In this document: in pieces, positions 1-64,000 of the stretch
Position numbering within the stretch: the stretch's first letter is position 1
How the letters are laid out: the number at the start of each line of letters is the position of its first letter
The notes under the pieces: model-generated
What the model was told of the DNA's origin: nothing
What the model saw: only the letters and a program-made list of their open reading frames with translations
The model's database searches: none
NCBI RefSeq assembly: GCF_900187365.1
Contig: NZ_FYDG01000001.1
Coordinates: 186,001-250,000 of the forward strand
Length of the DNA stretch: 64,000 bases
From: Rhodoblastus acidophilus
Lineage (GTDB): Bacteria > Pseudomonadota > Alphaproteobacteria > Rhizobiales > Beijerinckiaceae
Direction of reading: 5' to 3'
Translations under genes and position numbers: made by a program

Positions 1-450
1 TGCTGCTCAGCTCCCTGCTGGCGTTGGCGCTGGCGAATTCTCCGTGGTCGGCGTCCTTCCTCACCCTGTGAGACGTTCACGCCGGGATCAATCTTGGCGA
101 CGTTGCCATTGCAAGGTCGGTGAAACACTGGATCAACGACGGGCTTATGACGTTGTTCTTTTTCGTCATCGCGCTTGAACTGAAGCGCGAACTTGCGCTG
201 GGCGAACTGCGCGATCCCAGAGTCGCCGCATTGCCGATCGCAGCGGCGGTCGGCGGGAGCATTGCTCACCGGCATCGGTTTTACGATGGCCCTGTTCATT
301 TCCGATCTCGCGTTCGGCGCCGAGCATCTCAACTCGGTCAAGCTCGGGGTGCTCTGCGCTTCCGCAATCTCGGCCGCGCTGGGCCTACTGATGCTGGCCT
401 GGCTCTCGTCCGCCCGACCAGGCGATCCGGTCCCGGTGGCCCAGCCGTAG
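1..450 (+). pseudogene. nhaA: NhaA Na+/H+ antiporter remnant, cut by the window edge
   Basis: NhaA exchanges sodium for protons across the inner membrane, but this copy cannot be functional. The start lies off the window. The first visible residues (LLALALANSPWSASFLTL) end at a TGA at 69-71, where NhaA proteins usually have a Trp, so this may be a TGG to TGA change. The reading then continues with the conserved [20 protein letters not shown] segment and breaks near 255, after AAAVGG. A different frame resumes with [18 protein letters not shown], which belongs to the last part of NhaA, and ends at the TAG at 448-450. Roughly the middle 200 or more residues are missing. The family assignment is firm; the exact size of the deletion is inferred. 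Confidence 0.85.
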
Positions 451-501
451 CCGAAGCAAATCGAACGCGGCGGCGCCCATCGAGCAAGCGCAGGAGTGTG
501 T

Positions 502-1026
502 ATGGAAAAAGTCAAACTTGAACCGCGGGACGCGGAATCAAACTGGATCGGCCGTGTCTCCAAACGGGCGTTTCTGCGCATCGAGGTTTCGACTTATCTG
601 ATCCTGGGCTTGCTGCTCGCGATCGTCGCGCTCATCGGGACGGCCGGAGCCGTTTTCACACTCACGAAAGCCGCGTACGACGTCGACTCTCCGGCTTGGC
701 TGGTCGTGACGATAGACCGGATTTTGCTGGTCCTGATGGTCATCGAAATTCTTCACACTGTGCGCGTTTCCTTCAACGAAGGCGCGTTGGTTTGCGAGCC
801 GTTCTTGATCGTCGGGCTGATCGCTTCCATCCGCCGCGTTCTCGTCATCACGCTGGAGTCTTCGCAAGCGCAGGAGTCTGGAAAAACGACGCCGAACATA
901 AATGATCTGTTCAATTCATCGATGATCGAGCTGTGCGTGCTCGGCGGATTGATTCTCGTCATGGTTTTTTCGATCTATCTGCTGCGCGGCGGCAAGCGAA
1001 CCATCGCCGATCGGCTGAACCCCTGA
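502..1026 (+). CDS. PsiE-like inner-membrane protein
   Basis: This 174-residue protein resembles the phosphate-starvation-inducible PsiE family, small membrane proteins of unknown biochemical role. After a charged N-terminus it has hydrophobic segments near residues 28-55, 70-88, 93-112 and 143-163. The middle ones carry the [17 protein letters not shown] and [19 protein letters not shown] stretches typical of the family. The ATG at 502 is preferred because AGGAG sits five bases upstream; a GTG at 496 overlaps that site. The gene lies between two broken genes yet looks intact. No phosphate regulator site was recognised. Confidence 0.75.
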
Positions 1027-1139
1027 AGCCTATATTTGCAGCGCCGACGCATCGGAAATTACTCAGCGCCCCCGCCTCGCCATCTACGGTGGAATGCAAC
1101 CGTCCCGGAGTCGCGGGCGAACTTCATCGAAGTCTTCGC

Positions 1140-2566
1140 ATGCAAAAGCTCGCTCCGCTGCCCGGCGAAAACCCCTGTTCCAACATCGCGAGCCGACCGG
1201 GAGCGGAAGCGTTTCTCGTCGTCGCGATCGGCGCGTCGGCCGGAGGGCTCGACGCCTGCCGGTGGCGGGACATTCCTCGCTCAAGGTTTGCGAGGCGACG
1301 GGATGGCGCCCCCGCCGAGCTTGAGCCTTTCTATGTCATTTCCCCGGCGTTTCCCTTTCGGTGTCACGCGGCGCGCTGCGGTTGTCGGAGCCCGAGGCGC
1401 GGCGCGGGGCGCGGCTGCCGTTTGATTTCCTGCTGCAATCGCTGGCGGAAGACTATTCTGAAAACGCAGTCGGCGTCGTGCTTTCGGGCACTGGCGCGGA
1501 CGGCAGTCGGGGCGTGAAGGCCATCAAAGAAAAGGCCGGGCTGGTCCCCGCTCAGGATCCCGACGAAGCCGAATTTGACGGCATAAGGACCTCGCACTTC
1601 TCGCCAAGGATCTTTTTATCAACGTCACCTGTTTCTTCCGCGACCCGAAAGTGTTCGACTTTCTCGCCGAAAACGTTCTGCCCGGCCTGATCCTCGATCA
1701 ACCGGCGGCGACGCCCTTGCGCATCTGGGTCGCCGGATGCAGCACGGGGGAAGAAGCCTATTCGCTGGCGATCCTGTTTCGCGAAGCGAGCGGCAAGGCC
1801 CTCAAGCTGCAGCCTGTCGATCTGGAGCGATCCGCGCCGGCTCAAACAGATGCTGCGCAACCTGCTGGCCAATGCGCTGAAATACACCCGCGAAGGCAAG
1901 GTCCTGCTCAATTGCCGCCGCCAGGGGGCAACCATGAGCCTGGAGGTCTGGGATACCGGCATCGGGATCCCAGAGGCCGAGATCCACACGATTTTCGAGG
2001 AATATCATCAGATCGACAATGAGGCCCGTGAGCGCTCGCGCGGGCTCGGCCTGTCGATCGTCCGATGGTTGAGCAACCTGCTCGGCCATCGCGTGCGCGC
2101 TCGCATCATGGCGATGGTTCAGTGTTTTCAATTGAGGTCGCGCTTGCGCCGAACGCGCCGCCAGCCAAGGCGACGGTCGCACGGCGCGGGGACATGGCGG
2201 AGCCCGATGAAAAAGCGCCCCGCAAGGGCGACATCCTGATCGTCGCCGACGACCCGGAGGTGCGGGAGCTGCTGGCGCCTCTCCCGAAATAGGATGGCCA
2301 CCGCACGTCGCGCCTTTGAACAGGCTCATGATTCCAGCAAGCTGGTCGCCTGGCGCGAAGCCGCCGCCGCCCAGATTGAAGGCCTCACCCCCAGGCAGAG
2401 GCAGATCATGGAACGGGTCCTCGCCGGCGCGCCCAGCAAGAATATCGCCGCCGACCTCGGCATCAGCCAGCGCACGGTCGAAAACCACCGCGCAGAAATC
2501 ATGAAACGCACAGGGGAGAAATCATTGCCCGAATTGGCCCGTCTCGCTGTCGCCGCCGCCGAGTGA
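1140..2566 (+). pseudogene. Decayed CheB/CheR-type hybrid histidine kinase with LuxR-type tail
   Basis: Fragments of one long signalling protein appear in the correct order but in changing frames. A CheB methylesterase start (FLVVAIGASAGGLDA, near 1207) is followed by a CheB C-terminal piece (DYSENAVGVVLSGTGADGS, near 1450), a CheR piece (DLFINVTCFFRDPKVF and WVAGCSTGEEAYSLA, 1600-1780), a histidine kinase ATPase piece (LRNLLANALKYTREGKVLL and DTGIGIPEAEI, 1850-2090), the start of a receiver domain (DILIVADDPEVRELL, near 2230) and a FixJ/LuxR helix-turn-helix (LTPRQRQIMERVL, ISQRTVENHRAEIMKR) ending at 2566. At least four junctions with lost sequence or frame changes separate them. Intact relatives are well over 1000 residues. 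The helix-turn-helix tail from 2294 is open and could still be translated alone, but there is no sign that it is a separate gene. Confidence 0.8.
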
Positions 2567-2721
2567 CGGCGCACGCCATTCGCGCAGACGTCGCCCTCTC
2601 CGCAGCGTCTCATCAGCCTTGGCGCCGACCTCGTCGCCAAACTGTGAGTCCCCGGCGATCCCGGATTGCAGGCAGAAGGCCATCGGCAAGAGAATCCCTC
2701 GGGGACATGTTTCGGACGAAA

Positions 2722-2753
2722 CGGCCCGAACGGCTGGAGATCCGTTCGGGCCG
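2722..2753. terminator. Perfect 12-bp inverted repeat, possible bidirectional terminator
   Basis: CGGCCCGAACGG at 2722-2733 is matched exactly by its reverse complement at 2742-2753 across an 8-base loop. It lies 156 bases after the decayed kinase gene. Neither side has a T-run, so it may be a weak terminator, an RNA-stabilising hairpin or a repeated element. Confidence 0.45.
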
Positions 2754-3488
2754 AACACCGGGCGGTTTCGTACATCCGGAAACCGTCCGGATCGTTGACG
2801 CAAGGAGGCGAGCGTCAAATCGGGTGAACTTCTATTCAACTGCGTCGCCGCCGACGAGCAAACTCAGGCGTCGCCGGCCCGACCTCGAAAGGGGCCGATC
2901 AGACCGCCCTCTCTCGCGCTCCGCAGGCCTTAACCATATAAAAATGGTAGAGTTTTTGTGTGCGGAGGTCAATGAATTGTTTTTTCTAACCTTCGCCCCT
3001 CCGGAAACAGAAAATTCTCCGCACGGCGCGGCGGGAGGCGATTGTTGTTGCGCCAGGCCCTGGGTCAATATTTCGCTGCGGCGACCGTTTTTCGCCATGG
3101 GCATGTTGATGTTCGAAGCGGGATTGTAAGTCCCGCCAACAGGCGGGGGGAGGCATTCCCAACCGCTCACGGCCGCTTTGGGCGCATAGACCAGCGCGAC
3201 TTCATATGAGGAATTCGGCGTCGCCTCCTAGGAAAAGCCGTCGAAGATATGGCCAGAAGCCGGCGACAGGAGATTTTTCACTTAACCATTGAGCCGGGCA
3301 AGCTCCCTTCAACGAGAAACGGCGTGTCTTCAGAGTTTTGTCTCACCCCGCCCGGCTGCGAAAACGCGACGTCGGCCGGGTGCGAGGCGCGAATCGCGCA
3401 GCCTTGGGCGGGGCTGAGAACAGCGTGTTGCGGCGGTTTCTATAGCAATAACGATTAAAAAGCGCCGCAGCCGTCGTGCTTTAGACGC

Positions 3489-3513
3489 GTCCGATAATCT
3501 TATGTTATCGGAC
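3489..3513. repeat. 9-bp inverted repeat between repC and the decayed zone
   Basis: GTCCGATAA at 3489-3497 and TTATCGGAC at 3505-3513 are perfect arms around a 7-base loop, in a locally AT-rich stretch. It could be a protein-binding site or a transcript-end hairpin downstream of repC. No T-run follows. Confidence 0.4.
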
Positions 3514-3840
3514 TTTGCAAAACTGAGCCCGCCGGACGGGGCGACAAGCGCTATCCAGAGCCGCACGGATGCCTGCGGGCGCCCGATCTGGGAATGGCCC
3601 CCGCCTCCACGCGTAAAACCGCCAGGACGGCGCTGACCGCTGTCGCTCAGGCGAGCGTCGCCTGAGCAAGATCCGGCGCGCCTGTGTCTTGACCGCTTCA
3701 AGACCGGATTGATCGACAGCAGCGCGCCGATCGACGCCAGTGGAATTTCGCGCGGCCCTTCCGCCGCATTTTCCCGCGGTCGATCCCATCGCCGTCGAAT
3801 GGGCCAACTCGCGACGCCGCATCGAGGCCCGTCTGCGCCA

Positions 3841-5130
3841 TCATCCCACGGCCTCTCTCCGCCCTTTGGCGAGTTTGCCGCGCAGCAGCGCCATCAGCGC
3901 CGGACCGATCGAAAACTCCTTGGCGCGCGCTTTGGCCGACAGCGCGCGGAGATAACCGCCCGGACTGCCGATCGCCTCGCCCTTTTGCAGGATCGCTGCA
4001 ATCATCACCGCCGCGTCTGGAATCCCCATGGTTTCCTGAGCCTCGCGCCAGGCGTCCGCGGATATGCCAAGCGCCGCGCGCGCCAATCCCGCCGTGGCGA
4101 TCAGATCGCGCCAGGAATTCACCCCCTGCTTGGCGTAATCGACGATGTCGGGACAGGCCTCCAGCACCATCCCGAGCGGATAAGCTTTGATCGTCGTTGC
4201 GAGCTTGGGCGCGTTCGCCTCATCGGCGCCCTCATCTCTGGGGAGAGCGCCGTTATCTTGGTCGACAAGGCCGAAATCGTCGTCCCTGCCTTCTTGGAGG
4301 GAAGGTTCAAGATCAATTGAGGGTTTTGAGTTTGAATTTTGTATGTGCCGCTCAGTTTGAGACTCATTGGCGCTTATTTTTTGCGAATTGATGTGCGTTT
4401 CCAGCAAGTTAAGCACCTCGGCCGACAAGAGCGCAAGTTCGTCGGCCACCGGTTCCAGTTCGGCGCGCGTCGCAGTGCGTGGGATGCGGCAGACGATCGC
4501 GCGAAACATGTCGTTGATCGCAATCCAATCGGCAGGCCCCTGCCCCCCGATGCGCGTCGGCACGCCCTCTTCCAGGCCGGTCACGATCATCTTGGCGATG
4601 TCACGCCGACAGATGGTGATGCGTTCACGCACGCGTTTCAGCGCGCGCTCCTCGGCGCGCACCGCTTCGGCCAGCGTCTCGAACTCCTCGGCGCGGGCGA
4701 CCAGGGGCGAAAGGTCGAAGCCAAAGGCGATCTCGACCTCCCCTGCCCCATCCTTGCGCGCGTAGCGTTTGCCGTTGGGGCTGTCGCGTCGAACGATCAA
4801 GCCCGCGTCGACCAGCACGGCGAGATGGCGCCTGAGCGTCGCAGGCGCCATGCCATGCGCGCGAAGACTCAGTTGCCGATTGGACGGAAACACCACGAGG
4901 TCTTCGCCGGCGAGAATGGTTTCGGGATGAAAAGTCAACAGCGCGTCGAGCACCGCCAGGGCGCGCTCCGACACGCCAAGACGCGAACGCGCGGCGCAGA
5001 TTGCCCGGAAGACATTCCATTTATGCGCGAATTTTTCCGGTGGCCGCGCCCTGGCCGCCGCCTGGCTCGCCACATGGGCGAGCGTCAGCGACCGCCGCCC
5101 AAAGGGCGTCGTCGATCGATGTGGTTCCAT
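3841..5130 (-). CDS. repC: RepC replication initiator
   Basis: RepC is the only protein strictly needed for replication of repABC replicons, and the origin normally lies within its gene. This 429-residue protein has the family's N-terminal signature (RSLTLAHVASQA, then KWNVFRAICAARSRLGVSERALAVLDALLTFHPE). A winged-helix region with the LRAHGMAPATLRRHLAVLVDAGL segment follows. The C-terminal domain from about residue 300 has SWRDLIATAGLARAALGISADAW and the ending GGYLRALSAKA. A variable low-complexity linker lies near residues 235-300. Length is normal for the family. The ATG at 5130 follows AAGG five bases upstream. It is third in the repA-repB-repC order and is separated from repB by 189 bases that encode a counter-transcribed RNA, the usual negative control of RepC. 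Confidence 0.95.
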   Translation of the reverse strand: MEPHRSTTPFGRRSLTLAHVASQAAARARPPEKFAHKWNVFRAICAARSRLGVSERALAVLDALLTFHPETILAGEDLVVFPSNRQLSLRAHGMAPATLRRHLAVLVDAGLIVRRDSPNGKRYARKDGAGEVEIAFGFDLSPLVARAEEFETLAEAVRAEERALKRVRERITICRRDIAKMIVTGLEEGVPTRIGGQGPADWIAINDMFRAIVCRIPRTATRAELEPVADELALLSAEVLNLLETHINSQKISANESQTERHIQNSNSKPSIDLEPSLQEGRDDDFGLVDQDNGALPRDEGADEANAPKLATTIKAYPLGMVLEACPDIVDYAKQGVNSWRDLIATAGLARAALGISADAWREAQETMGIPDAAVMIAAILQKGEAIGSPGGYLRALSAKARAKEFSIGPALMALLRGKLAKGRREAVG

Positions 5131-5229
5131 TGCCTTGCCTCATCCAGGCAAAGAAATTTTGTCCACCGAAACGGCGCTTTCGCGCGGGTGACTCTTGACT
5201 ATGATTCGCGGAAGTGGGATTCTCAAGCT

Positions 5230-5280
5230 GCCAAGAATGAGAAAGGGGCTTCCGGAACTCTGTTTCGGGGGCCTTTTTCT
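5230..5280 (+). ncRNA. Counter-transcribed RNA (incA-type ctRNA) of the repABC cassette
   Basis: In repABC plasmids a short antisense RNA made from the repB-repC gap limits RepC synthesis. Here the plus strand, antisense to the rep operon, has a -35-like TTGACT at 5195-5200, a 17-base spacer, and GATTCT at 5218-5223 as a weak -10. A rho-independent terminator follows: a 12-bp stem with a few G-T pairs (5247-5258 with 5262-5273), a 3-base loop and TTTTT at 5274-5278. The expected RNA is about 50 nt. Position, orientation and terminator all fit the known class; the exact ends are inferred. Confidence 0.75.
5247..5278 (+). terminator. Rho-independent terminator of the ctRNA
   Basis: The stem 5247-5258 pairs with 5262-5273 (GGCTTCCGGAAC against GTTTCGGGGGCC, with G-T pairs) and is followed directly by five T residues. 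It faces the repABC operon and so ends the antisense transcript. Confidence 0.75.
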
Positions 5281-5319
5281 TTGCTTTGGTTGCTCCGTTT
5301 GAGTTGTAGAAAACGCGGG

Positions 5320-6303
5320 TTACTTACTCTCGCGGCCCATGAAGGCCGCATAGAGCTCCGGTAAGCTCTCGATCAGATAAGCGCCGAACTCGGGCGCCAC
5401 TTTCTTGTCGATGACCACCGTGCACAGCTTCTTGTCGTCCTGGATGCGCGCCACCGTTTTGCCGTCTGGCGCCACCCAAGCCGAAGGCTTCGTCTTGGGC
5501 TTCAGCGGCTTGACTTTTTTTATGACCGAGGCGGAAAACAGGAGATTGAAGCGCTCGTCCGACGAGGCCGCAGACATCAGCGCGTCGGACATCGCCGCGC
5601 GGACCGCGCCCACTGACGCCTCCGCTTCAAGATTGGCCGCCAGCGCGATCCAACGATCTCGTCCGGTCTTGGGCGCGGCGCCAATGGCGTCGATAATGTC
5701 CGGCGGAATTTTGGTCGCCGCGGAAATGAGGCGGGACAAGCCTGTCTTGTCAACGAACAGCGCGGCCATGATGGTGGCGCGCTCAAACCCCCGCTGCTCA
5801 AGCGAGGCCGCGAACCGCGCCCGCTCGATGAACGACAAGTCCGTTCGGGCGTTGTTTTCCTGACCTTGCGCGATGACGAGTTCGTCATCGCTCAGCCTCT
5901 TGACGATGGCGCGCACCGGCCGTTGAAGTTCCACAGCCGCCCGCAGCCGACGATGGCCGTAGGCGACCTGGTAGCGGCCCTCCTTGTCCGGGTGGGGCCG
6001 GATCAGGATCGGGACTTGCTGTCCGTGCGCACGGATGGATTCGACCAGATCCGCGTAATTTGCGGCGTCGAAGCCGATGCGATCGGAAATAAAGGACGGA
6101 TCGATCGACTCCGTCGGAATGTCCTGAACCGCGTTGGCTTTCAATTGTTCGATCGATCGGGTCACCGCGCCGATCGCGCCGCGGGCGCCGCCAAAATTGG
6201 CGATTGCGGCCGCCGGTTCGTGCGGAGAGGCCGGAGACAGGTCCGGGTTGCCGGCCGGCAACCCGAGGCCGCCCAGGCCCGACAGCAGGTTCTTGCGCGC
6301 CAT
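5320..6303 (-). CDS. repB: RepB, ParB-type partition protein
   Basis: RepB binds parS sites and works with the RepA ATPase to segregate the replicon. The 327-residue protein starts MARKNLLSGL, typical of plasmid RepB. The ParB/Sulfiredoxin-like nuclease domain lies around residues 55-150 and includes VESIRAHGQQVPILIRPHPDK and YQVAYGHRRLRAA, then NARTDLSFIERARFA. A helix-turn-helix region follows (FVDKTGLSRLISAATKIP). The ATG at 6303 overlaps the repA stop as TAATG and is preceded by a GGGGGAGGG ribosome site. A perfect 16-bp parS-like palindrome (6247-6262) lies inside its first codons. Confidence 0.95.
   Translation of the reverse strand: MARKNLLSGLGGLGLPAGNPDLSPASPHEPAAAIANFGGARGAIGAVTRSIEQLKANAVQDIPTESIDPSFISDRIGFDAANYADLVESIRAHGQQVPILIRPHPDKEGRYQVAYGHRRLRAAVELQRPVRAIVKRLSDDELVIAQGQENNARTDLSFIERARFAASLEQRGFERATIMAALFVDKTGLSRLISAATKIPPDIIDAIGAAPKTGRDRWIALAANLEAEASVGAVRAAMSDALMSAASSDERFNLLFSASVIKKVKPLKPKTKPSAWVAPDGKTVARIQDDKKLCTVVIDKKVAPEFGAYLIESLPELYAAFMGRESK
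6247..6262. promoter_or_regulatory. parS-like partition site inside the repB 5' end
   Basis: GTTGCCGGCCGGCAAC is a perfect 16-bp palindrome and matches every fixed position of the repABC parS consensus GTTNNCNGCNGNNAAC. It lies within repB codons 14-19. RepB is the expected ligand. Confidence 0.75.
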
Positions 6304-7511
6304 TACGCCCTCCCCCACGACGCCCGGATCAAGTGCTCGATTTCGCCATTGACGTTGTCCAGAGCTTCCATCGCGCGGTCATAGGTCGCGCGCGTGAATT
6401 GATCGCGGGTCACTTCATAAAGCGTCTGCTTGGTGATCCCGGCGTCCGAAATCGCCGTGCTCTTGAGCATCGGGTAATTCAGCACATGCTCGCCGAAAAT
6501 GGACCGCATGAACGACACCATCTGGTTCTGCGGACCGTCGCCCGGCTCGTACCGCGTCACAAGATACCGCAGCCAGTCATATCCCATGTTGCCGCCAGCG
6601 CTTGCGATCACGCCGAGAAGGTCGGAGGTCATGATCAGGAACTGACACATCGACATGACGTCGAGCATTTGCGGATGAACCGTGACAAGCACCGCCGTCG
6701 CGGCGCAAAGCGCGGACATCGTCAGGAAGCCGAGTTGAGGCGGACAGTCGATCACGACGACGTCATAGCGATCCGCCACCGTGGCCAGCGCGCTGTCCAT
6801 GCGCGTAAAAAACATGCCTTCGTCGCCCAGTCCGGCCGCCAGCGCCTTGGGCGTTTCGTGCTCGAATTCCATCAATTCGAGATTGGCGGGGATGAGGTCG
6901 AGATTGGCGAAATAGGTTTTCCGGATGATATCCTTCATTTCCCGGCGCGACGTCCCGTAGCGGATCGCGCCATAAAGGGTCTGATTCTCGCCGAGGTCGA
7001 ATTCCGGCTGAACGCCATGCAGGGCGGACAAGCTCGCTTGCGGATCGAGGTCGATGGCCAGGACGCGATAACCGTGCAACGCCAGATATTGCGCCAGATG
7101 CGCCGACGTCGTGGTCTTGCCGCTGCCGCCCTTGAAGTTGACGACGGAAATCACCTGAAGGTGTTCTGCGCCAACCCGCGCGGGAATGTATCGCCGTTCG
7201 GCCTTGCCGCTTGAATCGAGATAGGCGCGAACGCCTTGAATGTCCGCCGCCGAATATAGCCTGCGCCCCTGCGGGCCGACTTCGACCTCAGGCCCCTTCC
7301 CTTCGAGCGAGAGACGCCGAAGATAGCCGTCGTTGACGCCAATGAATTTAGCGGCCTCTCCGGACGTGAATTTCCGAAGTGATTTATGCGCCTCGGGCGG
7401 ATAAAGCTGAAGACGATGCGCCTGAAGCTTCGAGGACAGTTCTCGTGCATGAGCGCCCACCAGGTCATGAATAGCGCTCGGCTGTGCGATTCGCGCGGTG
7501 CTCGTAACCAC
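6303..7511 (-). CDS. repA: RepA, ParA-type partition ATPase
   Basis: RepA is the Walker-type ATPase of plasmid partition and also represses the repABC promoter. The protein is 402 residues. An N-terminal helix-turn-helix region (FTSGEAAKFIGVNDGYLRRLSLEG, about residues 49-72) precedes the deviant Walker A motif (VNFKGGSGKTTTSAHLAQYLA, about residues 121-141). The segments LAIDLDPQASLS and YDVVVIDCPPQLGFLT follow. The start is taken as the GTG at 7511 because GAGGAGAAGAC stands directly upstream; an earlier in-frame start at 7592 lacks support. The stop overlaps the repB start. Confidence 0.95.
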   Translation of the reverse strand: MVTSTARIAQPSAIHDLVGAHARELSSKLQAHRLQLYPPEAHKSLRKFTSGEAAKFIGVNDGYLRRLSLEGKGPEVEVGPQGRRLYSAADIQGVRAYLDSSGKAERRYIPARVGAEHLQVISVVNFKGGSGKTTTSAHLAQYLALHGYRVLAIDLDPQASLSALHGVQPEFDLGENQTLYGAIRYGTSRREMKDIIRKTYFANLDLIPANLELMEFEHETPKALAAGLGDEGMFFTRMDSALATVADRYDVVVIDCPPQLGFLTMSALCAATAVLVTVHPQMLDVMSMCQFLIMTSDLLGVIASAGGNMGYDWLRYLVTRYEPGDGPQNQMVSFMRSIFGEHVLNYPMLKSTAISDAGITKQTLYEVTRDQFTRATYDRAMEALDNVNGEIEHLIRASWGRA

Positions 7512-7621
7512 GTCTTCTCCTCGTATGCACGGACAACCGCGCAAAATTAGACTTCTTCCGTTATTGATCTCCCGATTCTCGATGGCTGGCAAGCGGTTTT
7601 AGGTTAATAAGAGTTTAATAC

Positions 7622-7641
7622 ACGCGAAAAACGATTCGCGT
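7622..7641. promoter_or_regulatory. Inverted repeat, candidate RepA operator
   Basis: ACGCGAA (7622-7628) and TTCGCGT (7635-7641) are perfect 7-bp arms around AAACGA. They lie 111 bases upstream of the repA start, in the AT-rich promoter region. RepA and RepB autoregulate through palindromes in such positions in related plasmids; binding here is an inference. Confidence 0.45.
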
Positions 7642-7707
7642 CGCGCTTTGATCTCTTTGCTCCGATGCGCGCCTTGACGTCATTTATTTTCAAAATGTTA
7701 TTCAGGA

Positions 7708-7723
7708 GTTGTCGGCCGGCAAC
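7708..7723. promoter_or_regulatory. parS-like partition site upstream of repA
   Basis: GTTGTCGGCCGGCAAC fits all fixed positions of the repABC parS consensus GTTNNCNGCNGNNAAC and differs by one base from the perfect palindrome at 6247-6262. It lies about 200 bases upstream of the repA start. Confidence 0.75.
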
Positions 7724-8124
7724 TGCCGCAGGTCGCCAAAGCCTTCGTTCCGCGCGGCCGAGCGTTCCGCGACCGGCGCGTCACTCGACATCCACGATCG
7801 CCACCGAGGTTTTGCGGCGGGATCGAGCCGAACCTCACCCCGTATTGAAGTTGTAGCCTTGATGTCGCCTCCCGCCGACTCCCTGTGGGGCGGCATGTCT
7901 AGCGCTGCGCGCGCCCTGCCCCGGCCGCGCCTGCCATTCGCCTGAAGACTTTGCGGCGATCGATCGACGCGGCCAAAGCGCTGGAGGCGATGGGGGCGGC
8001 GACCGTGGCGCCGCCATCGCGCCGGGAGGCACCCCGGCGCCAAACCTTTAAGACGCGCGGACGCCGGTCCGCCGCGACGCGACGGAGCGGCCGCGGGCGA
8101 GACTGGCGGCGGAGTCCGCGCCCC

Positions 8125-8280
8125 TCACCCGCGCCATTGCTGAAAGGTCACGAAAATGGCGGCCAGGCCGGCGGCCGCGAGGACCGAAATTGTGATGAGG
8201 GCGCCATGTTCCATGAATTTGCCGGCGAAATATCTGAAGACGGCGGCGCGCCTTCTCCCGACCGTGACAGACCTCCTCAT
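8125..8280 (-). CDS. Small single-pass membrane protein, 51 aa
   Basis: A short arginine-rich N-terminus (MRRSVTVGRRRAAVF) is followed by one clear transmembrane segment, HGALITISVLAAAGLAAIFV, and a short tail ending FQQWRG. The ATG at 8280 has GGAGG seven bases upstream; an ATG two codons earlier is possible. The positive N-terminus suggests that the tail faces the periplasm. The function is unknown. It lies downstream of another small secreted-protein gene in the same orientation. Confidence 0.5.
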   Translation of the reverse strand: MRRSVTVGRRRAAVFRYFAGKFMEHGALITISVLAAAGLAAIFVTFQQWRG

Positions 8281-8371
8281 CCCCATGCCTCCAAGTGCTG
8301 TCGCGCTTAAGTGACGCCGCATTGGGCGAGATTTCGCGGCGTTCTCGCGGGGCGCGGCCCGCGCGGCGCGG

Positions 8372-8689
8372 TCAAAATCTGCCGCAATCGCGGCGTTCAC
8401 GGGTGTCGACGCCGCCGTTGGCGTGATGATAGGCGATGATGGAGAGACGGCAGCCCTCGTCGTCCCGGTAGGTCCGGACAACCTCATGACGACGCCAATC
8501 GCCTCGAAGATCGCTTGCCGCCTCCGCGGCCATCGGCGCGCTCTGAGCCCAGGTTTGCGCCGACGCCGCCGGGAAAACGGCGGCCGCCGTCACGACGACG
8601 AGCGACGCCGCAGAAGACGCCAGAGGGCGCGCCCGCCGGCCCATGTCTCGGACGGCCGCGCCGCGTCGAAAACGATCATATACGTTCAT
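8372..8689 (-). CDS. Hypothetical small secreted protein
   Basis: The 105-residue product has a charged start (MNVYDRFRRGAAVRDMGRRA) and a hydrophobic stretch (ASSAASLVVVTAAAVFPAASA) ending in AXA-like residues, so a signal peptide is likely. The mature part is about 60 residues, with two cysteines (DDEGCRL and ERRDCGRF) that could form a disulfide in the periplasm. The start at 8689 is chosen over an upstream in-frame ATG because the latter gives an implausible leader. The family is not recognised. It sits 34 bases after the carbohydrate-active enzyme gene in the same direction and may be cotranscribed. Confidence 0.5.
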   Translation of the reverse strand: MNVYDRFRRGAAVRDMGRRARPLASSAASLVVVTAAAVFPAASAQTWAQSAPMAAEAASDLRGDWRRHEVVRTYRDDEGCRLSIIAYHHANGGVDTRERRDCGRF

Positions 8690-8723
8690 CCGCCACCCCC
8701 GTTGATCCCGCGCTCCGCGCCCG

Positions 8724-11603
8724 TCATGCTTCAATGACGAGGTCGCGCCAGCACGGCGCTGTCATGGTGTCCTGATCGATTTCGCAGACGCGCCCGTCGG
8801 CCCAGGCGCGTTTGGCGCCGGGATAGCGAAGGACGACGCGTTCGGGCGCGGGGCCGGACAGATCCAGTTCGACCCTGGCGCCGGTCTCCGTCCTGCGCGC
8901 GCGAAGCGTGAGGAGGCCGAAAGCGGTGGGCGCGCCATTGAGGGCGATTCCATCGCCGTTCCACCACGCGTCGGGAACGGCGCGGAACAGGCTGAGGGCG
9001 TCGCCGTCCTCGTAAGCCAGCATCCGCCGGAGCGCCGTGAAAAACTCGGCGCCGATCCAGCTGTGCGGCATGTCGCCGATATAATCGGGCGCGCGCATTT
9101 CGCCCCACGCCACCTCCGCCCATCCGCGCCAGCCTGGGGGACGGCGCGCGCCCATCATCGTGTTCAGCAGCCGGAACGCATCCTCCCGCCGGTCGAGCAC
9201 GACCAGCGCGTTGAGGTTGCGCAATTCATAGGGCGAGAAGTTTCCGGTGAAATCCGGCGCCGAGATCGTCGCGATGCGGCGGGCGGCGCGGTCGAAAGTC
9301 GCCGCGATCAATTCGGGCGGCAGCGCGTCGGCGACGCGGCAGGGCGCAAAGGCGATGGCGGTGGCGGTCGGATCGACATCGTTGCGGTCGGCCGATCCGG
9401 GGATCTCGCTTACGCCCATGGCCGCCGCTGTGGCGCGGATCGAGCGCGTGAGCAAATCCGCGAAGGCGCGCGCCCGCGTCTCCGCCTGCTCCGCCACATC
9501 GGCCGCGCCTTTCTCGCGCGCGAGAAAGGCGCAATTGCGCCAGGCGGCCAAGGCGAAATAATCGTCCCAATAGCTGAACGACGGCTTGCTGTAGCCTTCG
9601 TGACTGAGCGAAGGCGCGAGAAGCCCTCGCCGGCGAGGGCCTTCGCCCCGCGTGCGCGCGGTCAGCTCGTCGAGGAATTTGGTCGCGCGCGCGACCGGCT
9701 CGAACACGGCTTCGAGAAAGGCGCGGTCGCGGGTGACGCGAAAGATTTCGGCGGCGATGCAAACGAACTCGCCTTGCGCGTCAAACTCGATGTCGCCGCC
9801 ATAGCCGTGGTTGACCGCGCCGTCGCCATCGAGAATGGGCGGCGCGAGGCCGTTGGGGTAGATGCGCCGCGCATACCACAGCACATAGCGTTTGGCGTCT
9901 TCGACCAGTCCCGCCCACAGCAGGGCCAGAGCTTGCGACGAACCGTCGCGAATCCAGACCCGGTCGTAATTGCGCGGCCCCGGTTTGAAGGCGAAGGGCG
10001 TCGCATTGACCAGAATGTGGGCGATCTGCGCGTCGAGCGTGTCGGCGATCTCGGGGTCGCCGACCTCGATCCGGCGCGGCCCCATCCGGTCGCGCCAAGC
10101 TTTTCGCACAGATTCGCGCGCGTCCTCGAACGGCATTTGCGCGTCGGGTTGGACGCCATCGCGCATCGGCGCCGCGACCGTCACGGAGAAATGTTCTCCC
10201 GGCGCCAGCGCGAACGAAAACTCGCAGGCGGCGCTAAGCAGGCCGGAGGCGCTCTCCAACGCATAGGGAGTCTGGAGCGGTAGGTTTTCAATCAGCCAGA
10301 CCACATCGCCCCCATCGAACTCGGCGATGGCGCAATAATTTGGCGCGCGCGAAAATTCGGCGTAGATCGCGCCGTTCACCCAGAGGCGGCGCCCCTTGAG
10401 AGCCATGGACATGATCGCGGCGTGGCCGCCATGCTGCCAATAGGGGTTGATCTGAACCGGCCGCACAGCCAGCGCCAACCCGCCCGATTGCGCCGCCGCG
10501 CCCATATTGGACACGCGATATTCGCAGAAAACCTGGCCCGCGTCGGCGAAAGCCGTGACGCCGCATTCGAGGCCTTGCGCGCGCCAGACGACGCTGGCGA
10601 TGGGCAGCGAACCCGCGTCCAGGGTTTGCGTCAGGCGCTCGGCGCCGGGCGCGCCGCGCAATGCGCCGGCGCAGCGGAGCAGGGCGGCGATCTGCGGCGC
10701 GCCGGGGCGGGGTTCGACGGCGCCATATTCGTCGATCAGCGCCTGATCGCCGCGGCCGCATTCCCCGAGCGCGGTCCAGTAAACCTGACGCCCCAGCAGC
10801 GTCTGCGGATAGAGCTCGGGCCGGGCGCGGCGGGCGGCGCGTTCGAGATCGCCAATCGGCATACGGTCCTTGTTCTGGAGACGCAGCTTGAACTCAGTTA
10901 CCGTGGCGCCAGCGGCTGAACGCGCTTCATGCAGGGTCAGGCGCAGATAGCGGCTGGTGGTCGAACGCCACCAAAAACTGTCGAGGCCGCCGTCGCCGGT
11001 CGTGATGCGGCCGACCTCGCGGAAGGCGGCGCCATCGTCCGACAGGGCCACGGAAAACACCGTTCCGAAATCCTCGCCCCATTCGATCAATGCGCCGAGC
11101 GGGGCGCGGGAATAGCCGAAATCCACGGTGAGGCTGGCGCCGGTCGCCAACCGGAACGGCGCGCCGCTCAGCGCCCGGATCAGGCCCGGTTCGCGCGTCG
11201 AGGCCGCCTCCCCCGGCGCAAACAGGTTGACCTGGACGATGGCCGGGCCACGCGCGCCGGGCGGATCGTCGCTGATCACGCGCAACAGGCGAATGTCGGT
11301 CGGGGCGAAGCCGAACAGATCCAGACCGCCTTCGCCATGGCGGAGGCCGCACAGGGGGAACCATGTCGCCGCATCCGACGAAGCGGCGACGCGATAGCTC
11401 TGCATCGCATGGCCGCCCCAATAGATTTCCAGCCCCGCGAGCGTCGCGGTCTCGCCCAGGTCGATTTCCAGCCAGGCATGTTGGTTCGCCTCGGCTGTCC
11501 AGGCCGCGCCATAGGCGCCGTCGATGGCGAGGCGGGGATCGCCGCTGGAGGCTGTGGCGCGCCACAGCCGTTTCGGGGGGAGGGGCCGCGCGGCCATTGT
11601 CAT
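8724..11603 (-). CDS. Large glycoside-hydrolase-like protein with F5/8-type (discoidin) domains
   Basis: The 959-residue protein begins with two beta-sandwich regions that look like F5/8 type C carbohydrate-binding modules: residues about 12-125 (AIDGAYGAAWTAEANQHAWLEIDLGETATLAGLEIYW, split here as family signature) and about 140-245 (RYLRLTLHEARS). A beta-rich middle follows. The C-terminal half, from about residue 520, resembles an (alpha/alpha)6 barrel and contains NYDRVWIRDGSSQALALLW, the WIRDG pattern of glucoamylase-like or rhamnosidase-like hydrolases. Substrate and catalytic residues cannot be assigned. No signal peptide is visible, so the enzyme may be cytoplasmic. The ATG at 11603 overlaps the TetR stop (ATGA), so translation is probably coupled to the regulator. 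Confidence 0.7.
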   Translation of the reverse strand: MTMAARPLPPKRLWRATASSGDPRLAIDGAYGAAWTAEANQHAWLEIDLGETATLAGLEIYWGGHAMQSYRVAASSDAATWFPLCGLRHGEGGLDLFGFAPTDIRLLRVISDDPPGARGPAIVQVNLFAPGEAASTREPGLIRALSGAPFRLATGASLTVDFGYSRAPLGALIEWGEDFGTVFSVALSDDGAAFREVGRITTGDGGLDSFWWRSTTSRYLRLTLHEARSAAGATVTEFKLRLQNKDRMPIGDLERAARRARPELYPQTLLGRQVYWTALGECGRGDQALIDEYGAVEPRPGAPQIAALLRCAGALRGAPGAERLTQTLDAGSLPIASVVWRAQGLECGVTAFADAGQVFCEYRVSNMGAAAQSGGLALAVRPVQINPYWQHGGHAAIMSMALKGRRLWVNGAIYAEFSRAPNYCAIAEFDGGDVVWLIENLPLQTPYALESASGLLSAACEFSFALAPGEHFSVTVAAPMRDGVQPDAQMPFEDARESVRKAWRDRMGPRRIEVGDPEIADTLDAQIAHILVNATPFAFKPGPRNYDRVWIRDGSSQALALLWAGLVEDAKRYVLWYARRIYPNGLAPPILDGDGAVNHGYGGDIEFDAQGEFVCIAAEIFRVTRDRAFLEAVFEPVARATKFLDELTARTRGEGPRRRGLLAPSLSHEGYSKPSFSYWDDYFALAAWRNCAFLAREKGAADVAEQAETRARAFADLLTRSIRATAAAMGVSEIPGSADRNDVDPTATAIAFAPCRVADALPPELIAATFDRAARRIATISAPDFTGNFSPYELRNLNALVVLDRREDAFRLLNTMMGARRPPGWRGWAEVAWGEMRAPDYIGDMPHSWIGAEFFTALRRMLAYEDGDALSLFRAVPDAWWNGDGIALNGAPTAFGLLTLRARRTETGARVELDLSGPAPERVVLRYPGAKRAWADGRVCEIDQDTMTAPCWRDLVIEA

Positions 11604-12247
11604 GCGCCCCGGCCGCCGGCGCGCGGCTTGAGAAGTCCGCGCAGCATGACCTTCCGATGCGTCGAGATGAACGCGTCGCAATCGATCGCCCTGCGGTTTC
11701 CGAACAAAAGGGAGGTGATGTTGAGAAACACGGCGGGCGCGACCACGAACCGGGCGAGTTCATAAGTGTTGGCCGGCTCGATCTCGCCCGCCGCTACGGC
11801 GAGGTCGAATCTCTTGCTGAGGCTGGTCATGATGGGGTCGGCGAATTCGGCGAAATTGTCATCGACGAATTCAGGGAAACGGTCGGCCTCCGACACCAAC
11901 AGGCGAAGCAGCTCGCGGAACTTCGGATTCTCGAAAATGAATTTGTAAAGTCTGGAAATGATGTAATCGATATCTTTTGCGATATCGTCGCTCCATTCCC
12001 ATTCTTTTTCATGAAATTCTGTCGCCAGCGGCGCGCTTAAACTTGTAATCAATGTTTTGAAGAGATTCTCTTTACTCCCATAATAAAAGTATATCGTTCC
12101 CTTGGTCACCCCGATGCGCTTGCCAATATCTTCAAGGCGGGCGGCGCCATAGCCCGTCGCCACGAATTCATCGAAGGCGGCGTCGAGAATTTGTTCCGGC
12201 CGCTCGGCTTTTTGCTTGGATCGAATGCCCGCCATGCGCGCCCCCAT
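11600..12247 (-). CDS. TetR-family transcriptional regulator
   Basis: The 215-residue protein has the TetR DNA-binding domain at residues 15-60: AERPEQILDAAFDEFVATGY, then ARLEDIGKRIGVTKGTIYFY with YGSKENLF. The C-terminal part would bind an unknown ligand. It is divergent from the lipoprotein hydrolase gene, and a palindromic operator candidate lies in the gap (12261-12280). Its stop overlaps the start of the glycoside-hydrolase-like gene, so it probably controls both itself and its neighbours. The first ATG (12247) is used; MAGIRSK four codons later is an alternative. Confidence 0.85.
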   Translation of the reverse strand: MGARMAGIRSKQKAERPEQILDAAFDEFVATGYGAARLEDIGKRIGVTKGTIYFYYGSKENLFKTLITSLSAPLATEFHEKEWEWSDDIAKDIDYIISRLYKFIFENPKFRELLRLLVSEADRFPEFVDDNFAEFADPIMTSLSKRFDLAVAAGEIEPANTYELARFVVAPAVFLNITSLLFGNRRAIDCDAFISTHRKVMLRGLLKPRAGGRGA

Positions 12248-12260
12248 GAACCCGCTGTTA

Positions 12261-12280
12261 TTGACTTACGAGTCAGTCAA
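12261..12280. promoter_or_regulatory. Palindromic TetR operator candidate
   Basis: TTGACTTACGAGTCAGTCAA has outer arms TTGACT/AGTCAA and nested arms TGACT/AGTCA around TACG, a common style of TetR operator. It lies in the gap between the divergent TetR gene and the lipoprotein hydrolase gene, where it would overlap the promoters of both. Confidence 0.6.
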
Positions 12281-12347
12281 TGAAATAAGACGTTACGCTC
12301 AAGATGGCAAGCCCGAGATCGCAGGCGATCAAAAAAGGGGAGACCCG

Positions 12348-13514
12348 ATGTCGTTTATTTCCTGCGCGACCTTCCGGCGCCGCACCCCTTTCAGCCTTGG
12401 CATCGCGCTGGCGCTGCTGCTCGCGGGCTGCGCCGGCGCGCCGCGCGATGTCGCGCCGGCCAGCCCAATTTCCCAGAACCGCCGCGTCGAAATGCTGGCG
12501 GCGACGACGCGCCGCCCGTCCAGCGAGCCCGGCGAGCTGTATTCCGGCGAACGCGGCGGCGCGATCTCGTTCGACCAGGTTGTCGTCACGACGCCGCCGC
12601 AGCCCGATCCCCAGCAGACTCTCACGCGGATCGACTCAACGAAATTCCAGTCCGAGCGCGACATCCGCGCCTGGGTTGTGCGCCACAGCGCGACCAAGCG
12701 GCGCGTGCTGCTCTATGTGCATGGGTTCAACACCTCGCACAGGGACGCCGCGTTGCGGCTGGCGCAAATTGTCCGCGACGGCGACATCGCGGCGGCGCCG
12801 GTGCTGTTCTCCTGGCCGTCGCGCGGCGGCGTGTTCGATTATCTCTATGACAAAGAGAGCGCGAATTATTCGCGCAAGGCGTTGGAAACCTTGATCTTGC
12901 AGGCGTCCGAAGGCCCGGATGTCGCCGATGTCACCATCATCGCCCATTCCATGGGCGGCTGGCTCACGGTCGAAGCCTTGCGGGCGGTCGCCTTGAAGAA
13001 GAACGGCGTTCCCGCCAATATCCGCAACGTCATTCTCGCCTCGCCCGACATCGACGTCGATGTGTTCCGACGGCAATGGCTGGAGATGGGGCCGCGACGG
13101 CCGCATTTCACGCTGATCGCCTCCAATCACGACAAGGCGCTCGACCTGTCGCGCTGGCTGTCGGGCGGCGTCGAACGCGTCGGCGGCGTCGACCTCACCC
13201 CCTACCGCGCCATGCTGGCCAGCCTCAACATTTCGGTGATCGACACCAGCGCCATCGATTCTGCGGACCCGCTGGGCCATAGCGACTTCGCCGACAGCCC
13301 CGAAATCGTTCGCCAGCTCGCGCGGCAGGTGGCGGGGCGGGACCAGTCCGAGCGATCCATTTTCTCCGCCGCCGCCGGCGCGGCGTCGCGGAACCTGTCG
13401 GCGCCGGCGCCCGTGGCTCCGCCTGCGCTGATCGAGCCCGGGCGCGCGCCCTCGCCCGAGGCGATCCCGCTGGCGGAAATGAGCAAGCTGCGCAACGGCG
13501 AAATCGCCTACTGA
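12348..13514 (+). CDS. Lipoprotein alpha/beta hydrolase (DUF900-like)
   Basis: The 388-residue protein begins with a signal peptide ending in a lipobox (LALLLAGC), so it is probably anchored in a membrane facing the periplasm. The hydrolase fold carries VLLYVHGFNTSHRDA (oxyanion region), the nucleophile elbow IIAHSMGGW and later ASPDIDVDVFRRQW, all typical of DUF900 proteins. The substrate is unknown. GGGGAGA upstream supports the ATG at 12348. It is the first gene of a three-gene set with the small membrane protein (22-base gap) and the ABC protein, and it is divergent from the TetR gene. Confidence 0.8.
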   Translation: MSFISCATFRRRTPFSLGIALALLLAGCAGAPRDVAPASPISQNRRVEMLAATTRRPSSEPGELYSGERGGAISFDQVVVTTPPQPDPQQTLTRIDSTKFQSERDIRAWVVRHSATKRRVLLYVHGFNTSHRDAALRLAQIVRDGDIAAAPVLFSWPSRGGVFDYLYDKESANYSRKALETLILQASEGPDVADVTIIAHSMGGWLTVEALRAVALKKNGVPANIRNVILASPDIDVDVFRRQWLEMGPRRPHFTLIASNHDKALDLSRWLSGGVERVGGVDLTPYRAMLASLNISVIDTSAIDSADPLGHSDFADSPEIVRQLARQVAGRDQSERSIFSAAAGAASRNLSAPAPVAPPALIEPGRAPSPEAIPLAEMSKLRNGEIAY

Positions 13515-13536
13515 TCGAAACGCCAGGAGACGGACC

Positions 13537-13968
13537 TTGGATACTGCATGGCTCACGGCGGTTTCCGCGCTGCTTGGCTCGGCGATCGGCGCCTTCGCGT
13601 CGATCCTCACCACCTGGCTGACGCAGCGCTATCAGGCGACGGCGAAGGAACGCTCCAACGAGCAGGCGCGGCTTGAGCGGCTCTATGTCGAATTCATCGA
13701 ACAGGCGTCCATCGTTCTGGCGGACGCCTTGCTGGAGACGACGCTGAAAGAGCCGAAGAAAATCATGCCGGTCTATGCCGCGCTGGGCAAGCTGCGTCTG
13801 TTCGCCTCCGCCCGGACTTTGGCGGCGGCGGAGCAAGCCATGGAAAAGATTATCGCCACTTACTACGATCCCTGCCTGGATTTTGACACGCGGCCCGACA
13901 ATCCGGACGAGCTGGATCTTCTACGCCCCTTCGAGGAAGCCTGCCGCGCCGAATTGCGCGGGTTATGA
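13537..13968 (+). CDS. Small membrane-anchored protein of unknown function
   Basis: The 143-residue product has one N-terminal transmembrane segment (WLTAVSALLGSAIGAFASILTTWLT) followed by a helical, charged domain (ATAKERSNEQARLERLYVEFIEQAS) that may form a coiled coil in the cytoplasm. The start is TTG at 13537 with AGGAGA seven bases upstream; no ATG fits. The stop overlaps the ABC gene start (ATGATG), suggesting that the two are made together. I do not recognise a named family. Confidence 0.65.
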   Translation: MDTAWLTAVSALLGSAIGAFASILTTWLTQRYQATAKERSNEQARLERLYVEFIEQASIVLADALLETTLKEPKKIMPVYAALGKLRLFASARTLAAAEQAMEKIIATYYDPCLDFDTRPDNPDELDLLRPFEEACRAELRGL

Positions 13969-15752
13969 TGGCGGCGGAAAATCAGACGGGAAGCACACTG
14001 CCGCGGCAAATGGCGCAATTGCTTGCGGTGATCGGCGAGTCCGACGCGCGCGCGAAAATCTTCGCGCTGCTGGGCGCGCTGGTCGCGGTCGTGGTCGCCA
14101 CCGCCTATGCGCAAATTATCCTCAACGCCTGGAATCAGCCGTTTTACGACGCGCTCGCCCGCAAGGACGCCGGCCTGTTCGTCGACCAGCTTGTCGTCTT
14201 CGCCAGGATCGCCGGCTTCATGCTGGTTCTCAATGTCGCGCAAGCCTGGCTGGCGCAGCACACCAAAATCGCCTTGCGCTGCGCCGTCGCCGACCGCCTG
14301 CTGTCGCAATGGCTGGCGCCGTTGATCGCGGTGCGATTGTCGCAAGCGGGGGAGGTCGGCGAAAATCCCGACCAGCGCATTCATGAGGACGTGCGCCACC
14401 TTGCCGAACTGACCACCGATCTCGGCGTCGGGCTGCTGCAATCCACCCTGCTGCTGCTGACCTTCGCGGGCGTGCTGTGGACTCTGTCCGGCAGCCTCAC
14501 CCTGGCGATGGGCGACCGCGTCTTCGCCGCGCCGGGCTATATGCTGTGGTGCGCGCTGCTGTATTCGGGGCTGGCGGCGCTATTGAGCTGGCGCGTCGGC
14601 CGCCCGCTGATCCGATTGAACGAGAACAGATATTCCGAGGAGGCCAAGCTGCGCTCCGCGCTGGTGCGCGTCAGCGAGGAAATCGAGAACATCACCATCA
14701 ACGGGGCGGAATCCGAGGCCGCGGGCGCGCTGAAAAAGCTGTTCGCCCAGGTGGTCGCGGTGATGAAACGGATCGCCTTCGCCACCACCGGGCTGACCTG
14801 GGTCACGGCGGGCGTCGGCTGGTTCGCCATTGTGGCGCCGATTCTGATCGCCTCGCCCGGCTATTTCCGCGGCGACATGACGTTCGGCAAGCTGATGATG
14901 ATCGTCGGGGCGTTCAACCAGGTCCAAGGCGCCCTGGGCTGGTTCGTCAACAATTTCTCCGCCATCGCCGACTGGCGCGCGACCTTGTCGCGCGTGGTCG
15001 GATTTCACGGCGTGCTGACGCGTCTCCAGACGGTCGGGGAGGCCAGCCGCATCGAGGTCGAGGGCGGGCACGAAGACTCATTCGTCCTGACCGATCTGTG
15101 GATCGCGACGGCCGGCGGGCGGAAACAGCTGGGCGACCGCCATCTGGTGGTGCAGGCCGGCGACCGCGTCGCAATCACCGGCGACGCCGAAAGCGAACGC
15201 GCGCTCTTCCTCGCCATCGCCGGCCTGTGGCCATGGGGCGGCGGCCATATTGCGCGGCCGCACCGGCAGTCGATCGTGTTCATGTCGCGGACGGGCTCAG
15301 TGGCGCCGGGTCGGTTGCGGCTTTCCCTGACCTTTCCGCACCCGCCGAACGCCTATGACGATCAAACGCTGCGCGCGGCGCTCACCGCCGTCGGCCTGGA
15401 GCGTTTCGCCCACGCCATCGATGTCGAAGACCGCTGGGATCGCCGGCTGTCCGACGATGAAAAGCAGCGCGTCGCCATGGCGCGCACGCTGCTGGTCAAA
15501 CCGCGCTGGCTGGTCATCCATCGCGCGCTCGCCTCATTCGATCCGACCTCGCTGGCGCGCATCGCCGACACGTTTTCCAACGAGATGCCCGATGTCGGCG
15601 TGATCTACATCGGAGATCCGCCCACGCCGAAGTTTTTCACCCGCGCGGTGGATTTGGCGGCGCAGGATGCGACGGCCCCGGCGACGTCGCACGCGGGCGT
15701 CGCGCCCTCGATGCCGGAGACGACACGCCCGGCGCGATCAATAATACTATAA
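13965..15752 (+). CDS. YddA/SbmA-BacA-type ABC protein with degenerate ATPase domain
   Basis: The 595-residue protein has an N-terminal membrane domain of the SbmA/BacA-YddA type (residues 1-360; WNQPFYDALARKDAGLFVDQL is a family signature) fused to an ATPase-like domain. Intact relatives have GxxGxGKS, LSxGEQQR and a Walker B ending in DE. Here these read GDAESERALF (about residue 406, no lysine), LSDDEKQRVAMAR (about 495) and WLVIHRALASFD (about 513, no Asp-Glu). ATP hydrolysis is therefore doubtful, although the overall fold, including AIAGLWPWG, is kept and the frame is intact for its full length. It may transport by proton coupling, as SbmA/BacA do, or serve as a regulatory protein. It is the third gene of the lipoprotein hydrolase operon. 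Confidence 0.8.
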   Translation: MMAAENQTGSTLPRQMAQLLAVIGESDARAKIFALLGALVAVVVATAYAQIILNAWNQPFYDALARKDAGLFVDQLVVFARIAGFMLVLNVAQAWLAQHTKIALRCAVADRLLSQWLAPLIAVRLSQAGEVGENPDQRIHEDVRHLAELTTDLGVGLLQSTLLLLTFAGVLWTLSGSLTLAMGDRVFAAPGYMLWCALLYSGLAALLSWRVGRPLIRLNENRYSEEAKLRSALVRVSEEIENITINGAESEAAGALKKLFAQVVAVMKRIAFATTGLTWVTAGVGWFAIVAPILIASPGYFRGDMTFGKLMMIVGAFNQVQGALGWFVNNFSAIADWRATLSRVVGFHGVLTRLQTVGEASRIEVEGGHEDSFVLTDLWIATAGGRKQLGDRHLVVQAGDRVAITGDAESERALFLAIAGLWPWGGGHIARPHRQSIVFMSRTGSVAPGRLRLSLTFPHPPNAYDDQTLRAALTAVGLERFAHAIDVEDRWDRRLSDDEKQRVAMARTLLVKPRWLVIHRALASFDPTSLARIADTFSNEMPDVGVIYIGDPPTPKFFTRAVDLAAQDATAPATSHAGVAPSMPETTRPARSIIL

Positions 15753-15776
15753 TTCTATAAATTTTGTTGACTATAA
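15747..15776. repeat. Three CTATAA repeats in the permease operon promoter
   Basis: CTATAA occurs at 15747, 15755 and 15771, spaced by 8 and 16 bases in a strongly AT-rich island. A -35-like TTGACT (15767-15772) overlaps the last copy, with AATCAT 17 bases on. The island may be a regulator site or simply promoter DNA. Confidence 0.4.
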
Positions 15777-15819
15777 AACCGCATTGTCCAATCATGAGCG
15801 CGGAATTCGGAGCGGCCTG

Positions 15820-15933
15820 ATGGTCATGCGTGTCGAAACGGGATGGAACGAGGTCACCGGCTTTGCCGGCTTCGCTCTGTTTCTGACCGCCGTCAAAGGG
15901 TCAGCCGATCCGTGTAGCAAGGCGATGGCCTGA
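15820..15933 (+). CDS. 37-aa leader ORF ahead of the permease operon
   Basis: This short frame begins at the ATG at 15820 with GGAG at 15809-15812, seven bases upstream, and reads MVMRVETGWNEVTGFAGFAL, then FLTAVKGSADPCSKAMA. The centre is hydrophobic. An even shorter frame (15794-15820, 8 residues) ends on its start codon as TGATG. The ORF stops inside a strong hairpin (15921-15943), so its translation would change the folding of the leader RNA. It may be a regulatory leader peptide for the permease operon, or a small membrane protein. No homologue is recalled. Confidence 0.45.
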   Translation: MVMRVETGWNEVTGFAGFALFLTAVKGSADPCSKAMA

Positions 15934-15959
15934 CGCCATCGCCGCAAGGCCTGTGACCC
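15852..15959 (+). promoter_or_regulatory. Structured leader RNA with alternative pairings
   Basis: Four mutually complementary blocks lie in order: GGTCA (15852-15856), TGACC (15883-15887), GGGTCA (15898-15903) and TGACCC (15954-15959). Pairing 1:2 encloses the hairpin CCGGC-TTT-GCCGG (15857-15869). Pairing 3:4 encloses a perfect 9-bp hairpin (15921-15929 with 15935-15943). Pairing 2:3 excludes both. Such switching is typical of attenuators and riboswitches. It resembles no riboswitch class that I can name. It lies 64 bases upstream of the permease start. Confidence 0.5.
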
Positions 15960-16023
15960 GCCGGGCCGACCCTCCAAGGCATTTTCGCCCTTTTCGCTGC
16001 GCTCACGCATGAGGAGCAGACGC

Positions 16024-17463
16024 ATGACGTCGTCCCCCATTCAATCCCACGGATCCCTGAGACGGAACCACCTGTCCTTCACCGATGTGGTCGCCCAGGC
16101 CATTGGCGTGGTTTCGCCGACGGCGACGCCCGCCATCGTCGCCTCGCTGGTTTTCGCCAGCGCCGGCAATGGCGCATGGCTGGCCTATGTGTTCGCCACC
16201 GTGGCCATTCTGTTCCTGTCGCTCAACATCAATGTCTTCGCCAAAAGGTCGGCCTCGCCCGGCGCGCTTTATTCCTTCGTGGGCCAGAGCCTCGGCGCCT
16301 TCTGGGGCAGCGTGGCCGGCTGGTCGCTGTTGATCGCCTATCTGTTCTGCGCCGGCGCGGTGCTGTCGGGCGCGGTCAATTACGCCCTGGTGCTGCTGCA
16401 TCTGGCTTTCGGCGCGTTCGACGACGTGATTCCGTCCCTCATCCTGGCGCTCGGCTTTGTCGCCCTGGCCTGGGCCATCGCCTGGCGCAGCATCAAACTT
16501 TCGACGCGGCTGTCGCTGTCGCTGGAGGGCGTCACCGTCGCCGCGATCCTCGCCATTCTCGCCGTCCTGTTCATCAAGCACGGCGCGGCCGTCGACAAGC
16601 CGCAACTGGCGTTGGAAGGCGTGACGCTCAACAGCCTGCAACTCGGCCTGGTGCTCGCCTTCTTCAGCTTCACCGGCTTTGAAAGCGCCGCCGTCCTCGG
16701 CCACGAGGCCAAGCAGCCGCTGCGCGTCATTCCCCGCGCGGTGATCGCCACCGTGCTGGCGCTGGGCGTGTTCCTGGTCGCCACCACTTATGGGCTGGTC
16801 GCAGGATTCCAGGGCGCGGCCACGCCGCTCGACAAATCCGACGCGCCGCTGTCCTTCATCGCCGACAGCATCGGCCTCGGCTTTCTCGGCCCGGTGATCG
16901 CCGTCGGCGTGATCGCCAGCTTCTTCGCCTCGGTGCTCGGCTGCGTCAACGCCAGCGCCCGCATCATCTACGCTTTGTCGCGCCAGGGCGTCCTCTACAC
17001 CAAGGCCGGCGACGCCCATGAGGCCCACGCCACGCCGCACATCGCCATCGCCATTTCGGCCCTGCTCGTGATCGTGCTATTCGCGCCGCTGGCCGCCCTG
17101 GGCGTCAAGCTGATGGACGTCTATGGCTATCTCGGCTCGATCTCCACTTTCGGCTTCCTGACGGCCTATCTGCTGGTTTCGATCGGCGCCCCGCTGTTCC
17201 TGAAGCGCCGCGGCGAACTTAAGGCGCGGCATGTCGTTTTGTCCGCGGTCTCCGTCGTGCTGGTCGGCATTCCCTTCGTCGGCGTGCTCTATCCGGTCCC
17301 GGATTACCCGCTGAACCTGCTGCCTTATGTCTTCGTCGGACTGCTGTGGCTGGGCGCGTTCTACTTCAACTTCCTCCGCCATCGGCGGCCGGAAACGCTG
17401 GCGCGGATCGAGCGGGAGCTTGAGGCGTCCTCCGATCTGCCCAAGGCCCAGCCCGCCGAATGA
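16024..17463 (+). CDS. APC-superfamily amino acid permease
   Basis: The 479-residue inner-membrane protein has about twelve hydrophobic segments. It begins LSFTDVVAQAIGVVSPTATP, typical of the first helix of amino acid/polyamine/organocation transporters, and has LGLVLAFFSFTGFESAAVLG in the middle. The substrate is unknown; amino acids or amines are usual. The start at 16024 follows GAGGAG seven bases upstream, while an ATG at 16009 overlaps that site. The stop overlaps the aminotransferase start (ATGA). It heads a four-gene operon whose other members suggest uptake of an amino compound that is then transaminated. Confidence 0.85.
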   Translation: MTSSPIQSHGSLRRNHLSFTDVVAQAIGVVSPTATPAIVASLVFASAGNGAWLAYVFATVAILFLSLNINVFAKRSASPGALYSFVGQSLGAFWGSVAGWSLLIAYLFCAGAVLSGAVNYALVLLHLAFGAFDDVIPSLILALGFVALAWAIAWRSIKLSTRLSLSLEGVTVAAILAILAVLFIKHGAAVDKPQLALEGVTLNSLQLGLVLAFFSFTGFESAAVLGHEAKQPLRVIPRAVIATVLALGVFLVATTYGLVAGFQGAATPLDKSDAPLSFIADSIGLGFLGPVIAVGVIASFFASVLGCVNASARIIYALSRQGVLYTKAGDAHEAHATPHIAIAISALLVIVLFAPLAALGVKLMDVYGYLGSISTFGFLTAYLLVSIGAPLFLKRRGELKARHVVLSAVSVVLVGIPFVGVLYPVPDYPLNLLPYVFVGLLWLGAFYFNFLRHRRPETLARIERELEASSDLPKAQPAE

Positions 17464-18830
17464 ACCAGCATCCGAAGCCCCTGGGCGGGCGCGCCGATTG
17501 GGTGGAGGCCGACCGCCTCCGCCTGCTTCACCCCCAGCATCACCCCAGCGACCACCGCGACCCCACGCTGTGGGCGGCAGGGGAGGGGCCGTACCTGATC
17601 GACCATCGGGGCCGCCGCTATTTCGATGGCCTGAGCAGCATGTGGAACGTCCATCTCGGCCATGGACAGACCGAACTGGTCGAAGCCGCCGCCGCGCAAA
17701 TGCGCACGCTGGCCTATGCGACCTGCTATGCCGGGGCGACGCACCGCCCCGCCATCGAACTGGCGGAGCGTCTGGCCGAGGTGGTCTATCCCGCAATCCA
17801 GGCGTTCTATTTCACCAGCGGCGGCAGCGAGGCCACCGACAGTTCGATCCGCACCGCCCGCTATTTCTGGCGGGCGCAGGGCAAGCCGGGCAAGAGCAAG
17901 ATCATCGCCCGCGCCTTGTCCTATCACGGCTCGACCATGGGGGCGTCCAGCGCCACCGGGGTCGAGGAATTTTCGCAACCCTTTGGTCCGCGTCTGCCGG
18001 GTTTTCTGCATATCGGCTCGCCCGATCCCTACCGCTTCCCCGTTCCCGACGATGGCCGCAGTCAGGGCGAGGCGGCGGCCGACGCGCTTGAGGAGGCGAT
18101 CCTGCGCGAGGGCGCCGGCACCGTCGCCGCCTTCATCGCGGAGCCGGTGCAGGGCGGGGGAGGGGGGGTCATCGTTCCCCAGAACGATTACTTCCGTCGC
18201 ATCCGAAAAATCTGCGACCGGCATGACGTCTTGCTGATCAGCGACGACGTCATCACCGGATTCGGGCGCAGCGGGCGCTGGTTCGGGCTGGAGCATTGGG
18301 GGGTGGAGCCGGACATCGTCCAATTCGCCAAGGGAATCACCAGCGGCTATTTCCCGCTCGGCGGCATTGGCGTCTCCGCCCGCATCAAGCAGGTGCTGGA
18401 CGAGGCGCCGCCGGCGCAACGCTGGTGGCACGGCTACACCAACGCAGCCCATCCCGTCGCCTGCGCCGTCGCGCTGGCCACGCTGCGGCTGATGCGGCGC
18501 GACGACCTGGTCGCGCGAGCGAAAAGTCTGGGGGAGCGGCTGCTGGGCCGGCTGAAGTCCAATCTGTCGGACCATCGCCATGTCGGCGACATCCGGGGAC
18601 TCGGTCTGCTGGCCGGCGTCGAACTGGTCGCCGACCGCGCCAGCAAAACGCCGTTTCCCGCCTCGGCCGACGTCGCCGGCAAATTGCGCGCGGAGCTGAT
18701 GAAACGCGGGCTTTGCACCCGCGTCCTGCCGGACATCATCTGTCTCGCCCCTCCCTTGATCAGCAGCGAACAGCAGATCGACTTCGTCGCCGACGCCGTC
18801 GCCGAAGCCATCGACAGCCTTTTCGCATGA
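17460..18830 (+). CDS. Class III PLP-dependent aminotransferase
   Basis: The 456-residue enzyme belongs to the beta-alanine/omega-amino acid:pyruvate and taurine aminotransferase group. Visible signatures are YFDGLSSMWNVHLGHG, YFTSGGSEATDSSIRTARY, SYHGSTMGASSATG, AAFIAEPVQGGGG, the DDVITGFGRSGRWFG block, and FAKGITSGYFPLGG with the PLP-binding lysine. It probably moves an amino group from an omega-amino acid or amine to pyruvate or glyoxylate in the cytoplasm. It overlaps the permease by four bases, and the next gene also overlaps it, so a shared substrate is likely. Confidence 0.9.
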   Translation: MNQHPKPLGGRADWVEADRLRLLHPQHHPSDHRDPTLWAAGEGPYLIDHRGRRYFDGLSSMWNVHLGHGQTELVEAAAAQMRTLAYATCYAGATHRPAIELAERLAEVVYPAIQAFYFTSGGSEATDSSIRTARYFWRAQGKPGKSKIIARALSYHGSTMGASSATGVEEFSQPFGPRLPGFLHIGSPDPYRFPVPDDGRSQGEAAADALEEAILREGAGTVAAFIAEPVQGGGGGVIVPQNDYFRRIRKICDRHDVLLISDDVITGFGRSGRWFGLEHWGVEPDIVQFAKGITSGYFPLGGIGVSARIKQVLDEAPPAQRWWHGYTNAAHPVACAVALATLRLMRRDDLVARAKSLGERLLGRLKSNLSDHRHVGDIRGLGLLAGVELVADRASKTPFPASADVAGKLRAELMKRGLCTRVLPDIICLAPPLISSEQQIDFVADAVAEAIDSLFA

Positions 18831-19384
18831 ATGGAATTTCTCACATGACCCGCATTCCCCCGATCATCCCGGAAAACGCCACGCCGGCGCAACGCGCCGA
18901 CTATGACAAGCTGGCGAAAGCCCACGCCGTCACCAACATGAAGGCGGCGCTGCTGCATTCGCCGGTCGCGCTCGACGCCGTGTTGAAATGGTATGACCTG
19001 TTCGCGCGGGTGAAGCCGTTTCTCGGCGAGCGCCTCGCGATCCTGTTCTGCGACGCCATTTCGCGGCAGAACGCCTGCGAACTCTGCGCCACCTTCATGA
19101 AGCGCGAGATCGTGCAATGGGGCGAGGACCCGAACGATCTGAAACTCGACGAACGCGAGCAGGCCGTGGTCGATTTCGGCCGGCAACTGGCCAAGGACGC
19201 CAACCGAGTGTCGGACGCGCTCTACGCCCGGCTGGCCGCGCATTTCACGCCGGCGCAGATCGTCGAACTCACCGTGTTCGGCGGGCTGATGATCGTCAAC
19301 AACCTGTTCAACAGCGCCCTGCAAATCCCGGTGGACGAGTCGCTCGATCCCTACCGGATCGACCCCGAAACCTATTTCGCCTGA
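18827..19384 (+). CDS. AhpD/carboxymuconolactone decarboxylase-like protein
   Basis: The 185-residue cytoplasmic protein belongs to the alkylhydroperoxidase AhpD/CMD fold. A C-x-x-C pair in NACELCATFMKREI (residues 86-89) is typical of family members with thiol redox activity. The tail LTVFGGLMIVNNLFNSALQIP also fits. The ATG at 18827 overlaps the aminotransferase stop; MTRIPP at 18845 is an alternative start. The position between an aminotransferase and a sulfhydrylase suggests a redox or carbon-skeleton step in the same pathway, but the reaction is unknown. Confidence 0.8.
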   Translation: MNGISHMTRIPPIIPENATPAQRADYDKLAKAHAVTNMKAALLHSPVALDAVLKWYDLFARVKPFLGERLAILFCDAISRQNACELCATFMKREIVQWGEDPNDLKLDEREQAVVDFGRQLAKDANRVSDALYARLAAHFTPAQIVELTVFGGLMIVNNLFNSALQIPVDESLDPYRIDPETYFA

Positions 19385-19392
19385 GACTCATC

Positions 19393-20676
19393 ATGAGCCA
19401 ACGTCAACTCAGCTTCGACACCCTGCAACTGCACGCGGGGCAAACGCCGGACCCGGCCACGGGCGCGCGGGCGGTTCCGATCTACCAGACCACATCCTTT
19501 ATCTTCAAGGATTTCGCCCAGGCCAAGGGGATCAGTTCGGCGGAGGAGGCGGGCTACGACTATACCCGCATCATCAACCCGACCAATGAAGTGCTGGAAA
19601 ACCGCATCGCGGCGCTCGAAGGCGGCAGCGGCGCGCTGGCGCTCGCCTCCGGCTCCGCCGCCACAGCCACCACAATCTTGAACATCACCCATGCCGGCGA
19701 CGAGATCGTCGCGGCCAAGACGCTTTATGGCGGCAGCTTCAACCTGTTCGTCAACACTCTGCCCAAGCACGGCGTCAAGACGACCCTGGTCGATCCGATC
19801 GACCCCGAAAATTTTCGCCGCGCGCTGACCGAGCGCACCAAGGCGATCTTCGTCGAAACCATCGGCAATCCCGACATCAACATCATCGACTTCGAGGCGG
19901 TGGGGCGCATCGCCGGGGACCATGGCATTCCCCTGATCGTCGACAACACGTTTGGCACGCCCTATCTGTTCCTGCCGTTCAACTATGGCGCCAACATTTC
20001 GGTCCACTCGGCGACCAAATATATCGGCGGCCATGGCACGAGCATTGGCGGATTGATCGTCGACGGCGGCAATTTCAACTGGGGCAATGGCAAATTCCCG
20101 GATTTCACCACGCCCGACCCGGCCTACAGCAATTTCATCCATTGGGAGAAATGGGGTAATCAAGCGTTCATCGTGAAGGCGCGCCTGCATTACCTGCGCG
20201 ACATCGGCGCCTGCCTCAGCCCGTTCAACGCCTTCCTGTTCCTGCAGGGGCTGGAGACCCTGTCGCTGCGGCTGCGGCGGCAGGTTGAAACCACCCAGCG
20301 CATCGCCGAATTTTTGCAAGCCAGCCCCGATGTGGATTGGGTCAATTACCCCGGCCTCAAAAGCAGTCCCTATCACGCCCTGGCGCAAAAATATCTGCCG
20401 AAAGGGCCGGGCGCGATCCTGACGTTCGGCATCAACGGCGGGTTTGAGCGCGCGAAAAAATTCATCGAAGCGCTGAAGATTTTCTCGTTCCTGGCCAATG
20501 TCGGGGATTCCAAATCGCTGGTGGTGCATCCCGCCACCGTCACCCATGGCCAATTGACCGAGGCCGAGCAAAGGCTGGCCGGCGTCAAGCCGGAACAGAT
20601 CCGCTTCTCCATCGGAACCGAAGACCCCGACGATCTCCTTTGGGACGTTGCGCAGGCCTTCGCGGCCAGTCGCTGA
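19393..20676 (+). CDS. O-acetylhomoserine sulfhydrylase
   Basis: This 427-residue PLP enzyme of the Cys/Met metabolism family should replace the acetyl group of O-acetylhomoserine with sulfide or a thiol such as methanethiol, giving homocysteine or methionine. Signatures include FDTLQLHAGQTPDPATGARA, PIYQTTSFIFKD, YTRIINPTNEVLENRIAALEGG, VDNTFGTPYL and the PLP lysine in VHSATKYIGGHGTSIGG. Length is normal. It is the fourth gene of the permease operon and one of two such enzymes in the window (the other is at 38276-39577), which suggests different thiol substrates. Confidence 0.9.
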   Translation: MSQRQLSFDTLQLHAGQTPDPATGARAVPIYQTTSFIFKDFAQAKGISSAEEAGYDYTRIINPTNEVLENRIAALEGGSGALALASGSAATATTILNITHAGDEIVAAKTLYGGSFNLFVNTLPKHGVKTTLVDPIDPENFRRALTERTKAIFVETIGNPDINIIDFEAVGRIAGDHGIPLIVDNTFGTPYLFLPFNYGANISVHSATKYIGGHGTSIGGLIVDGGNFNWGNGKFPDFTTPDPAYSNFIHWEKWGNQAFIVKARLHYLRDIGACLSPFNAFLFLQGLETLSLRLRRQVETTQRIAEFLQASPDVDWVNYPGLKSSPYHALAQKYLPKGPGAILTFGINGGFERAKKFIEALKIFSFLANVGDSKSLVVHPATVTHGQLTEAEQRLAGVKPEQIRFSIGTEDPDDLLWDVAQAFAASR

Positions 20677-20686
20677 CCGCGCCCGA

Positions 20687-21115
20687 TCATCCGCACGGCA
20701 GGGCGGCGCCCGCATCGGGATCGGTCGCCAGATGCAGCCGGTCCGCGCCGATGCGCGCGAAGCGCAGCAAGAGGCTTCGCCGCGTCGCGCCGGCGAGGCG
20801 GTGCAGCGGGGCGTCGCGCAGGATCGCCCCGCCGAAGGCGTCGGCGACGATGAGTCCCGCATCCGCCGGCAGGCGTTCCTGCGGCATGGTCAGGTCCACC
20901 GCGAAGAACAGCTTGTCGCAATGCGCCCGATAGTCGGACCACTTTTTGTCCGCCTGAAAATCTTCGACGGAAGACTTGATCTCGACAATCCAGATTTCGC
21001 CATCGGCGCCCAGGGCCATCAGGTCGGCGCGGCGACCGCTGGGCAAGGGAACCTCGGTCAGGCTGGCGCGGCCCGCCGCCCGCAGCAGCCGCTGCGCGCC
21101 GCGCGTCACCGCCAA
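20687..21115 (-). CDS. mmcB: MmcB-family DNA repair nuclease-like protein
   Basis: The 142-residue protein matches the alphaproteobacterial MmcB family, linked to DNA repair and predicted to have a restriction-endonuclease-like fold. The likely active-site pattern is in GRRADLMAL, EIWIVEIKSSVEDFQADKKW (Asp, Glu-x-Lys) and DYRAHCDKLFFAVD. The start is a TTG at 21115; relatives often start somewhat earlier, but no good upstream codon exists in this frame. It converges on the sulfhydrylase gene with a 10-base gap. No LexA box was recognised upstream. Confidence 0.75.
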   Translation of the reverse strand: MAVTRGAQRLLRAAGRASLTEVPLPSGRRADLMALGADGEIWIVEIKSSVEDFQADKKWSDYRAHCDKLFFAVDLTMPQERLPADAGLIVADAFGGAILRDAPLHRLAGATRRSLLLRFARIGADRLHLATDPDAGAALPCG

Positions 21116-21251
21116 TGTCGTGGCCGGGCGGGAAACGGGCGTTATCCCGGTTCCTGGCGTTTCGTCATGGAAGGCGATCCCTTGGCTGGTTCAGGGGGAA
21201 GCTTACAGCGTTTTCCACCACGGCGGAACCGGCGCCGAAGCGCCGGGTCTC

Positions 21252-21893
21252 TTAACGGAAGGCGTGAGACAAGGCGGCATGTCGAATATTGCGCGTCCGA
21301 GGAGGCGGATTGGCGGAGGCGCAATGAATATGCAGCGCGAGCGCGCACAGCAGCAAACTGGCGATCATGAAGCTCAAGGGATCGTTGAGGAAAGTCTGAT
21401 CCGCGACGCCGGGCGCATGCGAGGCGAACAGCGTGTGATTGACCATGCCCAGCGCCGTCAGAACCACCGCGGCTCTGAGCGTCACGACGCGCGCGCGCAA
21501 AAGTTTGGCGTCGTAGCGCAAAGTCCCGGCCTGTCGGCCCGCGCCGACGCTGGCGATCCGCCTGCGGCAGGCGTGAATGCACCCCATGGCGATGCGATGG
21601 CACCCATAGGCGATCGTCAGTCCCAAGCCGAACACGCCGAGATCCGAGGCCACGGACACCAGGCCGAGCGTCGGCGACTGGTTGAACAGCAGCGCGTCGG
21701 CTTCCAGCGTCGACAAGCCGGAAAACGCGTAAAGGATCATGGCGATAAAATGCGCCCCATAGAGGACGATGGCGCCATAAAGCGCGTTGAATCCCGTCTT
21801 GCGTTCAAATGTGGGAATAACGCGCATGAAAACGCCATCCATCAGCAGTTCCGACAGGCGGAATATTGTGTGCGTGAATCTGTCCTGTGACAT
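21252..21893 (-). CDS. Hypothetical multi-pass membrane protein
   Basis: The 213-residue protein has about four hydrophobic segments: LYGAIVLYGAHFIAMILYAF (near residues 38-57), VSVASDLGVFGLGLTIAYGC (near 79-98), VVTLRAAVVLTALGMVNHTL (near 135-154) and DPLSFMIASLLLCALALHIH. A basic loop (ACRRRIASVGAGR) probably faces the cytoplasm. No family is recognised. The gap to mmcB is 136 bases. Confidence 0.6.
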   Translation of the reverse strand: MSQDRFTHTIFRLSELLMDGVFMRVIPTFERKTGFNALYGAIVLYGAHFIAMILYAFSGLSTLEADALLFNQSPTLGLVSVASDLGVFGLGLTIAYGCHRIAMGCIHACRRRIASVGAGRQAGTLRYDAKLLRARVVTLRAAVVLTALGMVNHTLFASHAPGVADQTFLNDPLSFMIASLLLCALALHIHCASANPPPRTRNIRHAALSHAFR

Positions 21894-22027
21894 CCGGCCG
21901 GGTGACTCTTTCTTTGAGATCAGACGTTTAGATTTCGTCGCGACCTATAGCCCGGCAAACTGGGAATGGCGAGTGTGACGCGCGTCAGGAGAAGGCGATT
22001 TCTTTCGATACGGCGTCTTGTATGACG

Positions 22028-22954
22028 TCAGAAGGAGGTGGAGGAGGACTCCATTCCCGGCGTTTCCTCGGAAGGAGACGCCGTCCGCTCGCACGCGTCC
22101 CGCGCCAGACCATCAATAAAGTCCAGAACGTCTCGCAAGACCGGCGCGCGCCAGCGCACCCCGCGTCCGATTGCGACGACCAGCCCGACATGGCCGACGC
22201 CGCCATATTCGATCAAGCGGGCGGTCGCGCCCGCCTTGCTCAGGGCGCCGGCGAAATCCTGGCCGTTGAAGCGCCCCACCGTATCGTCGGCGCGGCCGTA
22301 AAGCAGCAGGCTTGGCGGAGCGTCGGCCCGCGCATGGGCGACCGGGCGCGCCCGGTCGGGATGGCCGGCGGCCGGAGCAAAAATGTCGCGGGTCGAACTC
22401 CATGTCGTCGGATCGAAGGCGTAAGGCCCGGCCAGACCCACAAGACCCGCCGGCGGCGGCGCGTCCGGAGCGAATTGCATACGGTACGTCGGATCGAGCG
22501 CCAGCAGCGCGGCGATATGGGCGCCCGCCGAATGTCCCATCAGCACGACCGGCTTAGGGCCGTCTGCGAGGCGATGCGCGTGCGCCCAACCGTAGGCGCG
22601 CGCGGCGTCCTCCATGAAATCGGGAAAGCGGGCCGAGGGGTAGAGCCGATAGTCGGGAATGATTGTGGTGAGGCCCTGCGCGGCCAGCGCGGTTCCCACG
22701 AAACGGTAAATCTCGCGGGCGCCGTCGCGCCAGCCGCCGCCATAAACGAAAAGCACGCGCGCATTCCGGTTGCGGCGCGGGTCCGCTTGATAGACGTCGA
22801 GACGGTGGCGCGCATCGGGACCGTAGGTCGCCCCTTTATGGACGACGATTCCACGCTCCGACGCCAGCACGTTGAACAGGCGAGCAAATTCGGCCTCGCG
22901 CTTCGAACGCGCGCGTTCGCCAAGGCGCGCGAGCGCCGTCTTGGCGCCGCTCAC
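22028..22954 (-). CDS. Alpha/beta hydrolase, BD-FAE/esterase type
   Basis: The 308-residue enzyme has the layout of feruloyl-esterase-like hydrolases: YGPDARHRLDVYQ, the oxyanion motif VLFVYGGGWRDGAR, IIPDYRLYPSARFPDFMEDA, the nucleophile elbow LMGHSAGAHIAALLALD and the charge-relay region LLLYGRADDTV, with a final His in GGVGHVGLV. It probably cleaves a small ester in the cytoplasm, since no signal peptide is visible. A GTG start at 22954 is chosen because AAGAGGGG lies just upstream; a longer frame to 23095 lacks a ribosome site. Confidence 0.8.
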   Translation of the reverse strand: MSGAKTALARLGERARSKREAEFARLFNVLASERGIVVHKGATYGPDARHRLDVYQADPRRNRNARVLFVYGGGWRDGAREIYRFVGTALAAQGLTTIIPDYRLYPSARFPDFMEDAARAYGWAHAHRLADGPKPVVLMGHSAGAHIAALLALDPTYRMQFAPDAPPPAGLVGLAGPYAFDPTTWSSTRDIFAPAAGHPDRARPVAHARADAPPSLLLYGRADDTVGRFNGQDFAGALSKAGATARLIEYGGVGHVGLVVAIGRGVRWRAPVLRDVLDFIDGLARDACERTASPSEETPGMESSSTSF

Positions 22955-23310
22955 GCCGCCCCTCTTACAGGCTGATGCTCCGTGATGCGCGCTTGGCGCA
23001 CAAGTTGATCTCGCATGGCTCCAGCTCGCCACCAGGCCGCGTTTGCACGCGCCAAACGTCAGGCAAACCCGCCACGGCCCGGAGAAGTTCGCCAAAGCGT
23101 ATCTGCACCGATTCTGGCGAATCGGCCAAGCTCATCATGCGATCGAAAGCTTGCCGGCCCGACGGGCTGACGCGCCCCGGCGTCCCAATCCGCGCCCGGA
23201 CGAGGGCGGGGCGGGGAACGCAAGCGCGGGCTGCGCGTTATCCGGCGATCGCGCCGGTTGAGCTCGCCGGCCGGCGCGCGCCGCCAAATGTCATTTTATG
23301 GGAGAAAGCC
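22955..23310. other. Intergenic region between divergent genes
   Basis: These 356 bases separate the esterase gene from the DUF4399 gene and must hold two promoters. The open frames within them have no recognisable features. I see no clear operator, repeat or terminator. Confidence 0.5.
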
Positions 23311-23742
23311 ATGCACAGAATTTTCGCGTCGTTGATCTCCGCCGCGGCGCTTGCCGTTTCCGTCCATGGGTTGCGCGCCGAGCCGTACTGGCCAAGCGCC
23401 GCGCGGGTCTATTTCATTGCGCCGGCCAATGGCGCCGTCGTCGACAAGACTTTCGAGGTGAAGTTTGGATTGGTCGGCGCGGGCGTGGCGCCGGCGGGCG
23501 TGGACAAGACGGGCGTGGGCCATCATCACCTGTTGATCGACACTGAGACGCCAAAAGGCGACGAACTCGATCAACCGCTGCCCGCCAGCGCTCAGATCAA
23601 GCATTTCGGCGGCGGGCAGACCGAGACCCGGCTGGAATTGCCGCCCGGCCGGCATAAACTGCAGCTGATCCTTGGCGACGGCAACCACATTCCCCACGAT
23701 CCTCCGGTGACTTCGGACGTGATCGAGATCGAGGTGAAGTAA
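23311..23742 (+). CDS. DUF4399 secreted protein
   Basis: The 143-residue protein has a signal peptide (MHRIFASLISAAALAVSVHG, cleaved near LRA-EP) and a single DUF4399 domain with the conserved segments VYFIAPANGAVV, VKFGLVGAGVAPAGV, TGVGHHHLLIDTE, HFGGGQTETRLELPPGRH and LILGDGNHIPHDPPV. It should be periplasmic. The clustered histidines suggest metal binding, but the biochemical role of the family is not known to me. GGAGAA sits five bases before the ATG at 23311. Confidence 0.85.
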   Translation: MHRIFASLISAAALAVSVHGLRAEPYWPSAARVYFIAPANGAVVDKTFEVKFGLVGAGVAPAGVDKTGVGHHHLLIDTETPKGDELDQPLPASAQIKHFGGGQTETRLELPPGRHKLQLILGDGNHIPHDPPVTSDVIEIEVK

Positions 23743-23848
23743 TCCGCTCAGGCGCTTGATCGGGTCCGAGCGCGGGGCGATCCCGCGGCTTCGGGTCCGA
23801 TCGGTCGGGCGATTCTGGAAGCCGCTGTGAAAGGCGCGACGCGCCGAA

Positions 23849-24205
23849 TTATGTCGTCCCTGACTTCGTGACCATCCCCCGGCCTGTCGGCCGGTCTGGA
23901 TCGTTGTCGCGGGCATAGATGTTTTCATGGGCGTTGCGGACGAACCCAAGCGAGCCGCTCGCCCGGCAGCGCGCGAAGTGCAACGACAACGGCAAGCGTT
24001 TGCAGGCCGGGCAGATTCGCTCGTACGCCCGCAAAATGGGTTCAACCTCGCGTGTCATCATGGCGGCGGCCTCAAGCAGCTCAAATTTGGCGATCGGACC
24101 TGAAACGTGACGGGCTTGATTCAGTTCCCATCGGCGCCGCGCCGCAACATGATCGGCGCCGAACAGGGAGGCCCATCCCGGTCTCGCGTCGGCGCAGGAG
24201 CACAT
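23849..24205 (-). CDS. Hypothetical cysteine-containing protein
   Basis: A frame of 118 residues that looks protein-like: MCSCADARPGWASLFGADHV, then EAAAMMTREVEPILRAYERI and CPACKRLPLSLHFARCRASG. The C-x-x-C pair plus a later Cys might bind zinc. The start is uncertain; the frame stays open to 24295. It is divergent from glcD. I do not recognise a family, and it may be spurious. Confidence 0.4.
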   Translation of the reverse strand: MCSCADARPGWASLFGADHVAARRRWELNQARHVSGPIAKFELLEAAAMMTREVEPILRAYERICPACKRLPLSLHFARCRASGSLGFVRNAHENIYARDNDPDRPTGRGMVTKSGTT

Positions 24206-24315
24206 AAAAGCAAGCTCGGGCGGAACCAATTTGCCGCCAGCAAGCTTATCGCCTCGGGGAATATCGGTTACGATTCCGCAAACGGCCGCGACCAACAGCG
24301 GCGGCGGGGGGAAAC

Positions 24316-25806
24316 ATGCTGGCGATGCCCGAACCCGATCGGGCCGTGCTCGCGCGTCGCGCTGAGATCATCGCGGCGTTGCGAAAAATCGCGCCCGGCG
24401 AAGGCGTGATCGACGGCGAACGCGAGCGACGCGCTTACGAGTGCGACGCGCTGACCGCCTACCGGCAAACCCCGATGGTCGTCGTTCTGCCGGAGACGAC
24501 CGCGCAAGTCGTCGAGATCCTGCGTTATTGCAAAGCCAATGCGATCCGCGTCGTGCCGCGCGGCGCCGGAACCTCGCTGTCGGGCGGCGCCCTGCCGCTC
24601 GCCGACGGCGTGCTGCTGGGCATGAGCAAGTTCAATCGCATTGTGGAGATCGACGTCGCCGACCGTTGCGTGGTCGCCCAGCCCGGCGTCACCAATCTGG
24701 CCATTTCCCACGCCGTGCAGGGCCACGGCCTCTATTACGCGCCCGACCCTTCGAGCCAGATCGCCTGCAGCATTGGCGGCAATGTCGCCGAGAACTCCGG
24801 CGGGGTCCATTGCCTGAAATATGGCCTCACCACCAATAATGTGATCGAAGTCGAATTCGTCACCATCGACGGCGAAGTGATCCGTCTCGGCGGCAAGCAT
24901 TTCGATTCCGGCGCGCTCGACCTGCTGGGCGTGCTGGTCGGGTCGGAGGGCTTGCTTGGCGTGGTCACGGCGGTCACGGTGCGCGTCCTGCCCACGCCGC
25001 CCGGCGCGCGCGCTCTGTTGATCGGCTTTCCGAGCGTGCGCGGCGCCGCCGATTGCGTCGCCGCCGTGATCGGTTCGGGGATCATTCCGGGCGGCATGGA
25101 AATCATGGACAAGCTCGCGATCGAAGCCGCCGAGGCGTTCGTCCACGCCGGCTATCCGCTCGGCGCCGAGGCGCTGCTGATCGTCGAACTCGACGGCTGC
25201 GCCGCCGAGGTCGATCATCTCGTCGCCCGCGTGGAAAAGATCGCCGCCGACCATGGCGCCGCCAGTTGCCGCGCCAGCCAGAGCGAACAGGAGCGCCTGC
25301 TGTTCTGGGCGGGGCGCAAGGCCGCTTTTCCGGCTGTCGGCCGCCTCTCGCCGGACTATCTGTGCATGGACGGAACCATACCGCGCAAGGAGATCGGCGC
25401 GGTCCTGCTGCGCATGAAACAACTGGAAGCGAAATATGGATTGCGCGTCGCCAATGTGTTCCATGCCGGCGACGGCAATCTGCATCCCCTGATCCTTTAT
25501 GACGCCAACAAGCCCGGGGAACTCGAGCGCGCCGAACGATTTGGCGACGACATTCTTCGGCTCTGCGTCGAAGTGGGCGGCGTGCTCACCGGCGAGCATG
25601 GCGTCGGCGTCGAAAAGCGCGACCTGATGGACGTGATGTTCGACGAGATCGATCTCGCCCAGCAGCAGCGGCTGAAATGCGCCTTCGACGAGGCGAATTT
25701 GCTCAATCCGGGAAAGGTGTTTCCAAGATTGTGCCGCTGCGCCGAACTCGGCCGGATGCATGTGCGCGGCGGCGCCTTGCCCCATCCCGATCTGCCGCGA
25801 TTTTGA
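24316..25806 (+). CDS. glcD: Glycolate oxidase FAD subunit GlcD
   Basis: GlcD is the FAD-linked subunit of the membrane-associated glycolate oxidase, which converts glycolate to glyoxylate. The 496-residue protein has the FAD-binding domain at about residues 50-230 (TPMVVVLPETTAQVVEILRY, VVPRGAGTSLSGGALPLADG, DPSSQIACSIGGNVAENSGG) and the FAD-oxidase C-terminal domain with NVFHAGDGNLHPLILYD and GGVLTGEHGVGVEKRDLM. It is followed directly by glcE and glcF. Glycolate oxidation is common in autotrophs and methylotrophs as a photorespiratory salvage route. Confidence 0.95.
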   Translation: MLAMPEPDRAVLARRAEIIAALRKIAPGEGVIDGERERRAYECDALTAYRQTPMVVVLPETTAQVVEILRYCKANAIRVVPRGAGTSLSGGALPLADGVLLGMSKFNRIVEIDVADRCVVAQPGVTNLAISHAVQGHGLYYAPDPSSQIACSIGGNVAENSGGVHCLKYGLTTNNVIEVEFVTIDGEVIRLGGKHFDSGALDLLGVLVGSEGLLGVVTAVTVRVLPTPPGARALLIGFPSVRGAADCVAAVIGSGIIPGGMEIMDKLAIEAAEAFVHAGYPLGAEALLIVELDGCAAEVDHLVARVEKIAADHGAASCRASQSEQERLLFWAGRKAAFPAVGRLSPDYLCMDGTIPRKEIGAVLLRMKQLEAKYGLRVANVFHAGDGNLHPLILYDANKPGELERAERFGDDILRLCVEVGGVLTGEHGVGVEKRDLMDVMFDEIDLAQQQRLKCAFDEANLLNPGKVFPRLCRCAELGRMHVRGGALPHPDLPRF

Positions 25807-25814
25807 GGCGCGCC

Positions 25815-27020
25815 GTGACGCTGCATCGCCCCCATGACGCGCGCGAGATCGCGGAAATCGTCCGCCACGCCGGCGCCGAAAACCACACATTGGAAATCGT
25901 GGCGGGCGGCAGCAAGCGGGCGTTCGGCCGGCCCGTCCGCGCCGCGCAGCAACTGAACCTGTCCAAGCTCGCCGGCCTCGTCAGCTACGAGCCACGCGAA
26001 CTGGTGCTGACCGCGCGGCCCGGCGCGCCGCTGGCCGACATTGATGAGGCGCTGCGCGCCGAAGGCCAGATGCTCGCTTTCGAGCCGCCGCAATGGCTGA
26101 ATCTCTTGGGCGGCGCCGGAACGCCCACGCTCGGGGGCGTGCTGGCGTGCAATCTGTCGGGTCCGCGCCGCCTGCGCGCCGGCGCCGCGCGCGACTTCAT
26201 CCTGGGCTTCTCCGCCGTCAACGGACGCGGCGAAATGTTCAAGGCCGGCGGCAAGGTGGTGAAGAACGTCACGGGCTTCGACCTGAGCAAATTGATGGTC
26301 GGTTCCTTCGGCGCCCTGGCGATCCTGACCGAGGTCACGCTAAAAGTCGCGCCGCGCCCGGAGACGCAATGCACGCTGCTGCTGCCCGGCCTCTCCGACG
26401 CCAAGGCGTTCGACGTGATGGCCCGCGCCCTCAACACGCCGCACGAAATCTCCGCCGCCGCGCATCTGCCGGAGCTTTCCGCGCGACGCGCCCACCTCGC
26501 CGCCGAGGGGCCGCTGACCGCGCTGCGGCTCGAAGGCCCCGCGCCTTCGGTCGCTTATCGGGCGGCGGAAACAGAAAAACTATTTGGCGGCGGCGTTCGG
26601 CTGGAGGCCGAGGCGTCAGCGCTTTTCTGGCGGGAGGTCGCCGAAGTGCGGGCGCTGCTGCCAGATGGCGCGCCCCTGGTCTGGCGCGCCTGCCCGACGC
26701 CGAGCCGCGCGGCGGCGATCGTGGCCGCGGTTCGGGAAAAACTTCCCGGCGCCGAGGCGTTTTATGAATGGGGCGGCGGCCTCGTCTGGTTGAGCCTGGA
26801 CCCGGCCGAGGCCGGGCCGGACTGCGGCGCGGCTGTGGTGCGCGGCGCGCTGGACGGGCAGGGCCACGCCACGCTGGTGGTCGCGCCCGAAACGGCGCGG
26901 GCCAGCGTCGAGGTGTTCCAACCCGTCGAACCGGCGCTTGCGGCGCTGGAAGCGCGCGTGAAAGCCGGTTTCGATCCGCTTGGCTTGTTCAATCCCGGAC
27001 GGATGCGAGAGGGCGTGTGA
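25815..27020 (+). CDS. glcE: Glycolate oxidase FAD-binding subunit GlcE
   Basis: GlcE is a second FAD-binding subunit, shorter than GlcD. The 401-residue protein carries LEIVAGGSKRAFGRP, LVLTARPGAPLADIDEALR, the FEPPQWLNLLGGAGTPTLGG block and KAGGKVVKNVTGFDLSKLMV, all typical of GlcE, and ends VKAGFDPLGLFNPGRM. The GTG at 25815 has GAGG six bases upstream; a TTG at 25803 overlapping the glcD stop is an alternative. It lies between glcD and glcF with tiny gaps. Confidence 0.93.
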   Translation: MTLHRPHDAREIAEIVRHAGAENHTLEIVAGGSKRAFGRPVRAAQQLNLSKLAGLVSYEPRELVLTARPGAPLADIDEALRAEGQMLAFEPPQWLNLLGGAGTPTLGGVLACNLSGPRRLRAGAARDFILGFSAVNGRGEMFKAGGKVVKNVTGFDLSKLMVGSFGALAILTEVTLKVAPRPETQCTLLLPGLSDAKAFDVMARALNTPHEISAAAHLPELSARRAHLAAEGPLTALRLEGPAPSVAYRAAETEKLFGGGVRLEAEASALFWREVAEVRALLPDGAPLVWRACPTPSRAAAIVAAVREKLPGAEAFYEWGGGLVWLSLDPAEAGPDCGAAVVRGALDGQGHATLVVAPETARASVEVFQPVEPALAALEARVKAGFDPLGLFNPGRMREGV

Positions 27021-27021
27021 C

Positions 27022-28314
27022 ATGCAGACCAGTTTCTCGCTGACTCAACTGGCCGATCCCGACGTCGCCTCGTCCGAGCAGATTCTGCGCGCCTGCGTCC
27101 ATTGCGGCTTCTGCACGGCGACCTGTCCCACCTATGTGCTGCTCGGCGACGAGCTCGACAGCCCGCGCGGCCGCATCTACTTGATCAAGGACATGCTGGA
27201 AAACGGCCGCCCCGCCGAACCGGAGGTGGTCAAGCACATCGACCGCTGCCTGTCGTGCCTGTCGTGCATGACCACCTGCCCGTCGGGCGTCCATTATATG
27301 CATCTGGTCGACCACGCCCGGCATCACATCGAGAAAACCTATCGTCGGCCCTGGCTTGACCGCCTGTACCGCCGCGCGCTCGGCTTGGTTCTGCCGCGCC
27401 CCCGGCTGTTTCGTCTGGCGCTGCTGGGCGCGGCGATGGCGCGGCCCTTAGCCCGCCTCCTGCCAAAAATTCCGCGTGCGGCGCTGGCGATGGCGCCCAA
27501 GGCCGCCGGCCGCGCCCGAGACGCCGCCGCCGCGCCGGAGCCGCGCGGCGCGAAACGCCGTCGCGTCGCGCTGCTGACCGGCTGCGCCCAGACCGTGCTG
27601 TCGCCGCAGATCAATGCGGCGACGGCGCGCATCCTGGCGCGGCATGGCTGCGAGGTGATCACGCCCCAGGGCGCCGGCTGCTGCGGCGCGCTCAACCATC
27701 ATCTCGGCCAGTCCGAGGGCCTCGACTTCGCGCGAAAAAACATTCGCGCCTGGACGCGCGAAATCGCGCGCGGCGGCCTCGACGCCATCGTCATCAACGC
27801 CTCCGGTTGCGGCGTGACGGTCAAGGATTACGGTTTTATGTTCCGCGACGATCCCGAGCTGAAGAACGACGCGGAAAACGTCTCGGCGCTGGCGCGCGAC
27901 ATCACCGAATTTCTCGCCGAGATCGGCCTGCAAGACCCGGTCGCGCCGACGGGAGCGCGCGTCGCCTATCACAGCGCCTGTTCGCTCCAGCACGGCGCCC
28001 GCGTGACGCAGGCGCCACGCGACCTGCTGCAGCAGGCCGGCTTCGCCGTGTTCGTCCCTCCCGAAAGCCATCTCTGCTGCGGCTCCGCCGGAACGTATAA
28101 TCTGTTGCAGCCCGACATCGCGGTTCGCCTGCGCGACCGCAAGGCGGCCCATCTGGAAAGCCTGCGGCCCCAGGTCATCGCCGCCGGCAATATCGGCTGC
28201 ATCGTCCAGATCGCCTCCGCCACCGCCATTCCCGTCGTGCATACGGTCGAACTGCTGGACTGGGCGACGGGCGGTCCAAGGCCGAAAGCGTTGCCGTCGG
28301 CTGTCTGTTCCTGA
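27022..28314 (+). CDS. glcF: Glycolate oxidase iron-sulfur subunit GlcF
   Basis: The 430-residue protein passes electrons from GlcDE towards the quinone pool. Two [4Fe-4S] motifs lie near residues 29-40 (CVHCGFCTATCP) and 79-90 (CLSCLSCMTTCP). Two C-terminal CCG-type domains carry GCCGALNHHLG and LCCGSAGTYN, as in heterodisulfide-reductase-like proteins. It starts one base after the glcE stop and ends two bases from the convergent OmpA-type gene. Confidence 0.95.
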   Translation: MQTSFSLTQLADPDVASSEQILRACVHCGFCTATCPTYVLLGDELDSPRGRIYLIKDMLENGRPAEPEVVKHIDRCLSCLSCMTTCPSGVHYMHLVDHARHHIEKTYRRPWLDRLYRRALGLVLPRPRLFRLALLGAAMARPLARLLPKIPRAALAMAPKAAGRARDAAAAPEPRGAKRRRVALLTGCAQTVLSPQINAATARILARHGCEVITPQGAGCCGALNHHLGQSEGLDFARKNIRAWTREIARGGLDAIVINASGCGVTVKDYGFMFRDDPELKNDAENVSALARDITEFLAEIGLQDPVAPTGARVAYHSACSLQHGARVTQAPRDLLQQAGFAVFVPPESHLCCGSAGTYNLLQPDIAVRLRDRKAAHLESLRPQVIAAGNIGCIVQIASATAIPVVHTVELLDWATGGPRPKALPSAVCS

Positions 28315-28316
28315 AC

Positions 28317-29936
28317 TCACCGGCCGATCCACACTTCGACGCGGCGGTTCTTCGCCTTGCCGGCCTCGGTGTCGTTGCAAGCGACCGGCGCCATATAGGA
28401 CAGCGACCGCACATTGGCGTCCGAGACCCCGAGGCCGCTGGCCTTCTTCAGGGCGTTGGCGACGATCTGCGCGCGGCGCTTGGCCAGCTTCAGATTCTTG
28501 GCCCAGCCGCCGTCCGTGTCGGCGAAACCGACCACGAGGAAGGGCTTTTCCGCGATTTCGGCGCTGGAAAGGAATTGGCCGAGCCGTTTGACGTCGCGCA
28601 GCGCCAGCGTGTCGAGGTTGGCGTCATTGCTGCGAAAGCGGAGTTCGACGGAGGCGCGTCGCATGCTGCTCATGGCCGAGGCGAAGAATTTCGTCGCATC
28701 GGCGGGGACGTCGTCATTCGCGCCCAGGAATGCGCGGGGCGTGTTGACGATGACCTGCGTGCGCGCGTCCTGCTCGGCCGCATCCTGAAATTCTATCTCC
28801 GATCCGACATAGCCGGCCTCGACCTTGAGCGCGCTGGCCTCGTCGGACAGAGAAAATCGGAGAAGGTCGCTGGCGACCGGCGATTGCGGCCGCCCGAGCG
28901 TATAGGCGAACAGACGCCGCGAAATGGGGTATTCCTCCGTCTTGGTCGAGAAGGCGGTGGGCGCGCTGACAATGCCGCAGGCGGAGGCGATGCGCACGGT
29001 GACGTTATCGCCGGCGTAAAGCGCCTCGACAAAGCCGATCCCGCCGGGATCGCGCGCGACATTGCTCGACAGCAGTTCGCTGGATTCAAAAGATTTGGCG
29101 CTGCGCGCGATCTGCTGTCCAGAAGGGTCGAGCACCTTGGCCTTCATCAGGTCGAACGTGCCGGACTTGTCGTCGCGCCGATAAATCGTCACGGGCAGGT
29201 CGGGGCCGCCGACCTCGCGCCAGTTGGCGATCGCGCCCGAGAACAGCCGCGCGCTTTGCTCCAGCGTGAGCTGCGCCACCGGATTGGCGGCGTTCACGAT
29301 CACCGCGCCGGCCCCCAGCGAAAGAATGTGTTCGTTGTCCGGCGCAAACATATCGACCTGGTATTTCTGGTCGAGCGCCGCCGCCTCGTCGGCGCTGATC
29401 GGCCGCGAGGTCATGGCGATTTGCGCCTTGCCCGACAGCAGCGCGCTCGGTCCCGTCGCCGAGCCATGCGCCTGAAAGTCAATGATCGCCTTTGTCGCGC
29501 CGCCCTGCACGAGCGTGATTTCTTTTTCCTCGGCATTGGTGATCTTCACCACGGGATCGGCGCCATAAGTCCTTTTCGCAAAGGCTTCGATCAGCATGGG
29601 CATCATGCGCTCGCCGATCGTGTTGGAGCCGTAAACGCCGAAACGATCCACGCCGTCCGCGCGCTGCGCGGGCGCAGCCGCCCCTGCGGGTGTGCGCCCG
29701 CCGCAAATGCACGGATCGACATTGACCGAGCAGACGCTGCTCGCCGGATATTGCAGCGGCGTCGCCGAGCCCGGCACGTAGAGCTGGAAATTGCCGCCCC
29801 GGCTTTCAAACCGTTCCGCCTTGATCTGCGAACCGTCGACAAAACAGAACGAGGTCGAGGCCGGTTGCGCGGCCGCGGGCGCGGCGGCGAGCGTCAGACC
29901 GAGAGCGAGAAAGGCGATGTTCGGCAGGGCTGGCAT
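28317..29936 (-). CDS. PstS-like binding domain fused to an OmpA domain
   Basis: The 539-residue protein has a signal peptide (LALGLTLAAAPAAAQP), a short Cys-containing N-terminal segment (CSVNVDPCICGG), then a phosphate-binding-protein-like domain (about residues 95-350: FGVYGSNTIGERMMPMLIEAF, SGKAQIAMTSRPIS, YRRDDKSGTFDL) and a C-terminal OmpA domain (FLVVGFADTDGGWAKNLKLA, KRRAQIVANALKKA, NRRVEVWIGR) that should hold peptidoglycan. A periplasmic ligand sensor or scavenger tethered to the wall fits. The ATG at 29936 has GGAGA upstream; an ATG at 29957 overlaps the preceding stop. Confidence 0.85.
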   Translation of the reverse strand: MPALPNIAFLALGLTLAAAPAAAQPASTSFCFVDGSQIKAERFESRGGNFQLYVPGSATPLQYPASSVCSVNVDPCICGGRTPAGAAAPAQRADGVDRFGVYGSNTIGERMMPMLIEAFAKRTYGADPVVKITNAEEKEITLVQGGATKAIIDFQAHGSATGPSALLSGKAQIAMTSRPISADEAAALDQKYQVDMFAPDNEHILSLGAGAVIVNAANPVAQLTLEQSARLFSGAIANWREVGGPDLPVTIYRRDDKSGTFDLMKAKVLDPSGQQIARSAKSFESSELLSSNVARDPGGIGFVEALYAGDNVTVRIASACGIVSAPTAFSTKTEEYPISRRLFAYTLGRPQSPVASDLLRFSLSDEASALKVEAGYVGSEIEFQDAAEQDARTQVIVNTPRAFLGANDDVPADATKFFASAMSSMRRASVELRFRSNDANLDTLALRDVKRLGQFLSSAEIAEKPFLVVGFADTDGGWAKNLKLAKRRAQIVANALKKASGLGVSDANVRSLSYMAPVACNDTEAGKAKNRRVEVWIGR

Positions 29937-29953
29937 CTTCAGTCTCCGGCGGA

Positions 29954-30820
29954 TCATGGGGGTTTCTGCGAGCAGCCGGAGGCGAGCTGCCCGGTAATGG
30001 CGACGCCGATGGCCGAGGCGCAATCGGGATAACGCATCTCGATCCGCCGCTCCGTCGCGCCGACATGGCCGTGCGCGACAAAGCTCGCATTGCCCCGCAC
30101 CGATGCGCGCAAGTCGCCCGAGGCGTCGATTTCCCCCTCCCATTGAACCGGCGCAGGCGGCAGACTGGCGGCGAGCGGAGCCTTGTGCCGCCACTGAATG
30201 CGGCCCCCGCAGGCGGAAATGTCGATGCGCTGCCGGACGACGCCGCAAGCGGGCGCAGGCGCGGCGTCGCCCAGGTAATCGCCGTCGGCCAGCGGGGTGG
30301 CCGAGGGGGCCGCCCTCGGTTTCGCGCGCTCGCTTTCGCGCACGCAGTCCTGAAGCCGGGCTGTTTCGAGCTGCAAGGCTTCGCTGGAGTGAAGGCCCGT
30401 GGGAAAATCGCGGCGGTATTGCGCGAGGCAGCTCTGAGCCGCACAGGCCGAAGACGCGGCGGCGGCGCAGGATTTCGCCACATCGAACGACTGTTCGTCG
30501 CGCGCGAAGGCGCAACCGAGCGTCAGGCGACCCGCGGTGGAATCGAGATCGGCGCGCGAGGCGCCATTGGGAAAGCGCTTGCGGTAATCCGCGAGGCAGG
30601 CGCCGACGTCATTGCAAAGGTCGCCCCCCTTCTGCTTGGCGGCGATGCAGGCGCGCGCCGCCGCCGCCGCATCGGCTTCGGCGGCGCCCTGGGCGTGAAG
30701 GCGGCCGGAATAAACGAGGAGGAGGGCAGCCAGGATGACCGCGGCGAGCGTTCGGTCGCGCCGCCGCCAGCAAGGCGTGCGCGCCAACGCCCAAAGGCGC
30801 CGCAAGGAGAGCAGGGTCAA
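29954..30820 (-). CDS. Hypothetical secreted protein with cysteine-bearing repeats
   Basis: The 288-residue product has an N-terminal hydrophobic segment (LAAVILAALLLVYSGRLHA) ending like a signal peptide. Three similar units follow, each with paired cysteines and a YRKRFPNG/YRRDFPTG motif (ARACIAAKQKGGDLCNDVGA, then SCAAAASSACAAQSCLAQYR). A C-terminal beta-rich part runs from about residue 180 (ACGVVRQRIDISACGG to CASAIGV). The start is TTG at 30820 with GAGGGG upstream. It overlaps the PstS/OmpA fusion gene region and is probably cotranscribed with it. The family is not recognised. Confidence 0.65.
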   Translation of the reverse strand: MTLLSLRRLWALARTPCWRRRDRTLAAVILAALLLVYSGRLHAQGAAEADAAAAARACIAAKQKGGDLCNDVGACLADYRKRFPNGASRADLDSTAGRLTLGCAFARDEQSFDVAKSCAAAASSACAAQSCLAQYRRDFPTGLHSSEALQLETARLQDCVRESERAKPRAAPSATPLADGDYLGDAAPAPACGVVRQRIDISACGGRIQWRHKAPLAASLPPAPVQWEGEIDASGDLRASVRGNASFVAHGHVGATERRIEMRYPDCASAIGVAITGQLASGCSQKPP

Positions 30821-30954
30821 TTTTCAACCCCTCGTCTGGCTATCTTGCGCGACGGCGAGCCGTCGCAAACTTAACCCCAACGATTCTCTTGCAACCTTTG
30901 TTCCTGGCGAAAGGTCACGGCCTCCGATTGATTGGGTTCTAAGGCCGATCCTGC

Positions 30955-30983
30955 AGAAAATCCGGAGGCGCGCGCGCCTCCGG
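30955..30983 (-). terminator. Terminator of the RND efflux operon
   Basis: A 22-bp perfect palindrome (30962-30983) built on CCGGAGGCGCG lies five bases after the RND gene stop. On the minus strand it is followed by ATTTTCT. The stem and T-rich tail suit a rho-independent terminator. Confidence 0.7.
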
Positions 30984-30988
30984 CGATG

Positions 30989-33900
30989 TCATTCGGCGGG
31001 CGCGGCGGCTTCGACCGCAACGGCGGGCGAGGGGAGGGGCGACAGCCGCATCTCCATGCGCCGCGCCAGCACATAGAACACCGGCGTGAGGAACAAGCCG
31101 AACAGGGTCACGCCCAACATGCCGAAGAATACGGCGACGCCCATGGCGTGACGCATTTCGGCGCCGGGCCCGGAGGAGAACACCAGCGGCGCGACGCCCA
31201 TGATGAAGGCCATCGACGTCATCAGGATCGGACGCAGGCGCAGGCGCGCGGCCTCGACCGCGGCGTCCGCCGTCGCGCGTCCCTGCCGTTCCAGTTCGCG
31301 GGCGAATTCCACGATCAGGATCGCGTTCTTGCAGGCGAGGCCGATCAGCACGAACAAGCCGATCTGCGTGAACAAATTGTTCTCGCCGCCGGTCAGCCAG
31401 ACGCCGGCGATCGCCGCCAGCAGCGACATCGGCACGATCAGGATGATCGCCAGCGGCAGGAACAGGCTTTCGTATTGCGCCGCCAGCACGAGGAACACCA
31501 GCAGCACGCAGATCGGGAACACCATCAGCGCCGTATCGCCCGACAGAATCTCCTGATAGGTCAGCTCGGTCCACTCGTAATCCATGCCCTTGGGCAGGGT
31601 GTCGGCCAGGATTTTCGCGATCGCCGCCTGCGCCTGTCCGGTCGAGAAGCCGGGCGCGGGCGCGCCGTTGAGGTCGGCGGAGCGAAAGGCGTTGTAACGC
31701 ATGGCGTTGTCTGGCCCGGTGGTCTCGCTGACCCGTATGAAGGCGCCCAGCGGCGTCATCTGACCGTCGGCGTTCCTGGTCTTCAGCCTGAGAATGTCGT
31801 CGGGGCGCGAGCGATAGGGCTTGTCGGCCTGGACCGTCACCTGGTAGGTGCGGCCGAATTTATTGAAATCGTTGACATAAAGCGATCCGAGATAGATCTG
31901 CATGGCGTCGAAGGCGTCCTGCGCGTCCACGCCCAACTGCATCGCCCGGGTGCGGTCGAGATCGGCGAACAGCTGCGGCGTGCCGATGTTGTAGCTCGAG
32001 AACGCCCGCGACAGTTCCGGCGTTTTCGCGCTCTGCGCCAGCACGGATTTCAACGCCGCGTTCAACGCCTCGTAGCCTTGGTCGGTGCGGTCCTCGATCT
32101 GCACCTTGAAGCCGGCGATGGTCCCCAGCCCCTGCACCGGCGGCGGCGGGAAGATCGCGATCATCGCGTCGGAGACGCCGGCATATTTCGCCTGCAGTTT
32201 TTGCGCGACGGCGAAGCCCGAGAGGTCCGGGGTCTTGCGGTCCTCGAACGGTTTCAACGTCACGAAGACAATCCCCTCGGACGGGCTGTTGATGAACCCG
32301 TTGATCGACAGGCCGGGGAAGGCGACCGCGCTCTCGACGCCCGGTTCGCGCAGCGCGATGTCGGACATTTCGCGGATGACCTTTTCCGTGCGCTCCAGCG
32401 TCGCGCCGTCGGGCAGCTTGGCGAAACTGACGAGATATTGCTTGTCCTGCAGCGGCACGAAGCCGTGCGGCGTGCGCGCGAAGATCAGCGCGGTCCCGCC
32501 CAGCAGCACGACATAGACCAGCAGCGCCGCCGACTTGTGGCCGAGCAGTCCGCGCACGCCGCCGCCATAGCCGTTCGATCCCGCATGGAACAGCCGGTTG
32601 AAGCGGGCGAAGAACCCGCCGAACAGCCGGTCCATCCCGCGCGTCAGCCGGTCCCGGGGGGCGTCGCGACCGCGCAGCAGCAGGGCGGACAGGGCAGGGG
32701 ACAGGGTGAGCGAATTGAAGGCGGAGATCAGCGTCGAGAAGGCGATGGTGAGGGCGAACTGGCGGTAGAACTCGCCGGTCAACCCGCTGATGAAGGCGAT
32801 CGGCACGAACACCGCGCAGAGCACCAGCGCGATGGCGACGATCGGCCCGGTCACTTCCGACATGGCCTTGACGGTCGCCTCGCGCGGCGACAGGCCGTTC
32901 TCGATATTGCGCTCGACATTCTCGACCACGACGATGGCGTCGTCCACGACAATGCCGATGGCGAGCACCAGGCCGAACAGCGACAGGGCGTTGATGGAGA
33001 ACCCCGCCGCCAGCATGATGGCGAACGTGCCGACGATGGAGACGGGCACGGCGAGCAGCGGGATGATCGAGGCGCGCCATGTCTGCAGGAACAGGATCAC
33101 CACCAGCACCACCAGCGCCACGGCCTCCAGCAGCGTGTGCACCACGGCTTCAATGGAGCCGCGCACGAAAATGGTGGGGTCATAGACGATGCTGTAGTCG
33201 AGGCCTTCCGGGAAATTCTTCTTCAACGCCTCCATGGTGGCGCGGACCCGGTTGGAAATTTCGATGGCGTTGGAGCCCGGCGCCTGGAACACCGGAATCG
33301 CCACCGCCGGCTGGTTGTCGAGCAGCGAGCGCAGGCCATATTCGGAGGCGTCGATCTCGACGCGCGCCACGTCGCGCAGCCGCGTCACGACGCCGGCCTC
33401 GCGCTTGACGATGATGTCGGAAAACTCCTCCTCGGTGGTGAGCCGGCCCTGCGCGTTGACGGGCAGTTGCACCTCGACGCCCTTGCCATAGGGCGGGCCG
33501 CCGATCACGCCGGCGGCGACCTGCACGTTCTGGCGGCGAATGGCGCCGACCACCTCGTTGGCGGTCAGGCCGCGTTCGGCCACCTTGTCCGGGTTGAGCC
33601 AGATGCGCATGGCGTAGTCGCCCGAACCGAACAGCTGCACGCTGCCGATGCCGGGGATTTTCGCCAGCTGGTCTTTGACGTTGAGCCGGGCGTAATTGCG
33701 CAGATAGAGCATGTCATAGCGCGCGTCCGGCGATTTCAGATGCACGACCATGGTGAGGTCGGGCGAGCTTTTCGTCGTGGTCACGCCGAGCTGCCGCGTC
33801 ACCTCGGGCAGGCGCGGCAGCGCCTGGTTGACGCGGTTCTGCACCAATTGCGTGGCGAGATCGGGATTGGAGCCGAGCCGGAAGGTGATGGTGAGCGTCA

Positions 33901-34168
33901 GCGTTCCGTCGCTGGCGGCCTGCGAGAACATGTAGAGCATGTTCTCGACGCCGTTGATTTGCTCCTCCAGCGGCATGGCCACGGTCTCGGCGATGATTTT
34001 GGGATTGGCGCCGGGGAACAGCGCCTTCACCACCACCGACGGCGGCACGACCTCGGGATATTCCGAAATCGGCAGCTGGAACATGGCGAGCAAACCGGCG
34101 AGCAGGATCGCCACCGAGATCACCCCGGCGAAGACCGGCCGGTCGACGAAAAACCTGGACAGGTTCAT
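30989..34168 (-). CDS. RND multidrug efflux permease (HAE1 type)
   Basis: The 1059-residue inner-membrane pump uses the proton gradient to drive drugs or other hydrophobic compounds out of the cell. It has the usual 12-helix layout with two periplasmic loops. FFVDRPVFAGVISVAILLAG starts helix 1, and helix 4 carries the proton-relay aspartates in GIVVDDAIVVVENVERN. The late segment GLACKNAILIVEFARELE is also typical. The ATG at 34168 follows GGGGAGA; an upstream in-frame codon overlaps the adaptor stop. It is the last gene of the SDR/adaptor/pump operon. No outer-membrane partner is encoded nearby. Confidence 0.95.
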   Translation of the reverse strand: MNLSRFFVDRPVFAGVISVAILLAGLLAMFQLPISEYPEVVPPSVVVKALFPGANPKIIAETVAMPLEEQINGVENMLYMFSQAASDGTLTLTITFRLGSNPDLATQLVQNRVNQALPRLPEVTRQLGVTTTKSSPDLTMVVHLKSPDARYDMLYLRNYARLNVKDQLAKIPGIGSVQLFGSGDYAMRIWLNPDKVAERGLTANEVVGAIRRQNVQVAAGVIGGPPYGKGVEVQLPVNAQGRLTTEEEFSDIIVKREAGVVTRLRDVARVEIDASEYGLRSLLDNQPAVAIPVFQAPGSNAIEISNRVRATMEALKKNFPEGLDYSIVYDPTIFVRGSIEAVVHTLLEAVALVVLVVILFLQTWRASIIPLLAVPVSIVGTFAIMLAAGFSINALSLFGLVLAIGIVVDDAIVVVENVERNIENGLSPREATVKAMSEVTGPIVAIALVLCAVFVPIAFISGLTGEFYRQFALTIAFSTLISAFNSLTLSPALSALLLRGRDAPRDRLTRGMDRLFGGFFARFNRLFHAGSNGYGGGVRGLLGHKSAALLVYVVLLGGTALIFARTPHGFVPLQDKQYLVSFAKLPDGATLERTEKVIREMSDIALREPGVESAVAFPGLSINGFINSPSEGIVFVTLKPFEDRKTPDLSGFAVAQKLQAKYAGVSDAMIAIFPPPPVQGLGTIAGFKVQIEDRTDQGYEALNAALKSVLAQSAKTPELSRAFSSYNIGTPQLFADLDRTRAMQLGVDAQDAFDAMQIYLGSLYVNDFNKFGRTYQVTVQADKPYRSRPDDILRLKTRNADGQMTPLGAFIRVSETTGPDNAMRYNAFRSADLNGAPAPGFSTGQAQAAIAKILADTLPKGMDYEWTELTYQEILSGDTALMVFPICVLLVFLVLAAQYESLFLPLAIILIVPMSLLAAIAGVWLTGGENNLFTQIGLFVLIGLACKNAILIVEFARELERQGRATADAAVEAARLRLRPILMTSMAFIMGVAPLVFSSGPGAEMRHAMGVAVFFGMLGVTLFGLFLTPVFYVLARRMEMRLSPLPSPAVAVEAAAPAE

Positions 34169-34188
34169 GGAATTCTCCCCGGAGGCTG

Positions 34189-35340
34189 TCAATGCGCGGC
34201 GGCTTCGCGCGTGCGCACCAAAGTGTCGGGCCGCACGTGCTGCAATCCGTCCACGACAATGCGGTCGCCGGCGTTCAACCCGGCGCGCACGATGCGGCGC
34301 CCCTCGTCAACCTGCGGACCCAGGCTGACTTCGCGATAGGCGACCTTGTCGTCGGCGCCGACGACGAAGACGAATTTCTTGCTCTGGTCGCTCTGAATGG
34401 CGCGCTCCGGCGCCAGCACCACGCGCTGTTCGGCGCTTCCGGCGAGGCGCACCGAGACGAACATGCCCGGCACGAGCGCGCCGTCCGCATTGGCGAAGCG
34501 GGCGCGGGCGCGAATGGCGCCGGTGCCGGTGTTGATGCGGTTGTCGAAGCTGGAGATCACGCCGGGTATGGCGGAAGCGTCGCCGCCTTCGGGGAACACT
34601 TCGACGGGAATGGCTTTCTCCGCCTGCGCTTGTTTCGCCGCCGCGCGAACCGTGCGCAAATAGGTCTGCTCATCCACGTCGAAATCGACGTAGATGCCGT
34701 TCTGCGACACGATGGACGTGAGCAGCGGCGCGTTGGCGCCCGATTGCACGAGATTGCCTTGCGTGATCTCGGCCCGGCTGATGCGGCCGGAGATCGGCGC
34801 CTTGACATAGGCGTGGTCGAGATCGATCCGCGCCTGCCTGAGCGCGGCTTCGGCGGCCTTGATGTCGGCGTCAGCCACCCGCGCCGCATTGGCGCGGGCG
34901 TCGAAATCGCGTTGGGTCAGGGTCTGGTTGCCGATCAGGCTCTTGGCCCGCTCCAGATCCTTGCGGCTGTATTCGGCCCGCGCGGTGGCGGAGGCGAGAT
35001 TGGCCTCCGCCCGCGCCGCCGCCGCTTCATAGGGCTGCGGGTCGATCACCAGCAGCACCTGTCCCGCCTGAACCGTCTGGCCGTCGACGAATCTGACATC
35101 GACGATCTTGCCGCTGACCTCCGGGCGGATCTCGGCGTAATCGACCGCGCGCGCCCGGCCGGAGAACGACGACCAGACGCGGATGTCGCGCATGGCGAGC
35201 GTTTCCACGCTGACCGGCACGGCGGCGGGCGGCGGCTTGACGTCGGCCCGCGGCGCCGTGGTTCCGAACGCCAGCGGCCCGAGGGCGCCGGCCCCGGCCA
35301 GCGCCGCAATCATGAAAACCTTGTGTGTTGAAATTGGCAT
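34189..35340 (-). CDS. RND efflux periplasmic adaptor (membrane fusion protein)
   Basis: The 383-residue protein links the RND pump to an outer-membrane channel. An N-terminal signal segment (MIAALAGAGALGPLAFG) precedes a barrel-sandwich domain split around a helical hairpin: SGKIVDVRFVDGQTVQAGQ, then AEYSRKDLERAKSLIGNQTL, then YVKAPISGRISRAEITQGN. It ends with the membrane-proximal domain (AGDRIVVDGLQHVRP). The ATG at 35340 is used; a TTG five codons earlier is closer to a purine-rich stretch. It is 20 bases upstream of the pump gene. Confidence 0.93.
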   Translation of the reverse strand: MPISTHKVFMIAALAGAGALGPLAFGTTAPRADVKPPPAAVPVSVETLAMRDIRVWSSFSGRARAVDYAEIRPEVSGKIVDVRFVDGQTVQAGQVLLVIDPQPYEAAAARAEANLASATARAEYSRKDLERAKSLIGNQTLTQRDFDARANAARVADADIKAAEAALRQARIDLDHAYVKAPISGRISRAEITQGNLVQSGANAPLLTSIVSQNGIYVDFDVDEQTYLRTVRAAAKQAQAEKAIPVEVFPEGGDASAIPGVISSFDNRINTGTGAIRARARFANADGALVPGMFVSVRLAGSAEQRVVLAPERAIQSDQSKKFVFVVGADDKVAYREVSLGPQVDEGRRIVRAGLNAGDRIVVDGLQHVRPDTLVRTREAAAH

Positions 35341-35369
35341 GGCGTCGTCTTCCAAATGGTGCCGCCGGC

Positions 35370-36122
35370 TCAGCGCAGGCCGCCGGTGACGTGAAGGGTT
35401 TCGCCCGTGACGTAGGCGCTGGCGTCGGAGGCGAGGAACAGCACCGGCCGGGCGATTTCCTCGACCTTTCCGACCCGGCCCATCGGCGTGACGGATTCGA
35501 TCCAGCCGCGCATGTCGCCCTGGTCGAAGCCGGCGGTCTTGACGCCCTCCGTGACGATCATGCCGGGATTGACGGCGTTGACGCGGATGTTTTTGGACGC
35601 CAATTCCTTGGCGAGCACGGCGGTGACGGCGTCGACGGACGCCTTGGTCGCCGAATAGACCGCCGAGTTCGCCGGCAGGATCGTCGAGACGCCCGAGCTG
35701 ATGTTGACGATGGAGCCGCCTTCGGGCCGGAAACGCCGCGCCGCCTCCTGCGTGGTCAACAGCAGGCCGAGCAGGTTGAGATTGAACTGCTTGTGGAAAT
35801 GGTCGGGCGTGATCTGGTCGAGCGGCGCGAATTCGTAAACGCCGGCGTTGTTGACCAGAACATCGATGGGGCCGAACGCCTCGACCGCCTGCGTCACCAG
35901 CGTCTTCGCCCCTTCGGGCGCGGTGAGGTCGGCCTGGACGGCGGCCGCCTTGCCGCCGGCGGCGGCGATGTCGGCGACAACCTTGTCGGCGCCGCTTTGA
36001 TCCGAACTGTAGTTCACCGTGACCTGCGCGCCATGGGCGGCGAGGGTGCGGGCGATCTCCGCCCCGATACCCTTCGAGGCGCCGGTGACGATGGCGTGTT
36101 TGCCTGCGAGCGTAGCGGTCAT
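35370..36122 (-). CDS. SDR-family oxidoreductase
   Basis: The 250-residue enzyme is a classical short-chain dehydrogenase/reductase. The NAD(P)-binding motif is TGASKGIG (residues 14-21) and NNAG follows. The catalytic Ser-Tyr-Lys are in GSIVNISSGVSTI and SAVYSATKASVDAV. VNYSSDQSGADKVV suggests a preference for NADPH. The substrate is unknown. It heads the efflux operon behind a TetR-type operator, so it may act on a compound exported by the pump. Relatives near TetR genes are often stress-induced reductases. Confidence 0.92.
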   Translation of the reverse strand: MTATLAGKHAIVTGASKGIGAEIARTLAAHGAQVTVNYSSDQSGADKVVADIAAAGGKAAAVQADLTAPEGAKTLVTQAVEAFGPIDVLVNNAGVYEFAPLDQITPDHFHKQFNLNLLGLLLTTQEAARRFRPEGGSIVNISSGVSTILPANSAVYSATKASVDAVTAVLAKELASKNIRVNAVNPGMIVTEGVKTAGFDQGDMRGWIESVTPMGRVGKVEEIARPVLFLASDASAYVTGETLHVTGGLR

Positions 36123-36157
36123 GTTGAGGTTCCTTCGATGAGGGGACCGGCGAATAG

Positions 36158-36171
36158 TTGACCGGTCAGTC
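36158..36171. promoter_or_regulatory. TetR operator candidate upstream of the SDR-RND operon
   Basis: TTGACCGGTCAGTC, with the perfect core palindrome TGACCGGTCA (36159-36168), lies 36 bases upstream of the SDR start. It agrees at 12 of 14 bases with TTGACCGAACAGTC in front of the TetR gene (36901-36914). A shared regulator is the simplest reading. Confidence 0.65.
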
Positions 36172-36184
36172 TAGTCTATGCCCC

Positions 36185-36207
36185 AAAAAAAGCCGCTTGA
36201 AAGCGAC
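36185..36207 (-). terminator. Rho-independent terminator after the TetR gene
   Basis: On the minus strand GTCGCT and AGCGGC form a 6-bp stem (one G-T pair) around TTCA, followed by seven T residues (complement of 36185-36191). It lies between the TetR stop and the SDR promoter and separates the two transcription units. Confidence 0.75.
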
Positions 36208-36244
36208 TTCCGATCTTCAGGCGCGGCGGCGCGATTCCGGGCGG

Positions 36245-36868
36245 TCAGGCCGCCGGGGTCGTCTCGGCGGCAATGCCGAGCGTGCGGAAAATGCCGTTTT
36301 TCAGATCGCGCCTGAGCGGTTCGAGATCGTTCTCGATCCGCGCCAGCATCACACGGCCCATCAGATAGGCGAACAGCTCGTCCGCCTTGGCCTTGACGTC
36401 GGCGTCGGCGGGCAGCAGGCCCTCCGCGACGAGATCGCGGATGACATTCTGGTAGTAGCGGGTCTTGTGACGCCGCTGTTCGTCGAACTTGGCGCGAATC
36501 TCCGGCTCCTGCGCGCCCATTTCCGAGCCGAGCGAAGCACAGGGGCAGCCGCAGACATGCCCGTATTTCTCCGCCGACTCCTTTTGGGCGTCGTAGATGA
36601 AAGCCGCGAGGTTTTCGAGCCGCTGCAACGGCGGAGAGGCCGGCGAGAAGATCCGGTCGTAGGTCGCGCGCAGCTCGATATCCGCGTGGTCCATGGCGGC
36701 GACGGCGAGATCGGCCTTGGACGGAAAGAAGTGGTAGAAGCTGCCCTTGCGAACATCCGCGGCCTTGCAGATATCGTCCACGCTGACAGATCCGTAGCTG
36801 CTGCGCCAGATCAGCTCCAGCGCGGCGGCGATCAGACGTCTCTTGGTTTCGGGAATTTGAGCGCCCAT
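36245..36868 (-). CDS. TetR-family repressor of the efflux block
   Basis: The 207-residue regulator has a TetR-type DNA-binding domain (KRRLIAAALELIWRSSYGSV, VDDICKAADVRKGSFYHFFP) and a ligand-binding C-terminal domain containing a cysteine-rich turn, HVCGCPCASLG, that might respond to thiol-reactive compounds. The ATG at 36868 follows AGGAGAGAGG; a longer frame to 36916 would run through the operator. Near-identical sites lie in front of this gene and in front of the SDR operon, so it should repress both. Confidence 0.9.
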   Translation of the reverse strand: MGAQIPETKRRLIAAALELIWRSSYGSVSVDDICKAADVRKGSFYHFFPSKADLAVAAMDHADIELRATYDRIFSPASPPLQRLENLAAFIYDAQKESAEKYGHVCGCPCASLGSEMGAQEPEIRAKFDEQRRHKTRYYQNVIRDLVAEGLLPADADVKAKADELFAYLMGRVMLARIENDLEPLRRDLKNGIFRTLGIAAETTPAA

Positions 36869-36897
36869 CACCTCTCTCCTGAGCGTCGAATATAGCT

Positions 36898-36919
36898 GTC
36901 TTGACCGAACAGTCAAGAC
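36898..36919. promoter_or_regulatory. TetR autoregulatory operator candidate
   Basis: GTCTTGAC (36898-36905) and GTCAAGAC (36912-36919) are perfect 8-bp arms around CGAACA, 29 bases upstream of the TetR start and about 60 bases from the divergent membrane-protein gene. It contains the TTGACCGNNCAGTC pattern also found before the SDR gene. Confidence 0.7.
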
Positions 36920-36980
36920 CCTACCGCCACATCGTCCGGCTTGTCTTGCGACGCGCGCCCCCCTCGACTAGAACGCGGTG

Positions 36981-37451
36981 ATGTTTGACGATCTTCTCTT
37001 CGCGCGCGCCTTGCACGTTCTGGCCGTGGTCCACTGGATCGGGGGCGTCGGCTTCGTGACGCTGGTCATCCTGCCGCTGGCCCTGTCGCGACCGGCCGGC
37101 GAAGGGCTGGACCTGTTCAATCTGGTGGAGCGCCGCTTCGCCGCGCAGGTCCGATGGTCGATTCCGCTCGCCGGCGCGGCGGGGCTGTGGATGACCTACC
37201 GGATGGACGTGTGGGACAGGTTTGTCGATCCGCATTTCTGGTGGATGCCGGCGATGGCCTTGCTGTGGATCGTGTTCATGGCGATGGTTTTCGTCGTCGA
37301 ACCCTTGTTCGAGCACAAGTTGGAAGTTCTGGCGCGCAAAAACCCGGCCGGCGCGCTGAAGCGGCTGGCGCTGATGCACCTCATCCTGCTTGGCCTGCTC
37401 GCCGCGACGATCCTCGGCGCCGTCGCGGGGGCGCACGGCTACTATTTCTAG
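36981..37451 (+). CDS. Four-helix membrane protein, CopD-like
   Basis: The 156-residue protein has four hydrophobic helices: LHVLAVVHWIGGVGFVTLVI, a short one around SIPLAGAAGLWMTY, WMPAMALLWIVFMAMVFVV and ALMHLILLGLLAATILG. Conserved-looking histidines in helices 1 and 4 (AVVHWIGG, LMHLILL) recall CopD-like or cytochrome-b-like proteins. The function is unknown. It is divergent from the TetR gene and shares the gap that contains the operator, so it may be co-regulated. A GTG one codon earlier is an alternative start. Confidence 0.65.
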   Translation: MFDDLLFARALHVLAVVHWIGGVGFVTLVILPLALSRPAGEGLDLFNLVERRFAAQVRWSIPLAGAAGLWMTYRMDVWDRFVDPHFWWMPAMALLWIVFMAMVFVVEPLFEHKLEVLARKNPAGALKRLALMHLILLGLLAATILGAVAGAHGYYF

Positions 37452-37454
37452 AAA

Positions 37455-38279
37455 TCAACCGGACGTCTGACCCGATCCGACATTTAGACAGGACGCCGCC
37501 CTGGTCAGAGCCGCCAGGACGTCGTCCGGCCGTTCGATGGTCAGCAAATGGCCGGCGCCCTCCAGAGCCACGATATGCGCGTCGGCGATCAGCCCGGCCA
37601 GCGCCTGCCCGGCCTTGAGCGGCGTCATCTGATCGCGCCCGCCGAGTATCAGGGTGGCGGGACAGCGCAGCGCCGCAGCGGCTTCGGCGCCGTTGGCATA
37701 GGCGGCGCAGGCGGCGAGATCGGCGTGCAGCACGCCGGGACCGGCCCGCTCCAGCAGGCGGCGCGCGCCGCCGAGCATCCACAGGCCGGGCGCAGGACCG
37801 CCGCCGAGCGTGGCGGTCGCGCCCAAGCCCCAGAGGCTGACCATGGCGATGGCGGCGTCATCATTGGCCGCCGCCGCGGCGAGCAGATCGGCGTGCACCG
37901 GCATGGCCGCCGCCGTTCCGATCAGCGCCAGCCCGGCGACGCGCTCCGGATGGCGCGCCGCCGTCTCCAGGGCGATCAGCGAGCCCATGCTGTGCCCGGC
38001 GATCAACGCGCGCCCGGCGCCGGCGGCCCGGATCAGCGCGGCCGTCCAATCCGCGAGTTCCTCGATGGAGCCGAGCGGCGGCCCCTCCGAGGCGCCATGG
38101 CCCGGCAAATCGACGGCGACCACGCGCAGGCCGCGGCGGGCGAGCGCGCGGCTCTGCAAGGCCCAGATCGTATGGTCCATCCCGGCGCCATGCAGCAGAA
38201 CGGCCAGAGGCTGCGCGGCGTCATGCGCGTATCCGCCGGTCCCGGCGAAAACCGCGCGGCGGTCGAGCGTCAGCTTCAT
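37455..38279 (-). CDS. Alpha/beta hydrolase
   Basis: The 274-residue enzyme has VLLHGAGMDHTIWALQSRAL (oxyanion region), VVAVDLPGHGASEG, the nucleophile elbow LIAGHSMGSLIALET, the acid region TLILGGRDQMTPL and the last His in LEGAGHLLTIERP. It is of the small-ester or C-C hydrolase type; the substrate is unknown. The ATG at 38279 overlaps the stop of the sulfhydrylase gene (ATGA), so both should be translated together and act in one pathway. Confidence 0.88.
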   Translation of the reverse strand: MKLTLDRRAVFAGTGGYAHDAAQPLAVLLHGAGMDHTIWALQSRALARRGLRVVAVDLPGHGASEGPPLGSIEELADWTAALIRAAGAGRALIAGHSMGSLIALETAARHPERVAGLALIGTAAAMPVHADLLAAAAANDDAAIAMVSLWGLGATATLGGGPAPGLWMLGGARRLLERAGPGVLHADLAACAAYANGAEAAAALRCPATLILGGRDQMTPLKAGQALAGLIADAHIVALEGAGHLLTIERPDDVLAALTRAASCLNVGSGQTSG

Positions 38280-39577
38280 GATCCGCCTCGTTGCGACGCG
38301 CGCAGCGCCTGTTTAAGATCGGCGACAATGTCCTCGGGCGCCTCCAGCCCGACCGACACGCGCACCATATCCTCCCCGACGCGGGCGGCGGCGAGCTGCT
38401 CCGGGCTCATCTGCGCGTGGGTCGTGCTGGCGGGATGGATCACCAGGGTTTTGGCGTCGCCGACATTGGCGAGATGGCTGGCGAGCCGCAGCGCCTCGAT
38501 GAATTTCACGCCGGCGGCGCGGCCGCCCCTGACGCCGAAGGTGACGACGGAGCCCGCCCCGCGCGGCAGCAGCTTTTGCGCCAGCGCGTGATCGGGATGA
38601 TCGGGCAGGCTGGGGTGATTGACCCAGGCCACGGCCTCGTGCGCAGCCAGCGCCTTGACGACTTCGGCGGCGTTCTCGACATGGCGCGGCATCCGCAGCG
38701 GCAGGGTCTCGACCCCGGTCAGCAGCCGCGACGCATTGTGCGGCGACAGGCAGGCGCCGAAATCGCGCAAGCCCACCGCCCGCGCCAGCATCGCAAAAGC
38801 GGCGGGGCCGAACTGTTCGGCGAAGACAAGACCCTGATAGCCGGCGCAAGGCTCGGTCAGAGTCGGGAATTTGCCGGAGGCGGTCCAGTCGAACCGGCCG
38901 GAATCGACGATGACGCCGCCGACGGCCTGACCGTGGCCGCCGAGCCATTTGGTGAGCGAATGCAGCACAAGGTCCGCGCCATGCTCGATCGGGCGCAACA
39001 GCCAGGGCGTGGCGAAAGTGTTGTCGATCAGCAGCGGCAGCCCGGCGGAATGGGCGATCGCCGCCACGCGCGGAATGTCGAAAACCTCCAGACCGGGATT
39101 GCCGATGGTTTCGCCCAGAATCAACCGCGTCTGCGGCGTGATCGCGGCGGCGAAGGCATCGGGGCGGCGCGGATCGACGAATGTGGTGGTCACGCCGAAG
39201 CGCGGCAGCGTCTGCGCCAGCAGGTTGACCGTGCCGCCGTAGAGCGCGGCGGAGGCGACGATGTGGTCGCCGGCGCCGAGCAGGGTGACGAGGGCGAGAT
39301 GCAGCGCCGCCATGCCGCTGGCGGCGCAGACCGCGCCGACGCCGCCTTCCAGCGCGGCGATGCGCTCCTCCAGCGCCGCCACGGTTGGATTGGAGATGCG
39401 CGAATAGAGATGGCCGGCGCGCTCAAGGTTGAACAGGCCGGCGGCATGGTCGGCGTCGGCGAACACATAGGAGGTGGTGTCGTAAACCGGCGTGGCGCGG
39501 GCGCCGGTGACGGGATCGGGACGCTGGCCCGCGTGCAGGCTCAGCGTTTCGAAAGCAGGCGGGCGGGGTGCGGGCAT
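38276..39577 (-). CDS. O-acetylhomoserine sulfhydrylase, second copy
   Basis: The 433-residue PLP enzyme has the same layout as the copy at 19393-20676: FETLSLHAGQRPDPVTGARA, PVYDTTSYVFADADHAAGLF, YSRISNPTVAALEERIAALEGG, LLIDNTFATPWLL and the PLP lysine in VLHSLTKWLGGHGQAVGG. It differs enough to suggest a different thiol or acyl-homoserine substrate. It lies between a PaaK-like ligase (12-base gap) and a hydrolase (overlap), an unusual company for a methionine enzyme. Confidence 0.9.
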   Translation of the reverse strand: MPAPRPPAFETLSLHAGQRPDPVTGARATPVYDTTSYVFADADHAAGLFNLERAGHLYSRISNPTVAALEERIAALEGGVGAVCAASGMAALHLALVTLLGAGDHIVASAALYGGTVNLLAQTLPRFGVTTTFVDPRRPDAFAAAITPQTRLILGETIGNPGLEVFDIPRVAAIAHSAGLPLLIDNTFATPWLLRPIEHGADLVLHSLTKWLGGHGQAVGGVIVDSGRFDWTASGKFPTLTEPCAGYQGLVFAEQFGPAAFAMLARAVGLRDFGACLSPHNASRLLTGVETLPLRMPRHVENAAEVVKALAAHEAVAWVNHPSLPDHPDHALAQKLLPRGAGSVVTFGVRGGRAAGVKFIEALRLASHLANVGDAKTLVIHPASTTHAQMSPEQLAAARVGEDMVRVSVGLEAPEDIVADLKQALRASQRGGS

Positions 39578-39589
39578 GATCGTGGCGCG

Positions 39590-40942
39590 TCAGGCCCAGA
39601 CGCCGGATCGCCGGTCTTCCACGCGCTTGGCCTTGTGCGTCTCGCGCGGCAGCGTGTCCGGCGGCAGCACGCGCACATCGGCCAATATGCCGACCACGGA
39701 TTTCAGGTGGCGGGCGATGCGATGCGCCAGATCCTCGGGCGCGCCGGTCCAGCCGGCCACATGCTCGACGTCGATGGTCAGCCGGTCGAGATGGTTCACG
39801 CGCTCGACGATCAGCTTGTATTCGCCGGTCAGGTCGTGATCGTCGCGCACGATGGACTCGACGTCGGACGGGAAGAGGTTCACGCCCTTGATGATCAGCA
39901 TGTCGTCGAGCCGGCCGTGGACGCCGAGCATGCGCAGCGAGGTGCGGCCACAGGCGCAGGGCTCGTCGGTGAAAGACACGATGTCGCCGGTGCGGAAACG
40001 CACCATCGGCCGCGCCGTCTTCTTCAGCGTGGTCAGCACCAGTTCGCCGCGCTGGCCGAACGGAACCGACTCCCCCGTCGCGGGATTGAGCACTTCGACG
40101 TAAATATGGTCCTCGGCCCAGTGCAGGCCGTCCTTCTGCTCGCACATGCCGGCGCAGGAGCCGAAAATATCCGACAGTCCGTAATAATCGTAAACCGAGG
40201 CGCCCCACAGCTTTTCGATGCGCTGGCGAGTCTCGGGGATGGAGCCGCCGGGTTCGCCCGCGACGAAAATGCGCTTGATCGCGAGGTCGTTGCGCGGGTC
40301 GATCCCCTCCTTGATCGCGGTTTCGCCGAGATACCAGGCGTAGGACGGCGTGGTCCAGATCGCCGTGGCCTGGAACTGGCCCAGAATCTTCAGCAGCCGC
40401 TCCGAAGGCACGGTTCCCGCGTGGATCGACAGCGCCCCGAGCTTTTGCGCGCCCAGCACGCAGGGGCCGCCGACGAACAGCGAGAAATTCAGCGAGTGGC
40501 AGTAGCGGTCTTCCGGGCGCAGGCCCGACGACCAGAATTGCCGCGCCTCATAGTCGATCCAGTCGTCGAAATCCTGCGCGGTGAAGGGCGAGGCGGTCGG
40601 CACGCCGGTCGAGCCGCTCGACGCGGAAATATAGACGATGTCGCGCTCGGGCGCGGCGCAGAGGTCGCCGAACGGCGGAACCGCGATTTGCCGGTCGCGC
40701 ACGACTTTCTTGTTGATGAAAGGGAAGCGCCGGAGATCGTCAAGCGTGCGGAGCTGGTCGGGATGGACGCCCGCCGCGTCGAAATGGGCGCGGTAGAACG
40801 GCGATTTTTCGTAGGCGAGCGCGAGATGACGCTGCAACAGCGCGAGAGATTGGGCGCGCCATTGAGCGCGGCTTTGGGTTTCGAGCTGCTGGTCCCAATA
40901 GGCTTGCGACGAGCGCAGCGGCTGACGGATGGCGAAATTCAC
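39590..40942 (-). CDS. PaaK-like acyl/aryl-CoA ligase (AMP-forming)
   Basis: The 450-residue enzyme resembles phenylacetate-CoA ligase. The AMP-binding signature is YISASSGSTGVPTASPF (about residues 94-110). AIWTTPSYAWYLGETA, DYYGLSDIFGSC and MVRFRTGDIVSFTDEPCACG follow, and the C-terminal domain has GRLDDMLIIKGVNLFPSDVE. It should activate a carboxylic acid as its adenylate and then its CoA thioester. The true acid is unknown. It is the first gene of an operon with a sulfhydrylase and a hydrolase, and the AT-rich promoter region lies at 41040-41080. Confidence 0.88.
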   Translation of the reverse strand: MNFAIRQPLRSSQAYWDQQLETQSRAQWRAQSLALLQRHLALAYEKSPFYRAHFDAAGVHPDQLRTLDDLRRFPFINKKVVRDRQIAVPPFGDLCAAPERDIVYISASSGSTGVPTASPFTAQDFDDWIDYEARQFWSSGLRPEDRYCHSLNFSLFVGGPCVLGAQKLGALSIHAGTVPSERLLKILGQFQATAIWTTPSYAWYLGETAIKEGIDPRNDLAIKRIFVAGEPGGSIPETRQRIEKLWGASVYDYYGLSDIFGSCAGMCEQKDGLHWAEDHIYVEVLNPATGESVPFGQRGELVLTTLKKTARPMVRFRTGDIVSFTDEPCACGRTSLRMLGVHGRLDDMLIIKGVNLFPSDVESIVRDDHDLTGEYKLIVERVNHLDRLTIDVEHVAGWTGAPEDLAHRIARHLKSVVGILADVRVLPPDTLPRETHKAKRVEDRRSGVWA

Positions 40943-41126
40943 AATAACGACCTCGCAATCGATCGGATCGGCGGACGGACGCCGAGCGATTCCTGGGCCC
41001 GGAGACGAGGCGCCAAAGCCTCGGACGAGCTTCAGCTTCAGAATATTTCATAAAGTCTATAAATCAACTCATATTTACGCGGGCGCTGAAAATCCTCACC
41101 CGCGCCGCCAAACGGGGCGCTCGGCG

Positions 41127-42020
41127 TCAGGCGCCGTCGCCTCCCTCGATGGGCGCGGCCTCCTCCGCCAGCCACGCGGAAAATTCCCGCAAGGCCGGCT
41201 CGTCCGCGCGCGTCTTGAGCAGGCAGCAGGCGAAGACCGCGCCACAGGGAACGAAGCCGAACGGCGCGATCAAGCGTCCGCTTTCGATCTGGCGCTCGAC
41301 CAGCAGCTTGGGCGCGACGCCTACGCCGATCGCCGCTGCGGCGGCCTCCAGCATCAAGGGCAGATGGTCGAATTTGCGCCCCGCGCCAAAGGCCGGAGCG
41401 GCGAGGCCAAGCGCCTCCGCCCAATCCGGCCAAGCCTCGACGCATGATCGGGTGTGCAGCAGAAGCTGGCCGACGACGTCGGCGGGCTCACGCAGTTTTT
41501 CGGCCAGCGCCGGCGCGCAGACGGGGCCGACCGCATCGGCGAACAAGCGACGCGCCGCCACGGCGCGCGGCCAGTGCCTGCCGCTCACCAGCAAAATGTC
41601 GATCCCGCCCTGTTCCAGCGGCGCGAATTCCCCGCATGTGCGCAGGTTCACCCTGATGTCGGGGCGCCGCACCTCAAAACGCGGCAATCGGGGAATCAGC
41701 CAGTTGGCGAGAAAGCTGCCGGGCGCGCCAACCACTAGTTCGGACGGACTTTCGCCTTGCGCGATCTCCTGACAGCACAGCGCCAGCTGATCGAGCGCGA
41801 CGCTGCTGGCGCTATGCAGGCGTTCGCCGGCGGGCGTCAGCCGAACGCCGCCGGCATGGCGCACGAACAGCTTGCAGCCCAGCCAGTCCTCAAGCTGGCG
41901 CATCTGGTGGCTGACGGCGCTGTGCGTGACGCACAGGTCTTCCGCCGCCGCCGAAAAGTTCAGGCGGCGCGCCGCCGCGTCGAAGACGCGCAGGGCGTTC
42001 AGAGGAGGCAGGCGGCGCAT
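41127..42020 (-). CDS. LysR-family regulator, TrpI/GcvA-like
   Basis: The 297-residue protein has the LysR helix-turn-helix at residues 5-65 (LPPLNALRVFDAAARRLNFS, LCVTHSAVSHQMRQLEDWLG) and the effector domain (ELVVGAPGSFLANWLIPRLP). It is divergent from trpBA, the arrangement of TrpI in pseudomonads, where indoleglycerol phosphate is the effector. That role is inferred from position and similarity. No strong ribosome site precedes the ATG at 42020; an overlapping 10-codon frame ends on it (TGATG). Confidence 0.8.
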   Translation of the reverse strand: MRRLPPLNALRVFDAAARRLNFSAAAEDLCVTHSAVSHQMRQLEDWLGCKLFVRHAGGVRLTPAGERLHSASSVALDQLALCCQEIAQGESPSELVVGAPGSFLANWLIPRLPRFEVRRPDIRVNLRTCGEFAPLEQGGIDILLVSGRHWPRAVAARRLFADAVGPVCAPALAEKLREPADVVGQLLLHTRSCVEAWPDWAEALGLAAPAFGAGRKFDHLPLMLEAAAAAIGVGVAPKLLVERQIESGRLIAPFGFVPCGAVFACCLLKTRADEPALREFSAWLAEEAAPIEGGDGA

Positions 42021-42056
42021 CAGCTTGGCGAGACGGTCGGGTTCGGGGACATGATA

Positions 42057-42069
42057 TGAGTTTTTCTCA
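42057..42069. promoter_or_regulatory. LysR-type binding site in the trpI-like/trpBA gap
   Basis: TGAGTTTTTCTCA is a T-N11-A palindrome with arms TGAG/CTCA, the standard shape of LysR sites. A related half-site, ATATCAGTTTTT, lies at 42088-42099, and ATATGAGTTTTT at the first site repeats it with one change. The two could be recognition and activation sites for trpBA. Confidence 0.6.
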
Positions 42070-42151
42070 CATCAAGCCGTAAGATCATATCAGTTTTTGC
42101 GAAGAGAACGGGTGGATAGGCTGCAAGCCTGATTTATAGCAGGAGCGCGGC

Positions 42152-43369
42152 ATGACCAACACAAGCTCATCCCATTCGGAGGCGGGACCGGACGCCGCCG
42201 GGCAATTCGGCCGCTTTGGCGGCGCCTATATGCCGGAGACGTTGATGCCCGCGTTGCGCGCGCTGCGCCAGCAACTCGCCGCCGCCCTGGCCGATCCTGC
42301 GTTCCGCGCCCGTCGCCGGCAAATCCTGACCGATTATGTGGGGCGGCCGACGCCGCTGTTCCCGGCCCAAAACCTCACCCGCGAGGCCGGAGGGGCGCAG
42401 ATTTTCCTCAAGCGCGAGGACCTCAATCACACCGGCGCTCACAAGATCAACAATTGCGTCGGCCAAATCCTGATCGCGGAACGCATGGGCAAACGCCGCG
42501 TGATCGCCGAAACCGGCGCGGGCCAGCATGGCGTCGCCACCGCCACGGTTTGCGCGCTGTTTGGCATGCAATGCGTTATCTACATGGGCGCGGCGGATAT
42601 CGCCCGGCAAGCGTCGAATGTGGCGCGGATGCGCCTGCTGGGGGCCGAGGTCCGCGCAGTCGCTGTGGGCACGGCGACGCTCAAGGACGCCATGAACGAG
42701 GCCTTGCGCGACTGGATCACAAATGTGGAGACCACCTATTATTTGCTTGGCACCGGCGCGGGTCCGCACCCGTACCCCAGCATGGTGCGCGACTTCCAGC
42801 GCGTCATTGGCGAGGAGACGCGCGAGCAGATTCAGGCCCGTTGCGGACGGTTGCCGGACGCGCTGGTGGCCTGCGTCGGCGGCGGCTCGAATGCGATTGG
42901 CCTGTTTCACCCGTTTCTCGCCGACCCTTCCGTGCGCTGCTATGGCGTGGAGGCCGGCGGTTTCGGATTGGCCAGCGGAAAACATGCGGCCTGCCTGTCC
43001 GGCGGACGCCCCGGCGTGCTGCACGGCAACCTGACCTATCTGTTGCAGGATTCCGACGGCCAGATCGCCGACGCGCATTCCGTTTCCGCCGGGCTGGACT
43101 ATCCCGGCGTCGGTCCCGAACACGCCCATTTGTTTGAAAGCGGGCGCGTGACCTATGCCGTGGTGGACGACGACGAGGCGCTGGCCGCCTTCCACCGGCT
43201 GGCGCGCGGGGAGGGCATCCTGCCGGCGCTGGAGAGCGCCCATGCCGTGGCCTTTGCGCTGCGGCTGGCGCCCCGCATGACGCGGGAGCAAATTCTGATC
43301 GTCAACCTCAGCGGGCGCGGCGACAAAGACTTGGCCACCGTCCAGGCGCATCAGGGAGAAGCCGCATGA
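42152..43369 (+). CDS. trpB: Tryptophan synthase beta subunit
   Basis: TrpB condenses indole with serine to make tryptophan in the cytoplasmic alpha2-beta2 complex. The 405-residue protein has [20 protein letters not shown] at the start, the PLP lysine in [15 protein letters not shown] (about residues 90-104), the [15 protein letters not shown] loop, [15 protein letters not shown] for phosphate binding and [13 protein letters not shown] near the end. AGGAG stands seven bases before the ATG. The stop overlaps the trpA start. Both are divergent from a TrpI-like regulator. No trpF is adjacent, so other trp genes must lie elsewhere. Confidence 0.97.
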
Positions 43370-44217
43370 ACCGCCTCGACGCCACGCTGTCGCGGCTGCG
43401 CGACCAGAACCGGAGCGGATTGGTCTGCTATTTCATGGCCGGCGATCCCGATTTCGATACTAGCGCAAAACTGCTCGCGCAGCTCGGCGCGGCCGGCGCG
43501 GACGTGATCGAACTCGGCCTGCCGTTCAGCGATCCCGTCGCCGACGGCCCGTCGATCCAGAATGCGCATTTGCGCGCCCGCGCCGCCGGCCAGACCTCCG
43601 CGCGCACGCTGGCGCTGGTCGCCGAACTGCGCAAGACCGACTCCGCCACGCCGGTGGTGTTGATGGGCTACGTCAATCCGGTCATGCAATATGGCGACAA
43701 GCAATTCATGACCGACGCCGCGGCGGCCGGCGCCGATGCGCTGCTGCTGCTCGATCTGCCGGTGGAGCACGCCGCGCCCTATCGGGCGGCGGCGCTGGCC
43801 GCCGGACTGCGCCTGATCGTCATGACGGCGCCCACCAGCGACGACGCGCGCCTCGCCGAAATCCTGCGCGACGCCAGCGGCTTCGTCTATCACACGACGA
43901 TCACGGGCACGACCGGCGCCGCAAGCTGCGCGCCCGAACAGGCCGGCGCCGCCATCGCCCGCACGCGGCGGCATACGCGCGCGCCGATCGCGGCCGGCTT
44001 TGGCGTTCGCCGCCCTGCGCAGGCGCGCGCGCTGGCCGAACATGCGGACCTTGTGGTGGTGGGGTCGCAACTGGTCGAAACGCTCGCCAGCGAGGGGGTG
44101 GACGCCGCCTTGCGCGCGGTGCGGGCGTTCGCCGAAGCCCTCCGTCCGAACGAGACCGCAGGGGCCGGCGCCGCCGTGGGGAAGGTCATAGGTGGGAAGC
44201 GTCAGCCTCGGTCATGA
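43366..44217 (+). CDS. trpA: Tryptophan synthase alpha subunit
   Basis: TrpA cleaves indole-3-glycerol phosphate to indole, which is channelled to TrpB. The 283-residue TIM barrel shows [20 protein letters not shown], the catalytic region [20 protein letters not shown] with the active Glu and Asp, [14 protein letters not shown] and [13 protein letters not shown], and the phosphate-binding end [12 protein letters not shown]. It overlaps trpB by four bases (ATGA). A terminator follows 33 bases after the stop. Confidence 0.96.
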
Positions 44218-44599
44218 GGCTGCGCATGGGCCAGAGATAGATTTCCGGCGTGAAGATGATAATGCCTTGAGTATCGTCTTCACTTTTTACTCAAAGTGGG
44301 AAATCACGAACCGTCTCACCGCACTGGATGTTTTCTTGCGTGCGCGAAAACCGGGCGGCCTTTCGGCGGCGTCGCGCATCGTATCAAGGCGCTAACCAGT
44401 TCGCGGGATTGTTTCGCGGCATCCTTGAACATTGTTCACATTTCGCTATTCTTGAGCCTGTCGCGAACTCATTCGGATCTCCCGATGACCGTTGTCCGTC
44501 CGTTTGGCATTCTCATCGCCGGCGTCTCCGTGATCGCCGTCGCGCCGGGGTCCAGGCGTTTGCGCACGGTCCGTCGCCATCGCCTCGGACGGGGATTTC
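44218..44599 (+). other. Intergenic region after trpA
   Basis: The first part holds the trpBA terminator (44251-44288). The rest must contain the promoter of the DUF2339 gene. A frame starting at 44485 begins like a signal peptide (MTVVRPFGILIAGVSVIAVA) but soon loses protein character and runs into the next gene, so I treat it as non-coding or a remnant. Confidence 0.5.
44251..44288 (+). terminator. Rho-independent terminator of trpBA
   Basis: TGAAGATGATA (44251-44261) pairs with TATCGTCTTCA (44272-44282), an 11-bp stem with one G-T pair and a 10-base loop, followed by C and five T residues. Strong for this GC-rich window. Confidence 0.8.
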
Positions 44600-47338
44600 A
44601 TGACGACGATTGCAAACGAGGGCCCCGGCATGGTCGACGACGCTCTGGTGTTTTTTTCAGCGACTCCCTTTCTGCTGGCGGCGCTGGGCGCCATCGGCTT
44701 CTTCCTTGCGCTCAACGCCCGCGCCCGGCTGAAGCGCCTTGAGCGTCTGGCTCAGGATCTCGAACTTTCGCAGCGCCTTTTGCGCGAGGCCTTGGCGGCG
44801 CTGTCCGCCCAGTCGCCGAGCGCCGCGCAGCAATCCGGCGACCGCGCCAGCGTCGTCTCGGACATCCCGCCTGATCCCGCCGATTGGTCGCCGGAGCCGC
44901 TTGAGCCCGAGCCTGCCCGCGACTTCGGCCCCATCGCGCCGCCGCCGCAACCGCCCGCCTCACTCGAAGAACGAATCGGCACGCGCTGGGTGGTCTATGT
45001 CGGCGGCCTCGCCCTCGCGCTCGGCGGCCTGCTGCTGGCCCGCTACGCCGTCGAACAGGGCTTGTTCGGCCCGGCGATGCGGATCGCCTGCGGCCTCGCG
45101 CTCGCCGTCGCGCTGATCGGCTTTGGCGAAAAACTGCGCCGGCGCGATCGCGCGACCAACGCCGCGACGCCGACGCCCGCCGTGCTCACCGCCGCCGGAA
45201 CGACCACGGCCTTCGGCGTCATCTACGCCGCCCATGCGCTTTACGGCTTCATCGGCCCGGGCTTGGCCTTCGTCGCGCTCGGCGCCGCCGCGCTGGCGAC
45301 CCTGCTCGCCGCTTTGCTGCACGGGCCAGCCATCGCCGGCCTCGGCCTGATCGGCGCCCTCGGCGCGCCGCTGCTGGTCCATTCCTCCCATCCCAGCCCC
45401 TGGCCGCTGGCGATCTATCTCGTCCTTGTCGTCGGCGCCGCCTCCGCTCTGGCGCGGCTGCGGCGATGGGGCTGGCTGGCGATCTCCGGAACCGTCGGCG
45501 CGGCGGCCTGGGGCGGCGTGATGATGCAGGGGCGCCCGGAGATCGTCGCGGCGCCCACGCAATTGCATTTCGCCTTTCACACCGCGCTCGCCGTCTGGCT
45601 CTACGCCCTCGACCGCCGCGCCCTGTTCGCCCGTTTCGCTCTGCGCCAAACGCTCGCCAATGTCGCGCCGGCGCTGTTCGCCGTGTTCGCGGGCGCGCAA
45701 TTTGCCGAACTCGCCACGCAGGGCGGGATCGGCGCGCTGTGGAGCATTTGCATCGCCGCGATCATCGGCGCGCTCGCCTTGGCCGGGGCCAGCCGGCCGG
45801 CCGTCGCGCCGGGCCTGCTGCTCGCGGCGGGCGCCGTCGTCGTCGAACTGCTGATCATGTGGCCGCGTTTCATCGACTTGACCACGCGGCCCGAGGTCGG
45901 CGAGCTGGCGCATCCCGCGCTGTTTTACACGCTCGCCCTGGCTGGCTCCGGCGCGGTGGCGGCGCTGTCCGGCCGCGCTTTGTGGCGAACCGAAAATCTT
46001 TCGCGCGGCGCGACGACCCTGCTCGCCAGCGCGGCGGCGCTGACGCCCTTGCTAGCGCTGTGGGTGACGCGCGAAGCGTCGCTCGACTCCGGGGAGATCG
46101 CGACGCTTAGCGCCAAGGCGATGTGGGCCGGCGCCGCGCTGGCGCTCGCCTCGGGGTTTTCGGCCTTCGCCGGGGCGTTGCGCCGGCGCCGGCCGCAAAT
46201 GGCCAGCGACCGCTTGGCGCTCGGCCTGATGGCCTCGGGCGGTTTCGCCGCGATGGCGCTCGGCCTGAATTTCGCGCTGGAGAGCGGCGCGCTGACCATC
46301 GCGCTGGCGCTGTCCGCGCTGGGCGCGGCCTTCGTCGCGAGCCGTCTGGACATCTCCGCGTTGCGAAAAGCCGTGGCCGCGATGGGGCTGGTCGTCGCGG
46401 CGCGGCTGGTCTGGGATCCCCGGATCGTCGGCGACGACCTCGGCGCGACGCCGATCCTGAACTGGCTGCTGTTCGGCTATGGCGTTCCGGCCGCCGCCTT
46501 CGGCCTCGCCGCCCATCTGCTCGGACGCTCCCGACAGGATGGCGCGACGAGGATCGCGCAGACGCTCGCCATCGCCTTTTCGGCTTTGCTGGCCTTCTTC
46601 GAAATCCGCCACGCCATGACCGGCGGCGACATGACGGCCGCGCGCGCCAGCCTGTCCGAATTCGGCCTTTACGCCATCGCCGGGTTCGGCTTCGCCCATG
46701 CGCTGCTGCGGCTCGACGCGCGGGGCGCGCGGCCGGTTCTGGGCTGGTTCTCGCGCGCTTTCGCCATCGGCGCGACCGCCGGATCGACCTTCGGCCTGCT
46801 CATCGCCAAAAACCCTTATCTTGATGCGGTTCCCGTCGAAGGCGGCGTGGTCCTGAACGCGCTGCTGCTGGGCTATGCGCTCCCCGCCGCGACGGCGGCG
46901 GCGCTCGCCAATGTCGCTGCGCCTCCGGGCTGGCTGGTGCGGATGACGCGGCTGATCGCCCTGGCGCTGACCTTCGCCTATGTCACGCTGGAGACGCGGC
47001 GCGTCTTCCAGGGCGCGGCGCTCGGCTGGAAGGCCGAAGCGGGATCGCTCGAAGTTTACGCCTATTCCGCGGTCTGGCTGGCGCTGGGGGTGGCGCTGCT
47101 CGGCTACGGGCTGCTGCGCCGCTCGCTGGAAGCCCGGATCGCTTCGGCCGGCGTGGTCCTGCTCGCGGTGCTAAAAGTGTTCCTCTACGATCTCGGCGCG
47201 CTCGAAGGCGCCGCGCGCGCCTTCTCGTTCATCTGCCTTGGCGCCGTGCTGATCGGCATCGGGCTCGTCTATCAGAAACTCGTCTTCCGTGCGTCGGGGG
47301 CGGCGCCCGACGACGGCCCGGACAGACCCGAAGCCTGA
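44600..47338 (+). CDS. DUF2339 polytopic membrane protein
   Basis: The 912-residue protein begins with one hydrophobic segment and a coiled-coil-like stretch (ARLKRLERLAQDLELSQRLL), then a proline-rich acidic linker (residues 90-125). The rest is more than twenty transmembrane helices starting at LEERIGTRWVVYVGGLALAL, the entry motif of DUF2339 proteins. It ends LGAVLIGIGLVYQKLVF. The function of the family is not known; a role at the cell envelope is likely. It is alone between trpBA and the transsulfuration pair. Confidence 0.85.
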   Translation: MTTIANEGPGMVDDALVFFSATPFLLAALGAIGFFLALNARARLKRLERLAQDLELSQRLLREALAALSAQSPSAAQQSGDRASVVSDIPPDPADWSPEPLEPEPARDFGPIAPPPQPPASLEERIGTRWVVYVGGLALALGGLLLARYAVEQGLFGPAMRIACGLALAVALIGFGEKLRRRDRATNAATPTPAVLTAAGTTTAFGVIYAAHALYGFIGPGLAFVALGAAALATLLAALLHGPAIAGLGLIGALGAPLLVHSSHPSPWPLAIYLVLVVGAASALARLRRWGWLAISGTVGAAAWGGVMMQGRPEIVAAPTQLHFAFHTALAVWLYALDRRALFARFALRQTLANVAPALFAVFAGAQFAELATQGGIGALWSICIAAIIGALALAGASRPAVAPGLLLAAGAVVVELLIMWPRFIDLTTRPEVGELAHPALFYTLALAGSGAVAALSGRALWRTENLSRGATTLLASAAALTPLLALWVTREASLDSGEIATLSAKAMWAGAALALASGFSAFAGALRRRRPQMASDRLALGLMASGGFAAMALGLNFALESGALTIALALSALGAAFVASRLDISALRKAVAAMGLVVAARLVWDPRIVGDDLGATPILNWLLFGYGVPAAAFGLAAHLLGRSRQDGATRIAQTLAIAFSALLAFFEIRHAMTGGDMTAARASLSEFGLYAIAGFGFAHALLRLDARGARPVLGWFSRAFAIGATAGSTFGLLIAKNPYLDAVPVEGGVVLNALLLGYALPAATAAALANVAAPPGWLVRMTRLIALALTFAYVTLETRRVFQGAALGWKAEAGSLEVYAYSAVWLALGVALLGYGLLRRSLEARIASAGVVLLAVLKVFLYDLGALEGAARAFSFICLGAVLIGIGLVYQKLVFRASGAAPDDGPDRPEA

Positions 47339-47513
47339 TCGCACGCGCGTCGCGGCGGGAAAAACCGGCCTCAAGCCGCGCTTTCGCGGGGAATCCCGAT
47401 GAGAACAAATGCCGCGCCCAATTAGTCTATTATTTTTATGGACAATATGTATAAATAGGACGTTCCAAACGCGCCCCCGCCGGCGCGTCCGATTCTTTTA
47501 TGCAGGATTGACA

Positions 47514-48884
47514 ATGCCCAGGACACCCCGCCCGGCCGTGCTCGGACTGATCGGCAACACGCCCTTGATCGAAGCCACCCGCCTCGACACGGGGCCGTGC
47601 CAGCTGTTTCTGAAGCTGGAGTCGCAAAATCCCGGCGGGTCGATCAAGGATCGCGTGGGATTGTGGATGGTCGAGGCGGCCGAGCGCGACGGGCGGCTCA
47701 AGCCGGGCGCGACCATTATCGAGGCGACCGCCGGCAACACTGGCCTGGGCCTGGCGCTGATCGCCCGCGCCAAGGGCTATCGCCTCGTTCTGGTCGTCCC
47801 CGACAAGATGGCCGCCGAAAAAGTCTTGCAATTGAAGGCGCTGGGCGCGGTCGTGCATGTGGTCCGGTCCGACGTCGGCAAGGGCCATCCCGATTATTAC
47901 CAGGATTTCGCGGCGCGCATCGCCGAGGAGACCGGCGCCTTCTATGTCAACCAGTTCGGCAATCCGGCCAATCCCGCCGCGCATGAAGAATCCACCGGCC
48001 CGGAAATTTTCGCCCAGATGAACCATGACGTCGACGCCATCGTCTGCGGCGTCGGCTCGGGCGGCACCCTCACCGGGCTGACACATTTCTTCCGCCGCGC
48101 CAGCCCGAAAACCGGATTCGTGCTGGCCGATCCCAAGGGATCGATTCTCGCCAATTATGTGCGGACGGGACGCATCGGCGTCGCCGGCTCCTGGATGGTC
48201 GAGGGCATCGGCGAGGATTTCGTGCCGCCCATCGCCGATCTCACCGGCGTCACGGCGGCTTATGAAATCCCCGATTCCGAAAGCTTCGCCGCCGCCCGCG
48301 AGCTTTTGCGCGCGGAGGGCGTGCATGGGGGATCGTCCACGGGCACGCTGCTCGCCGCCGCCCTGCGCTATTGCCGCGAACAGACCACGCCCAAGCGCGT
48401 GGTCACGCTGGTGTGCGACACCGGCACGCGCTACCTCTCGAAAGTCTACAACGACAACTGGATGATCGACCACGGCCTGCTGCCGCGCAAGACGTTCGGC
48501 GATCTGCGCGACCTGATCGCGCGGCGGTTCGACGAAGGCGGCGTCGTCAGCGTCACGCCCTCCGATCCGCTGCAGACCGCCTTCGTGCGCATGCGCTACG
48601 CCGAAGTCTCGCAGCTGCCGGTGATCGACGGCGGCCGCATCGTCGGGCTGCTCGACGAAACCGACATCCTGCAGCGGGTGCGGGCCAATCCCGCCAATTT
48701 CGGCACGCCCTCCGGCGAAGCCATGACCACCCATCTCGAAATCCTCTCGCCCCGCGCCGGTTTTGGCGCGCTGCAAGCGGTGCTCGATCGCGGGTTGGTC
48801 GCCATCGTCGCCGAAGGCGACGTGTTTTACGGCCTGATCACCCGCTTCGACCTTCTCAATCATCTGCGCCTCAAGGCGGCCTGA
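47514..48884 (+). CDS. Cystathionine beta-synthase with CBS domains
   Basis: The 456-residue enzyme should join homocysteine and serine to cystathionine. The PLP domain (residues 1-320) shows LGLIGNTPLIEATRL, the PLP lysine in LESQNPGGSIKDRVGLWMVE, IEATAGNTGLGLALIA, and VGSGGTLTGLTHFF for phosphate binding. The C-terminal part is a CBS pair (VVSVTPSDPLQTAFVRMRYA, LPVIDGGRIVGLLDETDIL, GLVAIVAEGDVFYGLITRFD), which often binds adenosyl ligands such as SAM. A cysteine synthase activity cannot be ruled out. It is two bases from the gamma-lyase gene, forming a reverse-transsulfuration pair just before the corrinoid operon. Confidence 0.9.
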   Translation: MPRTPRPAVLGLIGNTPLIEATRLDTGPCQLFLKLESQNPGGSIKDRVGLWMVEAAERDGRLKPGATIIEATAGNTGLGLALIARAKGYRLVLVVPDKMAAEKVLQLKALGAVVHVVRSDVGKGHPDYYQDFAARIAEETGAFYVNQFGNPANPAAHEESTGPEIFAQMNHDVDAIVCGVGSGGTLTGLTHFFRRASPKTGFVLADPKGSILANYVRTGRIGVAGSWMVEGIGEDFVPPIADLTGVTAAYEIPDSESFAAARELLRAEGVHGGSSTGTLLAAALRYCREQTTPKRVVTLVCDTGTRYLSKVYNDNWMIDHGLLPRKTFGDLRDLIARRFDEGGVVSVTPSDPLQTAFVRMRYAEVSQLPVIDGGRIVGLLDETDILQRVRANPANFGTPSGEAMTTHLEILSPRAGFGALQAVLDRGLVAIVAEGDVFYGLITRFDLLNHLRLKAA

Positions 48885-48886
48885 CC

Positions 48887-50062
48887 ATGAACATGACCTC
48901 AAGGATCAAACCGGGATTCGGCACGCGCGTCATCCACGCCGGGCGCACGCCCGATCCCTCCACCGGCGCGCTGATGCCGCCGATCTACGCCAATTCGACC
49001 TATGAGCAGGAAAGCCCCGGCGTCCACAAAGGCTTCGACTACGGCCGCTCGCACAATCCGACGCGTTTCGCGCTAGAGCGGCGGCTGGCGGATCTGGAAG
49101 GCGGCTCCAAGGGCTTCGCCTTCGCCTCGGGCCTCGCGGCCATCGCCGCCGTGCTGGAGCTGTTGCAGCCGGGCGATCATCTGATCGCCGGCGACGATCT
49201 CTATGGCGGCACCTACCGCCTGCTGGAGCGGGTGCGGGCGCGCAGCGCCGGACTGAACGTGTCCTATGTCGATCTGACCTCGCCCGCCGCCCTGCGCGCC
49301 GCCCTGCGCCCCAACACACGCATGGTTCTGGCGGAAACCCCGACCAACCCACTGCTTCGCCTGGTCGATCTAACGGCGGTGGCGGAGATTTGCCGCGAAG
49401 CGGGCGTGCTCGCCGTCGCCGACAACACGTTCGCCACGCCCTGGAACCAGCGGCCGCTGGAGCTTGGCTTCGACATTGTCGTGCATTCCACCACCAAATA
49501 TCTCAACGGCCATTCCGACGTGATCGGCGGCGCGGCGATCGTCGGCCCCGACGCCGATCTCGCCGAGCGCGTCGGTTTCCTGCAGAACGCCGTCGGCGCC
49601 ATCGCCGGGCCGTTCGACGCCTTCCTGACCCTGCGCGGGGTGATGACGCTGGACGTGCGGATGCGCCGGCATTGCGACAACGCGCTCGCCGTCGCCTCCT
49701 GGCTGGAGAGCCATCCCAAGGTGCGGCGCGTCATCTATCCGGGGCTGGCGTCGCATCCCCAGCACGCGCTGGCGCGGCGGCAGATGCGTGCCGGCGGCGG
49801 CATGATCTCCGTCGATCTCGCCACCGATCTCGCCGGCGCGCGCCGATTCCTCGAATCCGTGCGCGTGTTCACGCTGGCCGAGAGCCTGGGCGGCGTCGAA
49901 AGCCTGATCGAACATCCCGCGTTGATGACCCATGCCACCATCCCGCCGGAGCGGCGCGCCGAGGCCGGCATCAGCGACTCGTTGGTGCGCCTGTCGGTCG
50001 GAATCGAGGAGGAGGCCGATCTGGTCGCCGACCTCGCCGCGGCGTTGGCGCGGGTCGATTGA
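48887..50062 (+). CDS. Cystathionine gamma-lyase or gamma-synthase
   Basis: The 391-residue PLP enzyme of the Cys/Met metabolism family has FGTRVIHAGRTPDPSTGALM, the YDYGRSHNPTRFALE-like block (FDYGRSHNPTRFALERRLAD), GDDLYGGTYRLLE, VADNTFATPWNQRPLELG and the PLP lysine in VVHSTTKYLNGHSDVIGG. Paired with a cystathionine beta-synthase, its probable job is cleavage of cystathionine to cysteine, alpha-ketobutyrate and ammonia. Gamma-synthase activity is the alternative. A perfect hairpin follows its stop at 50071-50094. Confidence 0.88.
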   Translation: MNMTSRIKPGFGTRVIHAGRTPDPSTGALMPPIYANSTYEQESPGVHKGFDYGRSHNPTRFALERRLADLEGGSKGFAFASGLAAIAAVLELLQPGDHLIAGDDLYGGTYRLLERVRARSAGLNVSYVDLTSPAALRAALRPNTRMVLAETPTNPLLRLVDLTAVAEICREAGVLAVADNTFATPWNQRPLELGFDIVVHSTTKYLNGHSDVIGGAAIVGPDADLAERVGFLQNAVGAIAGPFDAFLTLRGVMTLDVRMRRHCDNALAVASWLESHPKVRRVIYPGLASHPQHALARRQMRAGGGMISVDLATDLAGARRFLESVRVFTLAESLGGVESLIEHPALMTHATIPPERRAEAGISDSLVRLSVGIEEEADLVADLAAALARVD

Positions 50063-50070
50063 CTCTTGAG

Positions 50071-50094
50071 GCGGCGGCCGTTCGCGGCCGCCGC
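50071..50094 (+). terminator. UUCG-capped hairpin after the transsulfuration pair
   Basis: GCGGCGGCCG (50071-50080) and CGGCCGCCGC (50085-50094) form a perfect 10-bp stem with a TTCG loop, an exceptionally stable fold. There is no T-run, so termination may be partial, but it marks the border to the corrinoid operon. Confidence 0.6.
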
Positions 50095-50105
50095 ATCGAC
50101 GCTGA

Positions 50106-50119
50106 TTGATTTAGATCAT
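50106..50119 (+). promoter_or_regulatory. FNR/FixK-type box upstream of the corrinoid operon
   Basis: TTGATTTAGATCAT agrees at 9 of the 10 defined positions with the FNR/FixK consensus TTGATNNNNATCAA. With TAATAAT (50142-50148) as a -10 element, the box centre falls near -42, the position from which class II FNR activators work. It predicts induction at low oxygen, which fits the oxygen-sensitive corrinoid and iron-sulfur proteins downstream. Confidence 0.7.
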
Positions 50120-50217
50120 TTTGTTGATAGATTTTATATACTAATAATGGAGACAGTTCGTTTCCCTCGCATCCCGTCGATGCGCACAAGCCTGAAAAGG
50201 GGCGTTCCGTCTCCGCC

Positions 50218-50469
50218 ATGGCCGACATTTCCTCCTGCGCCGAACGCGTTTCGGCCGCCTCTCCCTGCGCGGGCTGTCCCGCCGATTGTCTGGAAGCCTG
50301 CTTCAACGACGCCATCAGCGCCGATGCGGAAGGAGGCGTGCGCATTCTCGCCGACAATTGCGCGGGCTGCGGCGCCTGCGTCCCCGTCTGCGAACCCGGC
50401 CTGATTCATCTGCACGAAGGAATCGCCCGCATCGTCCAGCCCAAACCCGTTTCGCCGGTTCGCGCCTGA
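50218..50469 (+). CDS. Small two-cluster ferredoxin
   Basis: The 83-residue protein has two cysteine groups: SPCAGCPADCLEAC (C-x2-C-x3-C-x3-C, residues 17-28) and NCAGCGACVPVCEP (C-x2-C-x2-C-x3-C, residues 50-60). The second is a normal [4Fe-4S] motif; the first has one extra residue between the second and third Cys. The fold is probably a bacterial 2[4Fe-4S] ferredoxin. As the first gene of the corrinoid operon it is a good electron donor candidate for the RACo-like activator that re-reduces Co(II) corrinoid. Confidence 0.8.
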   Translation: MADISSCAERVSAASPCAGCPADCLEACFNDAISADAEGGVRILADNCAGCGACVPVCEPGLIHLHEGIARIVQPKPVSPVRA

Positions 50470-50502
50470 CCGGCCCCCCAAGCCCCACAGTGGAGTGACC
50501 CC

Positions 50503-51165
50503 ATGTCCGACGACCAGAGAAGACTTTACGAGCAATTGGCGACCGCCGTGTTCGAACTCGACGAGAAGCTCGCCACGATTCTGGCGCAGGAAGTGCTGGA
50601 TCGCGGTTACGACGCCTGGCAAGCGGTCGAGCGCGGCCTGCTGGAGGGCGTCAACCGGGCCGGCAAACTGTTCGACGAGGAGGAATATTTCGTCCCCGAA
50701 CTGCTGATCGCCGCCGACGCCATGTATGCCGGCCTCGCCATTTTGCGCCCGCACATCAAGACGCACCAGACCGGCTTCAACCGCCGCGTCGTCATCGGCG
50801 TCGTCCAGGGCGACACCCACGACATCGGCAAGAATCTGGTGCGCATCATGCTGGAGGTCGCCGGCTTCGAGGTGCACGATCTCGGCCGCGACGTGCCGCC
50901 GCAAAAATTCGTCGAGACGGCGATCGCGGTGAAGGCCGACGTCATCGCTTTGTCCACGCTGATGACCACCACGATGGAGCGCATGGGCGAAGTGGTTTCG
51001 ATTCTCGAAGCCGAAAAGGTGCGCAACCGCTTCAAGGTGATCGTCGGGGGATCGCCGCTGTCGCAGCAATTCTCCGACCGCATCGGCGCCGACGGCTACG
51101 CGCCCAAGGCCGCGCAGGCCGTCGAACTGGCCAAGCGCCTCGTCGGATTGAGCAACGCCGCATGA
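50503..51165 (+). CDS. Corrinoid (B12-binding) methyl carrier protein
   Basis: The 220-residue protein carries the methyl group on a cobalt corrinoid between methyltransferases. Residues 1-90 form the helical cap (B12-binding-2), with ALERGLLEGVNRAGKLF-like helices (here AVERGLLEGVNRAGKLFDEE). The Rossmann B12 domain follows with GDTHDIGKNLV, in which His106 of D-x-H-x-x-G is the lower cobalt ligand, then S-x-L (STL, 151-153) and GG (182-183). It belongs with MtaC/MtbC/MttC and the corrinoid proteins of O-demethylases. It is the only corrinoid carrier in the operon. Its stop overlaps the next start. Confidence 0.95.
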   Translation: MSDDQRRLYEQLATAVFELDEKLATILAQEVLDRGYDAWQAVERGLLEGVNRAGKLFDEEEYFVPELLIAADAMYAGLAILRPHIKTHQTGFNRRVVIGVVQGDTHDIGKNLVRIMLEVAGFEVHDLGRDVPPQKFVETAIAVKADVIALSTLMTTTMERMGEVVSILEAEKVRNRFKVIVGGSPLSQQFSDRIGADGYAPKAAQAVELAKRLVGLSNAA

Positions 51166-52241
51166 CCATCTCCATCCGCACCGAAACCCGCGAGGAGCTG
51201 ACGCCGCTGGAGCGCGTCGTGCTGGCCTTGCAATACAAGAAGCCCGACCGCGTTCCCGCCGCGCCGCTGGTCTGCGGCGCCTCGTGCCGGGTGCTCGGCT
51301 ATTCCTACGACCGCTGGTCGCAGGACCCGAAGGTGGCCGTCGCCAGCCTGCTGGCGGCGCAGGATCTGATCGAGTTCGACGGCTTTCTCACGCTGGTCGA
51401 TCTGTCGGTCGAGGCTGAGGATTTCGGGCAGGAAGTGATCTTTCCGGAACGCAGCACGGCCCTGCCGAATTTCGACAATCCGTTCATCAAAACAGCCGAC
51501 GATTACATCAAGGTCAAGCCGGTCGATCCGCACAAATCGCGGCGCATGTCCACGGTGATCGAAATCGTGCGCGGGCTGGTGGAGGCGCGCGGCGACCGCG
51601 TGCCGACCATGGGCTTCGTCTATGGCCCGCTCGGCGTGCTGTCGCAGATTCGCGGCCATGCCGAACTGTTCAAGGACGTGATCCGCCATCCCGACCGGGT
51701 GCTGGAGGCGGTGCATACGATCAACCAAGTGCTGATCGAATACGCCAAGGCGCAGATCGAGGCGGGCGCCCACGCCATCGTGCTCGACCCGCTCTATTCC
51801 TCCGCCAGCATTTTGAAGAAATCGACCTGGGTGAAATTCGAGGCCGAGATTTTCAAATCCGTAGCCGACGCCATCCGCGACGCCGGCGTGCCCGTGATCG
51901 TGCACAATTGCGGCGGCGGCGTCTATTTCGACGCCGTGCTCGAACACATCAACCCCATCGCCATTTCCCACGCCTATCCCGCCCATGGCTCCGCCGATTG
52001 GCAGGAGCACGCCGCCAACTGGGCCAAAAAGGTGGTGAGCATCGGCGTGGCCGATCCCGCCAAGGTCGGCCATGAATTCTCCCAGGCGCAGGTGCTGGAG
52101 GATTGTCGCGCGCAGATCGAGACGTTCGGCGTCGCGGAAGGCGGGTTCATCCTGTCGAGCGGCTGCGAGTTTCCTCCCAACGGCAATCTTCTGTCCGCCC
52201 GCACCATGGTGCAGGCGGCGCGGCTTTACGGGCGATATTGA
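51162..52241 (+). CDS. UROD-family corrinoid methyltransferase 1
   Basis: The 359-residue protein has the uroporphyrinogen decarboxylase fold used by MtaA/MtbA- and CmuA-type methyltransferases. The zinc site pattern H-x-C...C is seen as VIVHNCGGG (His248, Cys250) and LSSGCEFPPN (Cys335). The start PLERVVLALQYKKPDRVP is typical of the family. It is the most divergent of the three copies: it lacks the VICTGG segment shared by the other two and has a longer insert around residues 85-125. That makes it a candidate for the substrate-specific enzyme (methyl donor side), but this is inference. True heme-pathway function is unlikely in this setting. It overlaps the corrinoid gene by four bases. Confidence 0.88.
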   Translation: MTISIRTETREELTPLERVVLALQYKKPDRVPAAPLVCGASCRVLGYSYDRWSQDPKVAVASLLAAQDLIEFDGFLTLVDLSVEAEDFGQEVIFPERSTALPNFDNPFIKTADDYIKVKPVDPHKSRRMSTVIEIVRGLVEARGDRVPTMGFVYGPLGVLSQIRGHAELFKDVIRHPDRVLEAVHTINQVLIEYAKAQIEAGAHAIVLDPLYSSASILKKSTWVKFEAEIFKSVADAIRDAGVPVIVHNCGGGVYFDAVLEHINPIAISHAYPAHGSADWQEHAANWAKKVVSIGVADPAKVGHEFSQAQVLEDCRAQIETFGVAEGGFILSSGCEFPPNGNLLSARTMVQAARLYGRY

Positions 52242-52243
52242 GC

Positions 52244-53290
52244 ATGACTCTCACTCGCCGCGAACGGTTCTTGCGCGCCCTGGCGCATCAGCCCGTGGAC
52301 AGGCCGCCAGTGATTTGCACCGGCGGCAGCATGACCGCGACGCCGGAGCAGGTCGTGGCGCTTTCCGGCCATACCCTGCCGGAAGCGCATGGCGACGCCG
52401 CCGCCATGGCGGGACTGGCCCTGGCGGCGGCCCGCATCACCGGTTTCGAATCCGTCGGCGTGCCCTTGTGCGTGACCGTCGAGGCCGAAATTTTCGGCGC
52501 GCAGATCGACCTTGGCGACGCCCGAACCGAGGCGCGCATCGTCCGCGAGCCCCATACGTCGGTCGTGGACGTGGTTGCGCCTCCGGTCGAGGAATTGCTG
52601 CGGCGCGGACGCGCCGCCGTGTCGGTGGAGGCGGTGCGGCTGCTGGCGCGCGACGCCGGCGATCTGCCGATTATCGCCAATCTGATCGGCCCCGTCAGCA
52701 TCGCCGCTTCGGTGGTCGAGCCGATTGCGTTCCTGCGCGAATTGCGCACCCGGCCGCAAGAGACGGCGACGCTGTCCGCCCATGCGACCGACTTCCTGAT
52801 CGCCTGGGCGCGGCGATTGATCGAAGCGGGCGCCGACGCCATCGCGATCCATGAGGACACCGCCACGCCCGCGCTGGTCGGCCCCCGCACGTTCGAAACG
52901 GCCGTGTTTCCGCATCTGCAACGGCTGGTCGCGGCGATCCACGCCGCCGGCGGGCGCGCGCTGCTGCACATGTGCGGCGCGCTCGGCAAATCGGCGACCT
53001 CCGTGGCGCGGCTCGATCTCGACGGCTACATCCCCGACGCCTCGCTGTCCCCCGCCGAACTGCGTGAGGCGCTGCCGGGCGTGGCGCTGATCGGCAACAT
53101 CAGCACCTTCCTGCTGCACCAGGGCCAGCCGGCGCCCATCGCCAAACTGGCGGCGCGGCTCGCCGGCCCCGGCGGCTTCGACGCGCTGTCGCCGACCTGC
53201 GGCATGTCCAGCATCACGCCGCTCGAAAACATCCGCGCCATGACTCTTGGCGCACAAAACTTATGCGAACAGGAGAGCCTGCATGTCTGA
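52244..53290 (+). CDS. UROD-family corrinoid methyltransferase 2 (MtbA-like)
   Basis: The 348-residue protein is a close relative of the third copy. It starts RRERFLRALAHQPVDRPPVI with CTGGSM, has FESVGVPLCVTVEAEIFGAQ, and a zinc-type pattern in LLHMCGALGK (His242, Cys244) and SPTCGMSS (Cys319). This layout is that of methylcobamide:thiol methyltransferases such as MtbA and MtaA, which pass methyl groups between a corrinoid protein and coenzyme M. The thiol used here is unknown. The start ATG lies two bases after the preceding stop, and the end overlaps the next gene by eight bases. Confidence 0.88.
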   Translation: MTLTRRERFLRALAHQPVDRPPVICTGGSMTATPEQVVALSGHTLPEAHGDAAAMAGLALAAARITGFESVGVPLCVTVEAEIFGAQIDLGDARTEARIVREPHTSVVDVVAPPVEELLRRGRAAVSVEAVRLLARDAGDLPIIANLIGPVSIAASVVEPIAFLRELRTRPQETATLSAHATDFLIAWARRLIEAGADAIAIHEDTATPALVGPRTFETAVFPHLQRLVAAIHAAGGRALLHMCGALGKSATSVARLDLDGYIPDASLSPAELREALPGVALIGNISTFLLHQGQPAPIAKLAARLAGPGGFDALSPTCGMSSITPLENIRAMTLGAQNLCEQESLHV

Positions 53291-54308
53291 CATGGCGCCG
53301 CGCGAACGCCTGAACCGCGTTCTCGCCAATCAGCCGGTCGATCGCGCGCCCGTGATCTGCACCGGCGGCATGATGAACGCCGCCGTGACCCAGGTGATGG
53401 ACGAAAACAGCCCGACCCTGCCGGCGGCGCATTTCGACCCCGAGGGCATGGCGGAGCTGGCGCAACGCGTCCACGCCGCCACCGGCTTTGAAAATCTCGG
53501 CGTGCCCTTCTGCATGACGGTCGAACCGGAAATTTTGGGAAGCCGCATCGATCCGGGCACGTTGTCCTGCGAGCCGAAAATCGCCGAGGAAGCGTTCGCC
53601 TCCTGCGGCGCGGTCGAGATCCGCGACGTGAAAAAAATCATCCGCGAGGGGCGCATCGCCACCGTGGTGCAGGCCGCGCACCATCTGAAAAAACGCAATC
53701 CCGACACGCCGGTGATCGCCAGCCTGTCCGGCCCGGTCAGCACTGCGGCTTCCGTCGTGACGCCGCTGACCTTTCTCAAGGAATTGCGCACGCAGCCGCA
53801 GGACGCCCATCGCGTGCTCGACTATGTGACGCGGCTGTTGGTGGAATATGCCCGCGAGGTCATCGACAACGGCGCCGACGTCATCGCCATCGGCGATCCC
53901 ACCGCGACCGGCGAAATTCTGGGGCCGCGCATTTTCGGGGATTTCGCCGTGCGTTATCTCAACCAGCTCTGCGACGCCGTGCACGCCAGCGGCAAGCAGG
54001 TCATCGTGCATATCTGCGGCGACATGTCGAAAAGCCGCAACCAGCTCGCCAACATCCACGCCGACGCCATCAGCGTGGACGCGCTGGTCAATCTGAAGAA
54101 GCTCAAGGAAGATTTTCCGCAGATCAACACGATGGGCAATGTCAGCACCGCCCTGCTCGAATTCGGCGAGGCGGACAAGGTTTCGCGCAACACCGCGCGT
54201 CTCATTCGCGACGGCATCGACATCATCTCGCCGGCCTGCGGCCTGAGCACATCGACCGGTCTGCACAACATTCGCGCGCTCACCGAAACCGTGAAGGGAA
54301 ACGCGTAA
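53283..54308 (+). CDS. UROD-family corrinoid methyltransferase 3 (MtbA-like)
   Basis: The 341-residue protein shares PRERLNRVLANQPVDRAPVI, the CTGGMM segment, FENLGVPFCMTVEPEILGSR and the SISTAASVVTPLTFLKELRT-type region (here GPVSTAASVVTPLTFLKELR) with copy 2, and has the pattern VHICGDMSK (His243, Cys245) and SPACGLST (Cys319). The pair probably arose by duplication. They may act on different thiols or as a heteromer. It overlaps copy 2 and the activator gene (TAATG). Confidence 0.88.
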   Translation: MSDMAPRERLNRVLANQPVDRAPVICTGGMMNAAVTQVMDENSPTLPAAHFDPEGMAELAQRVHAATGFENLGVPFCMTVEPEILGSRIDPGTLSCEPKIAEEAFASCGAVEIRDVKKIIREGRIATVVQAAHHLKKRNPDTPVIASLSGPVSTAASVVTPLTFLKELRTQPQDAHRVLDYVTRLLVEYAREVIDNGADVIAIGDPTATGEILGPRIFGDFAVRYLNQLCDAVHASGKQVIVHICGDMSKSRNQLANIHADAISVDALVNLKKLKEDFPQINTMGNVSTALLEFGEADKVSRNTARLIRDGIDIISPACGLSTSTGLHNIRALTETVKGNA

Positions 54309-56008
54309 TGGCGCAGGTGCATTTCCGTTCGCATGACATCAGCGTCGAAGTCGAACAGGGCGCATCGCTGCTCGACGCGGCGCGGCGCGGGCGCATCCGG
54401 CTCGACGCGCCCTGCAATGGCGCGGGCACTTGCGGCAAATGCAAGGTGCGCCTAGACGACGCCGCCCGCGACGCCGCCCATGTCGTGGATTCCGCCAAAT
54501 TGTCGGAAGCCGAGCGGCGCGAAGGCTTCGTGCTGTTGTGCACGACTCTGGTCGACGGCGACCTCGCCCTCGACCTTCCGGTCGGCGCCGAACACGGCCT
54601 GAAAATTCTCGAAGACGGCCAGCAGATCGACCTGCCGTTGTCGCCCTGGATCGCCAAGCGTCATTCGCCCGAACGCGACGTCACCGAACTGCTCGCGGGC
54701 GGGCAGGCGATCGCGGAGGAGCGCGGCGACACTACGCCCTACACCTATGGCCTTGCGGTGGACATCGGCAGCACGACGCTGGTCGCCGCGCTGATCGACC
54801 TCAACACCGGCGCGCGCGTCAATTCGGGCTCGGCCCTCAACCCGCAGGCGCGCTACGCCCAGGACGTGCTGTCGCGCATCAAGCTCGGCTCGACGGCGGA
54901 GGGGCTGGAGCTGCTGAGCCGGGAAGTCATCTCGGAAATCAACCGCCTGATCGGCGCGCTGGTGGACGAAGCCCGCATTCCGCGCCGCCGCATCTATGAA
55001 GCGGTGTTCGCCGGCAACACCTGCATGCTGCATCTCGCCGCGCGGGTCGATCCCGAGCCTTTGGGCCGCTATCCCTACACGCCGACGCTGACGGGCGACG
55101 CGCATCTGTCCGCCAAATCGCTCGGGCTTGCGATCGCGAAGACCGGGCTGGTTTATGTGCCGCCGGTGGTCTCGGGCTTTGTCGGCGCCGACATCACCGC
55201 CGGCATGTTGTCCACCAGTCTGGCCGATCTTCAGGGCGTCACCCTGTTCGTCGACATCGGCACCAACGGCGAAATGGCGCTGGCCCGCGACGGCCTGTTA
55301 CAGGCGACCTCCACCGCCGCCGGCCCGGCGTTCGAGGGCATGAACATTTCCTGCGGCATGAGGGCGGCGCGCGGCGCCATCGAGCGGGTGTCGCTGACGG
55401 GCGGCGACGTGCATGTGCAGACCATTGGCGACGCCCCGCCGGTCGGCCTGTGCGGCAGCGGCCTGCTCGACGCGGTGGCGGAACTGGCTGTGCATGGCGT
55501 GGTCGAAACCTCCGGGCGGTTCACCAAAAACCGCGCCGCGCTGCCGTCCGCTCTTCAGGCCCGCTTCGCCAAGCGCGACGGCAAGCCGGCGTTCCATCTC
55601 ACCGATGAGATCTATCTGTCGCAGGGCGACATCCGGCAGGTGCAGCTCGCCAAGGGCGCGGTGCGCGCCGGCATTGACGTGCTGCTGCGCCGCAACGGCC
55701 TCGACGCGGCGCAGGTGGACCGCGCGCTGATCGCAGGTTCGTTCGGCTATCATCTCACCGTGCGCAGCCTGATCGACATCGGCCTGTTCCCGCCGGAGTT
55801 CGACGGCAAGGTCACCTATGTCGGCAATAGTTCGCAAACCGGCGCCGAGGCGCTGCTGACCCACGCGCCCAGCCGGGCGAGGCTGGCGGAACTGGCGCGC
55901 GCCGTCGAGGCGGTGGAGCTGGCCAATGACGAAGCCTTCACCAAGATCTTCGTCGCGGCCATGGCTTTTCCCCGGCCCGAGCGGGCGGCGCTCGATGATG
56001 TGGCGTGA
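54308..56008 (+). CDS. RACo-like reductive activator of corrinoid protein
   Basis: This 566-residue protein should reduce inactive Co(II) corrinoid to Co(I) with ATP. An N-terminal [2Fe-2S] ferredoxin domain has Cys36, Cys42, Cys45 and Cys78 ([20 protein letters not shown]). The rest is an ASKHA ATPase of the DUF4445 type ([62 protein letters not shown]). The architecture matches RACo and the activating enzymes of acetogen O-demethylases rather than RamA, which has C-terminal [4Fe-4S] clusters. The start overlaps copy 3, and the GTGA stop overlaps the CobW gene. Confidence 0.93.
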
Positions 56009-57036
56009 CCGGCGTGGACCCGCGCCTTCCCGTCACGCTGCTGACCGGATTTTTGGGGAGCGGCAAGACCACGCTGCTGTCTGGGCTGCTGCGCGAAAAC
56101 GCGTCGGGACCCTTCGCCATCGTCATCAATGAATTTGGCGAAGTCGCGCTGGATCAGGATCTGGTCGGGCGCGTCGATGGCCAAGTGACGGTGATGAGCG
56201 GCGGCTGCCTGTGCTGCGCCATCGGCGGCGACCTCGCCGCGACGCTGCTCGACTTGCACAAGCGGCGCGCGGCGCAGCCGTTCGCGCGCGTCGTGATCGA
56301 AACCAGCGGCCTCGCCGATCCCGGCCCGCTGCTGGCGCCCTTCGCGGAGGACATCAGGCTCGCCCGCCTGTTCCGCGTCGATGGCGTGGTCGCGGTGGTG
56401 GACGCGTTGCAGGGATTGCGCGAACTCGGCCGGCGTCGCGTCTGCATCAAGCAGGTGGCGCTGGCCGACCGCATCGTCTTGAGCAAGAGCGACATCGCCG
56501 CGCCGCTGGCGGTCTCCCGCCTGCGGGACAGGCTGACGGAAATTAATCCGTTCGCGCCGCAACTCATCGTCAGTCACGGCGTCGTGGACAGCGGCTGGCT
56601 GTTGCAGCCCCCCGTCCGTCCTGCGGCCGCCCCGGCCCGCCAATGCGCGGACAACGCGCGACATGAACCGGGACATGCCGACGACATCGCGGCGTTTTGC
56701 CTGACATTCGACGCGCCGCTGCGCTGGGACTCGTTTGTCGAGGCCTGGACCCGGCTGACGGACGCGCATGGCGATGCGATCCTGCGCCTCAAGGGATTGC
56801 TGGATATTGAGGGCCATCCGGTCGCCGTCCATGGCGTGCGCCGCCTGCTGCACCCGCCGGAAACGCTGGCGCAATGGCCCGACGCCGCGCACGGCTCGCG
56901 CCTCGTGGTGATTGCGGAGGATTTGACCGACGCGGACGTGCGTGCTTGCTTTTCCGGCCTCGACGACTTCGCGGAGACGCGCGCAAGCTCAACCGACGCA
57001 GCGCGCGGCGTCGGCCAAGTCCGCTGTATCGGCTGA
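56005..57036 (+). CDS. CobW/COG0523-family GTPase
   Basis: The 343-residue protein is a putative metallochaperone. The P-loop is [10 protein letters not shown] (residues 15-24). The metal-binding C-x-C-C lies in [10 protein letters not shown] (Cys68, 70, 71). ETSGLADP and SKSD (in place of NKxD) follow, and the CobW C-terminal domain begins near residue 225. A linker with Cys and two His ([17 protein letters not shown]) may also bind metal. Its place as the last, overlapping gene of the corrinoid operon suggests delivery of zinc to the methyltransferases or cobalt to corrinoid, which is inference. The start is GTG at 56005. Confidence 0.9.
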
Positions 57037-57039
57037 ACC

Positions 57040-57260
57040 CCGATCGAGTGGGCGCAAAAAAATCCATCCATTCCCCCCGGCGGCCGAGACCGCCTCGCTC
57101 AGGAAACGGCTGGCAACGGGCGCATCCAGCAAGAGGAGCGCGGCGATGTCCTCGCCCGCTGCGGTCAGGCGGCGCGCCATCTCGAACGCGAAGAGACCGT
57201 CGAAGGAATAGCCGAGCAGGGCGTCGGGTTCCAGATCAGGGAACGCGGCCCGACGCCAGG
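57040..57260 (-). pseudogene. Thioesterase remnant (NRPS/PKS type)
   Basis: On the minus strand, PDLEPDALLGYSFDGLFAFE continues with MARRLTAAGEDIAALLLLDA and PVASRFLSEA. This is the nucleophile segment of a thioesterase that releases products from peptide or polyketide synthases (G-x-S-x-G, with the following Asp in LLLDAP). Both ends are missing, including the catalytic His, and the frame soon becomes random. It fills most of the 338-base gap between the CobW gene and the peptidase, and no parent synthase is present. Confidence 0.7.
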
Positions 57261-57374
57261 ACGTTCATCGCGCGGGGGAAAAGACATGGGACGCACCATC
57301 CGCGCGCGCCGTCGCTTTCGGCGGCCGTCGATGAGCACATCGGCGCAACGACTCGATTGCGACTGCGCGCCCCG

Positions 57375-58841
57375 ATGCGCCTGACGAGCCGGATCGCACG
57401 CGCGATCGTTGTCCTTGCGCTCGCCCTCCCGCTCGGCGCGGCCGCCGCCGACCCGCCGAAGCCGGCGCGCGATCCGCTGCCGCCGCCTGCAGTCACCGAA
57501 CAGGCCATCGAGATCGACGGCCGCAGGATCGCGTTCAAGGCGACCGCGTCGACCGCGCCGGTCAAGGACGGCCGATCCGGCGAGACCCTCGCCGACATCG
57601 CCCTGCTCACCTTCACGGTCGAGCCAAAGCCGGACAGCGCCTGCCGCCCCGTGGTGTTCGCTTTCAACGGCGGTCCCGGCGCCTCTTCAGCCTGGCTCGA
57701 CCTCGGCGCTGTGGGACCATGGCGCCTGCCGCTGGCCGGCGCCGTTCCCTCGACGCCGCCGCGCCTGATCGACAACGCGGAAAGCTGGCTCACCTTCGCC
57801 GATCTGGTTTTCCTCGATCCGCCGGGAACCGGATATGCGCCGCCGCCGACGGATGACGCGGCGCGAAAGCGTTTGTTGTCGGTGGATGGCGATGTGGAGG
57901 CGCTGGCGATCGCGATCCGGCGCTGGACGGCGCGCGAGCATCGCCAAAGCTGCGCCAGATATCTGCTGGGGGAAAGCTATGGCGGTTTCCGGGCGCCCCG
58001 GATCGCGCGCGCCCTGCAAGAGAAACAGAACCTCGGCGTCGACGGGCTCATCCTGATCTCGCCCGTGCTCGACTTTTCCTGGATCGAGGGCCGGTCGCCG
58101 CTGCTCGACGCCGCGCGGCTGCCCTCGCTGGCCGCCAGCCGAACCGGAGCCAGGACTCGCGCCGCCCTTGCCGAAGCGGAGACTTACGCGCGCGAAGACT
58201 ATCTGCGCGACCTGCTGCGCGGCCCGCAGGACGAAGCGGCGCTGGAGCGCGTCTCAAGTCGCGTCGCCGCCTTGACCGGCCTGCCGCAGGACCGCGTCCG
58301 CCGCCTTGGCGGCCGCATCGGCGCCTCGGATTGGGCGCGCGAGTCCGACCCGTCCGGCCGCGCCGTCGCCAGTCCCTATGACGGGGGCGTCCGTGGGCTT
58401 GACCCTGCGCCCGGGCGAGACCGCCACGACTGGCCCGATCCCGTTCTCGACGCCCTGCGCGCCCCGCTCGCCGAGGCCATGACGCGGCTGACGACGGACC
58501 GGCTCAAATGGCCGGTCGAAGATTTGAAGTACGAAATCCTCAACGACCGGGTCGCGCGCGACTGGGATTGGGGGCCGGGCCGGCAAAGCCAGGAGGCCCT
58601 CTCCGACCTGCGCTACGCCATGGCGCTCGATCCCCGGCTTCGCGTGCTGGTGGCGCATGGCCTGAGCGATCTGGTCACGCCCTATTTCGCCACGCGCCTG
58701 CTGCTCGACCAGAGCGCGGCGGTGGGCGCGCCGGATCGGATCGGCTTTCTCGCCCTCGCCGGCGGGCATATGTTCTACGCTGAAGACGAGTCGCGCGCCG
58801 CTTTGCGCGATGCGGCGCGCAAGTTGATCGAAGGCCGGTGA
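57375..58841 (+). CDS. Secreted serine carboxypeptidase-like protein (S10)
   Basis: The 488-residue protein has a signal peptide (AIVVLALALPLGAAAADP) and the S10 layout: FNGGPGASSAWLDLGAVGPW, FLDPPGTGYAPPP, the nucleophile motif LLGESYGGFRAPRIA, the Asp region VLVAHGLSDLVTPYFATRLL and the final His in LAGGHMFYAEDES. It should trim C-terminal residues from peptides in the periplasm or outside; relatives can also act as acyltransferases. The ATG at 57375 is used because the signal peptide begins there. Confidence 0.88.
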   Translation: MRLTSRIARAIVVLALALPLGAAAADPPKPARDPLPPPAVTEQAIEIDGRRIAFKATASTAPVKDGRSGETLADIALLTFTVEPKPDSACRPVVFAFNGGPGASSAWLDLGAVGPWRLPLAGAVPSTPPRLIDNAESWLTFADLVFLDPPGTGYAPPPTDDAARKRLLSVDGDVEALAIAIRRWTAREHRQSCARYLLGESYGGFRAPRIARALQEKQNLGVDGLILISPVLDFSWIEGRSPLLDAARLPSLAASRTGARTRAALAEAETYAREDYLRDLLRGPQDEAALERVSSRVAALTGLPQDRVRRLGGRIGASDWARESDPSGRAVASPYDGGVRGLDPAPGRDRHDWPDPVLDALRAPLAEAMTRLTTDRLKWPVEDLKYEILNDRVARDWDWGPGRQSQEALSDLRYAMALDPRLRVLVAHGLSDLVTPYFATRLLLDQSAAVGAPDRIGFLALAGGHMFYAEDESRAALRDAARKLIEGR

Positions 58842-59003
58842 CGCCGGCGGCCATGGTCGCCGCCCCGGCTCCGCCCGCGCGGCCCCCCTAACGGCATGAT
58901 AACGGACGTCGCGTACAAGTCGCTTCCACGTCTCGATCCGCCTGCGACGATTGTTCTGCGCGGATTCCGTGCAAAGGGCAACGGTCGCGAGTAGAGGACT
59001 GAT

Positions 59004-59672
59004 ATGCTGGTCGCCAAGCTTCAAAGTTTTTTCAGAAAAAAGCGTAACCAACGGCTTGTGGAGCTTGTGAACCATTTATCCCAGCAAAAGAACCGCCCCA
59101 TAAAAGTTCTGGACGTCGGCGGCCGGGCCGAATTTTGGAAGACGGTCGATGTGAAAAATATTGAGAAAATTACGATCACCAACATCGACCCGGCCGATAT
59201 TGTCGTCGATCCCAACGCCAGTTGGATTGAAGGCGAATATGCCAACGCCCTCGACCTCTCCAGTTTCAAAACGCGCGGGTTCGATCTCGTCGTCTCAAAT
59301 TCCGTCATCGAGCATTTGCAGACCTGGGCCAATATGAAAGTCTGCGCTCAGGAATTGCGCTCGGTCGCGGAGGCCGGCTTCGTTCAGACGCCATCGTTCT
59401 GGTTTCCCGTCGAGCAGCATTTCATGATTCCGTTTTTTCACTGGCTGCCCAATCCATTGCGCGTCATTCTGCTGCCGGTTCTGCCTCGGCGCGGTTATGA
59501 AGATGTTCCGAACGTCGATATCGCCCGCGCCTATATCGAAGAAATAAACTTGTTGACGAAGCCAGAATTTCAATTTCTGTTCCCGGGATCGCAAATATTT
59601 CAGGAAAAATTGATTGGATTGACGAAGTCATACACCGCAGTCTGGGGTCACGGCGGCGCCGCAAAGCAATAA
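59004..59672 (+). CDS. SAM-dependent methyltransferase (class I)
   Basis: The 222-residue protein shows a Rossmann methyltransferase core: KVLDVGGRAEFWKTV (motif I), ITITNIDPADI and FDLVVSNSVIEHLQTWANM (motif IV region, as in methyltransferase-11 proteins), ending in PNPLRVILLPVLPRRGY. Base composition is less GC-rich than the rest of the window, suggesting acquisition. The substrate is likely a sugar or lipid of the surface polysaccharide made by the following genes. The start ATG follows GAGGACTGAT. Confidence 0.75.
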   Translation: MLVAKLQSFFRKKRNQRLVELVNHLSQQKNRPIKVLDVGGRAEFWKTVDVKNIEKITITNIDPADIVVDPNASWIEGEYANALDLSSFKTRGFDLVVSNSVIEHLQTWANMKVCAQELRSVAEAGFVQTPSFWFPVEQHFMIPFFHWLPNPLRVILLPVLPRRGYEDVPNVDIARAYIEEINLLTKPEFQFLFPGSQIFQEKLIGLTKSYTAVWGHGGAAKQ

Positions 59673-59765
59673 ACCCTCCAGTCGCTACATAAAAGGCGTC
59701 CGATGCGTTTTGCGCTTCCGCCTTCAAAATCCGTGCGCAACGACAATTCGCCAGACTGAAGCTCC

Positions 59766-60863
59766 ATGACCGAACGCCGCAAACTGCTGTTTTACACCCA
59801 TGCCATGACGTCGGGAGGCGCCGAGCGGGTGGTTGCGCGCCTTGCGTCCGGCTTCGCCGCGCGCGGGCATCAGGTGATCCTCGCCGTCGATTTCGACGCG
59901 CAGGAAACTCTTCATCTCCTGTCGCGAGCCGTCGATCTGCGGGTGCTGCCGCGCGGGCATTGGCGGGGAACGATGGCCCTGGCGCACATACTGAAACGCG
60001 AACGGCCGGACGCGAGCCTCTCGGCGCTCTCCGTCTCCAACCTCAAACACGCCGTCGCCGCCACGCTGGCGGGTCGGATCGGCCGCGCCGTTCTCGGCTA
60101 TCACGGGTTTTATTTGAGCGAGAATGAGGGGCTCAGCGCACTCGGCTATCGGCTGACGCCCGTCCTGTCGCGGCTGGCCGGAGCGACCGTCGCGGTTTCG
60201 CAACAACTGCGCGACGATCTTGTCGCCCATTTCGCCGCGCCCTCGAACAAGGTGAGGACGATACACAATCCGGCGGCGCCCGAGCCTTTTCCCGAAGTCC
60301 TTTCGCCAGCGGAACTGGCCGCACGAGATCCGATCGTTCTGTCGATGGGCCGGCTCGCGCCCGACAAGGATTACACGACGCTCATTCGCGCCTTCGCGCG
60401 CCTGCAAAAACCTGATGCGCGTCTGGTCATCCTGGGCGAAGGACCGGAGCGGGCGAAGCTGGAGGCGGAGGCGCGGGCGCTCGGCGTCGCCGACCGCGTG
60501 GCGCTGCCCGGCTTCACGCGCGACATCGCGGCCGAGCTCAACCGCGCCCGCTGTTTTGCGCTTTCCTCCCGGCGCGAGACGTTCAGCCTCGCCTGCGTCG
60601 AGGCCTTGGCGCATGGCTTGCCGGTTGTCGCCACCGATTGCGGCGGCCCCTCGGAAATCCTCAATGATCCCGCGCTTGGCGCGCTCGTTCCCGTCGGCGA
60701 TGTCGAGGCTTTGTCCGAGGCTATCGCGGCGGCGCTCGCCCAGCCCGGCGATCCCGCCCCGCGACAGGAGCGCGCGCGCGATTTTTCGCTGGGCGCGGCG
60801 CTCGACGCCTACGAGTCCGTCATTCGCGCCGTGACTTCCGCCCGCGCGGCGCCACGCGGCTAA
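59766..60863 (+). CDS. Family 4 glycosyltransferase
   Basis: The 365-residue cytoplasmic enzyme begins LLFYTHAMTSGGAERVVARL (GT4 GGAE motif), has VLSMGRLAPDKDYTTLIRAF at the start of the C-terminal domain, and the donor-binding region RETFSLACVEALAHGLPVVA with TDCGGPSEIL. It transfers a sugar from an activated donor onto a growing glycan. It precedes a polymerase-like gene, supporting a role in polysaccharide repeat-unit assembly. Confidence 0.9.
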   Translation: MTERRKLLFYTHAMTSGGAERVVARLASGFAARGHQVILAVDFDAQETLHLLSRAVDLRVLPRGHWRGTMALAHILKRERPDASLSALSVSNLKHAVAATLAGRIGRAVLGYHGFYLSENEGLSALGYRLTPVLSRLAGATVAVSQQLRDDLVAHFAAPSNKVRTIHNPAAPEPFPEVLSPAELAARDPIVLSMGRLAPDKDYTTLIRAFARLQKPDARLVILGEGPERAKLEAEARALGVADRVALPGFTRDIAAELNRARCFALSSRRETFSLACVEALAHGLPVVATDCGGPSEILNDPALGALVPVGDVEALSEAIAAALAQPGDPAPRQERARDFSLGAALDAYESVIRAVTSARAAPRG

Positions 60864-60955
60864 CCCTTTGGTAACCGTCATTGGCGATGTTCGATCATCC
60901 GAATGGCGCGCCCTGACGCTTTGTCCGAACCTGTTATAACGACGAGAGAAACTTA

Positions 60956-62257
60956 ATGCCGGCTCTCCCGGTCTCGGCGGATCGGTCGCCACGGCCTTGG
61001 GCCTTGACGTTGGCGACGATCACGCTGGTCGCCGCGATGCTGGCCTGTTTCGCCATATCGACGATGGCGCTCTCGGCCGTCGGCCTGAAATATGACGTTG
61101 CCGAGGGTCCCGCCTGGGAGAAGCTTCATCCGGCGACTTATCTCGCGACGCTGGCCATCGCGTTCCGCTTTCTGGGCCAGCGTCACCCCTTGCGCTATGC
61201 GCGCAGCCTGTTGCAACAGCTCCCCGGCGCCGCGTTCTTCCTGGCTATGTGGGTCTCGCTCGCCGCCTACAGCGTGCTGGTTCAGCAGACGCCGCTTTCC
61301 GCGATCATCGAAACTTATCTGGTCGCGCTGGCCGCACTGTTCGCGTACGATGATCTTTCTCCGGCGATGCGCGATTTCATGCGCAAGGCGCTGCATGTCA
61401 TCCTGGTCGTCAACGCCGCGGTCGGCGTTCTCGAACTGGTGACGCAGACCCGCCTGTTTCCCTATGCCATCGCCGGGCTGCCGGTGCCGGGCGACGACCG
61501 CCCGACGGCCATCCTCGGCCATCCCTTGATGAACGCGTCAACCACGGGCGCCTATCTCCTCTGTCTTTGTCTGGGCGGCGATCCGCAATTGGGCCCGCGA
61601 CGTCGCGTCGCGATCATCGGCCTTTGCTTGCTGGCCCTGGCCGTCTTTGGCGGACGCACCGCTTTGGTGCTGTCGTCGCTGATCGTGGGCGGCGTGCTGG
61701 CGTTCAAATTCGCCTTTTTTCTGCTTGGCGCCCGCGTCGACCTCGGTCGCGTGCTCGCCGGATTAATCCTTACGCCTTTGCTCCTTCTCGCGGTTGCGGG
61801 GGCGGCGTCGGCGGGGATGTTCGACAACACCATCGCCCGTTTCGTCGACGACAGCGGCTCCGCGCAATCCCGAGTCGTCGCGCTGCAACTGTTCAACATG
61901 TTCGATACGAGCGACGTGCTGTTCGGTCCGCGTCTCGATCTGTTGATCTCAAACCTGGGCATGGCCGGCATCCCCATTGGCATCGAGAACACATGGATCG
62001 CTCTGATCTTCCTTTACGGCGCCTGGATGACGCTCTTTTTCGTCATCGGCTTGATCGCCCTGCTGTTTGAGTACTGGAGGCGCGCCCGCCCGGGCGTTTC
62101 CGTCCTGTTGATCTATTTCCTGATCATCGTCAGCTCCATGAATGGCCTCTCGACGAAATCCATGATCTTCAACCAGTTTTCGCTGTTGTTGCTGTTTATG
62201 TTCAACAAGGAGAGCGCCGCGCGCATGGCGCCCGAAGCGGGCGGCGACCGCGACTAA
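60956..62257 (+). CDS. Polysaccharide polymerase/ligase (O-antigen ligase-like, VpsF type)
   Basis: The 433-residue membrane protein has about ten to twelve hydrophobic helices, from LATITLVAAMLACFAISTMA to VLLIYFLIIVSSMNGLS. A large loop before the last helices (ARFVDDSGSAQSRVVALQLF) is typical of O-antigen polymerases and ligases. It should link polysaccharide repeat units or attach them to an acceptor at the periplasmic face. GAGAGAAAC stands just before the ATG. Its end overlaps the convergent SASA gene by four bases. Confidence 0.78.
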   Translation: MPALPVSADRSPRPWALTLATITLVAAMLACFAISTMALSAVGLKYDVAEGPAWEKLHPATYLATLAIAFRFLGQRHPLRYARSLLQQLPGAAFFLAMWVSLAAYSVLVQQTPLSAIIETYLVALAALFAYDDLSPAMRDFMRKALHVILVVNAAVGVLELVTQTRLFPYAIAGLPVPGDDRPTAILGHPLMNASTTGAYLLCLCLGGDPQLGPRRRVAIIGLCLLALAVFGGRTALVLSSLIVGGVLAFKFAFFLLGARVDLGRVLAGLILTPLLLLAVAGAASAGMFDNTIARFVDDSGSAQSRVVALQLFNMFDTSDVLFGPRLDLLISNLGMAGIPIGIENTWIALIFLYGAWMTLFFVIGLIALLFEYWRRARPGVSVLLIYFLIIVSSMNGLSTKSMIFNQFSLLLLFMFNKESAARMAPEAGGDRD

Positions 62258-63048
62258 CGCGCCGCTTGCATCAAACGCCACATCGCCTTGGCGTAACGAC
62301 CGCCGAGCACGATTTCGCCTTGTTGATTGAGGTGGAGCCTGTCGCTTTGAAAGGGGAGATCCCGGGCGGAGACGACCGCCGCGTGGGGCAATGCGATCGC
62401 TTCCTGCGCCGCAAGGAGAACGCGCGCCGGCGACGCCGTTTCGCTGTCGGGCGGGTTCGGGCCGATTTGCGTCACGATGATCGGAAGAGACGGCGCATTC
62501 AGGTCTGTCCTGAGACGTTGCAGCATCCGCGTCGCCCGCGCGCTCCAACCGGCCGCATCGTCCAAATTCCAGGAATCGTATTCGCCTTGGTAAAAAATAG
62601 CGCCCCGCAGGCGACCGAAAGTCCGCGCCTGTTTCGCTTGGCCCAGACACCTCCCGTAAAGACTGCCGGGATCGTCGTCAGGCGCCCACTGGACAATCTT
62701 GGTGCCGCCGCGCGCGCAATTGATCAGCCCGATGGATCGCTGCGTGTCGTGATACAGCGCGTCGGCGAAGGCGAGCGAAGGGCCAAAAGCCGCTTCAGGA
62801 TCGTCCGAAACCGGCTCCCTGGCCGGAACAAACGAGCCGTTGCGAAACATCCAGAGATGATCGGAGTGGACCAAGTCCGGCGCGCCGTCCAACTCCGCGC
62901 GACCCGACATATTCGATTGCCCGAACAGCAGAAAAATATCGAGCTTCGCAAGCGGAGCGGCCCAGGCCCGGCTCAACGGACTGAACGACAAGGCCGCCAT
63001 TAACGCGACCTTCAGGACGAGGTGACACCGTCGGGTTCCGGGCTTCCG
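62254..63048 (-). CDS. SASA-domain carbohydrate esterase, secreted
   Basis: The 264-residue protein has a probable signal peptide (LVLKVALMAALSFSPLSRAWA) and the sialate O-acetylesterase (SASA/SGNH) motifs: FLLFGQSNMSGRAEL with the nucleophile serine, GAIFYQGEYDSWN, and SDRLHLNQQG with the catalytic His. It probably removes acetyl groups from polysaccharide in the periplasm. The start is uncertain: TTG at 63048 gives a full signal peptide, ATG at 63000 a short one, and the frame is open to 63081. It is divergent from an acyltransferase, hence add-and-remove roles are plausible. Confidence 0.78.
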   Translation of the reverse strand, partial: RKPGTRRCHLVLKVALMAALSFSPLSRAWAAPLAKLDIFLLFGQSNMSGRAELDGAPDLVHSDHLWMFRNGSFVPAREPVSDDPEAAFGPSLAFADALYHDTQRSIGLINCARGGTKIVQWAPDDDPGSLYGRCLGQAKQARTFGRLRGAIFYQGEYDSWNLDDAAGWSARATRMLQRLRTDLNAPSLPIIVTQIGPNPPDSETASPARVLLAAQEAIALPHAAVVSARDLPFQSDRLHLNQQGEIVLGGRYAKAMWRLMQAAR

Positions 63049-63069
63049 CAACTCTCGTGAAGGGGTATC

Positions 63070-64000
63070 ATGCCGCCGCAAATCGCCCCCCTTACGTCAC
63101 TTCGGTTTTTTGCGGCGATACTGGTCGTTGTCCATCATGCCATGGACTACTCTTCAGCGCCGATCCATCTGGAGATGATACGAAAGGGCGGCGTGGCCGT
63201 CGACTTCTTTTTTATTCTCTCCGGCTATATTCTGACTCATGTTTACGCGCCGCGCGCTTATCAGCGCGAGGGATTTGTCCGCAATTTCATTGTTGCGCGT
63301 TTTGCAAAAATATACCCCATTCATATTTTCACGCTATTATTGCTCTTGTTTTTTGTCATTGCCTCGAAGACTGTCGGAATCAGTGTGAATGAGGACCGCT
63401 TCACAGCCTCGGCTTTCTTCGCGCATATCGCGCTGCTGACGGCCTGGGGCGTGACGGACCAGATGACCTGGAATTTCCCGGCCTGGTCGATCAGTGCGGA
63501 ATTCACAGCTTACCTTCTATTTCCGGTCCTTGTTCTGATCCCATTTAAAAGATCGGCAAGAAAGGCGCTTTGTCTTCTCGCCCTATGCTGGCTTGTGTTT
63601 GGGTCCTGGTTCCACCTGGCGACTCGCACCATTGATTTTGGCGTTGCGCGCATTATTCCGGAATTTCTGGGCGGCATGCTGCTGTATAGCGCCATGTCGA
63701 CGACCAAATCGGCGCCTTATGCCGAAGCGCAATTTCTTGTGGCCTCCGTCCTGATTATCCTCGGCCTTATATTTGGCGTTTCCGAAGTATGGTTTCCGCT
63801 GGCGTTCGGTTGGATCATCGCCGTCGCCCCCAGCTTGCAAGGTCCGCTTGGGCGCATCCTGTCGCATCGGATTCTGGTGAATTTGGGAGAGGAATCCTAT
63901 TCCCTCTACATGATCCATATTTTCATCTTTACGATCATCTACGGCGCATTGCGGACGAAACACTTGTCTGTGCTCGCCTCGGCTCCGCATGTTTGCGATC
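63070..64000 (+). CDS. Acyltransferase family 3 membrane protein, runs off the window
   Basis: The visible 310 residues begin PQIAPLTSLRFFAAILVVVH with HAMDY, the first helix and catalytic-type His of acyltransferase-3 (OatA/NodX) proteins. GGVAVDFFFILSGYILTHVY, FVRNFIVARFAKIYPIHIFT and AWSISAEFTAYLLFPVLVLI follow, then further helices. Such enzymes O-acetylate surface sugars in the inner membrane. The base composition is AT-richer than the left part of the window, as often seen in surface polysaccharide loci. The 3' end is missing. Confidence 0.85.
   Translation, partial: MPPQIAPLTSLRFFAAILVVVHHAMDYSSAPIHLEMIRKGGVAVDFFFILSGYILTHVYAPRAYQREGFVRNFIVARFAKIYPIHIFTLLLLLFFVIASKTVGISVNEDRFTASAFFAHIALLTAWGVTDQMTWNFPAWSISAEFTAYLLFPVLVLIPFKRSARKALCLLALCWLVFGSWFHLATRTIDFGVARIIPEFLGGMLLYSAMSTTKSAPYAEAQFLVASVLIILGLIFGVSEVWFPLAFGWIIAVAPSLQGPLGRILSHRILVNLGEESYSLYMIHIFIFTIIYGALRTKHLSVLASAPHVCD

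Follow-up and report, generated by a model that had tools for sequence, protein, structure and literature searches.

A seven-gene corrinoid methyl-transfer operon of Rhodoblastus acidophilus, an mlp gene cluster variant with a proposed role in sulfur salvage

The window, a 64-kb stretch (64,000 nucleotides) of Rhodoblastus acidophilus DNA, contains at positions 50218–57036 seven open reading frames, all on the + strand, which encode a corrinoid carrier protein and three UROD-type methyltransferases (hereafter denoted UA, UB and UC), together with a ferredoxin, an activase and a GTPase:

50218..50469, + strand: ferredoxin-like protein, 83 aa; 4Fe-4S matches in Pfam
50503..51165, + strand: corrinoid carrier protein, 220 aa; B12-binding_2 and B12-binding (Pfam)
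51162..52241, + strand: UA, divergent UROD-type methyltransferase of its own lineage; URO-D 176 bits
52244..53290, + strand: UB, UROD-type methyltransferase, sister lineage of UC; URO-D 194 bits
53283..54308, + strand: UC, Mlp3-type MtaA-like methyltransferase; URO-D 249 bits, NF004889 375 bits
54308..56008, + strand: RACo-type corrinoid reductive activase; Fer2, Raco_middle and RACo_C_ter over cut-off
56005..57036, + strand: CobW/COG0523 GTPase; cobW and CobW_C over cut-off

All three UROD proteins score above the Pfam URO-D cut-off of 23.9 bits. The frames and their Pfam domains, together with the ligand motifs, bear out the sequence-only reading of this DNA, which had described a packed, one-direction methyl-transfer operon with one carrier and three zinc-thiol-type enzymes; the D-x-H-x-x-G motif that it assigned to the carrier reads D-T-H-D-I-G. 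The coordinates likewise agree with its statement that the last six genes overlap or nearly touch: a gap of 33 nt separates the ferredoxin and carrier genes, followed by an overlap of 4 nt (carrier/UA), a gap of 2 nt (UA/UB) and overlaps of 8 nt (UB/UC), 1 nt (UC/RACo) and 4 nt (RACo/CobW). Co-transcription of the seven genes is presumed. There are no tRNA genes in the window, and no Rfam family was matched in the window and four related loci (L020, L021, L022 and L032; 144,876 bases), hence no methionine-type riboswitch was seen in these sequences.

The gene set is more than a chance assembly, since a neighbourhood search found all seven genes in identical order in three further Rhodoblastus and three Rhodopila loci (MAGs), with ferredoxin orthologues at the same place in each; in Thiodictyon five of the seven are visible, on a short contig. 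The named strains of the genus with the operon are R. acidophilus DSM 142 and MO, and R. sphagnicola DSM 16996. The carrier is 50–63% identical to the carriers of other such clusters (50% for L019, 63% for L040). For wider comparison we used the best 80 of 359 loci, 21 with UA and 59 UC loci without it; these are not independent of one another and were found via UC, so that any UA or UB encoded away from UC is left out. Across 385 genomes sampled evenly from the class, UA was present in one (E ≤ 1e-40), namely its own, and plasmid records yielded a single distant match (E ≤ 1e-20), in a chromosome-sized Acetoanaerobium record.

The H-x-C...C zinc pattern, reported initially for the three UROD proteins of the window, is present in every sequence inspected (11/11 UA, 7/7 UB and 10/10 UC); in UA, H248, C250 and C335 are invariant across 26 aligned sequences, and in the alignment R. 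sphagnicola UB reads HMCN at the motif. With the NCBIfam model NF004889 (cut-off 244), UB scores 288 bits and UA 111.6 bits, which is below the cut-off. In a 55-row tree, in which a single misplaced row kept the outgroup from being separated by one branch, UB and UC lie among Mlp3-type proteins beside the S-methyltransferase MtaA, and UA forms a separate, divergent lineage (a clade of 8 rows, 100/100, on a long branch). UB (100/100) and UC group together (99/95), and both share a clade (100/99) with the Mlp3 of C. ljungdahlii, recognised by gene order in L151 and not by locus tag; UC itself clusters with Acetivibrio, Geobacter and C. ljungdahlii (L068) proteins (100/98). Rows labelled Mlp2 by position form no single clade with the C. 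ljungdahlii Mlp2. Among the loci compared here the UB lineage was met only in purple bacteria, and the GDP of UC is replaced by HED in 6/6 UB rows; derivation of UB as a recent purple-bacterial copy of UC is disfavoured (AU p 0.0215). Structure models show the expected fold and give no clue to substrate. UB (pLDDT 90.5) superposes on M. mazei MtaA with a TM-score of 0.91 and 30% identity, UA (pLDDT 92.3) with a TM-score of 0.85 by target length and 19% identity, placing UA at a distance from known S-methyltransferases; in fold, UA resembles bacterial UROD proteins and MtaA to a similar degree.

The CobW protein is presumably a zinc chaperone. A CobW gene is near UA in 16 of the 21 UA loci and near UC in none of the 59 loci without UA (best 80 of 359, UC-anchored), which rejects the idea that CobW is common to all such clusters; nor does it lie just beyond the locus edge in Sporomusa-type loci, as those genomes have no CobW_C match. 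The UA–CobW link offers a concrete hypothesis for zinc delivery, in which CobW would supply the metal.

No pterin methyltransferase of the MtrH, MetH or AcsE type is encoded in the window, as had been stated, and a search of the genome (98.5% complete) extends this observation: Pterin_bind has only two matches, one in MetH and one in a 273-aa frame whose length suggests a FolP type, each located either on another contig or some 390 kb from the operon. MetH has five domains, including its own activation domain. The operon contains no pterin-family methyl-carrier:H4folate methyltransferase, the folate acceptor feature of Odm, Mtg and Cdm type systems. A nitrogenase-like pair near metH was considered as methylthio-alkane reductase (Mar) and rejected on reading the genes by eye; they are presumably a nifENX set.

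Genes of sulfur amino-acid metabolism adjoin the operon or lie elsewhere in the window:

47514..48884, + strand: cystathionine beta-synthase-like protein; cysta_beta 350.7 bits, below the cut-off of 510 (NCBIfam)
48893..50062, + strand: cystathionine gamma-lyase/synthase-type protein; 502.7 bits, just below the cut-off of 513 (NCBIfam)
38276..39577, − strand: metY-type O-acetylhomoserine sulfhydrylase, outside the operon; NF006004 742.5 bits, cut-off 636

The cbs-cgl-like genes are also upstream of the operon in R. acidophilus DSM 142; they lie ~6 kb upstream in R. sphagnicola and are not beside it in R. acidophilus MO. Rhodaneses and an NtaA/DmoA-family monooxygenase are near the Rhodopila loci, and cysK and metY are near the cluster of A. 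dehalogenans. A CBS/CysK- or CGL-family gene lies within 8 kb of UC in 27/47 full-flank loci and 40/80 overall (best of 359), counts that stand without a random background. A methylthio-alkane reductase, MarD included, is encoded in the window's genome (948 bits to 9FMG), and selD has no match over the cut-off; both are traits of the hosts of non-selenium type I mlp clusters. MarD is present in 2/4 Rhodoblastus carriers and absent from G504 and G452 (MarD query), so that Mar does not always accompany the operon. Three of the four carriers, that of the window included, lack a selD over the cut-off; in the fourth, R. acidophilus MO, selD shares a contig with a second cluster, which is of the selenium type and encodes a double-cubane protein. 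A further genome that carries selD, G524, lacks UA. COX1-family proteins are matched at four places in the window's genome and reaction-centre proteins at two, and a lone Mlp2-like gene is located ~85 kb upstream of the operon, within which there is no close Mlp2.

Taken together, these observations make it probable that the operon, as an mlp variant, serves corrinoid-dependent S-methyl transfer for the salvage of sulfur from methylated sulfur compounds. The reading is supported because the operon conforms to the general mlp definition, with no tetrahydrofolate methylase within 20 kb (PMC10418091, in the text available), UB and UC lie near MtaA, and H-x-C...C occurs wherever inspected; because Pterin_bind is confined to MetH and the FolP-type frame, MetH having its own activation domain; and because of the selD distribution, the sulfur-gene context and the genomic methylthio-alkane reductase. 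It is weakened by the distribution of MarD, which runs against the statement in PMC10418091 that Mar-like genes always go with non-selenium clusters, by the variable placement of the cbs-cgl-like genes, by the distance of UA from known S-methyltransferases and by the lack of a riboswitch match in the sequences searched.

We infer each reaction that follows, as well as the way in which UA, UB and UC divide the work. The ferredoxin, the presumed electron donor, would feed RACo, which would bring the carrier to the Co(I) state. One or more of the UROD enzymes may then demethylate a methylated thiol or thioether onto the carrier (candidate donors being methanethiol, dimethyl sulfide, a methylthio compound and methionine), freeing thiol or sulfide, and another would hand the methyl group on to a different thiol, for which sulfide, methanethiol and homocysteine are candidates. 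CobW would load zinc, perhaps mainly into UA, and the cbs-cgl-like genes and metY could interconvert homocysteine, cysteine and sulfide. It is a more tentative proposal, and somewhat doubtful, that UA represents a new lineage of corrinoid S-methyltransferases with its own CobW zinc chaperone and that in purple bacteria the operon moves methyl groups from thiol to thiol, as in the conversion of methanethiol and homocysteine to sulfide and methionine, or of two methanethiol to dimethyl sulfide and sulfide; Mar, where present, would then reduce the dimethyl sulfide again. If so, phototrophs could live on methylated sulfur with the methyl group bypassing folate.

The cluster may also be an ordinary type I mlp cluster in which UA is a fast-evolving Mlp2, a rather unlikely matter of classification that is compatible with sulfur salvage. 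Type I clusters have an Mlp3, here UC, and an Mlp2; the best tree separates UA from the Mlp2 rows (100/100), and the L040 cluster holds both an Mlp2-type protein and UA, but a joint clade of UA and the Mlp2 rows was not rejected (AU p 0.065 and 0.18). We consider it improbable that the operon is chiefly an alternative methionine synthase, acting alongside MetH with transfer from methyl-carrier to homocysteine as its main product reaction. The adjoining cbs-cgl-like genes are consistent with this, and it would fit the sulfur-salvage model if the donor were a methylated sulfur compound. DUF1638, which Phaeobacter requires to make methionine with a split synthase (PMC5764234), is near 12/21 UA loci versus 4/59 others, but near 0/7 purple-bacterial UA loci (best 80 of 359 loci in both cases); moreover, the genome has a five-domain MetH and the operon lacks a folate-to-carrier enzyme.

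Selenium salvage, in which methyl-selenides are demethylated to free selenide, is the function that the available text of PMC10418091 proposes for the majority of type I mlp clusters; the one Mlp2 assayed there methylates selenide. The H-x-C...C ligands suit selenium too and R. acidophilus MO has selD, but this gene belongs with the second cluster, the other carriers lack it, G524 has it without UA, and the clade of UC includes proteins of Acetivibrio, a relative of the organism that exemplifies the non-selenium group in that text; this function is therefore very unlikely here. Of the substrates listed by the sequence-only reading, methylated thiols and thioethers survive, methyl halides are without support, and methoxy compounds are disfavoured because all three enzymes keep H-x-C...C, following the argument of PMC10418091, in whose available text O-demethylases of the UROD family have a Cys ligand replaced. 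The least credible option is that UA acts on an O-methyl compound or a methyl halide while UB or UC delivers the methyl group to a thiol: the divergence, long branch and fold of UA would allow it, but every UA inspected is His-Cys-Cys, without the carboxylate or other residue that takes the place of a Cys ligand in Odm/Vdm-type enzymes, and the genome-wide Pterin_bind search offers no folate route for the methyl group as carbon.

Mlp clusters are widespread, and the functional basis given in the available text of PMC10418091 comprises one enzyme assay and archaeal selenium studies. UA and UB add two lineages, with candidate substrates only. Rhodoblastus provides a natural contrast, MO having both the operon and a selenium-type cluster and three carriers lacking selD; the sulfur and selenium hypotheses are therefore directly testable by growth.

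The architecture, which had been thought possibly undescribed, belongs to a kind of system already known: in its gene content the operon represents a variant form of the mlp clusters defined by Kountz and Balskus (2023 preprint, PMC10418091), for which methyl-selenide or methyl-sulfur metabolism was proposed. According to the text available, type I clusters share with it several MtaA-like proteins, one corrinoid protein and one Ram/RACE activase on one strand, His-Cys-Cys enzymes, no folate methylase and, in the non-selenium group, sulfur-gene neighbours. Its composition does differ from the clusters described there, in having UA and UB beside UC, no close Mlp2, and a ferredoxin and CobW, neither word occurring in the available v4 text, which speaks only of obligate anaerobes, whereas Rhodoblastus is a phototroph with oxidase genes. 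The SdmABC dimethylselenide system of Methanococcus (PMC11097638, in the part available) likewise has a corrinoid protein and at least two UROD-type methyltransferases and serves to unlock a methylated chalcogen, but this is selenium and the host is a methanogen. Among acetogens, L068 was rejected as the C. ljungdahlii cluster of PMC10418091, whose gene order, in the available text, matches L151. The acetogen UA clusters (C. ljungdahlii L068; Acetobacterium L074 and L095) share the carrier, UA, CobW, UC and RACo with the operon, and those of Acetobacterium also have sulfur amino-acid genes nearby; they differ in having DUF1638 and lacking UB, and in C. ljungdahlii CobW is reduced to its C-terminal part. 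MtaA, MtbA and MtsA, the soluble coenzyme M methyltransferases of methanogens, have the same fold and zinc ligands but use coenzyme M, whereas the candidate acceptors for the Rhodoblastus operon are sulfide, methanethiol and homocysteine.

The operon at 50218–57036 comprises seven open reading frames on the + strand, each with the expected Pfam domains and at the positions assigned by the sequence-only reading: a ferredoxin, a corrinoid carrier, three UROD-type methyltransferases (UA, UB and UC, the last of Mlp3 type), RACo and CobW. A 33 nt gap separates the ferredoxin and corrinoid genes; the last six genes overlap or nearly touch, as was also proposed, with junctions of either 1–8 nt overlap or a 2 nt gap, and the start codon of UB is the ATG at 52244. 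The H-x-C...C pattern reported for UA, UB and UC is present in all sequences inspected. The first cluster motif of the ferredoxin (50218–50469) is CX2CX3CX3C, the usual motif being CX2CX2CX3C, and is the same in 5/5 orthologues inspected.

The genome (4.71 Mb, 98.5% complete) contains two photosynthetic reaction-centre places and four COX1-family places. Its Pterin_bind places are limited to MetH and a FolP-type frame of 273 aa. The absence of a pterin methyltransferase noted for the window thus extends to the region just outside it, where such an enzyme would have refuted the sequence-only reading. MetH has five domains, among them its own activation domain, and should therefore not need RACo.

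The AlphaFold2 models of UA and UB (mean pLDDT 92.3 and 90.5, respectively) are confident. The UA model matches Methanosarcina mazei MtaA (TM score 0.85 by target length, 19% identity); bacterial UROD proteins fit it about as well, one of them giving the best E-value. For UB, MtaA is the first match (TM 0.91, 30% identity). In the alignment, 6/6 UB rows have HED at the site of GDP in purple-bacterial UC, and UB may thus differ from UC in substrate.

Loci were sampled by scanning contigs with an alignment of UC and a homologue from Acetoanaerobium, and of 359 confirmed loci the best 80 were retained. In the main tree (IQ-TREE, 55 rows), UC (12 rows, support 100/98) and UB (4 rows, 100/100) are united in a clade with 99/95 support, which is joined by Mlp3 and Mlp1 of Clostridium ljungdahlii, assigned from the gene order in its L151 cluster and not from locus tags (100/99), and then by MtaA (99/93). 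UA sits on a long branch (8 rows, 100/100); constraining it with the Mlp2 rows was not rejected (AU p 0.065 and 0.18). Grouping UB with purple-bacterial UC was rejected (AU p 0.0215). A second tree (FastTree), of 145 rows after dereplication at 88% identity and with MtaA added, concurs on UA, UB and UC. In the IQ-TREE analysis Rhodoblastus UA groups with UA of the gammaproteobacterium Thiodictyon (98/80), with alphaproteobacterial Rhodopila outside, which suggests horizontal transfer.

In the family sample of 199 genomes, UA orthologues (92–96% identity) occur in four, all of them among its 10 Rhodoblastus genomes. The complete set, in identical order, is found in the window, three other Rhodoblastus loci (R. 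acidophilus DSM 142, R. acidophilus MO and R. sphagnicola DSM 16996) and three Rhodopila MAG loci; Thiodictyon has five of the seven genes on a 5.6 kb contig which ends on both sides. A Rhodospirillales MAG locus (L030) is arranged differently: its Mlp2-type gene stands apart from the corrinoid gene, UC and RACo. Elsewhere in the window's genome (L023:9118–10176, near 151 kb of contig C29) a UROD protein belonging to the Mlp2-like group stands alone, no carrier or activase match being found in the surrounding 19 kb; it has relatives in R. acidophilus MO and R. sphagnicola.

We infer that the operon probably serves sulfur rather than selenium. selD scores over the cut-off in 2/11 Rhodoblastus genomes (MO and G524); UA was not found in G524, and selD is not over the cut-off in three operon carriers (the window's genome, DSM 142 and R. 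sphagnicola). Directly upstream of the operon in the window and DSM 142 are cbs-cgl-like genes, whose best matches fall below curated cut-offs; in DSM 142 these are preceded by an Rrf2-family regulator with CymR as top-scoring named relative, below its cut-off. metY is present in the window. In R. sphagnicola the ferredoxin is preceded by NMT1-type ABC transporter, CoA-transferase and enoyl-CoA hydratase genes. Downstream of the operon in Rhodopila L032 are a pair of rhodaneses, an ABC permease and an NtaA/DmoA monooxygenase, and in Acetobacterium dehalogenans L095 both cysK and metY score over the cut-off. Among the best 80 of 359 loci, raw counts uncorrected for random background give UC a CBS/CysK- or CGL-family neighbour at a distance of up to 8 kb in 27/47 loci with 8 kb flanks (10/16 with UA, 17/31 without) and in 13/33 shorter loci. 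Under the proposed mechanism, ferredoxin and RACo would activate the carrier, one UROD enzyme would demethylate a methylated sulfur compound, another would pass the methyl group onto a second thiol, and CobW would supply zinc.

R. acidophilus MO also has a second, selenium-type mlp cluster (L025, contig C22:76000–90142), in which a corrinoid gene accompanies an Mlp2-type gene and an Mlp3 whose relative is the C. ljungdahlii Mlp3. Nearby are a double-cubane protein and a NifS-type desulfurase, each over the cut-off, and, by eye, a formate-dehydrogenase-like gene; selD is located on this contig too, at a distance of ~17 kb, and the contig ends before the point where an activase could be seen.

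The window's genome carries a methylthio-alkane reductase (Mar), its D subunit scoring 948 bits against PDB 9FMG, a Mar structure (PMC12552129). MarD (at least 55% identity) is present in two of the four operon carriers, the window's genome and R. sphagnicola, and in none of seven other Rhodoblastus genomes; the 2/4 count speaks against a fixed Mar-operon partnership. Mar is one of 21 nitrogenase-family places in this genome, which by eye include Nif-, Vnf- and Anf-looking sets, a second NifEN-like pair near metH, and a further two pairs that are less readily classified, one beside TonB/BtuF-like genes (L118), the other next to an ABC transporter and a radical SAM gene (L120).

Among the best 80 of 359 loci, 16/21 loci with UA have CobW no more than 5 kb from UC or UA, versus 0/59 without UA; where 5 kb is available on both sides of UC, the counts are 15/19 versus 0/36. 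The 16 loci cluster in few genera (eight Acetobacterium, three Rhodoblastus, three Rhodopila, Heliophilum and C. ljungdahlii, the last with only the C-terminal part of CobW), so that independent lineages are far fewer. Of the five UA loci lacking a nearby CobW, L034 is cut by a contig edge, and a different contig of that genome encodes a CobW of 42% identity; no CobW_C match was found in the genomes of L040, L084, L085 and L092. Outside the 80 loci, Acetoanaerobium L019 has CobW without UA. The C. ljungdahlii locus is separate from L151, whose gene order fits that of the preprint describing mlp clusters:

L068:7147–13796, corrinoid gene, UA, CobW C-terminal part, DUF1638, UC, RACo and a further UROD protein

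The main novelty claim, an undescribed architecture, fails because the operon fits the general definition of mlp gene clusters (PMC10418091). There, type I clusters have Mlp2 and Mlp3; the authors assign >90% to methyl-selenium, with methyl-sulfur or methionine salvage making up about 10%. The words CobW, ferredoxin, Proteobacteria and phototroph are absent from the v4 text, but Rhodoblastus occurs once in version 3; the authors may already have been aware of a Rhodoblastus cluster. That COG0523 is linked to corrinoid methyltransferases has likewise been published (PMC2770081); the present analysis adds that, within the best 80 of 359 loci, this link depends on UA.
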